Shown piece after piece: positions 1-41,276 of a stretch of 41,276 bases of DNA. Where the stretch lies: assembly GCA_903874275.1 (NCBI GenBank), contig CAIQRS010000245.1, positions 1 to 41,276 of the forward strand, read 5' to 3'. The translations under genes and the position numbers were made by a program. This stretch comes from an uncultured Anaeromyxobacter sp. (lineage in GTDB: Bacteria; Myxococcota; Myxococcia; Myxococcales; Anaeromyxobacteraceae). The notes below the pieces were generated by a model, which ran no database searches, had not been told where the DNA came from, and saw only the letters and a program-made list of their open reading frames with translations. Positions within the stretch are counted from its first letter, which is position 1; each line of letters begins with the position of its first letter.

Positions 1-152
1 AACCGCAACCGCAGCCGCAACCGCAACCGCAGCCGCAACCGCAGCCGCAGCCGCAGCCGCAACCGCAGCCGCAGCCGCAGCCGCAACCGCAGCCGCAGCC
101 GCAACCGCAGCCGCAACCGCAGCCGCAACCGCAGCCGCAGCCGCAACCGCAG
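1..152. repeat. CCGCAA/CCGCAG hexamer tandem array
   Basis: From base 3 to 152 there are 25 uninterrupted hexamers, 10 CCGCAA and 15 CCGCAG, differing only at the last base and in no simple order. The array runs off the left edge, so its full length is unknown. On the plus strand it is open in all three frames (Pro-Gln, Asn/Ser-Arg, or Thr/Ala-Ala), so it could be the tail of an upstream gene. However, the Pro-Gln frame meets no stop soon after the array, which argues against a normal gene end. Bases 153-306 hold nothing recognisable except a ribosome binding site at 292-300. Confidence 0.9.
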
Positions 153-306
153 TCGCGTCCGGAGGGGTCGGCTCCCTTCCTGGGTGGGGTTGCCTCGGTG
201 GCGCACGCCCCGCGCCAGCCCGCGGTCGTTCGAGGGTGGATCCCGCGTCGGGCTGTCACGGGTCCTGCGCCGGGATGGGCGAACCCCACCCGGAAAGGAG
301 CCGCAC

Positions 307-630
307 ATGCCGTTCGATGCGTTCGAGGTCTCGCTGCAGATGGTGGCGTCGCTGAAGGAGCCGCTGGGCGCGCTGGAGAGGCGAGATCCGAGCCTGGCGC
401 AGCAGCTTCGCCGCGCGGCGTCGTCGGTGTCGCTGAACCTGAGCGAGGGCCGGAGAAGGACTGGCAAGGATCGCATCCACCTCTGGCGAGTGGCCGCCGG
501 CAGCGCCGACGAGGTGGCCGCGAGCCTGCGGGTGGCGGAGGCGTTCGGGTACGTGCAGGGTTCCGGAACCGCGCGGTCCCTCGCGCTCTGCGACCGCGTC
601 CTCGCCATGCTCTGGCGGTTGACCCACTGA
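307..630 (+). CDS. four-helix-bundle protein (23S rRNA intervening-sequence protein family)
   Basis: This is a 107-residue protein. Start ATG 307 is chosen because a strong Shine-Dalgarno (GGAAAGGAG, 292-300) precedes it at normal spacing; the same frame is open further upstream but has no such site. The N-terminal stretch (FDAFEVSLQMVASLKEPL) followed by QLRRAASSVSLNLSEG near residues 35-50 is typical of the small all-helical family first found encoded in 23S rRNA intervening sequences; the Avd accessory proteins of diversity-generating retroelements share the fold. The family lacks a settled enzymatic activity. No reverse transcriptase or variable repeat is visible nearby, so a retroelement role is not supported. 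The gene directly follows a hexamer tandem array. Confidence 0.75.
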   Translation: MPFDAFEVSLQMVASLKEPLGALERRDPSLAQQLRRAASSVSLNLSEGRRRTGKDRIHLWRVAAGSADEVAASLRVAEAFGYVQGSGTARSLALCDRVLAMLWRLTH

Positions 631-657
631 ATGGCGGGCCGGCGGTCCCGGCCGCTG

Positions 658-1662
658 CTACGCGTCGCGCGGCACGGCGATCATCCGTTCCAGCGCGCGG
701 CGCGCCCCGGCCGCCACGTCGGGCGGCACCTCGATGGCGTGCTTGCCGCGGCGCAGCGCGTCCCGGACCATGACCAGGTCGATCATCTTCATGTACGGAC
801 AGTGCATGCGGCAGCCCAGGCAGCCGTCGGCCACCACGAACTCCTTGTCCGGGTAGCGCTTCTTCAGGCCGGTGAGGATGCCGTGCTCGGTGGCCACGAT
901 GAAGGTCTTGGCCCCGGGGTGGCGGGCCACCGCGGCGGTCATGCCGGTGGTGGAGCAGACCTCGTCGGCCAGCTCGAGCACGTCGGCGCGGCACTCCGGG
1001 TGGGCGATGACGATCGCCCCGGGACGCTCCCCGTGCACCTTCTCCACGCTGGCGCTGCGCAGCACGTCGTGGATGGGGCAGGCCCCGTCGTAGACCACGA
1101 CCTCCTTCTCCGGCACCTTCGACTTCACCCAGGCCCCCAGGTTGCGGTCGGGGGTGAAGAGGATCTTCTTCTCGGGCAGCGAGCGCACCACGCTGGCGGC
1201 GTTGGCGCTGGTGCAGCAGATGTCGGAGAGCGCCTTCACCTCGGCGGTGGAGTTCACGTAGGTGACCACCGCGTACCCCGGGTAGCGCTCCTTCCAGTCC
1301 TCCAGCGACTCGGCCGAGATGGAGTCGGCCAGCGAGCAGCCGGCCGAGAGGTTGGGGAGCAGCACGGTCTTGGCGGGGTTGAGCACCTTGGCCGACTCGG
1401 CCATGAAGTGGACGCCGCAGAAGACGATGGTGGACTGCGGGACCTTCTGGGCCTCGATGGCGAGCTGCAGCGAGTCACCCACCACGTCGGCCAGCCCCTG
1501 GATCTCGGGCAACTGGTAGTTGTGGGCCAGGATGACCGCGTCCTTCTCGCGCTTCAGCTCGAGGATCTCGGCCTCGACCTCGCGGACCTGCTCGGGGGAG
1601 AGGTCGGTCCCGTTGAAGGGGTTCGCCACCGGATCGTGGACGTGGGCGACGGGCAGGCTCAT
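658..1662 (-). CDS. nadA: quinolinate synthase NadA
   Basis: The 334-residue product condenses iminoaspartate with dihydroxyacetone phosphate to quinolinate in de novo NAD synthesis; the enzyme is cytosolic and carries a 4Fe-4S cluster. Visible family motifs are ILAHNYQLPEIQ (residues 44-55), FCGVHFMAESAK (81-92), the SAGCSLAD segment around Cys109, GACPIHD (Cys195), HPEC (Cys224) and DGCLGCRMHCPYM (Cys281/284/288). By spacing, Cys82, Cys195 and one Cys of the last group should be the cluster ligands. The length matches bacterial NadA. No nadB or nadC is in the window. The start codon lies only 17 bp from the start of the divergent methyltransferase gene, and I see no Shine-Dalgarno, so the message may be leaderless. 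Confidence 0.96.
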   Translation of the reverse strand: MSLPVAHVHDPVANPFNGTDLSPEQVREVEAEILELKREKDAVILAHNYQLPEIQGLADVVGDSLQLAIEAQKVPQSTIVFCGVHFMAESAKVLNPAKTVLLPNLSAGCSLADSISAESLEDWKERYPGYAVVTYVNSTAEVKALSDICCTSANAASVVRSLPEKKILFTPDRNLGAWVKSKVPEKEVVVYDGACPIHDVLRSASVEKVHGERPGAIVIAHPECRADVLELADEVCSTTGMTAAVARHPGAKTFIVATEHGILTGLKKRYPDKEFVVADGCLGCRMHCPYMKMIDLVMVRDALRRGKHAIEVPPDVAAGARRALERMIAVPRDA

Positions 1663-1667
1663 GGACG

Positions 1668-1675
1668 TATAGATA
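1668..1675. promoter_or_regulatory. possible shared -10 element between nadA and the methyltransferase gene
   Basis: The 17-bp gap between the two divergent start codons contains TATAGATA. Read on the plus strand, TATAGA (1668-1673) ends 6 bases before GTG 1680. Read on the minus strand, TATCTA (1675-1670) ends 7 bases before the nadA ATG. Both spacings would place transcription start at the start codon, giving two leaderless messages. No convincing -35 is visible on either side, so this is a prediction only. Confidence 0.35.
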
Positions 1676-1679
1676 CCCG

Positions 1680-2447
1680 GTGCGCCTCGCCGTCACCACT
1701 CCCTTCCGACCCACGCCGGCGGCCCTCTCGGCCGCCCGGGACGCGGCCCTCCGGCGCTCCCTCCCCTTCCAGCCCCGCGCCACCCGGTCGCTCGCCGAGG
1801 TGGCTGCCGCCGCTGAGGCCGACGCGCTCCTCGTCCTCGGAGGGTTCGCCTCCCTCTGGGTGGCCGGCGCCGAGCAGCGCTGGCACCCGGGGATGGGCGG
1901 GCTGCGGGCCAAGCGATTGCTCAAGGGAGAGCGGATCACCGGCGACTCGTTCCTCGAGGCGGCGCGTCTGCGCCCGGGCGACGCGGTCCTCGACTGCACC
2001 CTGGGTCTCGGGGCCGACGCGCTGGTGGCGGCCGCCGCGGTGGGTCCGGGCGGCCGGGTGGTGGGGCTCGAGAGCTCGCCTGCGCTCGCCGCCTGGGCCG
2101 GCGAGGGGTTCGCCCGTCTCCCCGGAGAGGCCGCCTCCCGGGTCGAGGTGATCGCCGCCGACCACGCCGTCTGGCTGGAGGCAGCGCCCGAGCGCAGCTT
2201 CGACGTGGTGGTCTTCGACCCCATGTTCCGCCACCCCCGAGCGGCGGCGCCCGGGTTCGACCTGCTGCGACGCCTCGGCGACGCCCGCCCCCTCTCCCGG
2301 GGTGCGATCGACCGGGCGGTGCGGGTGGCGCGGCGGGGCGTGCTGGTGAAGGACGGGACGCCAGGCTGGGACCTGGCGCGGCTCGGGCTCGCGCCCCTCG
2401 ACGGGCGGCGCGGGGCCGAGCGGCTCTACGCCTGGATCGACGCCTAG
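1680..2447 (+). CDS. class I SAM-dependent methyltransferase, RsmJ/YpiP-like
   Basis: A 255-residue protein beginning with GTG 1680. A SAM-binding loop is seen at LDCTLGLGADAL (about residues 104-115), an acidic strand end at VVGLES, and FDVVVFDPMFRHP (about 174-186). The last resembles the DPMYPH catalytic signature of the RsmJ family (16S rRNA m2G1516 methyltransferase) and of Firmicute YpiP. The methylated substrate cannot be read from the sequence, so rRNA methylation is inference. No Shine-Dalgarno precedes the GTG, and a -10-like element sits at leaderless spacing. A perfect hairpin follows the stop codon. Confidence 0.7.
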   Translation: MRLAVTTPFRPTPAALSAARDAALRRSLPFQPRATRSLAEVAAAAEADALLVLGGFASLWVAGAEQRWHPGMGGLRAKRLLKGERITGDSFLEAARLRPGDAVLDCTLGLGADALVAAAAVGPGGRVVGLESSPALAAWAGEGFARLPGEAASRVEVIAADHAVWLEAAPERSFDVVVFDPMFRHPRAAAPGFDLLRRLGDARPLSRGAIDRAVRVARRGVLVKDGTPGWDLARLGLAPLDGRRGAERLYAWIDA

Positions 2448-2449
2448 CA

Positions 2450-2472
2450 GCCGGGCGGCCACGCCGCCCGGC
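2450..2472. terminator. hairpin between convergent methyltransferase and lon genes
   Basis: A perfect 10-bp inverted repeat, GCCGGGCGGC (2450-2459) and GCCGCCCGGC (2463-2472), with a 3-nt loop. It sits between the stop codons of the plus-strand methyltransferase (2447) and minus-strand lon (2484). No T-tract follows on either side, so it would be a non-canonical or bidirectional terminator. Confidence 0.5.
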
Positions 2473-2483
2473 AAGTCAGCTTC

Positions 2484-4889
<2,406 letters not shown>

Positions 4890-4976
4890 GTTCGACCTCC
4901 GGTCCCTTCCTTCTACCACCGGACCGCAGGGTGGACAGTTCTGCGACCCATCGGGAACCATGGAAAAAGCCGTTCC

Positions 4977-5005
4977 TTGTCCCCCCGGCCGCGCCGGGCT
5001 AGAAC
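4977..5005 (+). promoter_or_regulatory. predicted promoter with operator-like palindrome for the aminotransferase gene
   Basis: TTGTCC (4977-4982) and TAGAAC (5000-5005) are separated by 17 bp. The spacer contains a perfect inverted repeat CCCGGC-CGC-GCCGGG (4984-4998), in a place where a repressor or MerR-type activator could bind. Transcription would begin about one base before ATG 5014, so the message would be nearly leaderless. Confidence 0.4.
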
Positions 5006-5013
5006 GGCGGCAA

Positions 5014-6705
5014 ATGTCCACTTTCCAGGAGCTGGCGGCGCGCTTCCGGGACGCCGAGTGCGGGCGCGGGGCGCGCATCCCCACCCCGTTCGGGCCGCGC
5101 CTGCTCCACCCGGCCGACGGGACCGCCACCGGCCACCACCTCGACTTCGTGGAGCGCTGGGTGGACGCCCTCCGCCCCCTGTACGCCAACACCCACACCG
5201 CGGTCTCCACCACCGGCCGGGTGATGAACGGGCTGCGCGAGCAGGCCCGCGCCGCCATCGCACGGTCGGTGAACGCCGGCCCGGAGGACGTGGTCCTCTT
5301 CACCGGCAGCGGGGCCACCGCGGCGGTGAACAAGCTCACGGGCCTGCTCGGCCTGCGCATCCCCGAGCCGCTGGAGCGGGAGTTCCAGCTCTCCTCCCAC
5401 GTCCCCCCGGGGAGGCGCCCGGTCGTCCTGGTCGGCCCCTACGAGCACCACTCCAACGTGCTGCCCTGGGTGGAGAGCATCGCCGACGTGGAGGAGGTGG
5501 CCCTCGACTCCCGGGGGCACGTGGACCTCGACGACCTGCGCCGCCGCGCCCGGGCCGCGCGCGGGAGGCCGCTGGTGGCCGGGGCCTTCTCGGCCGCCTC
5601 CAACGTGGACGGCCTCCTCACCGACGTGGCCGGCGTGGCCCGGGTCCTCCACGAGGAGGGGGCGCTGGCCTTCGTGGACTTTGCCGCCGGCGGGCCCTAC
5701 CTGCCCATCGACATGCACCCGGCCGATCCCCTGGCGCGGCTCGACGCGGTCTTCGTCTCCACCCACAAGTTCCCGGGGGGGCCGGAGGGCTCGGGGGTGC
5801 TCATCGCCCACCGCGACCTCTTCCTGACCCGAACCCCGGAGCGGCCCGGCGGCGGAACGGTCGATTACGTCTCGGGCTGCCGCCCCGACCAGGTGGACTA
5901 CGTGCACCGGCTCACCGAGCGGGAGGAGGGGGGCACGCCCGACATCGTCGGCGACCTGCGGGCCGGAATCGCCTTCGCCCTCAAGGACCACGCCGGGGCC
6001 GCCGCCATCCGCGACCACGACGTGGCGCTGGCCCGCGCCGCGGTCGATCGGCTCTCCCGCCACCCGCGCATCCAGGTCTACGGACCGCTCGACTCCCCGC
6101 GCCTGCCCATCCTCTCCTTCAACGTGGAGGGGCTGCACCACGATCTCGTCTCGGCGCTCCTCGACCACCTCTTCGGGATCCAGAACCGGGCCGGCTGCTC
6201 CTGCGCCGGCCCTTACGGCCACCGGCTTCTCGGCATCGCGGGGGAGCGCTCGGAGCGCTACCGGAGGCTCATCGCCGGAGGGGTGACGGGGGCGAAGCCT
6301 GGCTGGGTGCGGGTCTCGCTCCCCTGGTACGCGTCGCCCGGGGACGTGGAGTTCACGCTGCGTGCGGTGGAGTTCGTGGCCTCGCGCGGCGAGGCCTTCG
6401 TGCCCCTCTACCGGCTCGACTGGCGGGACGGGGTGTGGCGCCACCGGGAGGCTGAGGTGGCGGAGCCCTCGCCGGTCCGGCTCACCGCGGAGTCGATCCT
6501 GTCCGGGCCGTCCCCGGCCGGGCCGGTCCCCTCCCCGTCGGAGCGGGATGCCGAGCGTGCCGGCTACCTGGCCGAGGCGGAGCGGCTCGCGGACGGACTG
6601 GAGCGGCGCTGGAGGGCCGAGCCGCCGGAGTGGAACCGCCCCACCGGCCGGCCGGACGTCGATGCGCTGGTGTGGTTCCGCTACGTGGAGACGGAGGGGC
6701 TGTAG
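5014..6705 (+). CDS. class V aminotransferase, cysteine-desulfurase-like, with C-terminal extension
   Basis: A 563-residue PLP enzyme. Start ATG 5014 is chosen because the earlier in-frame stretch lies inside the lon promoter region. Features: [13 protein letters not shown] for phosphate binding; HHSN and FVDFAAGG for cofactor contacts; the Schiff-base lysine in [15 protein letters not shown] (near residue 253); and a Cys-containing loop [18 protein letters not shown] (near 395), which fits the mobile catalytic-cysteine loop of desulfurases. SufS-type enzymes are about 400 residues, so roughly 120 C-terminal residues are extra and unrecognised. No suf, isc or tRNA-thiolation partner is adjacent, so the substrate is unknown. 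Its 3' end overlaps the convergent hydrolase gene by 25 nt. Confidence 0.75.
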
Positions 6706-7589
6706 GTTTGCGGCGCCGCAGCGGGGAGCTGCGATACGACGAAGGGAATCAGCAGGCGGTTCAGCTCCTCCGGTCGTTCCATCGGTACCAGGTGGCCTGC
6801 CCCCTCTATCCACCCGAGGCGCGCCCCGGCGATGGCGCCGGCGATGTGCTGGCTCAGCCGGGGCGGATTGCCGCGATCCTCCCTGCCGCAGAGAACCAGG
6901 GTGGGAACCGTCACCCTGTCCAGGCGCCCGAGGATGTCCGGCGCATCGATGACGACTGCCATGGCCGCGCGGACCAGTGCTTCACGGGGAAGCGAGGTTG
7001 CGCTTCGCACGAATTCCTCCACGAGCTCCGGACGGTCCCGACGCGAACGCCGAGCCAGCATGAGCGGGGCGATCTGGGAGCGCGCCAGCCATACCGGCAG
7101 CCCGAAGCGACGAACGAGGGCGACGAGCAGCCCAAACTTCGCCTTGCGGTACGGTGTCTGCTTCTCGGCGCTGCCGTCGAGCACCGCGAGTGCGCTCACG
7201 AACGCCGGGTGGCGCACGGCGAGCAGAAGGGACAGCGCTGCGCCCCAGGACCAACCGACGCAGACCGCGCGCCGGATGCCCATCGCCGGCAACGCGCCAG
7301 CAAGCACGTCCGCATGCTCCGCCAGATCGAACGGCGGGGGCACCTCGCTCGCGCCGTGGCCAGGAAGGTCGAGCACCACCACCCGCCCGAGGCGTGCCAG
7401 GGGTTCGATCTGCGCTTGCCAGAGGCTGGAGTCGATGAAGAGCCCGTGCAGGAGGAGGATGTCGGGGTCGTCGGGTCGGTGTCGGGCCCCGTGGATGGCG
7501 TAGACCCATCTCCCCATGGACGTCTGGACCGACCTCGTTGGGGAGCGGGGCTCGGATGGGGACAGCGGGGCGCCGGGACGATCGATCAT
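6681..7589 (-). CDS. alpha/beta-hydrolase fold protein
   Basis: A 302-residue protein, ATG 7589. The fold's signature is complete: oxyanion-hole HGLF (near residue 50), nucleophile Ser114 in GWSWGAA, acid in VLCGREDRGNPP, and histidine in EGAGHLVPMERPEELN near the C terminus. This is the arrangement of small esterases, C-C hydrolases and haloperoxidase-like enzymes; the substrate cannot be told. It lies 38 nt downstream of the acetoacetate-decarboxylase-like gene on the same strand and is probably cotranscribed with it. A second in-frame ATG near 7516, just before GRWVYAIHGA, is an alternative start that would remove an unconserved-looking N-terminal tail. Confidence 0.8.
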   Translation of the reverse strand: MIDRPGAPLSPSEPRSPTRSVQTSMGRWVYAIHGARHRPDDPDILLLHGLFIDSSLWQAQIEPLARLGRVVVLDLPGHGASEVPPPFDLAEHADVLAGALPAMGIRRAVCVGWSWGAALSLLLAVRHPAFVSALAVLDGSAEKQTPYRKAKFGLLVALVRRFGLPVWLARSQIAPLMLARRSRRDRPELVEEFVRSATSLPREALVRAAMAVVIDAPDILGRLDRVTVPTLVLCGREDRGNPPRLSQHIAGAIAGARLGWIEGAGHLVPMERPEELNRLLIPFVVSQLPAAAPQTYSPSVST

Positions 7590-7627
7590 GGTCCACTCCG
7601 TTGAGCGCGTCCGGCGCGGGCGAGGGG

Positions 7628-8398
7628 TCAGGTGGGTTCGCCGGCGTGCAGCCGGGCCAGGTATCGCAGGCAGCACCCCACCGCGATCGGGCGCGCCCCG
7701 TCGACACCGAGAGCCCGCAGGTTCTCGGTCATGCGGTGATGGCCAGACCCGAGCGCCAGCCGGACCGTTCCCCCGGATGAGAAGCGGAATGGCCCTCTCA
7801 CGTCGACCACGGTCCGCAGCGTCCGCCCTCTCAGTTCGGAGTACAGCACCAGGTCGAGCGCGGGCCCGGGCCAGCGCCAGCCAACCTCTCCCGAAAGGGT
7901 GAGGAGCGGGGCCGCCCCGGTCGGATCCAGCACCTGACCATCGACGCTGCTCGTCCCGACGCGGAGCGGAAGCTGGGTCAGGAACTTCGGGAGGCCCCAC
8001 AGTTCCCGCCCACCCACGTCGGCAAGCGGTGTCGAGACCGGCAGGTCGAGGATGCGGTAGCCCGCGCTCCGCCGGCGCCCGGCACGCAGCAGTCCCATCA
8101 CGGCGATCCCGGAGGACGGCGCTCCGGTCGGGACCACCGCCAGGGCCGAGCCCACCTCGTGGTACGGGCCGATGGTCGTATCCCGGTAGTCGTAGAACCC
8201 GAGCGCCAGCAGCGCTCTCCGGCCCGGGAAGCGAAGCGGCTCGAGCCCGGACCCCTCCAGCAACCGCCGCGCCCGGACCGCATCTACCCAGAAGAACGCC
8301 AGCAGCGCCGTGCCGTCTGCGTACAGGATGGGGACCCGCACCGGGCCCATCGAGGTGCGGGCCTCCAACGTCTCCACGCCGAGGAAATCGTCTCCCAT
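7628..8398 (-). CDS. acetoacetate decarboxylase family protein
   Basis: A 256-residue protein, ATG 8398. The segment [12 protein letters not shown] (near residues 129-140) matches the active site of acetoacetate decarboxylase, GREL...YPKK; the Schiff-base Lys is kept (Lys138) but the neighbouring Lys that lowers its pKa is Phe here. Family members without the second lysine are known to catalyse aldol or hydratase chemistry or have unknown roles, so decarboxylation should not be assumed. Together with the downstream hydrolase it forms a two-gene set inserted between clpX and lon. The 143 bp upstream of it holds no feature I recognise beyond being the likely promoter region. Confidence 0.75.
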
Positions 8399-8541
8399 GG
8401 TGGTCGCCTGGGCGAAGCCGGTGCGAAGCGGGCGTGCCCGCCCATTCCGCTCTCAGGGTCCGCCCTTGGCTGGGAGAGGACAAGTCCCGTGGCGGGGCGT
8501 CCCGGAAGGGCGGAACGACAACCCTCAACAGCGCAGGGGGA

Positions 8542-9789
<1,248 letters not shown>

Positions 9790-9804
9790 CTCTCGATCCT
9801 AGCG

Positions 9805-10410
9805 CTACTTGGCCTCGGCCGCCTTCTTCGTGACGATCACCTCGTCGATGAGGCCGTATTCCTTGGCCTCCTGCGGCGACATGAAGTAGTCCCGGTCGGT
9901 GTCCTTGGAGATCCGCTCGATGGGCTGGCCGGTGTGCCGGGCCAGGATCTCGTCGAGGGCGTGCTTGAGCCGCAGCGCCTCCCGGGCCTGGATCTCGATG
10001 TCGCTGGCCTGGCCGGAGAAGCCCCCGGAGAGCTGGTGGATCATGATGCGGGCGTTGGGGACGCCGAAGCGCTTGCCCTTCTGCCCGGCCGAGAGCAGAA
10101 CCGCCGCCATGCTGGCCGCCTGCCCCAGGCAGATGGTGGAGACCGGCGGCTTCACGTACTGCATGGTGTCGTAGATGGCCAGGCCCGAGGTCACCGAGCC
10201 GCCCGGGCTGTTGATGTAGATGGAGACGTCCTTCTCCGGATCCTCCGACTCGAGGAAGAGGAGCTGGGCGGTGACCACGTTGGCCACGTCGTCGTCGATG
10301 GCCGTCCCGATGAAGATGATGCGGTCCTTGAGCAGGCGCGAGTAGATGTCGTAGGAGCGCTCGCCCCGGTGGGTCTGCTCGATCACGTACGGCATCGGGA
10401 TGTAGGGCAT
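9805..10410 (-). CDS. clpP: ATP-dependent Clp protease proteolytic subunit ClpP
   Basis: The 201-residue serine peptidase forms the tetradecameric barrel that degrades substrates unfolded by ClpX. The catalytic triad is visible: Ser100 in GQAASMAA, His125 in [10 protein letters not shown] and Asp174 in [10 protein letters not shown]. The N-terminal segment [18 protein letters not shown] is short, as expected of the mature axial loop with little propeptide. The start ATG 10410 has a strong AGGAGG site. The gene lies 33 nt after tig. Confidence 0.97.
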
Positions 10411-10443
10411 CGTTCCTCCTGGGCGCCGCTCCGGCGGGCCCCT

Positions 10444-11724
10444 CTACTGGAAGATAGCGGCGGCGGCGAGGATCGCCACGACCTTGTCCTCGCGGATGCG
10501 CTGGCGCAGCGCCTGCCGCCCCTCGCCCTTGACCTGGAGCCGGGAGGGGGGCACGCCCATCTCGTCGGCGCGGCGCTGGATCTCCTCCTGCTCGTCCTGC
10601 TCGCCCACCTCGACCTTCTCGGCCAGCGCGATGGCCTCGAGGAGGAGCGCCGCCTTCACGGTGAGCAACGCCTGCTCGCGCATGTCGGCGCGGATGCGGG
10701 CCAGGTCGAGGTCGAGCGTCCTCAGATCCACGCCCTGGCGGGCCAGCCGCTGCGCGGTGTTCTCCACCATGGCGTCGATGGTCCGCTCGACCAGCGCGGG
10801 CGGGACCTCGAAGTCGTTCTTCTCGAGCGCGCCCTTGACCAGGGCGTCCCGCTCCTCGGCCTCGGCGCGCCGCTTCTCGCGCTTCCCCAGGTCGGTGCGG
10901 ATGCGGTCCTTGAGGGCGGGGAGCGTCTCCACCCCGTCGATGCCGACCTCCTTCGCGAAGGCGTCGTCGAGGGGCGGGATCTTCTGGGCGCGCAGCGACT
11001 TCACGGTGATGGCGAACTTGCCGTGCTTGCCGGCCAGCGCGGTGTCGCGGAAGTCGGCAGGGAACTGCTGCTCGGTCTCGAAGGACTCGCCGACCTTGCG
11101 CCCCAGGAGCGCCGCCATCTCGCCCGCGAAGAAGTTGCCGTCCTTCACCTGGATGAGCGCTCCCTCGGCGGTGCCGCCGTCGAAGGGCTTGCCCTCGACG
11201 CTGCCCTGGTAGTCGATGACCGCCCAGTCGCCCTCCTCGGCGACGTCGCGCCCCTCCACGTCCACCATCTCGCCGTAGGACTGGTGCAGCCGCTCCACCT
11301 CGGCGTCCACGGCGGCGTCGGTGATCTCCACCGGCTTCCGGGTCACGGTGATGCCGCGGTAGTCCCTGGGGACGATGACCGGCTTCACCTCGACACGGGC
11401 GGTGTAGGAGAAGGGCCGGTCCGGGCCGACGCCCCCCTCGCCCACCTGCACGCGGGGTGCGGCCACGGCGTCGAGGGCCTCCTGCTTGGTGGCCTCCTCG
11501 AAGCTCTTCTGGACGAGCTTCTCCACCACGTCGGCCTCGACCTGGTCCTTGAAGTTGCGCTCGAGCACCGTGCGGGGGGCCTTGCCGGGGCGGAAGCCGC
11601 GCAGCTTGGCGCGGCGCCCCAGCGCGCTGTAGGCGCGATCGATCTCCTTGGCCACCTCGGCGGCCTCGATCTCGACGGTGACCTTCTTCTCCACGGGGGA
11701 GAGCTTCTCGACCTGGATCTTCAT
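10444..11724 (-). CDS. tig: trigger factor (ribosome-associated chaperone and prolyl isomerase)
   Basis: A 426-residue protein binding the ribosome at L23 and shielding nascent chains. The ribosome-binding N-terminal domain contains [15 protein letters not shown] (near residues 43-57), equivalent to the GFRxGKxP loop of E. coli. The central FKBP-type domain starts at [20 protein letters not shown] (near 164-183) and includes [11 protein letters not shown]. The C-terminal part is helical, the chaperone arms. Length is typical (about 430). AAGGAA precedes ATG 11724. First gene of tig-clpP-clpX. Confidence 0.96.
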
Positions 11725-11817
11725 TCGGGGAATTCCTTCAGGCGGAACGGGGGCATAGACCTACGGCCGGGAAGGCGCCGGGTCAAGGGAAATGGGGGTA
11801 CCGAATGAGCGGTTCAG

Positions 11818-11899
11818 TGGGCGGGGAGGGACTCGAACCCTCATGCCTTGCGGCACCGGATCCTAAGTCCGGCGCGTCTGCCAGTTCCGCCACCCGCCC
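11818..11899 (-). tRNA. tRNA-Leu (anticodon UAG)
   Basis: On the minus strand the acceptor stem GGGCGGG pairs with CCCGCCC, discriminator A. The anticodon loop CTTAGGA sits on a CCGGA/TCCGG stem, giving UAG for CUA-type Leu codons. A long variable arm (TGCCGCAAGGCA) and T arm GAGGG-TTCGAGT-CCCTC confirm a class II tRNA. CCA is not encoded. Confidence 0.95.
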
Positions 11900-11970
11900 G
11901 CGGACTCCGGGGGAGACTATCCGATCAGGGCCCGGGCCGGCGCACCCCGTTTCGTTGTAGAACCACCCGG

Positions 11971-12375
11971 GTGGACGCCCCGCACGCTCACGACCCCGAG
12001 GCCGCATGCACCCCGGCCTGTCCGCGCTGGAGCGAGTGGGCCCTGCACTTCTACTTCCTGCAGCAGCGCCACGCGGAGATGCTGGCGGCCTGCCGCGAGG
12101 CCGCCGCCATCGAGTGGGTGATGGTGGCGCCGGGGGTGGCCGGGGTCGAGCTGCCCGAGTACCTGCGCGAGGAGCAGCTGGTGCGCCTCAACGTGGTGGC
12201 CGGACGGGACGCGCCGGAGGTGCTGCTCGACGAGTGGGGGATCCGCTGCGAGCTCACCTTCAAGGGGATCCGCAAGGAGGTGGCCTTCCCCTGGACGTCG
12301 GTGGTCTCCGGGACGCTGCGCCCCCCCGAGCGGAAGAAGCCGCGCTTCGGCCTCATCCAGGGCGGGAAGAAGTAG
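11971..12375 (+). CDS. sspB: SspB-like ClpXP adaptor candidate
   Basis: A 134-residue protein. The frame is open through the tRNA gene upstream, so the real start must be later; GTG 11971 is the first plausible codon, preceded by TAGAAC at leaderless spacing (11958-11963) and no Shine-Dalgarno. The middle (residues about 38-100) lines up well with stringent starvation protein B: a valine-rich strand, LPEYLREEQLVRLNV (SspB: a similar E/D-x-QIVLNI strand), then a strand ending ELTFKGI and KEVAFPWTSVVSGTLRP (SspB: QVSVPLAAVLAIYARE). The C terminus is short and basic rather than the long acidic tether with a ClpX-binding tail of E. coli SspB. SspB delivers ssrA-tagged proteins to ClpXP; the tig-clpP-clpX operon ends 247 bp away, divergent. 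The 3' end overlaps the convergent methyltransferase gene by 23 nt. Confidence 0.6.
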   Translation: MDAPHAHDPEAACTPACPRWSEWALHFYFLQQRHAEMLAACREAAAIEWVMVAPGVAGVELPEYLREEQLVRLNVVAGRDAPEVLLDEWGIRCELTFKGIRKEVAFPWTSVVSGTLRPPERKKPRFGLIQGGKK

Positions 12376-13237
12376 CGGCGCCGTTGATCCCCACCGCCAC
12401 CCAGGAATGGGTGTTGTGGAGCAGCGCCGTTTCGATGGAGACCGGGCCCAGGGCGCGGATGCCTGGCGCCTCCCCCTTCTTCACCTCGGGAACCTGGCCG
12501 GGGCGCAGGACCGTCTCGTCGAACCGGATGTCCTCGGACACGACGACGCCGACCTGCCCGGCGGCCAGCCGCACCTCCCAGGACGCCCGGGCGTCGCCCG
12601 GCGGGACGAGTGCGTTCTCGAAGATGACGTGCTCGGCGAAGTGGCGCGCCATGAGCCGGGACATCTCCTGGTACGAGAAGCCGTGGTGCTTCAGCATCTC
12701 CGAGTTGGGCGTGGCCACGACGACGACGCCCCCGGGCCGGGTGATCCGGCGCAGTTCGGACATGGCCAGGTCCTCCTTGCCGTACTCCTTGATGTGCTCG
12801 AGGACCTCGCTGGTGAGGGTGACGTCGAAGGTCCCGCTGGCGTAGAGCGAGAGGTCGGTGATGCCCTGCACCGTGAACTGGGCGTCGGAGGGGTAGGTGG
12901 CGCGCGCGAAGTCGATCGCCGGCGCGGAGATGTCGGCCCCGCTGACCTCGGCGGCCCCGGCGGCCTTCAGCATGGCGCAGCCGTAGCCCGACCCGCAGCC
13001 GATGTCGGCCACCCGCAGCCCCTTCACGAACTGTGCGGAGAACCGGTAGAACTTCCGGTGGTTGAGGAAGTTCCGGCGGTCGCGATCGCTCTCGGGGTGG
13101 GCCTTTCCGGAGCGGTCGCGGCGCGACCCGTCGGGATAGACCCGGACGAAGTCCTCGGAGTAGTACTTGCCGCTCAGCCGGCCGACGAGGTACCTCGGCT
13201 TGAACTGGGCCAGGAAGCTCGCGACCCTCTTCAGCAT
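12353..13237 (-). CDS. class I SAM-dependent methyltransferase
   Basis: A 294-residue protein from ATG 13237 (MLKRVASFL); earlier in-frame codons fall inside the tRNA-Lys gene and are excluded. The SAM loop is [15 protein letters not shown], followed by an acidic residue in GADIS, a [12 protein letters not shown] motif and [11 protein letters not shown], which together match the Methyltransf_11/UbiE-like group. The residues before the fold ([30 protein letters not shown]) suggest a small-molecule, lipid or glycan substrate, but none can be named. It lies just downstream of a five-tRNA operon on the same strand and may be read from that promoter. Confidence 0.8.
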
Positions 13238-13297
13238 GCGTGCGACCCCGCGGGCGGGAAGGGAAAGGCCCCCCCGGAACGTAACCAGGGGGGCCAG

Positions 13298-13373
13298 TGG
13301 TGAGCGCAGAAGGAATCGAACCTTCAACCTATGGATTAAGAGTCCATTGCTCTGCCAGTTGAGCTATGCGCCC
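13298..13373 (-). tRNA. tRNA-Lys (anticodon CUU)
   Basis: Acceptor GGGCGCA/TGCGCTC, anticodon loop CTCTTAA on an ATGGA/TCCAT stem, discriminator A and encoded CCA. Last tRNA of the five-gene cluster. Confidence 0.96.
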
Positions 13374-13444
13374 GGAAACATCGGGATTCTTCGGATGGCT
13401 CTGGCGAGGGGCGGCGATCTACCAGCCGTCCCCGGGGTTGTCAA

Positions 13445-13521
13445 TGGCGCGCCCGGAGGGAATCGAACCCCCGACCTGCGGCTTCGAAGGCCGACGCTCT
13501 ATCCAACTGAGCTACGGGCGC
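13445..13521 (-). tRNA. tRNA-Arg (anticodon UCG)
   Basis: Acceptor GCGCCCG/CGGGCGC, anticodon loop CTTCGAA, T arm GGGGG-TTCGATT-CCCTC, discriminator G and encoded CCA. Apart from the anticodon arm it is nearly identical to the tRNA-Arg(UCU) two genes upstream, suggesting duplication. Confidence 0.95.
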
Positions 13522-13553
13522 AGGCGGCGGGCGACCCCGCAGCCGGAGAAGAA

Positions 13554-13630
13554 TGGGGTGAGTGAAGGGGCTCGAACCCTCAACCCCCGGATCCACAGTC
13601 CAGTGCTCTACCGATTGAGCTACACTCACC
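13554..13630 (-). tRNA. tRNA-His (anticodon GUG)
   Basis: Anticodon loop CTGTGGA on a CTGGA/TCCGG-type stem; the 5' end carries the extra G(-1) opposite C73 that is specific to tRNA-His; CCA is encoded. Confidence 0.96.
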
Positions 13631-13639
13631 GTAAAATAT

Positions 13640-13716
13640 TGGCGCGCCCGGAGGGAGTCGAACCCCCGACCCGCGGCTTAGAAGGCCGCTGCTCTATCCA
13701 ACTGAGCTACGGGCGC
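13640..13716 (-). tRNA. tRNA-Arg (anticodon UCU)
   Basis: Acceptor GCGCCCG/CGGGCGC, anticodon loop CTTCTAA on a GCGGC/GCCGC stem, discriminator G and encoded CCA. Confidence 0.96.
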
Positions 13717-13784
13717 AAGTCGGCCCCGTCCTCCGTGCTCCGGGATGTCGTCCTTCCCGGCCATCCGATTCGGCTTTCAAAGAG

Positions 13785-13858
13785 TCGGGGCGGCCGGATT
13801 CGGACCGGCGACCTCCTGCGCCCAAGGCAGGCGCGCTACCAGGCTGCGCTACGCCCCG
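13785..13858 (-). tRNA. tRNA-Pro (anticodon UGG)
   Basis: Acceptor CGGGGCG/CGCCCCG, anticodon loop CTTGGGC on a CCTGC/GCAGG stem, T arm GCCGG-TCCGAAT-CCGGC. CCA is not encoded (CTC follows the discriminator A). First tRNA of the cluster. Confidence 0.95.
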
Positions 13859-13903
13859 GCACTGTACGACATTTCTCCCGTCCAACCGGGCCCGAGAGCG
13901 CCG

Positions 13904-13932
13904 TGTCTAGCGTCCCCACCGGGTTTTGTCAA
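13904..13932 (-). promoter_or_regulatory. sigma70-type promoter of the tRNA operon
   Basis: On the minus strand TTGACA (13932-13927) and TAGACA (13909-13904) are separated by exactly 17 bp. Transcription would start near 13897, about 40 bases before tRNA-Pro. The -35 overlaps the rdgB stop codon. This is the best promoter match I see in the window. Confidence 0.75.
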
Positions 13933-14570
13933 AGGTTGGCTGAGATCCGGCGCAGTTCGGGGAGGAGCCGGCGCAACGCCTCGCCCCGGTGGGAGAGCCG
14001 GTCCTTCTCGGGGGCGGTGAGCTCGGCCATGCTCTTCCCGGGGGCTCCCTCGGGGAGGAAGAGCGGGTCGTAGCCGAAGCCCCCCTCCCCGCGCGGCGCC
14101 TCGCCGATCACGCCCCGGCAGCTCCCCTCGGCCGAGGCCAGTACGGTCCCGTCGGGGGCGGAGAGCGCCACCACGGCCCGGTACTCGGCGCCCCGGTGCT
14201 CGGGCCAGACCCCGTGCATGACCATGAGGAGCTTCTCGTTGTTGGCGCGGTCGCGGTCGGCGCCGGAGAGGCCGGGGCGCTCGTCCTCCGACCAGCGCGC
14301 CGAGCGGATCCCGGGCTTGCCCCAGAGCGCGTCGATGCAGAGCCCGGAGTCGTCGGCCAGCGCGTGCATGCCGGCGGCGCGGGCGTGCTCCGACGCCTTC
14401 TTCGCGGCGTTCCCGGCGAAGGTGGAGCGGTCCTCCTCGACCTCGGGCAGCTTGCGGCCCAGGTCCCGTTCCAGGTCTTCGAGGGAGACCACGCGGACGT
14501 CGAGCCCGGTGGCGAGCCGCCGCAGCTCCCGGAGCTTGCCCGGGTTGCGGGTGGCGAAGAGCAGGTTCAC
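13929..14570 (-). CDS. rdgB: XTP/dITP diphosphatase RdgB (HAM1 family)
   Basis: A 213-residue cytosolic pyrophosphatase that removes deaminated purine nucleotides (dITP, XTP) so they are not incorporated into DNA. Family motifs: [13 protein letters not shown] at the N terminus; the [10 protein letters not shown] segment; [11 protein letters not shown] with the metal-binding Asp pair; and [12 protein letters not shown] plus the C-terminal [11 protein letters not shown]. Start is GTG 14570, whose bases overlap the rph stop codon (GTGA), so translation is probably coupled to rph. Confidence 0.95.
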
Positions 14571-15301
14571 GGAGCGAGGAGCGGCGGCGCCTGGAGCGCC
14601 TTCTCCTGGAGGACCTTGAGGTCGCCGATGCCGGCCAGCGCGCAGTCGAGCATCTCATCGAGCTGGGTGCGGCCGAAGGCCTTCCCCTCGGCGGTTCCCT
14701 GCACCTCGACCAGGTCGAGGTCGCCGGTGGCCACCACGTTCATGTCCACCTCGGCGGTGGAGTCCTCCTCGTACTCGAGGTCGAGCCGGACCTCCCCGCC
14801 CACGATCCCGACGCTGACCGCGGCCACGTGCCGGACGATGGGGGCGCCCTTCACGACGCCGGCCTTCTGCAGCTTCTTCACGGCCAGCGCCAGCGCCACG
14901 AAGCCGCCGGTGATGGCCGCGGTGCGGGTGCCGCCGTCGGCCTGGATCACGTCGCAGTCGATGGTGAGGGTGCGGGGGCCGAGCCGGGAGAGGTCGATGG
15001 ACGCCCGCAGGGCCCGGCCGATGAGCCGCTGGATCTCGAGGGTCCGGCCGCCCTGCTTGCCGCGGGCCGCCTCCCGGGCCATGCGCTCGTTGGTGGAGCG
15101 GGGGAGCATGCCGTACTCGGCGGTGACCCAGCCGGCCCCGGTGCCGAGCACGTGGGGGGGGACCCGGTTCTCCAGGCTGGCGGTGCAGAGGACGTGGGTG
15201 TCGCCGAAGCGGGCCAGGCAGGAGCCCTCGGCGTGCTTGGAGACGTTCACTTCGAGAGAGATGGGCCGGAGCTGGCCGGCCTGCCTACCGTTGGCGCGCA
15301 T
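14567..15301 (-). CDS. rph: ribonuclease PH
   Basis: A 244-residue phosphorolytic 3' exonuclease that trims tRNA 3' ends, forming a hexameric ring. Start ATG 15301 gives a normal N terminus ([17 protein letters not shown]). Motifs: [14 protein letters not shown]; the phosphate-site [10 protein letters not shown]; the conserved [19 protein letters not shown] with the catalytic aspartates; and [17 protein letters not shown]. Length fits the family (about 240). The downstream rdgB overlaps by 4 nt; the pairing rph-rdgB is common in bacteria. Confidence 0.96.
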
Positions 15302-15330
15302 GGGGCGCGAATCATAACCGCGGGAGGGTG

Positions 15331-16086
15331 CTAGCGCGACGCATCCGCGATCCCGGCGCGGCGCCAGGCGGCGATGCCGGCGGCGATCGAGCCGGCGATG
15401 GCCTCCTGCCGGGCCGGCCGGGCGAGATCCTTCCCCTCGACGGGGTGGGAGACGAAGCCGAGTTCGAGCAGCACCGCCGCCATGCGTGCGCCGGCGAGCA
15501 CGTGGAAGGGGGCCTGCTTCACGCCCCGGTCGGGCGCCCGGGTGCCGCGCACCAGCGCGCCGTGGATGGCATGGGCGAGGCGGGAGCTCTCGGCCAGGTT
15601 GGCCTGGTCCTCGAGGTCCTCGAGGATACCGCCCACGGCGTCGGTTGGGTCGCTGCGGGGGCGATCGGCGTTCTCGCGGGCCGCGACGGCGCTGGCCGAG
15701 GCGTCGGTGGCGTCGGCCGAGAGGAAGTAGGTCTCGATGCCGCGAGCCGGGGAGCCGGGGCCGCCCGGAGCGGAGTTGAGGTGGAGGGAGACGAAGAGGT
15801 CGGCCTCCTCCGCGTTGGCGATGGCGGCCCGGCGAGGGAGGTCCACGGTGACGTCCTCCGCCCGGGTGAGCACGACCCGCGCCCCCTGCTTCTCGAGCTT
15901 CTTCCGGAGGAGCCGGGCGATCTGCAACGTGATGGCCTTCTCCGGGCGTCCCTCCACCGAGAGGGCGCCGTCCTTCTCGCCGCCGTGTCCGGGGTCGAGG
16001 ACCACGATGAAGGCGGGAGGGGCGGCGGGCCGGGCCGGGGCCGTCGTGCCGGCGAGGAGGAGGGCGAGAACGATGGCGGGGGTCAC
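15331..16086 (-). CDS. N-acetylmuramoyl-L-alanine amidase (Amidase_3, AmiC-like)
   Basis: A 251-residue zinc amidase that cleaves the bond between MurNAc and the peptide stem in the periplasm. The start is GTG 16086, overlapping the selD stop by 4 nt; it gives a short signal peptide ([18 protein letters not shown]). Zinc ligands are visible as His in VVLDPGHGG, Glu in RPEKAITLQ and His in [10 protein letters not shown], with the catalytic Glu in [13 protein letters not shown]. There is no AMIN or SPOR domain, so targeting to the septum is not evident. It sits between selD and rph in a tight operon. Confidence 0.9.
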
Positions 16087-17255
16087 GGGTGCGAGCCCCG
16101 CGTCCGGGAGGGGGTCCCCGCCGAGACATGGATGGACGGGGGCGGAGGCGGCGCGTCCGGCGAGGCCACGTCCGAGGCTACGTCCGAGGCCACGTCCGGC
16201 ACCGCGGATTCCACGTCCGGCACCGCGGATTCCGAGGATTTCCGCACCTCGCCGATGTGGACCGCCGCGACGCCCCTGTCCGCGAGCAACCGCATCACCG
16301 TCGGGAACCGGTCGGGGTGGACCGCCGCGAGGAGTCCGCCGTTCGTCTGGGCGTCCGCGAAAACGACGCGAAGGGGGAGCGAAACCTCGGCGTCGAAGCG
16401 AACGTGTGGCGAGACCCAGGCGAGGTTCGCCTTGCTCCCCCCCGGCACCACGTCCCGCTCGGCGAGCATGACGGCGTCCGGCTGGACGGGAACTGCCGAG
16501 GCGTCGAGGTGCAGGACGACCTTCGACCCCTCGGCCATCTCCCAGGCGTGCCCGAGCAGGCCGAACCCGGTCACGTCGGTGAGGGCCGAGACGGCGCCGC
16601 TGGCGGCCAGGACCTCGCCTGCGGCCCGGTTCAGCTCGGCCATGACCGCGGTGACGCCGGCGATCTGTTCGGGGGTGGCGGTGCCGCGCTTGATGGCGGT
16701 GGTGAGGATCCCGGATCCGAGCGGCTTCGTGAGCAGGAGCTGGTCCCCGGGCCGGGCTCCGACGTTGCGCAGGATGCGGTCGGGGTGGACGAGTCCGGTG
16801 ACGGCCATCCCGTACTTGGGTTCGGGGTCGTCGATGCTGTGCCCCCCCAGGATCGGCGCGCCGACGAGTGCGGCGGTCTCCGAACCGCCACGGAGGATCT
16901 CGGCCAGCACCTCCATGGGCAACTTGCCCACCGGGAAGGCCACGAGGTTGAGCGCGAAGATGGGGCGGCCGCCCATGGCCCAGATGTCGGAGAAGGCGTT
17001 CGCCGCGGCGATGCGGCCGAACCAGTAGGGGTCGTCCACCACCGGCGTGAAGAAGTCGACGGTCTCGACGATCGCCTCGGTGGGCGACAGTCGATACACG
17101 GCCGCGTCGTCGCGCGTCTCGTGACCGACGAGAGCGCGTGCATCCTCCACCTTCGGAAGGCGGCGCAGGACCTGCGCCAAGTCCGCCGGGCGGATCTTGC
17201 AGGCTCAACCGGCGCCGTGCGACAGCGCGGTGAGCCGCGGGTGGCTCTCGCTCAT
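16083..17255 (-). CDS. selD: selenide, water dikinase SelD, a selenoprotein (Sec17)
   Basis: SelD makes selenophosphate from selenide and ATP for selenocysteine and selenouridine. The true start is ATG 17255 with a Shine-Dalgarno (AGGAGAAG) overlapping the preceding stop codon. Codon 17 is TGA (17207-17205) in the context SHGAG-U-ACK. This is exactly the active-site position (Cys17 in E. coli, with Lys20 retained), so TGA must be read as selenocysteine; a hairpin follows it. A caller that stops at TGA would start near 17180 and lose the active site. Beyond it, the ATP/metal motifs are seen: [56 protein letters not shown], and DAQTNGGLL. The conserved protein ends near HIGEV; about 50 further residues form a Val-Pro-Asp-Val/Ala-Ser-Asp repeat tail built from the dispersed 12-mer. 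The full product is 390 residues. Confidence 0.93.
17170..17207 (-). promoter_or_regulatory. bacterial SECIS-like hairpin of selD
   Basis: Directly after the UGA, GCCUGC (nt 1-6) pairs with GCAGGU (30-35), AAG (7-9) with CUU (24-26), and UCCGC (11-15) with GCGGA (19-23), closing a small C/G loop (16-18). A10 is bulged and GGC (27-29) is unpaired on one side. The upper stem starts 10 nt after UGA, close to the 11 nt of E. coli fdhF. SelB would bind the apical part. Confidence 0.75.
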
Positions 17256-17261
17256 CTTCTC

Positions 17262-17996
17262 CTATGGTGGTGGCGCGGCCGGCGGCGCGCCCGACGGGTC
17301 CATGCCGGCGAACTTGAGATAGAGCTCGGCGCTGTGGTTCCCGGGGGAGACCCGCAGGACCTCGTTCCACTGGTCGGCGGCCTCTGCCTTGCGGCCCGCC
17401 GCGTAGAGGGAGAGCCCGAGATTCAGACGTCCCGGGACGAAGGACGGGTTCTGCCGGACCACTTCCTCGTACTCGACGATGGCCTCGTCGCGGCGACCCG
17501 AATCTCGGAGCGCGGCGGCCAGGCGGGCGCGGATGTCCACGAAGGTGGGGCAGAGCGCGAGGGCGCGGCGCAGCTCGGAGATGGCCTCCGGATAGAGACC
17601 GGAGGAGAGGTACACGTCGCCGATGTCGGCGTACATGTTGGCGAGCTTGCCGCGGACGAAGTGGTCGAGTTGCCCCGGGGCGGCGCCGGAGGTGCTGAGG
17701 GCCTGCTGGTAGGCCTCCTGCGCCTCCTTGTAGCGTCCGGTGTCGTTGTACGTGACGGCCAGGTTGAGCGCGGCGTCGGTGTAGGCCGGGTTGAGCCGGA
17801 GCGCCGCCTCGAACGCCCGCTGGGCCTTCTGGTAGTGCCCCTGATCGTGGAAGCACACGCCCAGCATGTTGTAGACGTCGGCGAAGCTCGGGTTCCCCTC
17901 GACCACCTGGGTCAGGTACTGCTCGGCGCGCGCGAACTCCCGCCGGACGTAGTGGAACCGGCCTAGCGCCAGCTTTTCCTTGAGAATCTCGTCCAT
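17262..17996 (-). CDS. tetratricopeptide repeat protein
   Basis: A 244-residue protein, ATG 17996. At least five TPR units can be read, for example ARAEQYLTQVVEGNPSFADVY, KAQRAFEAALRLNPAYTDA, KEAQEAYQQAL, EAISELRRALALCPTFVDI and EAIVEYEEVVRQNPSFVPG. No signal peptide or membrane segment is seen, so it is probably a cytosolic scaffold. The C terminus is Ala/Pro-rich. The stop codon is 6 nt from the selD start and is part of its ribosome binding site, so selD is likely translated by coupling. A specific partner cannot be named. Confidence 0.85.
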   Translation of the reverse strand: MDEILKEKLALGRFHYVRREFARAEQYLTQVVEGNPSFADVYNMLGVCFHDQGHYQKAQRAFEAALRLNPAYTDAALNLAVTYNDTGRYKEAQEAYQQALSTSGAAPGQLDHFVRGKLANMYADIGDVYLSSGLYPEAISELRRALALCPTFVDIRARLAAALRDSGRRDEAIVEYEEVVRQNPSFVPGRLNLGLSLYAAGRKAEAADQWNEVLRVSPGNHSAELYLKFAGMDPSGAPPAAPPP

Positions 17997-18068
17997 GTTC
18001 CTCCCCGTCGCCGGTCGGCCCCGCCGTCCGCGGGGAGTCTACCATCGGGCTTCGAGAGGGGCGACCGG

Positions 18069-18153
18069 GCGGCGGCTTCGGCGGCGGTGCCTTCGGCGGT
18101 GCCTCGGCGGTGCCCTCGGCGGTGCTCGGCGGTGCCTCGGCGGTGCCGGACGT
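18069..18153. repeat. imperfect CGGCGGTGCCT tandem array ending in a 12-mer copy
   Basis: In the gap between the TPR gene and the next gene, about six imperfect 10-13-nt units related to TCGGCGGTGCC follow each other. They end in an exact GGTGCCGGACGT at 18142-18153. Each unit shares GGTGCC with the dispersed 12-mer, as though the array grew out of it. The rest of the gap (17997-18068, 18154-18202) shows nothing else. Confidence 0.7.
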
Positions 18154-18202
18154 TCGCAGGCGGCGGGACCTCGCCGTCCGCGCCTCGGCCCCGCGGTCCG
18201 CG

Positions 18203-19021
18203 TCAAAGCCCGGAGGTGAACACCCACCGCTCTCCCCGGCGCTCCAGTCGATACCGCGCCCTTCGGTCCCGGACCGCGCCACCCGGTTCCGTGACTTCGA
18301 AGTCCTCCCCCACCTCCGCCGCGTCCCTCTCGACCCGGATTTGCCAGCCCCTCAGACGGATGTCGGGTCGCGGCGCGGTGAGTTCCCGCCGCAGCCGGTC
18401 CTCGAGGACGGCCCGGTCGGTGGCACCGTCCCGGTAGTCGTCGGCGGCCAGCGCCGCAACGGCGGCGGGCTCTCCCCCCCGCGCGCCGTCCAGCCGCCGG
18501 AACAGGGTCCGCAGAACGGCCCGGAGGCGCGCGAACTGGTCGCCCTCGGCGCACCACAGGGCGATCTTGCACGGCTTCATGTGGAACTGCTCGCGCCCGA
18601 TGTACGAGACCGTGGCCGCCTGATCGCGCCAGACGGCCTTCCCCTCGGCATCGAGGACCGCCACCACGCGGGCGCGCCTCCCCCCCTCCTCCACGTCCGG
18701 CACCACATCGGCGTAGCGAACCGGGACGAGTTCCAGCGTCCCCCCCGCCTTCCACCCATAGATGTCCTCCAGGTGGGCGCGCCCCTGGGCTGCGAGCGCC
18801 TGCCGTACCTGGGATTCCGGGCTCTGCAGGGTCGCCGCGGACCCGGCATCCAGCAGGTCGACACGCCAGAACCAGGCAGCCGCGACGGCGGCCGCCGCCG
18901 CCAGGAAGGGCACGAGGTACGGGGCTCCGGTGCGGAAGCGAAACCTGCGCCGCCGCCCTAGCCCGCTACCAGGGCGTCTTCCAGAGTTCGGGGTGCTCGG
19001 GCTGGATCCGGAGGTCGGCAA
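18203..19021 (-). CDS. membrane-anchored protein of unknown function
   Basis: Not recognised. Up to 272 residues. Near the N terminus an arginine-rich stretch (GRRRRFRFRTG) is followed by one hydrophobic segment (YLVPFLAAAAAVAAAWFW), so most of the protein should lie outside the cytoplasmic membrane. The soluble part has no motif I can name. The C-terminal half ends in strands such as RWVFTSGL, resembling small lipid- or periplasm-facing domains. The start is uncertain: TTG 19021 overlaps the bamD 3' end by 56 nt and lacks a Shine-Dalgarno; GTG near 18915 would leave a signal-like start. Residues VVPDVEE come from a dispersed 12-mer at 18693-18704. Last gene of the pilT-recX-bamD run. Confidence 0.55.
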   Translation of the reverse strand: MPTSGSSPSTPNSGRRPGSGLGRRRRFRFRTGAPYLVPFLAAAAAVAAAWFWRVDLLDAGSAATLQSPESQVRQALAAQGRAHLEDIYGWKAGGTLELVPVRYADVVPDVEEGGRRARVVAVLDAEGKAVWRDQAATVSYIGREQFHMKPCKIALWCAEGDQFARLRAVLRTLFRRLDGARGGEPAAVAALAADDYRDGATDRAVLEDRLRRELTAPRPDIRLRGWQIRVERDAAEVGEDFEVTEPGGAVRDRRARYRLERRGERWVFTSGL

Positions 19022-19784
19022 GGAGCTTCTCGGCGTTCCCGCGCTGCGCGCTCGTCGGGTACTTCACGATGAGCGTCTGGAGGGTCTTCTGGGCCTTGAA
19101 GCGCTCGGAGAGCTTCACATACATGTCGGCCAGCTGCCAGAGCGCCTCCGGCTCGCGCGAGCTTTCCGGGAAGTCCTTCATGATCTTCTCGAGCCGGAAG
19201 GCCGCGCCCTGCCACTTCTCCCGCTTCTTGTAGAACTCGAAGGCGTACCAGTCCCGCTCGGCCAGGATGCCGCGGGCCTTCCCGAGCTTCTCCCGGGCGT
19301 CCGGCGCGTACCTCGAGTTCGGGAACTTCTCGACGAAGCTGGCCATGCCGTCGGCGGCCTTGGTGATCTGGGCCACGTCCCGTTCGTACACCGGCGGGAA
19401 GAGGAAGAACTCGGTGGGGGCGTCGGCCCACCGCGACATGGCGCTTCGGTAGGCTGCGTAATCGACCTGGGGGCTCGACGGGTGGATCTTCACGAAGGCT
19501 TGGTAGCCGTCGGCGGCCTCGATGAACTTCCCCTGCTCGTAGCGGAGGTCTGCAAGCCGGAGCTCGGCCAGCGCCCCGAACTTCGAGTACGGGTACTTGG
19601 TGCGCACCCGTTCCAGGATCTTCTGGGCGTCGGGGAAGTCCCGGTTGTCGAGCGCGGTGATTCCGGCCACGTACTCCTGCTCGGCCTGCGACTCGTACTT
19701 CACGGCCGGCACGCTCTTCGCGCAGGCGGAGAGGGCCATGGCGGTGGCCGCGACGATCGGCCAGATCCGGTTCCGGGAACGCAT
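18966..19784 (-). CDS. bamD: outer membrane assembly lipoprotein BamD
   Basis: A 272-residue lipoprotein of the BAM complex, which inserts beta-barrel proteins in the outer membrane. From ATG 19784 the signal peptide RSRNRIWPIVAATAMALSAC ends in a lipobox (LSAC, Cys21). TPR-like repeats follow: EYVAGITALDNRDFPDAQKIL, YPYSKFGALAELRLADLRYEQGKF, FVEKFPNSRYAPDAREKL and FPESSREPEALWQLADMYVK, the YfiO/BamD pattern. An alternative ATG at 19799 adds five residues; neither has a clear Shine-Dalgarno. The recX stop is just upstream. Confidence 0.85.
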   Translation of the reverse strand: MRSRNRIWPIVAATAMALSACAKSVPAVKYESQAEQEYVAGITALDNRDFPDAQKILERVRTKYPYSKFGALAELRLADLRYEQGKFIEAADGYQAFVKIHPSSPQVDYAAYRSAMSRWADAPTEFFLFPPVYERDVAQITKAADGMASFVEKFPNSRYAPDAREKLGKARGILAERDWYAFEFYKKREKWQGAAFRLEKIMKDFPESSREPEALWQLADMYVKLSERFKAQKTLQTLIVKYPTSAQRGNAEKLLADLRIQPEHPELWKTPW

Positions 19785-19800
19785 CGGGCCGGGGAACATA

Positions 19801-20286
19801 TCAGCGGTCCTCGGCGTCGTCCACGTACACTCCAAGTGCGGCCGAGACGGCACGACCGGAGAACCCCCGCCCCAGCAAGAACCTGGAAAGACGGGCCTTC
19901 TCGCGTTCGCCGAGATCGTCCGGCACCGCCCCCGCCGCGCCAGCGCGGCGCTCTGCGAGTTGCCGGCACCTCTTCGCCTCCTCATCCCCCAGGGCCTCCC
20001 GGATGGCCCGCCGGGCGGCATCCCGGGGGATTCCCGCCGCGACGAGCCGCCGCTCCGCCAAGCGCGGCCCGAGCCGCCCCGGGGCGACCAGCAGGGCCGC
20101 CCGATCCCTTGCGAAGGCGTCGTCGTCGAGGTACCGGAGCTCCCTGAGCCAGGCGACCACGCCTTCGGCCTCCGCTACGAACCCGGCCCGGACGAGCCGC
20201 TCCAGGATCTGCGCCTCGGTGCGAGGGCGGGCGGCGAGCAGGCGAAGCGCCCTGGAACGGGCGCGGGACTGCGGGGAGTCGGTCAA
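19801..20286 (-). CDS. recX: regulatory protein RecX
   Basis: A 161-residue helical protein that caps RecA filaments and limits RecA activity. It shows the three-tandem-helical-repeat pattern: ALRLLAARPRTEAQILERLVRAGF, WLRELRYLDDDAFARDRAA, GPRLAERRLVAAGIPRDAARRAI, and a C-terminal KARLSRFLLGRGFSGRAV. The start is TTG 20286, weak but matching the family's N terminus. No recA is present; here recX sits between pilT and bamD. The residues VPDD derive from a one-mismatch copy of the dispersed 12-mer (19916-19927). Confidence 0.85.
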   Translation of the reverse strand: MTDSPQSRARSRALRLLAARPRTEAQILERLVRAGFVAEAEGVVAWLRELRYLDDDAFARDRAALLVAPGRLGPRLAERRLVAAGIPRDAARRAIREALGDEEAKRCRQLAERRAGAAGAVPDDLGEREKARLSRFLLGRGFSGRAVSAALGVYVDDAEDR

Positions 20287-20322
20287 GCGGTGATCCAGGA
20301 AGCCGCGGCTCGGCCCGGCCCC

Positions 20323-21621
20323 TCAGAACCGCTCGATCTGGAAGTCGTCGTCGGCCGGGGCGGCCGGGGCAGCCGCCCCGTCGGTCGGGCGTGCCGCGAC
20401 CCGCCCGATGGGCACCGCCGGAACCGCCGGGGCCCGGGCAGCCGGGACGGCCGGAGCGGACGGTCGCGACGGCGTGGCGCGGGCCGGCGGCGGACGCTCC
20501 GGTCCGGCCTCCGCTGACTGCTCGAAGTTGTCCCACTTGGAATCGCTGGTGCCGGAGATTCCCGAGACCCGAAGGGCGAAGTCGTCGGGATTCGTGGCCT
20601 GGCGCAGGGCTTCCTCGTAGCTCACCAGCCCGGAGCGGTAGAGCCCCATGAGCGACTGGTCGAAGGTCTGCATGCCGTAGGCGACGTGCCCCTGGGCGAT
20701 GGCGTCGGGGATCTCCCGGGTGCGATCCTTGTCCTCCACCAGTTCGCGGACCCGCGCCGTGGCGAGCAGCACTTCGGTCGCCGGCACGCGCCCGTGGCCG
20801 TCGGCGCGCGGGACGAGCCGCTGGCTGATCACGGCCCGCAGGACTGCGCCGAGCTGCAGGCGCACCTGCTTCTGCTGGTACGGAGGGAAGGCCGAGATGA
20901 TGCGGTTGATGGTCTCGGTGGCGTCGAGGGTGTGAAGGGTGGACATCACCAGGTGGCCGGTCTCGGCCGCGGTGAGCGCGGTCTCGATGGTCTCGAGGTC
21001 GCGCATCTCGCCGACCAGGATGACGTCGGGGTCCTGCCGGAGCGCGCTCTTCAGCGCCTGCCCGAAGCTCATCGTGTCGACGCCCACCTCGCGCTGGTTC
21101 ACGATCGACCGCTTGTCGCGGATGAGGAACTCGATGGGGTCCTCGATCGTCATGATGTGGCAGGTCTCGGTGGCGTTGATGAAATCGACCATCGCCGCCA
21201 GCGTCGTGGATTTGCCCGAGCCGGTCGTGCCGGTGACGAGGATGAGGCCGCGCGACTCCCCTGCGACCTTCTCCAGGACCTTCGGCATCATGAGTTGCTC
21301 GATGGTCTGGATGCGGAACGGGATGACGCGGAGCACCACGCCGATCGAGCCACGCTGCTGGAAGACGTTGACGCGGAAGCGGCCCAGTCCGGGGACCCCG
21401 TAGGCGAGGTCGACCTCGTTGGTCTGCTTGAACTTCTCCCGCTGGTACTCGTTCATGATGCCGAGCGCCATCCGCGCCACCTCCTCGGGCGGCAGGCGTC
21501 GGGCATCCTTGAGCGGGACGAGCGCCCCGTCGATGCGGAACATCGGCGGCAGGCCGGCCTTGAGGTGGATGTCGCTGGCTCCGGAGCGCAGCGCGATCTG
21601 CAGGATCTCGTTCAGCTCCAT
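20323..21621 (-). CDS. pilT: type IV pilus retraction ATPase PilT
   Basis: A 432-residue hexameric ATPase that powers pilus retraction at the inner membrane. Start ATG 21621 (MELNEILQIALRSGASDIHLKAG) fits PilT; a GTG seven codons earlier is less likely. Motifs: Walker A VTGTTGSGKSTTLA; Asp box TIEDPIEF; Walker B DVILVGEMRDLETI; His box TGHLVMSTLHT. After the core (about 350 residues) there is an extra 70-80-residue tail rich in Ala, Pro and Arg ending DDDFQIERF. A GGTACG-ggag-CGTACC inverted repeat (21625-21640) lies immediately before ATG. The rest of the upstream gap (21641-21886) holds one copy of the dispersed 12-mer. Confidence 0.94.
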   Translation of the reverse strand: MELNEILQIALRSGASDIHLKAGLPPMFRIDGALVPLKDARRLPPEEVARMALGIMNEYQREKFKQTNEVDLAYGVPGLGRFRVNVFQQRGSIGVVLRVIPFRIQTIEQLMMPKVLEKVAGESRGLILVTGTTGSGKSTTLAAMVDFINATETCHIMTIEDPIEFLIRDKRSIVNQREVGVDTMSFGQALKSALRQDPDVILVGEMRDLETIETALTAAETGHLVMSTLHTLDATETINRIISAFPPYQQKQVRLQLGAVLRAVISQRLVPRADGHGRVPATEVLLATARVRELVEDKDRTREIPDAIAQGHVAYGMQTFDQSLMGLYRSGLVSYEEALRQATNPDDFALRVSGISGTSDSKWDNFEQSAEAGPERPPPARATPSRPSAPAVPAARAPAVPAVPIGRVAARPTDGAAAPAAPADDDFQIERF

Positions 21622-21761
21622 GACGGTACGGGAGCGTACCACCGGGGGAGCGCCGTTTCCACGAACCGGAATGTCCCGGCGATAGCGGTCGGGACCGGAT
21701 GCCCCTGGATGGCGGAGGCTGTGCGATTCCGGCTCACCTGGCCGGTGGCCGGTGCCTGGCC

Positions 21762-21773
21762 GGTGCCGGACGT
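21762..21773. repeat. dispersed 12-mer, intergenic copy (pilT/rpsI gap)
   Basis: GGTGCCGGACGT, exact. It is 141 bp upstream of the pilT start, reading ACGTCCGGCACC in the direction of pilT. Decayed GGTGCC-like units (GGTGGCC, GGTGCCT) precede it. Confidence 0.85.
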
Positions 21774-21886
21774 CTCGTGGGCCCCGCGACGGCCCGCGAC
21801 CTGCAAGCGCACACGCCTGGCAGAAACACGAACGCCGTCCGTGCCACGGGGGCGCGGGCGGCGTCGTTGCTGCGGTCGAAGACCGG

Positions 21887-22279
21887 CTAGCGCTTCGAGA
21901 ACTGGAAGCGCTTGCGGGCGCCGGGCTGGCCGTACTTCTTGCGCTCGACCGCGCGGGCGTCGCGGGTCAGGAACCCGGCCTTCTTGAGAACCGGGCGCCA
22001 TTCGGGGTTCATGGTGACGAGTGCGCGGGAGATCCCGTGGCGGATGGCGCCGGCCTGGCCAGACAGCCCCCCCCCGTTCGCGTTCACGAAAACGTCCACC
22101 TTGCCCATCTGGTCGACGAGCTTGAGCGGCTCGACCAGGATCATCTTCGAGGTCTCGCGGCCGAAGTACTCGTCGAGGGCGCGCCCGTTGACGGTGATGT
22201 TCCCGGTCCCCGGGAGGAGCCGGACGCGCGCGACTGAAACCTTGCGGCGACCGGTGGTGATCTTCTGCGTCGTGGCCAT
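21887..22279 (-). CDS. rpsI: 30S ribosomal protein S9
   Basis: A 130-residue ribosomal protein whose C-terminal tail reaches the P-site tRNA. It has the family start [14 protein letters not shown], the middle [24 protein letters not shown] and the conserved tail [17 protein letters not shown] ending in Arg. AGAGGA before ATG 22279 overlaps the rplM stop. Encoded with rplM as in nearly all bacteria. Confidence 0.98.
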
Positions 22280-22289
22280 CGATGTTCCT

Positions 22290-22736
22290 CTAGGCGGAAA
22301 TCTTCAGGACTTCGGGCTTCTGCGCGGCGTGCGGATGCTCGGAGCCGGCGTAGACCTTCAGCTTGGTCATCATCGTCCGGCCGAGGGCGCTGCGCGGCAG
22401 CATGCGCTTCACGGCGAAGGTGAGGATGTCCTCGGGGTGCTTGGCGCGGACTTTGTCCGCGGGCGTCAACTTGGCGCCACCGGGGTGCATGGTGTGCGAG
22501 AAGTAGAGCTTCTCCTGCTCCTTCTTGCCGGTGAAGCGGACCTTCTCGGCGTTGACGACGACGACGAAGTCCCCGGTGTCGAGGGAGGGCGTGTACGACG
22601 CCTTGTGCTTGCCCTTGAGAAGGGTCGCGATGCGGGTGGCAGCGCGGCCGACCGTGAGGTCCGTCGCGTCGACGATCCACCACTTCCGTGACCGGAGCGC
22701 TTCCGCCTGCGTGGTGCTGTGAGTAGCCTTGTTCAT
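22290..22736 (-). CDS. rplM: 50S ribosomal protein L13
   Basis: A 148-residue ribosomal protein. The signature [39 protein letters not shown] is followed by [14 protein letters not shown], the Lys/Arg-rich middle and [21 protein letters not shown]. First gene of the rplM-rpsI operon; a good promoter lies 37-65 bp upstream. The leader is AT-richer than its surroundings. L13 autoregulatory leaders are known in other bacteria, but I cannot recognise one here. Confidence 0.98.
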
Positions 22737-22772
22737 GGAAAACCTGGTATTTCGAGCAATTCGGGAGGGGCG

Positions 22773-22801
22773 TTCCTAGCGGAACCCCCCCCCTTTGTCA
22801 A
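22773..22801 (-). promoter_or_regulatory. promoter of rplM-rpsI
   Basis: On the minus strand TTGACA (22801-22796) and TAGGAA (22778-22773) are separated by 17 bp, the spacer holding a run of nine G. A dispersed 12-mer copy (22857-22868) sits 56 bp upstream of the -35. Confidence 0.6.
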
Positions 22802-22856
22802 GAAGGGTCGGATCGGCGGAGGACTGGCATCCGCCTCAAGTACCGGACGCGCCTCC

Positions 22857-22868
22857 GGTGCCGGACGT
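22857..22868. repeat. dispersed 12-mer, intergenic copy (rplM upstream)
   Basis: GGTGCCGGACGT, exact; 121 bp before the rplM start, reading ACGTCCGGCACC toward rplM, and 14 bp after the stop of the next gene. A partly decayed relative (TACCGGACGC) lies just before it. Confidence 0.85.
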
Positions 22869-22881
22869 GGAGGATCACCGG

Positions 22882-23583
22882 CTAAGGCAGACGGTACCCC
22901 AGGAAGAGCTGCGTCGTGAAGGCGAACCTCGTGCTCGTCCCGCCAGGGGCGCCCTGGTGGGACGAGTAGGCGTCGATGGCGGCCCCGAAACGGGTGTTGA
23001 GGCCGACCGAGAGATTGGGCGCGGGGTGGAACTCGACGTAGGGCCCGGCCGCCGGGCCAAAGATGAACTGAGGGGAGCGGTTTCCCGAGACGAGCAGCGT
23101 CATGTTGAAGTCGAGACCGACGCCGACCTCGAGATTCGGCTGCACCGGGAACCCCATCACCACCCCGACGGGGAACTGGAATCCGAACTCCGCATTGCTC
23201 ATCGTGTAGAGCTTCAGCCCCGGGTCGACGTGGAAGAGCAGCTTGAAGTCCCGGCTCCGGAGGAGTTGGAAGCGCATCGGGGCGTAGAACGAGAGGCCGA
23301 ACTGGCTGGATGTGGTGCCCTCGTAGCCGTAGAGCAGGCCGAGCCGGAGGCCGACGTCGGCCGCTGGGGACATCCCGAACGTGTAGCCGAACGTGGTGGA
23401 CGGCCAGCCGGCCTGCACGTCGACCGCCGCACGGCCGGACACCGTCTCCGTCCCGACGATGCTCCAGCCGGCCAGGCCGGGTCGGGCCGCGGGCTCGGAC
23501 TGCGCCAGTGCCGGGGCGGGGGCGGCGGCCGTGACAAGAATGGCGGCGAGGGTGGCTGCGGCGACTCGAACTCGGTTCGTCAT
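22882..23583 (-). CDS. predicted outer-membrane beta-barrel protein
   Basis: A 233-residue secreted protein from ATG 23583, behind an excellent Shine-Dalgarno (AAGGAGG, spacer about 7). The signal peptide ends at ALA|QSEP (near residue 27). The mature part alternates short amphipathic strands and turns, for example STTFGYTFGMSPAADVGLRLGLLYGY, YAPMRFQLL, LLFHVDPGLKLYTM, GPYVEFHPAPNLSVGLNTRFG, and ends TQLFLGYRLP, an 8-10-strand pattern like small OMPs. There is no named family motif. Bases 23584-23722 upstream hold only a decayed 12-mer relative (ACGTCCGGCCCC near 23725, inside the helicase end). Confidence 0.65.
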   Translation of the reverse strand: MTNRVRVAAATLAAILVTAAAPAPALAQSEPAARPGLAGWSIVGTETVSGRAAVDVQAGWPSTTFGYTFGMSPAADVGLRLGLLYGYEGTTSSQFGLSFYAPMRFQLLRSRDFKLLFHVDPGLKLYTMSNAEFGFQFPVGVVMGFPVQPNLEVGVGLDFNMTLLVSGNRSPQFIFGPAAGPYVEFHPAPNLSVGLNTRFGAAIDAYSSHQGAPGGTSTRFAFTTQLFLGYRLP

Positions 23584-23722
23584 CTTTTGCCTCCTTCGGG
23601 CCACCAATCTGACGCCGAGTCAATCCGCGACGGTGGCCACGCCGTGGAGGGAGCGCTTTAACTGCCGACGACACCGTGCGTCAAGGCAAGTCTGGTCTCT
23701 CGGCCAGTTCTCATTTCCGCTC

Positions 23723-25816
23723 TCACGTCCGGCCCCCCAGCCGCGCGCGCAGCGCCTGGAGCACCTCGACCGACCGCGCCGAGGACGCTTCCGTCGACTC
23801 ACCCGACATCGGGTCGTGCCGGACGTGGGCGTCGGCCGGTAGGTCCTCGAGGAACCGACTGGGAGTCCTCGGCTCGAGGCGTCCGCGGCGCGTCCTCACC
23901 GCCGCTCTCGTGATCCAGAGCGACTCCCGAGCCCGAGTGATTCCGACGTAGGCCAGCCTCCTCTCCTCCTCCAGGTCGCTGGCCTCTCCCTGGATGCCGG
24001 ATACAGGAAGGAGGTCCTCCTCCACTCCGATGAGAAACACGACCGGAAACTCCAGCCCCTTCGCCGAGTGCAAGGTCATCATCGTGACACCGTCGGCCTC
24101 CTCGGGCTCCTCGCCGCGCGAGTCGAGCGCGAGGCGCTGGAGGTAGGTCGCCAGGGTTGCCCGCGGGTCGTGACGCTCGCGCCACTCGAGTGACCTCAGG
24201 ATCGAGTCGACGGCCTCGGCCTTCCTGGTCCCCGCCTCCGGCGACAGGACGCTTCGGCGAAGCCACGCCCGAAGATCCAGATCCTCGAACATCGCCCGCG
24301 CGGGCTCGGCGATCTTCCCGGCGCCAAACCGACTCCGGTAAAGGTCGAGCGAATCGGCGAGTTGCGCCATCCTGGCGGGTGCGCCCCTGGGAATGTCCGG
24401 CACCTGGTCGGCATGGCGAAGCGCCGCAGCCACCGGGAGCCGGTTCGACGCAGCCCAGTCCCCGAGCCGCTCCATGGCCACGTCGCCGATCCCCCTGCTT
24501 GGAGCGTTGACGATCCTCGCCAGGGAGAGGTCGTCGTCCGGAAATGCACAGACCTTCAGCCACCCAAGGACATCCCGGACCTCGGCCCTCTCGAAAAAGG
24601 ACGGACCGCCCTTCACCTTGTGCGGGATCCCGACCTCCCGGAAGGCCTCCTCGAGGGGCTGGCTCTGCGCGTTCAGGCGGTAGAGGACTGCGAAGTCCGA
24701 CCCGCTGCGCCCGCTCGCAAGCCCGCGGCGGACCTCGCCTGCGATGAATCGTGCCTCCTCCTGCTCGTCCGGGAGGGCGACGACCCGGACCATGTCGCCG
24801 GGCCCGCCATCGGTCCAGAGCCGCTTCGGCCGCCTGGCGGGCGAGCGGGCGATGACTCCGTTGGCGCAGTCCAGGATGCGGCCCGAGGAACGATAGTTCT
24901 GCTCGAGTCGCACGATCATCGCGCCCACGAAGTGCTTCTCGAATCGGAGGATGTTCCGCATGTCGGCGCCGCGCCACCCGTAAATCGCCTGGTCGTCGTC
25001 CCCGACCGCGCAGAGACTTCGGTCCGTCCACGTCGTCGGAGAACTTCGAGGTCCACTTCGACTTCCACTTCGACGTCCGGCACCGGGCGAGGCGCCGGGC
25101 GAGGCGCACAGCAGTTCGAGGAGCCGCAACTGCGCCCGGTTCGTGTCCTGGAACTCATCGACGAGGACGTGCCGGAACCTCTCGCGGTACTCCTGGCGAA
25201 TCGCCTGATCGGCGGCGAGCAGGGCCACCGGCCGGACCATGAGATCGTCGAAGTCCAGCGAACGTTGGGCGCGAAGAGCCTGCTCGTAGCGCGGCATGAG
25301 TTGATCGGCGACGGCTTCGTAGTCGTCGTCCGGCACCCGGATCCGACCCGAATTCGCATCGGCCCCGGCGATGGTGCTCTTCCGCCGCGAGATGACCCCG
25401 AGCAACTGCCGGACGTCGAAGCGCCGGGAATCCATCTGGATGTCCCGGAGGCACCTCTTCACCAGGCTGGTCTGATCCCCAGCGTCGCAGATCGAGAACC
25501 ACTTGGGCAGGCCCGCAGCGACGTGCTCCTTCCGGAGGAGCCAGAGCCCGAACCCGTGAAATGTGGCGATGAGGCTCTTCTCCGCGGCCTTCTTCGACAG
25601 CGCCCGCACCCGGTCGCGCATCTCCACGGCCGCCTTGTTGGTGAAGGTTACCGCCAGGATGCTCGACGGATCGGCTCCCTGCTGGACGAGCCAGGCGATC
25701 CGGTGGGCGATGACCCTGGTCTTGCCCGAGCCGGCCCCGGCCAGGACGAGCGCGGGGCCCTCCTGGAAGGTGACCGCCTGTCTCTGTGGAGGATTGAGGT
25801 GGGACAGATCGAGCAC
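23723..25816 (-). CDS. uvrD: UvrD/PcrA-type superfamily 1A DNA helicase
   Basis: A 697-residue 3'-5' helicase for repair or replication-conflict resolution, GTG 25816. Motifs in order: LNPPQRQAV (Q motif), AGAGSGKTRVIAHRI (I), AVTFTNKAAVEMRDRV (Ia), TFHGFGLWLLR (Ib), VLVDEFQDTN (II), VGDDDQAIYGWRGA (III), LEQNYRSS (IV), MMTLHSAKGLEFPVVFLIG (V) and EERRLAYVGITRARESL (VI). It is slightly shorter than E. coli UvrD (720) and lacks the usual C-terminal RNA-polymerase-binding Tudor-like end. Between motif II and III there is an unusual insertion, ASPGASPGAGRRSGSRSG and on, encoded by repeats at 25044-25107. Four copies of the dispersed 12-mer fall in this gene, in three reading frames. Confidence 0.93.
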   Translation of the reverse strand: MLDLSHLNPPQRQAVTFQEGPALVLAGAGSGKTRVIAHRIAWLVQQGADPSSILAVTFTNKAAVEMRDRVRALSKKAAEKSLIATFHGFGLWLLRKEHVAAGLPKWFSICDAGDQTSLVKRCLRDIQMDSRRFDVRQLLGVISRRKSTIAGADANSGRIRVPDDDYEAVADQLMPRYEQALRAQRSLDFDDLMVRPVALLAADQAIRQEYRERFRHVLVDEFQDTNRAQLRLLELLCASPGASPGAGRRSGSRSGPRSSPTTWTDRSLCAVGDDDQAIYGWRGADMRNILRFEKHFVGAMIVRLEQNYRSSGRILDCANGVIARSPARRPKRLWTDGGPGDMVRVVALPDEQEEARFIAGEVRRGLASGRSGSDFAVLYRLNAQSQPLEEAFREVGIPHKVKGGPSFFERAEVRDVLGWLKVCAFPDDDLSLARIVNAPSRGIGDVAMERLGDWAASNRLPVAAALRHADQVPDIPRGAPARMAQLADSLDLYRSRFGAGKIAEPARAMFEDLDLRAWLRRSVLSPEAGTRKAEAVDSILRSLEWRERHDPRATLATYLQRLALDSRGEEPEEADGVTMMTLHSAKGLEFPVVFLIGVEEDLLPVSGIQGEASDLEEERRLAYVGITRARESLWITRAAVRTRRGRLEPRTPSRFLEDLPADAHVRHDPMSGESTEASSARSVEVLQALRARLGGRT
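25044..25107. repeat. compound repeat inserted in the helicase gene
   Basis: On the plus strand, five hexamers of the CTTCGA/CTTCCA type (25044-25073) run directly into an exact ACGTCCGGCACC (25073-25084). Two copies of GGGCGAGGCGCC follow (25085-25106, second one incomplete). In the helicase frame it encodes Gly/Ser/Arg/Pro-rich residues; in another frame the sense strand reads Val-Pro-Asp-Val-Glu-Val-Glu. Confidence 0.8.
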
Positions 25817-25915
25817 GGGGCGAGGCTCTTGCCACGCTCCCGCCCCTCCTTCAAGGCCTTGACAGGACGCCGATTCTCCGCGAGAGGAGGGCGCATCGTC
25901 CTAGAATGTCCGGCA

Positions 25916-25927
25916 CCAGGATGGGCA
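25916..25927. repeat. dispersed 12-mer, intergenic copy (hydroxylase upstream)
   Basis: ATGTCCGGCACC, exact for the AYG form, 59 bp upstream of the hydroxylase start and overlapping a TAGAAT (25912-25917) that could be its -10. Nothing else is recognised in 25817-25985. Confidence 0.8.
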
Positions 25928-25985
25928 CTCGGGTCAGCGCAGCGTACTGGCCCCGATTTGCCCAGCACCTCGAGGAGAAGCACCC

Positions 25986-26654
25986 ATGTTCTGGCTCGTG
26001 CCTCGGCCCCCAGGCCACCCCGCCCCGCAAAACGGCAGCCCGCGGATGTTCCGCGTGGACTGGATCGAGAAGCACCTGTCCCGCGTGAAGCCCTGGCAAG
26101 TTCTCGTCGTCTGGGTGCCGGTGATCGCCTTCCTGATCTACCGAGGGTTGCAGGTCCCAGGGCTTTCACGGGGCGCCTTTGCGGGCGCCCTCCTGGGTGG
26201 CCTCGCGTTCTGGACGCTGCTCGAGTACGTCCTTCACCGATGGGTGTTCCACTTCACGCCGAGCCCGAACTCGGAGCTTTCCCGGGACGTTCACTTCCTC
26301 ATCCACGGCGTCCACCACGACTGGCCTCACGACCCGGACCGTCTCGTGATGCCCCCGGTGATGTCGATCCTGCTCGCGATCGTGCTGGGGTACCCCATCT
26401 ACCTCGTGGTGGGACCTCGATTCTTCGACCCGTTCTTCGCTGGGCTCGTGGCCGGGTACATCTGGTACGACATGACCCACTATGCCGTTCACCACGTGAA
26501 GCCTCGCACGGAGGCGGGTGCCAAGTTGCGGAAGCATCACTACCTGCACCACTTCAAGACGCCGGAAGCGCGCTACGGGGTCTCCACGCCTCTGTGGGAC
26601 GTGGTCTTCGGAACCCTCCCACGCGAGGATCGGGCCGCGCCAACGGCGCAGTAG
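25986..26654 (+). CDS. fatty acid / sterol hydroxylase superfamily membrane protein
   Basis: A 222-residue di-iron membrane enzyme, ATG 25986 with GAGGAGAAG 6 nt upstream (a second ATG at 26046 is possible). The histidine clusters of the FA_hydroxylase family are present: HRWVFH (near residue 85), HGVHHDWPHD (near 107), HYAVHH (near 166) and KHHYLHHF (near 184). Four hydrophobic segments flank them (VLVVWVPVIAFLIY, GALLGGLAFWTLLEYVL, SILLAIVLGYPIYLVV, FAGLVAGYIWY). Relatives hydroxylate the acyl chain of ceramides (FA2H/Scs7) or sterol-like lipids. The ceramide operon lies 0.8 kb away on the opposite strand, so ceramide hydroxylation is a reasonable guess, not shown. Confidence 0.85.
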   Translation: MFWLVPRPPGHPAPQNGSPRMFRVDWIEKHLSRVKPWQVLVVWVPVIAFLIYRGLQVPGLSRGAFAGALLGGLAFWTLLEYVLHRWVFHFTPSPNSELSRDVHFLIHGVHHDWPHDPDRLVMPPVMSILLAIVLGYPIYLVVGPRFFDPFFAGLVAGYIWYDMTHYAVHHVKPRTEAGAKLRKHHYLHHFKTPEARYGVSTPLWDVVFGTLPREDRAAPTAQ

Positions 26655-26665
26655 GTGCCCGGCCT

Positions 26666-26677
26666 GGTGCCGGACGC
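26666..26677. repeat. dispersed 12-mer, intergenic copy (hydroxylase/RAYT gap)
   Basis: GGTGCCGGACGC, one mismatch to the consensus. It lies 12 bp after the hydroxylase stop and 84 bp before the RAYT start. The only intergenic copy not oriented AYGTCC toward the downstream gene. Confidence 0.75.
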
Positions 26678-26760
26678 CGACGCGGGACGCCGAGTCATAG
26701 ACTCCGCTGCCTCGGTGTCGTGCTACCGCTTCGGGCCCGCCGCTTGCTTGTTGCCTCACC

Positions 26761-27429
26761 GTGCCGCGCTTCCCGCGTTCCAGACTCGTAGGCTCCGGAA
26801 CCACTCATCACTGCTTCTGGCGGAGCCACAACCACTCACCGGTCCTCGACTCCGACGAGGCCCGTCGGAAATTCCTCGAACTTCTCGGGAAGTACAAGGA
26901 CCGGTACGGGATCCACATCCGCAGCTACTGCTTGATGAGCACGCATCCGCACGTGGTCTGCCGGTCGATGCACGGGCAACCGTCGTTCAGTTCCTTCTGG
27001 AAGGTGGTGAACCAGTGCTTCGCGCGATGGTCCAATCGGCGGACCGGCGGCCGCGGCCAGGTCGTGATGGAGCGCCTGGGGTCCCCCAGGGTGCAGGATG
27101 GCGGGCGCCACGAGCTCGAGGTGATGCTGTACGGCGACCTGAATCCGGTCCGCGCGGGCATGGTGAAGCGCCCGAGGGATTGGGTGTGGTCAAGCCATGG
27201 CCACTACGCTTTCGGATCCGATGACCCGCTCGTCTCCGATTCCCCGGCCTACCTGGCACTTGGACGGAGCCCCGTGGAACGAAGGATCGCCTACCTTCGC
27301 CTGTTCGCGCTCAGGATCGGCCGGCGAGTTCGCCACCACCGGCCCGACATGGTGCGACGCCCGTTCTTCGGATTCGCCAGCTGGATTGCATGCGCGTTCG
27401 CGGAACTCGAGGGAGTACCCAGCGGGTGA
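26761..27429 (+). CDS. REP-associated tyrosine transposase (RAYT, Y1 HUH family)
   Basis: A 222-residue protein, GTG 26761. The HUH metal motif is seen as MSTHPHVV (near residues 59-66; MPNHVH in typical members), preceded by the family strand IHIRSYCL. The middle reads YGDLNPVRAGMVKRPRDWVWSSHGHYAFG (near 125-153), the RAYT signature holding the nucleophile tyrosine. RAYTs are single-copy chromosomal relatives of IS200/IS605 transposases that are thought to spread short REP sequences. I found no terminal inverted repeats or IS boundaries, so it is a domesticated-type gene rather than an insertion sequence. It ends 9 bp from the convergent ceramide reductase gene. Confidence 0.87.
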   Translation: MPRFPRSRLVGSGTTHHCFWRSHNHSPVLDSDEARRKFLELLGKYKDRYGIHIRSYCLMSTHPHVVCRSMHGQPSFSSFWKVVNQCFARWSNRRTGGRGQVVMERLGSPRVQDGGRHELEVMLYGDLNPVRAGMVKRPRDWVWSSHGHYAFGSDDPLVSDSPAYLALGRSPVERRIAYLRLFALRIGRRVRHHRPDMVRRPFFGFASWIACAFAELEGVPSG

Positions 27430-27438
27430 CCCAACCCG

Positions 27439-28431
27439 TCAGACCAGACCGCGCTCCCGGAACCACCTGACGGAATCCCTCATCCCGTCGACGAAGGAAA
27501 CGCGAGGCGCCCACCCGAGTTCCCGCCTCGCCTTGTCGGAGGAGCACGTCCACGCCGGCTCGCGAATCTCCATCATCTTGTCGAGGGAGAGGATGGCGGG
27601 GCGCCCGGTCAGGCGCGCGGCTGCGGACGACGCGCCGGCCGCGAGCCACGTGATGATTTCCGGAACGGGCACGACCGTGCCGCGACGGCCCAGCGCCCCG
27701 AGGGCGCCGCGGGCGAGCGCCTCCCAGGTGTAGTCCACGCCGTCCGAGCAGAAGTAGACCCCGGACGTTCCTGCCTCGTCGACCCGGGCACCCCGGTCGG
27801 CCACGTCGATGATCATCGCGACCAGGTCATCCACGTGGATGAGGCTGTAGTGCTTCTCCCCCGTTCCCGACTTCGCGATCACGCCTGTCCTGGCCAGCCG
27901 AAAGAGCGATGGCAGGAACTCCTTGTCCCGGGGCCCGTAGACGATCGGGGGGCGGATGATCGATGCGTGGAGCGTCGGCGCGAACGCCCGCATCGCATCT
28001 TCCGCCGCGAGCTTGCTCTGGCCGTAAATGCTTACCGGTGCCGGACGATCCGTTTCGGTCCTGGGCCTTCCGGGCGTCGACGGTCCCGCGGCCGCCAATG
28101 ACGACACGAGGACGAATTTCGCCCGCCCCGACCGAGCCGCGACCCGTGCCAGGGATCGAGTCCCCTCGACGTTGACCGAGAAGAACTCCTCCCGGCTCAG
28201 CGCCTTGACGAGGCCCGCCAGGTGCACCACCACATCCACGTCCGGCACCACGTCCACGAGCGAATCCGGACGAGCGAGATCCCCGCGCACCAGTTCCGCG
28301 CCCATCTCCCGCAATTCCGCCGCGCGACCGACGTCCCGGACCAGGGCGCGCACCTCGTCGCCCCGGCCGACCAGCCGCTCGATGAGGGTCGTTCCGATGA
28401 AGCCGGTCGCCCCGGTGACGAACCAGCGCAC
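27439..28431 (-). CDS. cerR: extended SDR, probable bacterial ceramide reductase (CerR-like)
   Basis: A 330-residue NAD(P)-dependent oxidoreductase, GTG 28431. The nucleotide loop is TGATGFIG at the N terminus. The catalytic Ser lies in VLVSSLAAAG, the Tyr/Lys in YGQSK (near residue 138), and downstream IRPPIVYGPRDKEF and IHVDDL are typical of epimerase-type extended SDRs. In Caulobacter the atypical SDR encoded near serine palmitoyltransferase reduces the keto group in ceramide synthesis. Here the gene starts 3 nt after a bCerS-like gene, itself downstream of an SPT-like gene, so the same role is inferred. Residues VVPDVDVVVHLAG contain a 12-mer copy in place of the usual linker before DVVVHLAG. 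A UDP-sugar epimerase role is the main alternative. Confidence 0.7.
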   Translation of the reverse strand: MRWFVTGATGFIGTTLIERLVGRGDEVRALVRDVGRAAELREMGAELVRGDLARPDSLVDVVPDVDVVVHLAGLVKALSREEFFSVNVEGTRSLARVAARSGRAKFVLVSSLAAAGPSTPGRPRTETDRPAPVSIYGQSKLAAEDAMRAFAPTLHASIIRPPIVYGPRDKEFLPSLFRLARTGVIAKSGTGEKHYSLIHVDDLVAMIIDVADRGARVDEAGTSGVYFCSDGVDYTWEALARGALGALGRRGTVVPVPEIITWLAAGASSAAARLTGRPAILSLDKMMEIREPAWTCSSDKARRELGWAPRVSFVDGMRDSVRWFRERGLV

Positions 28432-28434
28432 GCC

Positions 28435-29616
28435 CTACTCGACCGGCATTTCGTAGAGGCGATACACCTTTGAGCGCCTCGCCCCCGCCGACTCGATGGC
28501 CTTGTTGATGAGGGTGTTGTCCTCGAGGGTCCAACTGACTTCGCCTCCCTCGTAGCCCGCCTGGTCCGCGCGGCGGATGGTCTCGACGATGAGAACCGCG
28601 TCGATTCCACGCCTGCGCCAGCCTTCCTTGATGCCGAGTGCCATGAGGCGGACCTTGGTGATCCGCTTCTGGAACCATAGGAGCTTCGCGAGCCCGATCG
28701 GCAGTCCGAAGGTCGTCAGCTGACCACCGACCTTCTTGAAGGCCTGGTTGATGTCCGGCACCGTGAGCGAGAAGGCAATGGGCTCCCCGTGGGCCTCGGC
28801 GACGAGCGCCAGTTCCGGCACCACAAGTTGCTTCAGGTCCTTCGCCAGCTTGTCGAACTCGGCGTCGGTCATGGGGACGAATCCCCAGTTCTTCTCCCAG
28901 GCTGAGTTGTAGACGGCCTTGATCCGAACCACCTCGGCCTCGAAGTTGGCGACATCCAGGGGGCGAACCGTGATTCCCTCGTGTGCCCGGATCTTGTCCG
29001 CGACGCGGATGAAACGCTCCGGCGCCGGCACCTTCGCCGACCGCTCGAACGCGAACAGGTCCTTCGCCTTCCGGAATCCACAGGCCTCGACCAGGTCAGG
29101 GTAGTAGGGCGGGTTGTACGGCATCATCACGTAGGGCGACGAATCGAATCCGTCGACCAGGAGGCCACATTCCTGGTTCGTCGACAGGTTCATCGGCCCG
29201 ATGAGTTGGATCAGTCCGCGCCAGCGGGCCCAGTTCTTCGCGGCGGCAACCAGGGCGGCGGCGACACCGGGGTCGTCGACGCACTCGAAGAGTCCGAAAT
29301 ACGCGACCTTGCACCCGTGGAAGGCGTTGTAGTTCCGGTCCTCGACGGCCGCGATCCGCCCGACCAGCTTTCCGTCCCGCCGCGCAAGGAATAGCGCCAC
29401 CTCGGCGTGCCGGAAGAAGGGGTTCTTCGACGAGTCGAGGAACTCGTGCCGCTCCATGACGAGCGGCGGGACCCAGAACGGGTCATCGCGGTAAAGCTCG
29501 AAGGGCAACCGGATGAACCGGTCCTTGTCGAGGCCGGACGTGACGAGGGAGACCTCGACGTCCTTGGCGGGATGGGCGGCCTCGGTGATGTCCGGCACGA
29601 CGACGGGTCGGTTCAT
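28435..29616 (-). CDS. bcerS: GNAT-fold acyltransferase, probable bacterial ceramide synthase (bCerS-like)
   Basis: A 393-residue cytosolic protein, ATG 29616 (AGGA about 8 nt upstream). The fold is a double GNAT: RFIRLPFELYRDDPFWVPPLVMERHEF and KLVGRIAAVEDRNYNAFH in the first half; GPMNLSTNQECGLLVDGFDSSPYVMMPYNPPYY in the middle; and VRLMALGIKEGWRRRGIDAVLI, the acyl-CoA/ACP-binding signature, near residue 320. This is the family annotated as 'N-acetyltransferase' that was shown in Caulobacter to be the bacterial ceramide synthase, acylating the long-chain base. Position between spt and cerR supports that. The first 15 residues (NRPVVVPDITEAAHPAKDV) include a 12-mer-encoded VPDI and look like an addition. 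Two more copies lie inside. Confidence 0.72.
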   Translation of the reverse strand: MNRPVVVPDITEAAHPAKDVEVSLVTSGLDKDRFIRLPFELYRDDPFWVPPLVMERHEFLDSSKNPFFRHAEVALFLARRDGKLVGRIAAVEDRNYNAFHGCKVAYFGLFECVDDPGVAAALVAAAKNWARWRGLIQLIGPMNLSTNQECGLLVDGFDSSPYVMMPYNPPYYPDLVEACGFRKAKDLFAFERSAKVPAPERFIRVADKIRAHEGITVRPLDVANFEAEVVRIKAVYNSAWEKNWGFVPMTDAEFDKLAKDLKQLVVPELALVAEAHGEPIAFSLTVPDINQAFKKVGGQLTTFGLPIGLAKLLWFQKRITKVRLMALGIKEGWRRRGIDAVLIVETIRRADQAGYEGGEVSWTLEDNTLINKAIESAGARRSKVYRLYEMPVE

Positions 29617-29645
29617 GGCGGGATCCTGGCGGTGGGGGGAACGCT

Positions 29646-31184
29646 TCAGGCGTCCCGCTGGTTGTCGCTGCCGTTCTGCTGTCGGCGAGCCATGAAGTTC
29701 ATGCCCGCCGAGAGGAGCATGGTCGGAAGCTGCCGCCGCTTTCCCCAGAGCTTGAACGGGAGTTCCTTCAGTTGCTGGTACTCCTCGGGGCCCGCGTTGA
29801 TCGCCTTCCAGGTGATCATCTCGGCGGCATTGGACAGCCGCCGGGACCACGGCTCGTCGGCCTGGGTGAGCACGTCGAGGATCTCGAGCCGGGCGCCGCC
29901 GTCCTGGGTTCCGGTCGTGGTCGTGTCCCCGTCGTGGGAGGAGTAGAAGCCGGTCACGCCGGGCCGGGCCATCTTCACCTCGACGCGGGTGTGCGGACGC
30001 TCCGCCGGAATGATGCCGAGGTCCCTGCCGGCCTTCTGAAACATCTCCAGGGCGCGGTCGATGTGGTCGTCGGTGTGGGTGGCCATGAAGACGGTCCGGA
30101 CGAGTTCCTTCTCGACGGCGGGCTTCACCACCGGGCTCGCGAAGAGGCCCAGGTCGGTGAGTTTCCTCCAGAACTTGAAGGTCAGGGCCTGATCGCCGAT
30201 CACCACCGGCACCACGGGCGAGACGGACGGCTGGGTGTCGAAACCCATTCCCCGGAGCTCGCGGTGGACACGCTCGGAGATGTCCCAGAGCCGCTCCCGA
30301 CGTTCCGGCTCCTGCTGGATGATCTCGAGGGCCTTCAGGGCCGCTGCCGCGGCGGACGGGGTCATGGACGCGCTGAAGACCAGCGCCCGGGCCTTGTGCT
30401 TGATCCAGTTGATGACGTCGGCAGGCCCGGCGATGACGCCACCGATCGAGGCGAGCGACTTGGAGAAGGTCGTCATGATGAGGTCCACGTCCTCGTGGAC
30501 CCCGAAGTGCTCGCCGGTGCCCTTGCCGCCCGGGCCCATGACGCCGAACCCGTGCGCCTCGTCGACCATGAGCCGAGCGCCGTACTTGCGCTTCAGCTCG
30601 GCGATGGCGGGCAGGTTCGCGAGGTCCCCCTCCATGGAGTAGACGCCGTCGACCACGATGAGCTTCCCGGCGTTCGGCTCGGCGTTGGCGAGGAGCCGCT
30701 CCAGGTCCTCCATGTTGTTGTGCCGGAAGCGCTTCGTGTCGCCGTAGGCAGCCTGCATGCCTTCGACGAGGGAGGCGTGGACCATGCGGTCCGCGAAGAT
30801 CGTGTCGTGCCGGAGGACGAGAGACGAGATGGTCCCCAGGTTGGTCCCGAAGCCCGTGGAAAAGACCACCGCGGCTTCCTTCCCCAGGAATTCCGCGAGG
30901 CGGTGGTCGAGCTCGTCGTGAAGGGTCATCGACCCGTTCAGGACGCGCGAGCCGCAGGTCGATGCGCCCCAGCGGCGAGCAGCCTCGGCGGCCGCCTCCA
31001 TCACGCGCGGGTCGTTGGCCAGCCCCAGGTAGTTGTTCGAGCAAGCCATGATGAGGCGCTTGCCGTCGACCACCACTTCCGTGCCGTTCGTCTCCTGGAT
31101 GACCCGGTAGTACGGGTAGTGACCGGCAAGCTTGAGGACCTGCGCGTCCTTCCAGGCGGCACACTTGTCAAAGAGATCAGCCAT
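29646..31184 (-). CDS. spt: serine palmitoyltransferase-like alpha-oxoamine synthase
   Basis: A 512-residue PLP enzyme, ATG 31184 (CGAGGGCAA upstream). The family joins an amino acid and an acyl thioester: Gly-rich NNYLGLANDPRVM, GSRVLNGSMTLHDELDHRLAEFLGKEAAVVFSTGF, VDGVYSMEGDLANLPAI, MVDEAHGFGVMG and the Schiff-base Lys242 in TTFSKSLASIGG. Serine palmitoyltransferase, 5-aminolevulinate synthase, KBL and BioF share these motifs. SPT is favoured because GNAT- and SDR-type ceramide genes follow in one operon and no biotin or threonine genes are near. About 110 C-terminal residues beyond the usual 400 (MARPGVTGFYSSHDG onward, ending in a basic KLWGKRRQLP segment) are extra and may help membrane association. 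Confidence 0.8.
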   Translation of the reverse strand: MADLFDKCAAWKDAQVLKLAGHYPYYRVIQETNGTEVVVDGKRLIMACSNNYLGLANDPRVMEAAAEAARRWGASTCGSRVLNGSMTLHDELDHRLAEFLGKEAAVVFSTGFGTNLGTISSLVLRHDTIFADRMVHASLVEGMQAAYGDTKRFRHNNMEDLERLLANAEPNAGKLIVVDGVYSMEGDLANLPAIAELKRKYGARLMVDEAHGFGVMGPGGKGTGEHFGVHEDVDLIMTTFSKSLASIGGVIAGPADVINWIKHKARALVFSASMTPSAAAAALKALEIIQQEPERRERLWDISERVHRELRGMGFDTQPSVSPVVPVVIGDQALTFKFWRKLTDLGLFASPVVKPAVEKELVRTVFMATHTDDHIDRALEMFQKAGRDLGIIPAERPHTRVEVKMARPGVTGFYSSHDGDTTTTGTQDGGARLEILDVLTQADEPWSRRLSNAAEMITWKAINAGPEEYQQLKELPFKLWGKRRQLPTMLLSAGMNFMARRQQNGSDNQRDA

Positions 31185-31290
31185 TTGCCCTCGTGGTCCC
31201 TCGGGGAAAACCGGCCCCCCCACGCCTACCTACCGGCCGCAGGCGCGGTGAGTCAAGTGGCGCGCTGCGTCCAGCGTGCGTCCGTCATGG

Positions 31291-31334
31291 GGAGGTGGTG
31301 CCGGGGAGGTGGTGCCCGAGGTGGTGCCGGACGT
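31291..31334. repeat. short GGTGGTGCC tandem repeat ending in a 12-mer copy
   Basis: GGAGGTGGTGCCGG (31291-31304), GGAGGTGGTGCCCG (31305-31318) and AGGTGGTGCCGGACGT (31319-31334) form three 13-14-nt units. The last contains the exact GGTGCCGGACGT (31323-31334), which is 139 bp upstream of spt (as ACGTCCGGCACC) and 76 bp upstream of dodecin. A TAGAAC -10-like element follows near 31348, before dodecin. Confidence 0.75.
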
Positions 31335-31409
31335 GGGCCGGGACATTAGAACCCGGGTGTCCGGTTTCTCCCCTCCCACCCCTCAAGGCAGCACGAAAGG
31401 AAGCGAACC

Positions 31410-31613
31410 TTGGCCACCTACAAGAAGATCGAGGTCGTCGGCACTTCGTCGAAGAGCGTCGCTGACGCCATCAAGTCGGCCGTTTCCGGCGCGAGCAAGT
31501 CGGTTCGAAACGTCAGCTGGTTCGAGGTCGCCGAGATTCGCGGCGCCGTGAAGGGCGGCGAGGTCTCCGAGTTCCAGGTGACCGTCCGCATCGGGTTCAA
31601 GGTCGAGTCCTGA
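31410..31613 (+). CDS. dodecin family flavin-binding protein
   Basis: A 67-residue protein, TTG 31410 with AAAGGA upstream. It begins ATYKKIEVVGTSSKSVADAIKSAV and contains RNVSWFEVAEIRGAVKGGEV with the central Trp that stacks on flavin in dodecins, ending FQVTVRIGFKVES. Dodecins form hollow dodecamers that store or buffer FMN, FAD or CoA. Monocistronic by spacing. Confidence 0.9.
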   Translation: MATYKKIEVVGTSSKSVADAIKSAVSGASKSVRNVSWFEVAEIRGAVKGGEVSEFQVTVRIGFKVES

Positions 31614-31629
31614 CCTGGGCGTAGGTCTG

Positions 31630-31668
31630 GCGGCGACCGGGGACGTCAAGGCCCGTCGAGGTCGCCGC
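31630..31668. terminator. inverted repeat between dodecin and bacteriohemerythrin
   Basis: GCGGCGACC (31630-31638) and GGTCGCCGC (31660-31668) form a perfect 9-bp stem with a 21-nt loop, between and partly within the ends of two convergent genes. No T-tract follows, so function as a terminator is uncertain. Confidence 0.3.
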
Positions 31669-32071
31669 TCGTCACCTTCGTGGCAAGAAACCGTCCGAGT
31701 TCCATGTCGGACCGGCTGATGTGCTGCTTGAGCCACTCGGCTATCCAGTTGTTCATCCGGATTCCCGCGAGGACGTTGGGCCCCTTTTCCTTGAACTCCC
31801 GGGTCATCTGCTCGTAGTCACGAATGAATCGCTCGTGCTCGGCCTTGTGCCGGACGTATTCGGGATAGGCGCTCCGAAGCATCCATCGCTCCTCGGCCCC
31901 GAAGTGCTTCACGACGTACTGCCCCAGGAACTCGAGGAGACGCGCGATGTCCGCGGCGTCGCCGTGCGACACTCCCTGGACGAGCCGTTCGATCCGGAGG
32001 AAGAGTTCCTGGTGCTGGTGGTCGATTTCGGGGACGCCGATCGCGAGTGCCGGGGTCCACGGAATTGCCAT
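31646..32071 (-). CDS. bacteriohemerythrin
   Basis: A 141-residue four-helix, di-iron oxygen-binding protein, ATG 32071 with GGAGGGAGC upstream. All iron ligands are visible: His in EIDHQHQELF, His and Glu in VKHFGAEERWM, two His in HKAEHERF, and His plus Asp in KQHISRSDMEL. It has no fused signalling domain, so it is the stand-alone cytosolic type used for oxygen storage or sensing in microaerobic bacteria. A 12-mer relative occurs in the YVRHK codons. Confidence 0.93.
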   Translation of the reverse strand: MAIPWTPALAIGVPEIDHQHQELFLRIERLVQGVSHGDAADIARLLEFLGQYVVKHFGAEERWMLRSAYPEYVRHKAEHERFIRDYEQMTREFKEKGPNVLAGIRMNNWIAEWLKQHISRSDMELGRFLATKVTSGDLDGP

Positions 32072-32115
32072 GGTGCTTGCTCCCTCCAGGGTCGTCGGTG
32101 CTTCGGTGCGTCGTC

Positions 32116-32127
32116 GGTGCCGGACAT
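32116..32127. repeat. dispersed 12-mer, intergenic copy (hemerythrin upstream)
   Basis: GGTGCCGGACAT, exact for the AYG form, 45 bp upstream of the bacteriohemerythrin start (reads ATGTCCGGCACC toward it) and 52 bp after the hisC stop. Confidence 0.8.
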
Positions 32128-32178
32128 CGACCCGCGCGCGTTAGACCTGCACGCTGACGAAGACCGGACATGGAGGCT

Positions 32179-33297
32179 CTAGCGAGGCGTCGGGTCCGGC
32201 GCAGGCCTGTTTCGGGCCGCATCGGTGAGGCCGGCCCCAGCGGGAGGGTCCGCCACCGCCTCGAAGGCCGCCTTCAGGAACGCGTCGTTCTGGGCCGGAG
32301 TACCCACCGACACTCGCAGGCATCCGGTCAGTCCGGGGAGGTGGTCCTGGCGCCGAACGAGGATCCCGCGTGAGAGGAGGGACCGCCAGGCGACCTCTGC
32401 ATCCGGCGTGCGGACGAGGAAGAAGTTCGCGCGGCTCGGGTGAGGGCGCCATGTCGGGTGACGACCGAGGCCGGCGAGCACCCGTTCCCTCTCCGCGACC
32501 AGGAGGGCCCCGACCTCGGCGGCACGGCCGGGCGACTCGAGGACGGTCTCGAGCACGGCGGCGGTGTGGACCGGAACGTCGAAGGGCGGGAGCATCGCCT
32601 GCAGTTTCACCGCCACGTCCGGCACCGCGAGGAGAAACCCGGCGCGCACCCCTCCCAGCCCGAAGGCCTTCGAGAAGGTTCGCAGGATGACGACGCTTGG
32701 ATTCCCCCGGGCGAGCGGACGCAGGTCGGTGCCGGAGAACTGGCAGTAGGCCTCGTCGATGGCCAGGATCCACCCGCGTTCCCTGGCCTTCTCGGCCACC
32801 CGGGCCACGTCCGGCACCGGGAAGACTGCGCCGGTTGGAGCGTGGGGCGTCGCGACGAACACCACCCCCGGTGCTCCCTGGTCCATCTCGCGGACCAGCC
32901 CGTCCACCGGAAGTCCGAAACCTGGCGTCAAGGGCATCGACGTGTAGAGCGTCCCCGTCACCCGCGCGGCTCCCTCGTAGAACGCGAACGACGGCGAAGT
33001 GTCGAGGACCCGGTTCGCCGCCTGGGCCAGCGCGAGGATGAGGAAGTTCGAACCTGGCGCGACGACGATTCCCTCCGCAGGCCAGTTCATGAATCGCGCG
33101 ACGCTGGCCCGGACACCCTCCGCATGCATGTCCGGATATCGGTTCCACGGTGCGTGGCGCATCCGCTCCAGCGCAAGATTCTTGAGGTCTTCCGGGAGGT
33201 CCCAGGGGCTTTCGTTCTGGTCCAGCTTGATCGCCGCTTCGACCTTCCTGTAGGGGTAGGCGGCCAGTCCAGAAAGGTGCGGCTTGAAGGCGTCCAT
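32179..33297 (-). CDS. hisC: histidinol-phosphate aminotransferase
   Basis: A 372-residue PLP enzyme of histidine synthesis that converts imidazole-acetol phosphate to histidinol phosphate. Motifs: IKLDQNESPWDLP near the N terminus; YPDMHAEGVRASVARF; VAPGSNFLI; VFVATPHAPTGAVF; LAIDEAYCQFSG; and the Schiff-base Lys near residue 210 in RTFSKAFGLGGVRAGF. Other his genes are absent. The C-terminal 20 residues are Pro/Ala-rich. Two exact 12-mer copies (32615, 32807) encode VPDV segments. The ATG (33297-33295) overlaps the ATG of the divergent peptidase gene at a CATG. Confidence 0.93.
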   Translation of the reverse strand: MDAFKPHLSGLAAYPYRKVEAAIKLDQNESPWDLPEDLKNLALERMRHAPWNRYPDMHAEGVRASVARFMNWPAEGIVVAPGSNFLILALAQAANRVLDTSPSFAFYEGAARVTGTLYTSMPLTPGFGLPVDGLVREMDQGAPGVVFVATPHAPTGAVFPVPDVARVAEKARERGWILAIDEAYCQFSGTDLRPLARGNPSVVILRTFSKAFGLGGVRAGFLLAVPDVAVKLQAMLPPFDVPVHTAAVLETVLESPGRAAEVGALLVAERERVLAGLGRHPTWRPHPSRANFFLVRTPDAEVAWRSLLSRGILVRRQDHLPGLTGCLRVSVGTPAQNDAFLKAAFEAVADPPAGAGLTDAARNRPAPDPTPR

Positions 33298-34255
33298 GGC
33301 TCGACATTACTTCAGAATCCTCGCGGTCGCCGCCCTCGCCTTGCTCGGGCTGCCCGCGTTTCCAGCCGATCCAGGTCCGTCGCGGACACCCACGGTCCGC
33401 GTCTCGCCCGCGCGCGCCCGGCCGGGCGACGCGGTCCTGGTCACGCTGAACGACGTCTCGCCTTCTTCGGCCTCCTCCACGTCCGGCACCGTCCTCGTCG
33501 CGGTGCCCGGCGCCACCCCCGCCCGCCGCCTCCACTTCTTCCCGACCCCCACCGGCCTCCAGGCGATCGCCGCGCTGCCGGTCGAGCTCGAACCAGGCAC
33601 CCTCACGGTCGAGGTTCGCCTCCCCGGCCGCGGCGACCCGCTCGTCGTCTCGGTCGAGGTCGTCGACCCCGCCTTCCCCGAGACCCAGCTCGCCGTCGAG
33701 CCCAAGTTCATCGCCCCCTCCCCCGAGCAGAAAAGGAGGATGGAGGAGGACCAGGCCGCCTTCCGCGAGGCCTTCGCCCGCCCCTTCGAGCCCCCCCTCT
33801 TCGACGGTCCGTTCGGCCCGCCCCGCGATGCGCGGGTGACCGGCCAGTTCGGAGAGCGCCGCGTCTTCAACGGGAAGAAGCAGAGCCAGCACTACGGGAC
33901 GGATCTCTCCGGGGCCGTCGGCGACCCGGTGCTGGCCACGAACGACGGCGTCGTGGTGCTCGTACGTGACTGTTTTGCCTCGGGAAAGAGCGTCGCCATC
34001 GCCCACGGCGCCGGCCTCTTCTCGGTCTACTTCCACCTCTCCGACTTCGACGTCCGGCACCGCGACCAGGTCCGTCGCGGACAGCCGATCGGCAAGGTCG
34101 GCGCCACCGGCCGCGTCACCGGCCCGCACCTGCACTTCGGGATCAAGGTGATCGACCTCTACGTCGACCCCGACTCCGTCTACCGGCTCGCCTTCGCGTC
34201 GCCCGCGCCCGCGACTGCTGCTCCCGCGCCCGGTGCTCCCGCGCCCGCCCCCTGA
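33296..34255 (+). CDS. M23 family (LytM-type) metallopeptidase, secreted
   Basis: A 319-residue exported protein. ATG 33296 gives a signal peptide (RHYFRILAVAALALLGLPAFPA); a TTG four codons earlier is also possible. An Ig-like region (about 25-130) precedes a short linker with charged residues (PSPEQKRRMEEDQAAFREAF), then the peptidase. The zinc site is His and Asp in QSQHYGTDLSG and His in GPHLHFGI, with the further catalytic His in YFHLSDFD. All metal residues are intact, so it is probably an active peptidoglycan endopeptidase. The C terminus is a low-complexity Ala/Pro tail that overlaps the convergent gene by 76 nt. Confidence 0.9.
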   Translation: MARHYFRILAVAALALLGLPAFPADPGPSRTPTVRVSPARARPGDAVLVTLNDVSPSSASSTSGTVLVAVPGATPARRLHFFPTPTGLQAIAALPVELEPGTLTVEVRLPGRGDPLVVSVEVVDPAFPETQLAVEPKFIAPSPEQKRRMEEDQAAFREAFARPFEPPLFDGPFGPPRDARVTGQFGERRVFNGKKQSQHYGTDLSGAVGDPVLATNDGVVVLVRDCFASGKSVAIAHGAGLFSVYFHLSDFDVRHRDQVRRGQPIGKVGATGRVTGPHLHFGIKVIDLYVDPDSVYRLAFASPAPATAAPAPGAPAPAP

Positions 34256-35058
34256 TCCCCGCGCACCTCGGCGAGGACCTCGAGGAGCAGCCGCTGCAGC
34301 GCCGGCCCGGCCGCGCAGATCGTCCCGCCGTGGAGCATGTCTTCACCCCCCGTGAAATCGGCGACCGCCCCGCCCGCCTCCCGCACCAGCAGGATCCCCG
34401 GCGCCACGTCCCACGCCTTCAGCCGCGCCTCCCAGAACCCGTCGAAGCGCCCGCTCGCCACGTAGGCCAGGTCGAGCGCCGCCGCCCCGAACCTCCGCAC
34501 CGCCCGCGCCCGCTGGATGTAAGCCCGGAAGAGGCGGAGCAGCGGGTCGGGGTCCTGCTGGATGTCGTAGGGGAACCCGGTGCAGAGGAGCGCCCGCTTC
34601 AGCTCCGTCGTCTCCGACACCCGGAGCCGCTCCGCGCCGAGCCAGGCGCCCTCCCCGCGCCCCGCGACGTAGAGCTCACCCCGCAGCGGATCGAGCGTCG
34701 CCCCCGCCACGATCCCCGCCCCGTCGGACACCGCCACGTTCACCGCGAAGTGGGGCACCCCGTGCGCGTAGTTGGTGGTGCCGTCGAGGGGATCGACGAA
34801 CCAGCACAGCCCGTCCCCCACCACCCCGGACCGCGCCGCCCGCGCCCCCGACTCCTCGGCGAGGACGGCGCTCCCCGGGAAGCGCCCCACCAGGAACTCG
34901 AGGAGCACCTCCTCGCTGGCCCGGTCGGCGTCGGTGACCAGGTCGATGCCACCCTTGTAGTCGATGGTGCGCCGCGTCCCCCACTTCTCGCGCAGCACCG
35001 CGCCGCCTCGCCGGGCCGCCTCCGCGCACGCCTCCGTCAGCTCTCCGATCACCGTCAC
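34180..35058 (-). CDS. inositol monophosphatase family protein
   Basis: About 292 residues, hydrolysing inositol-1-phosphate or a related phosphate (SuhB-like, histidinol phosphatase or 3'-phosphoadenosine types cannot be excluded). Metal ligands: DLVTDADRASEE, LAEESG, FVDPLDGTTNYAHG and the distal KAWDVAPGILLVREAGG. GTG 35058 is chosen because GGGAGGT lies just upstream; GTG 35052 and ATG 35088 are alternatives. The C-terminal Gly/Ala tail is the antisense image of the peptidase's Ala/Pro tail. Since hisC lies next door, a histidinol-phosphatase role is possible. Inositol headgroups also occur in some myxobacterial sphingolipids. Confidence 0.85.
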   Translation of the reverse strand: MTVIGELTEACAEAARRGGAVLREKWGTRRTIDYKGGIDLVTDADRASEEVLLEFLVGRFPGSAVLAEESGARAARSGVVGDGLCWFVDPLDGTTNYAHGVPHFAVNVAVSDGAGIVAGATLDPLRGELYVAGRGEGAWLGAERLRVSETTELKRALLCTGFPYDIQQDPDPLLRLFRAYIQRARAVRRFGAAALDLAYVASGRFDGFWEARLKAWDVAPGILLVREAGGAVADFTGGEDMLHGGTICAAGPALQRLLLEVLAEVRGDQGAGAGAPGAGAAVAGAGDAKASR

Positions 35059-35135
35059 CAGACCTCCCTGGGTCGCCGCCGCGAGCATAGCGCCCGCGAC
35101 GTCGCGTGCTAAGGTCAAAGGCAGGGAGGAACCGG

Positions 35136-35399
35136 ATGAAGACCCTCGCCGTCGTACGAACCGTCATGTTCGCGCTCCTGTGCGTCTACGCGCTCTACGC
35201 GTCCCGCTCCCTCGTCTACGTTTTCTTCCCGAAGGCCGGGCTGAGCCTGGCCATCGCCGAGGTGGTCTCGATCGTGGAGCAGCTCGCCGTGGCCGCCTGG
35301 CTCGCCGTGGCCTGGATCGGCATCGACGCCTACCTGAGCTTCGCCATCCTGCGCCGGCAGCGCGCAGCCCCCCCGCCCGCACCCGGGGCGGCGAAGTAG
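35136..35399 (+). CDS. small membrane protein, two predicted helices
   Basis: An 87-residue protein, ATG 35136 behind GGGAGGA. Two hydrophobic segments are seen: VVRTVMFALLCVYALYASRSLVYVFF and LAVAAWLAVAWIGIDAYLSFAIL. The C-terminal tail is basic then Ala/Pro-rich. I recognise no family. It lies between the divergent phosphatase gene and the deacetylase-like gene. Confidence 0.7.
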   Translation: MKTLAVVRTVMFALLCVYALYASRSLVYVFFPKAGLSLAIAEVVSIVEQLAVAAWLAVAWIGIDAYLSFAILRRQRAAPPPAPGAAK

Positions 35400-35415
35400 C
35401 CGGTCACTCCCCGTG

Positions 35416-37179
35416 ATGGGCGTCGGCCCACGGGCATTCCTCTACCGCCTCCGCTGCCTGCTCAAGCGGCGCGAGGTGGACGTCTGGTACGACCCGGCCT
35501 ACCGGCTCCCCTTCACCGGACTGGAGTTCTCCGGACTCGACACCCGCCGCGCCGACTTCGCGGCCTGGTGGCTCTCCGAGAGCAAGGCCATCGCCGGTTC
35601 CTGGTGGCGCTCCCCCCGGCGCGCATCCTACGCCGAGCTGGCCCGCGTCCACGACGCGGCGCTCCTCGAGTCGATGTCCCGCCCGGAGAACCTGGCCGCG
35701 GTCTTCGGCGTGGACCCCTCCGACGTCCCGGTGGACGAGGTGATGCGCACCGTCCGTCTCGCCACCGGCGCCACCATCCAGGCCGCCGGCGAGGCGCTGC
35801 GCCGCGCCAGGCCCCAGCTCAACCTGCTCGGCGGCTTCCACCACGCCGGCCCGTCGTCCGCCGGCGGGAACTGCCCGGTGAACGACATCGCCGTCGCCAT
35901 CGCCTCGGTACGTCTCGACGGCTTCGATGGGAAGGTGGCCGTCCTCGACCTCGACGCCCATCCGCCCGACGGCGTCGCGGCCTGCCTCGCCTCCGATCCG
36001 AACCACTGGATCGGCTCCATCTCCGGATCCGACTGGGGCCCGCTCCCCGGGGTCGACGAGGTCGTGCTGCCCGAGGGCACGGGGAACGCCCGCTACCTGG
36101 ACGAGCTGGGCGCGCTCCTCCGGCGGATGCCCCCCGCCGGCCTCGTCTTCGTCATCGCCGGTGGCGACGTCCTGCGCGGCGACCGCATGGGGAAGCTCGA
36201 CCTCACCCTGGGTGGAGCACGCATGCGCAACGTGGCCGTGGCCGCCCACCTGGAGGGCGTCCCGTCGGTCTGGCTGCCGGGCGGCGGGTACAGCCGGAAC
36301 GCCTGGAAGGAGCTGGCCGGCGTGGGGCTGGCCCTCTCCACCGGATCGCTCGACCCGATCCCGGAGGACTACGACCCCATCGGAAAGCGATTCGCGGGGA
36401 TCGCGGCCCAGCTGTCGAAGCAGTCCCTCTCCGACTCCGCCGGGTTCACCGGGGAGCTCACCGCCGACGACCTCGCGGAGTCGCTGGGGATGCGCCCCAC
36501 CCGCCAGCGCCTGCTGCTCGGCTTCTACACCGAGGCCGGCATCGAGTTCGCGCTGCAGCGCTTCGGCATCCTCGACCAGCTCCGGCGCCTCGGCTACGAC
36601 CACTTCCGCGTCGAGTTCGGCAGCCAGTTCCCGGGCGAGCTGATCCGCGTTCACGGAGAGTCGGACGGCAAGGAGCAGGTGCTCATGGAGCTGGTGCTCG
36701 AGCGCAAGCGCGTGGTCGGGCACCCGGTGCTCTACGTCCACTGGCTCTCGCTGCGCCACCCCCGCGCCCAGTTCAGCCTGCTGCGCCCGCGGCTGCCCGG
36801 ACAGGAGGTCCCGGGGCTGGGGCTGGCCCGCGAGACCGGGGAGTTGCTCGCGCTCATGGCGCTCCGCCTGCAGCTCAGCGGCGTCGTCTACCGGCCGGCG
36901 CACCACCACACCGCCTTCGCCGGGCGGCACCACTTCTCCTTCGTGGACGCGGCGCGCCAGGGGCGCTTCGAGGCGCTCATCCGGGACCTCGGCGACATGC
37001 CGCTCCTCGAGGCCACCCGCGCCGTGGACGAGGGCCGGGTCTTCCTGGACGGGAAGCGCTACGCCTGGGAGCCCGACGAGATGGTCCTCTGGCTCCGCGA
37101 GCACCCCGAGGAGCGCGGCGAGGTCGCGCTCGAGCGGGAGCGGGCGCGCTTCTCCCTCGGGCCACCGGCGCCCCTTTGA
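35416..37179 (+). CDS. histone-deacetylase-fold protein with unknown C-terminal domain
   Basis: 587 residues from ATG 35416 (a GTG lies directly before it). The first 310 residues are an HDAC/acetylpolyamine-amidohydrolase fold: VDVWYDPAYRLPF; the catalytic His pair in GGFHHAGPSSAGGNCPVNDIA (near 142-143); metal ligands in VLDLDAHPPDG (Asp180, His182) and AGGDVLRGD (Asp251); and the transition-state Tyr in PGGGYSRNAW (near 292). All active residues are present, so it is probably catalytic, on an acetyl-lysine, acetylpolyamine or similar amide. Residues 320-587 contain no motif I know; they have strands such as EQVLMELVLERKRVVGHPVLYVHWLSL, two His-rich turns (PAHHHTAFAGRHHFS) and a charged C terminus. 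I do not know a named family with this layout. Confidence 0.75.
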   Translation: MGVGPRAFLYRLRCLLKRREVDVWYDPAYRLPFTGLEFSGLDTRRADFAAWWLSESKAIAGSWWRSPRRASYAELARVHDAALLESMSRPENLAAVFGVDPSDVPVDEVMRTVRLATGATIQAAGEALRRARPQLNLLGGFHHAGPSSAGGNCPVNDIAVAIASVRLDGFDGKVAVLDLDAHPPDGVAACLASDPNHWIGSISGSDWGPLPGVDEVVLPEGTGNARYLDELGALLRRMPPAGLVFVIAGGDVLRGDRMGKLDLTLGGARMRNVAVAAHLEGVPSVWLPGGGYSRNAWKELAGVGLALSTGSLDPIPEDYDPIGKRFAGIAAQLSKQSLSDSAGFTGELTADDLAESLGMRPTRQRLLLGFYTEAGIEFALQRFGILDQLRRLGYDHFRVEFGSQFPGELIRVHGESDGKEQVLMELVLERKRVVGHPVLYVHWLSLRHPRAQFSLLRPRLPGQEVPGLGLARETGELLALMALRLQLSGVVYRPAHHHTAFAGRHHFSFVDAARQGRFEALIRDLGDMPLLEATRAVDEGRVFLDGKRYAWEPDEMVLWLREHPEERGEVALERERARFSLGPPAPL

Positions 37180-37366
37180 CCTCCGGAGCAGATGCCCCGT
37201 CCGGGTGAGCCCTCCGGGCCGCAGCGAGCGGTCCTGTCACCCGCCCCCACGACAAGAACCTGTCAAAATCCCGCCCGTTGGGGTATGCGATCGGGTCGAG
37301 CGCGCCCCGTCCGGGTGGCGGGACGCGCCCCTGTCGCAAACGACCCGAACCGGGATGGAAGCCCTC

Positions 37367-38761
37367 ATGAGAATCAGGCTCGGCATCGCAGCACTCGCCG
37401 CGGCGACGCTCCTCGCCCCCACGGCCGGCCACGCGAGCGAGTTGGAGGTCTACTCCAACACGCAGCTCAACGTGCAGTCGCAGTGGCGCGACGGGGCGAC
37501 CACCAACGTCGTCCCGCTCTACGAGTTCCTGACCCTCACGGGGCGTGAGGTCTCCATCCCCGGAGGGCAACTCTATTTCCAGGTGGACGGCTGGGGCGCC
37601 GCCAACCTCGGCGCAAACCCCTGGTGGAACGGCTACACCAACAGCGGCGCGATGAGCGGCGACCTGAACCAGGCCTGGGTCCAGGGGCGCTTCCTGCAGA
37701 ACCAGCTCCAGTTCACGCTGGGCCGGCAGACCGTGGGCTACGGCAACGCGCGGATGCTCCAGCTCGACGGCGGGTCGTTCCACGTGGCCATCCACAAGAT
37801 GGTCACCGTGGACGCCTACGTCGGCGTTCCCACCACCCAGCGCTTCACCGCCTACGGAAGCCTCTTCTCGGCCAACCCCACCATCGGCAACCTGGCCGTG
37901 GGCGGCCGGGTCGGCTTCGCCTGGACCACCTGGATCAACACCGGCATCTCGGCCGCCTTCGCCTGGGACAGCGGCGCCTCCACCCGCGAGGACATCGCCT
38001 TCGACCTCCGCTTCTCGCCGGTCTCCTGGATGTACCTGCTCGGCTACGTGGACTGGAGCCTCTACGCCGCCAACTACTTCAACGGGTTGGGCGGACAGAT
38101 CGCCGACTCCAACCTGAGCCTGGTCTTCCCGGTCGCCCCGCACCTGCAGTTCACCGGCGAGTACACCTACTCGGTCCCGGCGCTCGCCCTTCCTTACAAC
38201 TCGATGCTCTGGGTCTTCACCGACAACACCTCCCAGTACGCCGGCGCCACGGCCCGGGTCGGGCTCGAGTTCTTCAAGGTCAAGGTCCCGATCGACTTCG
38301 AGGTCGGCTACCGGCGAATCTTCGAGAACTGGAGCGACTTCGGGAGTTCCAGCGCAGGGAACCGTTACTTCCTGCGCTCCACCTGGAACCCCACCAAGAC
38401 GGCCTCGGTGGGCGCGGAAGGTTCCCGCCTCTTCCTGGCCCCGCTGGCCGGCAGGCCTTCGGGCGGGGTGACCCCGTACCTGCCGTCGGAGGGTTACTGG
38501 CAGGCGCGGGCCTTCGGCTCGCTCAAGATGTACGGGTTCACCGGGACGCTCGACTTCCAGGGGTACTGGTTCGACGCGCCGGTGAACGCCGTGTCGCAGT
38601 CGATCATCGGGTCGGCCACGCTCGGCTACGACGTCGGCGGCGGCTTCGCGGTGGTCGGCGCCCTGCAGGGCGGGTCCACGCCCTACTACTCGAGCTACGT
38701 GAACGGGCTCGTCAAGCTCACCTACAACGCGTCGTACCGGTTCCGCGAGGTGTACGAATGA
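37367..38761 (+). CDS. outer-membrane porin of a porin-cytochrome pair
   Basis: A 464-residue exported beta-barrel. ATG 37367 has GGAAG upstream and gives a clean signal peptide (RIRLGIAALAAATLLAPTAGHA, cleavage before SELEV); ATG 37355 adds four residues. The mature protein is Cys-free, rich in aromatic and Gly residues, and made of repeated strands such as ELEVYSNTQLNVQSQW, FTLGRQTVGYGNARM, WMYLLGYVDWSLYAANYF and FAVVGALQGGS. It ends in the terminal strand signature ASYRFREVYE. The next gene, a 12-haem lipoprotein, overlaps by 4 nt. This is the arrangement of outer-membrane electron conduits of metal-reducing bacteria, where the porin holds the cytochrome. Bases 37180-37366 upstream show no clear promoter. 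Confidence 0.8.
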   Translation: MRIRLGIAALAAATLLAPTAGHASELEVYSNTQLNVQSQWRDGATTNVVPLYEFLTLTGREVSIPGGQLYFQVDGWGAANLGANPWWNGYTNSGAMSGDLNQAWVQGRFLQNQLQFTLGRQTVGYGNARMLQLDGGSFHVAIHKMVTVDAYVGVPTTQRFTAYGSLFSANPTIGNLAVGGRVGFAWTTWINTGISAAFAWDSGASTREDIAFDLRFSPVSWMYLLGYVDWSLYAANYFNGLGGQIADSNLSLVFPVAPHLQFTGEYTYSVPALALPYNSMLWVFTDNTSQYAGATARVGLEFFKVKVPIDFEVGYRRIFENWSDFGSSSAGNRYFLRSTWNPTKTASVGAEGSRLFLAPLAGRPSGGVTPYLPSEGYWQARAFGSLKMYGFTGTLDFQGYWFDAPVNAVSQSIIGSATLGYDVGGGFAVVGALQGGSTPYYSSYVNGLVKLTYNASYRFREVYE

Positions 38762-39780
38762 ACCCCCGGCTCCTGCTCCTGCCCCTCGTCCTCCTCGCCT
38801 TCGGCTGCCAGAAGCCGGCCGTGAAGGCCGAGAACGCGGCGCCGCAGCCCTACAAGTTCCCGCACGGGATCCACGTCGAGTCGGGGGTGGCCTGCGTGGA
38901 CTGCCACGCGCCGATCCTGAAGGCGTCGGCCCTCAGGGAAGGCGTCATCAGCGTCCAGATCCCGACCAAGTCGGAGGTCTGCGCCGCCTGCCACGACCCG
39001 ATCCCGGACTACAAGCCGGTGCAGCGTTTCACCCCGGTGGTCCACTTCGACCATGCCGCCCACCTCCCGCGCCAGAAGGGCGTGAAGGACGAGTGCCAGG
39101 GCTGCCACTCCAAGATCGCCGAGCCGGGCTCGTTCGACGTCGCGGTGCCGCCCATGGCGACGTGCACCGCGTGCCACAACCACGCCCAGGACTACGCGGT
39201 GGGGCGCTGCACCCCCTGCCACACGGACCTGAAGCAGTACGCCAGGCCGACGAAGGACTACTCGCACGAGGCCAACTTCCTGGCCACGCACGGCAAGTGG
39301 GCGCTCGCGTCCGTGGCCTCCTGCTCCTCCTGCCACGACCAGACCATGTGCGCCCAGTGCCACACGGCGACGACACGCCCCATGCCGCCCTCGATCCAGT
39401 TCCCCGAGAAGGTCACGGCGAGCTTCATCCACCGCGGCGACTGGATCTCCCGCCACGCGGTCGAGTCGTGGGCCGATCCCACGAGCTGCACGAAGTGCCA
39501 CGGGACCGGCTACTGCCAGAGCTGCCACTCGTTCCAGGGCGTTGGCTCGATCGCCGGTGGGGGGCGCAACCCGCACCCGGACAGCTGGCTCACCTTCCAC
39601 GGCCAGGCGGCGCGTCAGAACATCGTGTCCTGCGCAAGTTGTCACCAGGGCGCCCGTCCGAGCTGCGTGAACTGCCACGGCTCGGCCAATTTCCGCAGGA
39701 ACCCGCATCCTCCCTCGTGGAAGGGCACGCGGGAGCAGATCGCCGCCAACCAGATGTGCCAGGTGTGTCACATGCCGTAG
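38758..39780 (+). CDS. dodecahaem c-type cytochrome lipoprotein
   Basis: A 340-residue protein, ATG 38758 overlapping the porin stop (ATGA). The signal peptide NPRLLLLPLVLLAFGC ends in a lipobox-like LAFGC, so it should be lipid-anchored. Twelve CxxCH haem sites are present in order: CVDCH, CAACH, CQGCH, CTACH, CTPCH, CSSCH, CAQCH, CTKCH, CQSCH, CASCH, CVNCH and CQVCH. Extra histidines (FPHGIHVE, HFDHAAHL, DYSHEANFLATHGKW, SFIHRGDW, SRHAVE, LTFHGQAAR, NPHP) supply the axial ligands. Several follow the H-x(n)-CxxCH spacing of NrfH/decahaem-type chains. It probably carries electrons across the outer membrane through the adjacent porin. No periplasmic partner cytochrome is in the window. Confidence 0.93.
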   Translation: MNPRLLLLPLVLLAFGCQKPAVKAENAAPQPYKFPHGIHVESGVACVDCHAPILKASALREGVISVQIPTKSEVCAACHDPIPDYKPVQRFTPVVHFDHAAHLPRQKGVKDECQGCHSKIAEPGSFDVAVPPMATCTACHNHAQDYAVGRCTPCHTDLKQYARPTKDYSHEANFLATHGKWALASVASCSSCHDQTMCAQCHTATTRPMPPSIQFPEKVTASFIHRGDWISRHAVESWADPTSCTKCHGTGYCQSCHSFQGVGSIAGGGRNPHPDSWLTFHGQAARQNIVSCASCHQGARPSCVNCHGSANFRRNPHPPSWKGTREQIAANQMCQVCHMP

Positions 39781-39850
39781 GTGTGCGCGGTGAGCGGCGG
39801 ATCGCCTTCGTTCCGGTGTGCGCGCTGATCGGCGGATCGCCTTCGTTCCG
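39781..39850. repeat. 35-bp tandem direct repeat after the cytochrome gene
   Basis: Two units, 39781-39815 and 39816-39850, start GTGTGCGCG and share GGCGGATCGCCTTCGTTCCG; they differ at about three positions. They follow the cytochrome stop codon directly. Confidence 0.85.
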
Positions 39851-39881
39851 GGAGGGCGTCTGCCGCCGGGCGCTGGGACGC

Positions 39882-39913
39882 CCCTCTCCGCTCCGCTGTC
39901 CTCGCGGAGAGGG
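39882..39913. terminator. hairpin downstream of the porin-cytochrome operon
   Basis: CCCTCTCCGC (39882-39891) and GCGGAGAGGG (39904-39913) form a perfect 10-bp stem with a 12-nt loop, about 100 bp after the cytochrome stop. There is no T-run, so Rho-independent termination is only possible. Confidence 0.45.
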
Positions 39914-40349
39914 CGAGCGCGGGGGATGAAGGCCCGCTGCGGAGGCTGCGCTATGAGGGACGCCCGCGCCGGCTGAGGAAGCCCAGGCCGAAGGCGACGC
40001 GAACAGCGTGCTTCGTGGGGAGATCCGGGCGGCCACTCGCGATCGGAGGTTCGCGACCGGAGGTTCGCGGTTGGTGAAGCCGGACCTCGACCGCCCCCAC
40101 CAGCGCTCGCCGGGCGCGGGCCGCGGGCCTCGCGGCGACGTCCCTCCGCCAGGCGCCCGGGGCGCCTCGTCGGGCGCCGCCTCCGCAGCGCCACAATCGA
40201 TGATCCCGAGCCGGAGCGGCTTCGAGGCGGATGCGTCACCCTGTCGCCGCGACCACGCCTACCCCGGGGCGCGAGGACAGCGGCGCGGAGACGAGGCCGC
40301 CCCCGGGCGCCGGCCCTCGGAAGGGACGTCACCCACCGAGGCGCGGCGG
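39914..40349. other. non-coding interval before mpl
   Basis: About 435 bp without a supported gene. It contains a doubled GGAGGTTCGCG (near 40045-40070) and a palindrome AGGCGCC-CGG-GGCGCCT (40151-40167), which may end mpl transcription from the right. Several frames are open, as expected at this GC content, but none resembles a protein. I see no tRNA or riboswitch. Confidence 0.6.
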
Positions 40350-41276
40350 CTACCGTCCGGCGATCGCCCCCAGCACCTTCGTCCAGATCGCGCCGAATGC
40401 CCCGTTCGACATCCCCACCACCACGTCCCCGGGCCTGGCCCGCGCGGCGACGTCGGCCACGATCTCCTCGACCGTTCCCCGCGCCACGGCCGGGACGCCG
40501 CGGGCGGTGACCTCGGCGGCGAGCCGCTCCACGTCGAGCCGCTCCGCCTCCGGCACCCGGTCGGTCGCGGCGGGCCGGAGCAGCCACACCTCGGCCGCGG
40601 CGCCGAAGCTCCTCGCGTACTCCTCCTGGTGAAGGTTGCGGCGCGACGTGTTGGAGCGGGGCTCGAAGGCGACGAGCAGCCGCGCCCCGGGGTACGAGCC
40701 CTGGATGGCGGCGAGCGTCCGGTCCACCGCGGTGGGATGGTGCGCGAAGTCGTCGATCACCGTGACCCCACCCGCGACGCCGCGCACCTCCTGGCGCCGC
40801 TTCACTCCCCGGAAGGCCTCGAGGCCGGCCGCGATCTCCTGGAACGAAAGCCCGAGCCGGGTCGCCGCCGCGGCCACCCCGAGCGCGTTCTCCACGTTGT
40901 GCGCCCCGCCCACGGCGAGCCGCACCGGCCCGAGGTCCCGCCCGCCCCGCACCAGCCGGAACCGCGCCCCGTCGGCTCCCAGCGTCAGTCCGCGCGCCTC
41001 CCAGTCGGCCGGCCGCTCCACCGAGTAGGTCTCGACCGGGCAGCGGGCGCCCCGCGCGAGGGCCACCACGCTCTCCCAGGTCGAGCAGGCGGCCAGGAAC
41101 CCGTCCGCGGGCAGGATCTCCACGAAGCGCGCGAAGGCGCTCTCGTAGTGGGCCTCGTCCCGGTAGATGTCGGCGTGATCCAGTTCACACGAGGTGAAGA
41201 TGGCGGTGCGGGGCCGGTAGTGAAGGAACTTGGGCCCCTTGTCGAAGTAGGCGGTGTCGTACTCGTCCCCCTCGAC
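40350..41276 (-). CDS. mpl: UDP-N-acetylmuramate:L-Ala-gamma-D-Glu-meso-DAP ligase Mpl (partial)
   Basis: 309 C-terminal residues are visible; the N terminus lies beyond the right edge. The enzyme reattaches recycled murein tripeptide to UDP-MurNAc in peptidoglycan recycling. It belongs to the Mur ligase family: VEGDEYDTAYFDKGPKFLHYRP at the edge is the Mpl hallmark, followed by TSCELDHADIY, GGAHNVENALGVAAA, VKRRQEV, VIDDFAHHPTAV and AFEPRSNTSRR. These distinguish Mpl from MurC, which has a different central segment. The dimeric family is about 450-460 residues, so roughly 150 are missing. Confidence 0.92.
   Translation of the reverse strand, partial: VEGDEYDTAYFDKGPKFLHYRPRTAIFTSCELDHADIYRDEAHYESAFARFVEILPADGFLAACSTWESVVALARGARCPVETYSVERPADWEARGLTLGADGARFRLVRGGRDLGPVRLAVGGAHNVENALGVAAAATRLGLSFQEIAAGLEAFRGVKRRQEVRGVAGGVTVIDDFAHHPTAVDRTLAAIQGSYPGARLLVAFEPRSNTSRRNLHQEEYARSFGAAAEVWLLRPAATDRVPEAERLDVERLAAEVTARGVPAVARGTVEEIVADVAARARPGDVVVGMSNGAFGAIWTKVLGAIAGR

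Follow-up and report, generated by a model that had tools for sequence, protein, structure and literature searches.

The gene pair and its surroundings

The DNA analyzed here (the window, 41,276 nucleotides) is contig C245 of the source genome, designated G000 (5.07 Mb in 285 contigs, 98.9% complete), and the two named relatives that were found for this genome are uncultured Anaeromyxobacter MAGs. Two genes on the forward strand lie close to one end of the window, and the coordinates (37367-38761 and 38758-39780) and the 4-nt overlap given for them in a preliminary description of this DNA are exact to the base. The features of the pair are as follows.

37367..38761, + strand: gene for a predicted outer membrane barrel, the putative porin-like component of a porin-cytochrome (Pcc) conduit; ATG start, 464 aa, no Cys, signal-peptide-like N-terminus (open reading frame and translation)
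38758..39780, + strand: gene for a lipoprotein-type multiheme cytochrome c; ATG start, 340 aa, 12 CxxCH motifs (translation, Pfam, the 31-sequence alignment A1 and conserved His)
38758..38761, + strand: ATGA overlap of 4 nt between the barrel and cytochrome genes (gene ends from open reading frames and translations)
38797..38808, + strand: predicted lipobox A-F-G-C (A14-F15-G16-C17) of the cytochrome (translation, and the count of the pattern in relatives)
38893..39771, + strand: stretch with the 12 CxxCH heme motifs; the 12 conserved free His are also in this stretch or immediately ahead of it (positions and conservation of motifs and His)

Translational coupling of the barrel and cytochrome genes through the ATGA overlap is likely. 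Of the frames of at least 60 aa (stop-to-stop) in the window, the cytochrome gene alone has more than one CxxCH motif, and a gene for an outside lipoprotein cytochrome, as in the Pcc clusters of Geobacter, was not found in the window, where the contig ends 1.5 kb past the pair. The flanking genes encode unrelated housekeeping functions according to Pfam: those upstream are for a histone-deacetylase-like protein, an inositol monophosphatase family phosphatase and an M23 peptidase, and downstream on the opposite strand is a Mur ligase-like gene. The histone-deacetylase-like protein (588 aa; PF00850, 3.3e-28; window positions 35413-37179) is encoded on the same strand directly upstream of the pair. 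Two tandem copies of a 35-nt direct repeat, 94% alike (39780-39849), start at the last base of the stop codon of the cytochrome gene; a promoter and terminator scan gave no site of either type, and thus no terminator-like site at this repeat.

The first gene encodes a predicted beta-barrel

The 464-aa translation was confirmed to contain no Cys, as the preliminary description had claimed, although this is not universal, as the barrels of five of 33 relatives have one Cys past residue 25. Neither Pfam nor NCBIfam gives a match for the protein at E values up to 1, and Pfam gave only scattered weak matches with the 33 barrels, the commonest being LptD, in two members. Its hydrophobicity alternates every two residues, however, with a mean moment of 0.90 over the 33-sequence alignment, compared to 0.64 ± 0.05 (maximum 0.76) in 200 shuffles, and it is from this strong alternation that we infer a beta-barrel, despite the lack of a family match. 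About 20 alternation peaks are seen in the alignment, which is a crude count and not a topology. Searches of solved structures by sequence, using both the barrel and the barrel profile, gave nothing useful and no matching solved barrel, and AlphaFold models of the barrel and the cytochrome, each alone and with three sequences each, had pLDDT values of 27.1 and 31.5. The idea of another barrel copy in G000 was rejected, since a search at E values up to 10 returned the window gene and a single weak match (E 0.53).

The second gene encodes a twelve-heme cytochrome

All 12 of the CxxCH motifs that had been reported for the cytochrome were counted in its 340-aa translation, and a chance origin is rejected because 2000 shuffles of its residues gave a mean of 0.12 motifs and at most two. 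Pfam identifies the protein by Cytochrome_C7 (2e-19) together with other generic multiheme models. Among the 31 aligned relatives, 11 of the motifs are present in all 31 sequences and the first in 30, while 11 free His are conserved in 31 of 31 and His273 in 28 of 31. Twelve conserved free His for 12 hemes suit bis-His ligation at every heme, and such ligation throughout would indicate an electron wire with no open catalytic heme rather than an enzyme. The heme density, one per 28 aa, is close to that of MtrA (10 per 333 aa). The match of the cytochrome profile to the structure 6r2q_A, which we take to be MtrA from its length of 333 residues, the label of the file being different, is weak (E 1.3e-4), and many unrelated multiheme cytochromes match equally well. 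Close paralogues of the cytochrome in G000 were rejected, the only match being a partial one on contig C283 (E 7.7e-4).

The N-terminus of the cytochrome reads as a lipoprotein-type signal with Cys17, and the lipobox pattern is matched by 18 of the 19 cytochromes of the same family (including that of the window) and by eight of the 12 others in alignment A1. The protein is predicted to be exported and is probably lipid-anchored. This pattern counts against a conduit in which the cytochrome fills the barrel, as it also fits a surface protein. Outside cytochromes are usually lipoproteins, and G000 contains many other multiheme frames (61 matches to PF14522), so that the 12-heme lipoprotein could be an outside, OmcB-like cytochrome and the periplasmic wire that fills the barrel could be encoded elsewhere. 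On the other hand, the protein is short and heme-dense and does not have the large non-heme domains of outside cytochromes. Its genomic distribution also bears on this alternative, as described below.

The two genes remain together across families

Homologues of the barrel were found in 39 of 145 genomes of the order and, with the alignment as query, in 59 of 195 genomes of the phylum. Loci were fetched from 37 of the 38 other genomes of the order that have a barrel, with G020 left out, and it is to these 37 loci that the pairing counts refer. The preliminary description had proposed the co-occurrence of the two genes as a test of the conduit, and the pair held up well: in 35 of the 37 loci a cytochrome homologue adjoins the barrel on the same strand, and the other two (L050 and L071) are on contigs that end within the barrel gene. 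The cytochrome of L067 is truncated where its contig stops, and in L046 the locus script missed a barrel that both homologue searches report there. The junction was measured in 26 relatives and is a 4-nt overlap in seven, a 1-nt overlap in 18 and, in the remaining one, a 47-nt gap where the start is uncertain. In the Anaeromyxobacter-like family, designated f1, all 20 of the cytochromes that are not cut have 12 motifs, while outside f1 there are 13 motifs in 11 cytochromes and 12 in three. The two-gene conduit is thus a stable and old arrangement and not an accident of assembly.

These data bear directly on the proposal that the two proteins share an operon and form no complex, the barrel being a porin of the ordinary kind and the cytochrome a soluble carrier in the periplasm. 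The fact that the barrel matches no known family model of conduit barrels is in favor of this proposal, but pairing in 35 loci and overlaps of 1 or 4 nt in 25 of 26 junctions have been maintained even though the barrels of other families are only 24-32% identical to that of the window. Conserved pairing and overlap across families that have diverged to this extent are hard to explain without a joint function, and we regard this proposal as very improbable.

Candidate outside cytochromes are linked in relatives and unlinked in G000

Two families of companion cytochromes recur near the pair in relatives. The four members of the first that were scanned with NCBIfam all match TIGR03507, the OmcA/MtrC-family decaheme model, two of them above its cut-off (L037 and L064) and two below (L039 and L069), and six members of the second match TIGR01904 (CxxxxCH/CxxCH) over the cut-off. 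Outside f1, at least one OmcA/MtrC-type or CxxxxCH companion is present within the fetched DNA in 15 of 16 loci, at a distance of several kb from the pair in L045, and the sole exception (L041) is a contig of just 5.2 kb. Inside f1 a companion is present in four of 21 loci (L052, where it was assigned by a BLAST match, L054, L064 and L065), and some of the other loci are on short contigs. In a tree of the 27 rows that have both proteins, the nine rows labeled linked (the labels linked, partly and alone are our own) all fall to the same side of a single branch (support 76/98). The tree has no root, however, and contains several open forks and long branches, and so does not distinguish loss of linkage from its gain.

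This pattern, in which the 12-heme protein is near-constant with the barrel while its OmcA/MtrC and CxxxxCH neighbors come and go, argues against the 12-heme protein being the outside cytochrome, as does the fact that other families encode outside-type cytochromes alongside it as separate genes. In other conduits it is for the periplasmic partner that near-constant pairing has been published (PMC4245776; PMC8805035). An outside location of the 12-heme protein is therefore considered unlikely, and the reading that it is the wire of the barrel is preferred.

A search of the genome for a partner cytochrome, as had been suggested at the outset, revealed homologues of both companion families, and hence candidate outside partners, on other contigs of G000. 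Contig C36 encodes an OmcA/MtrC-family decaheme that scores over the family cut-off, and two partial decahemes of this family are on contigs C226 and C67, the ends of which share 141 identical bases, so that these probably represent one split gene. The 25 matches to TIGR01904 in G000 are on contigs C36, C105, C174 and C270. When the companions from the relatives were compared by BLAST with 12 chosen multiheme frames of G000 (E up to 1e-8), matches were obtained with 12 of 14 frames of the decaheme group, the exceptions being L039 and L069, and with all 14 of the CxxxxCH group. Such unlinked cytochromes of G000 may dock on the barrel of the window.

Other large multiheme genes were also observed in G000. 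A frame of 2506 aa on contig C270 (L138:4205-11722) has 55 CxxCH and 11 CxxxxCH motifs, begins with a lipobox-like sequence and runs off the end of the contig; the protein with 40 hemes reported from strain 2CP-C (PMC2330069) has fewer hemes than this motif count. A frame with 26 CxxCH motifs on contig C128 (L140:4421-6760) is followed by another multiheme frame, and these are similar by motif count to the 26-heme/16-heme operon reported in Geobacter, Anaeromyxobacter and ANME partners (PMC5539420). Contig C105 (L133:3992-11929) contains four consecutive frames on the same strand with 10, 9, 8 and 10 CxxCH motifs, each with a lipoprotein-like start.

A broader reading, which we put forward tentatively and at slightly less than even confidence, is that the barrel and the 12- or 13-heme cytochrome of the Myxococcota form a core, with no relation to MtrAB according to the family models applied, onto which interchangeable cytochromes of the surface dock and which works with OmcA/MtrC-type decahemes and CxxxxCH lipoproteins. 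The Anaeromyxobacter family would have unlinked these genes and would use a 12-heme instead of the mostly 13-heme wire, which would be lipid-anchored. If this is true, one core is served by several unlinked outside cytochromes. The OmcA/MtrC and CxxxxCH genes linked to the core elsewhere in the Myxococcota suggest which proteins could be its partners in Anaeromyxobacter; this linkage was not found in the open-access library searched and is a modest addition to the known picture.

Proposed function of the pair

The pair is very likely a two-gene Pcc conduit of the Anaeromyxobacter family in which the 12-heme cytochrome serves as a wire in the bore of the barrel. The barrel would be situated in the outer membrane. 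After export the cytochrome, which is probably anchored by a lipid, would lie within the bore of the barrel as an insulated wire in the manner of MtrA. Periplasmic cytochromes would feed electrons into one end, and these would exit at the cell surface either directly to soluble or shuttled acceptors or via surface lipoprotein cytochromes (OmcA/MtrC-type decahemes and CxxxxCH multihemes) that are encoded elsewhere in the genome. The preliminary description had likewise proposed a porin-cytochrome conduit, and this is still the best reading, but the two options that it set against each other, a minimal conduit and a partner encoded elsewhere, are not exclusive, and both are supported.

Electron flow is expected to be outward, in metal respiration. 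The conduit could instead run inward and oxidize outside donors such as Fe(II), as is thought for PioAB and MtoAB, and clusters that have no outside cytochrome are indeed typical of iron oxidizers. Anaeromyxobacter, however, is a metal reducer, and in other families the pair has linked genes for OmcA/MtrC-type decahemes. In addition, the abundance of the Pcc protein Adeh_3392 is reported to be higher during Mn(IV) reduction (Nissen, 2012, cited in PMC4245776). Inward flow thus appears quite unlikely, and outward transfer remains the preferred direction.

Comparison with known conduits

The closest known systems are the pcc clusters of Anaeromyxobacter dehalogenans 2CP-1 and 2CP-C and of Anaeromyxobacter sp. 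K, which consist of just two genes encoding a porin-like protein and a 12-heme cytochrome, were likened to mtr clusters lacking mtrC, and were suggested to cross the membrane in the way that MtrAB does (Shi et al., 2014; PMC4245776). The window resembles these, including that of 2CP-C with Adeh_3392, in its gene pair, protein sizes, 12 hemes, absence of an outside cytochrome gene from the cluster, and single cluster per genome. The cytochromes of the published two-gene clusters have 338-344 aa and 12 hemes, or 14 in Kuenenia (PMC4245776), and the window has a porin-like gene, assigned as a barrel by beta alternation only, adjoining one for a cytochrome of similar length with the same number of heme motifs and a lipoprotein-type export signal. 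Homology to the published proteins is seen through the pair in G014, which is probably 2CP-C, but it is distant, with 31% identity between the barrels and 42% between the cytochromes (344 aa in G014), and the genus labels differ (g1 for the window, g2 for G014). A further difference is that the window cytochrome has a predicted lipobox while the published Anaeromyxobacter Pcc cytochrome was termed periplasmic (PMC4245776). The minimal conduit suggested in the preliminary description has published precedents and is not an unusual form.

Membership of the pair in the Mtr group was rejected on two family models, neither of which matches the pair. TIGR03509 (MtrB/PioB-family barrel) gave no match in G000 at an E value of 0.1; the window barrel is shorter than this model (464 aa vs 662 positions). 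TIGR03508 (MtrA/DmsE family) is absent from the matches of the window cytochrome at an E value of 1, and none of the 42 places listed for it in G000 is over the cut-off, the window cytochrome not being among those listed. The pair nevertheless shares its proposed mode of action with MtrAB of Shewanella, MtoAB of Sideroxydans and PioAB of Rhodopseudomonas palustris, the latter two of which also combine a barrel with one heme-dense cytochrome (about 330-340 aa) and have no outside cytochrome linked to them. The pair is not Mtr by two family models but probably works like Mtr. By itself, MtrAB has been described as the smallest unit that crosses the outer membrane, and iron oxidizers have conduits lacking MtrC (PMC7096707). 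In Sideroxydans and R. palustris, clusters of the MtrAB type are reported to have no outside cytochrome (PMC7096707; PMC8805035). MtrAB has also been viewed as the core to which outside cytochromes were added (Baker et al.; PMC8805035), and in the Desulfobacterota mtrC is found apart from mtrAB (PMC12133095).

The conduits of Geobacter were compared by description. OmbB-OmaB-OmcB of G. sulfurreducens is like the window pair in combining a barrel with multiheme cytochrome in one operon for electron transfer at the outer membrane, but the Geobacter Pcc has separate inside (8-heme) and outside (12-heme) cytochromes (PMC4245776). The Ext conduits (extABCD, extEFG and extHIJKL) have more genes than the window pair, and, like it, depart from the pattern of one inside and one outside cytochrome, with outside parts that vary more than inside parts (PMC6148476). 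The two-gene kind of conduit was already described in 2014, and the pair in the window is a divergent and mostly ordinary member of it.
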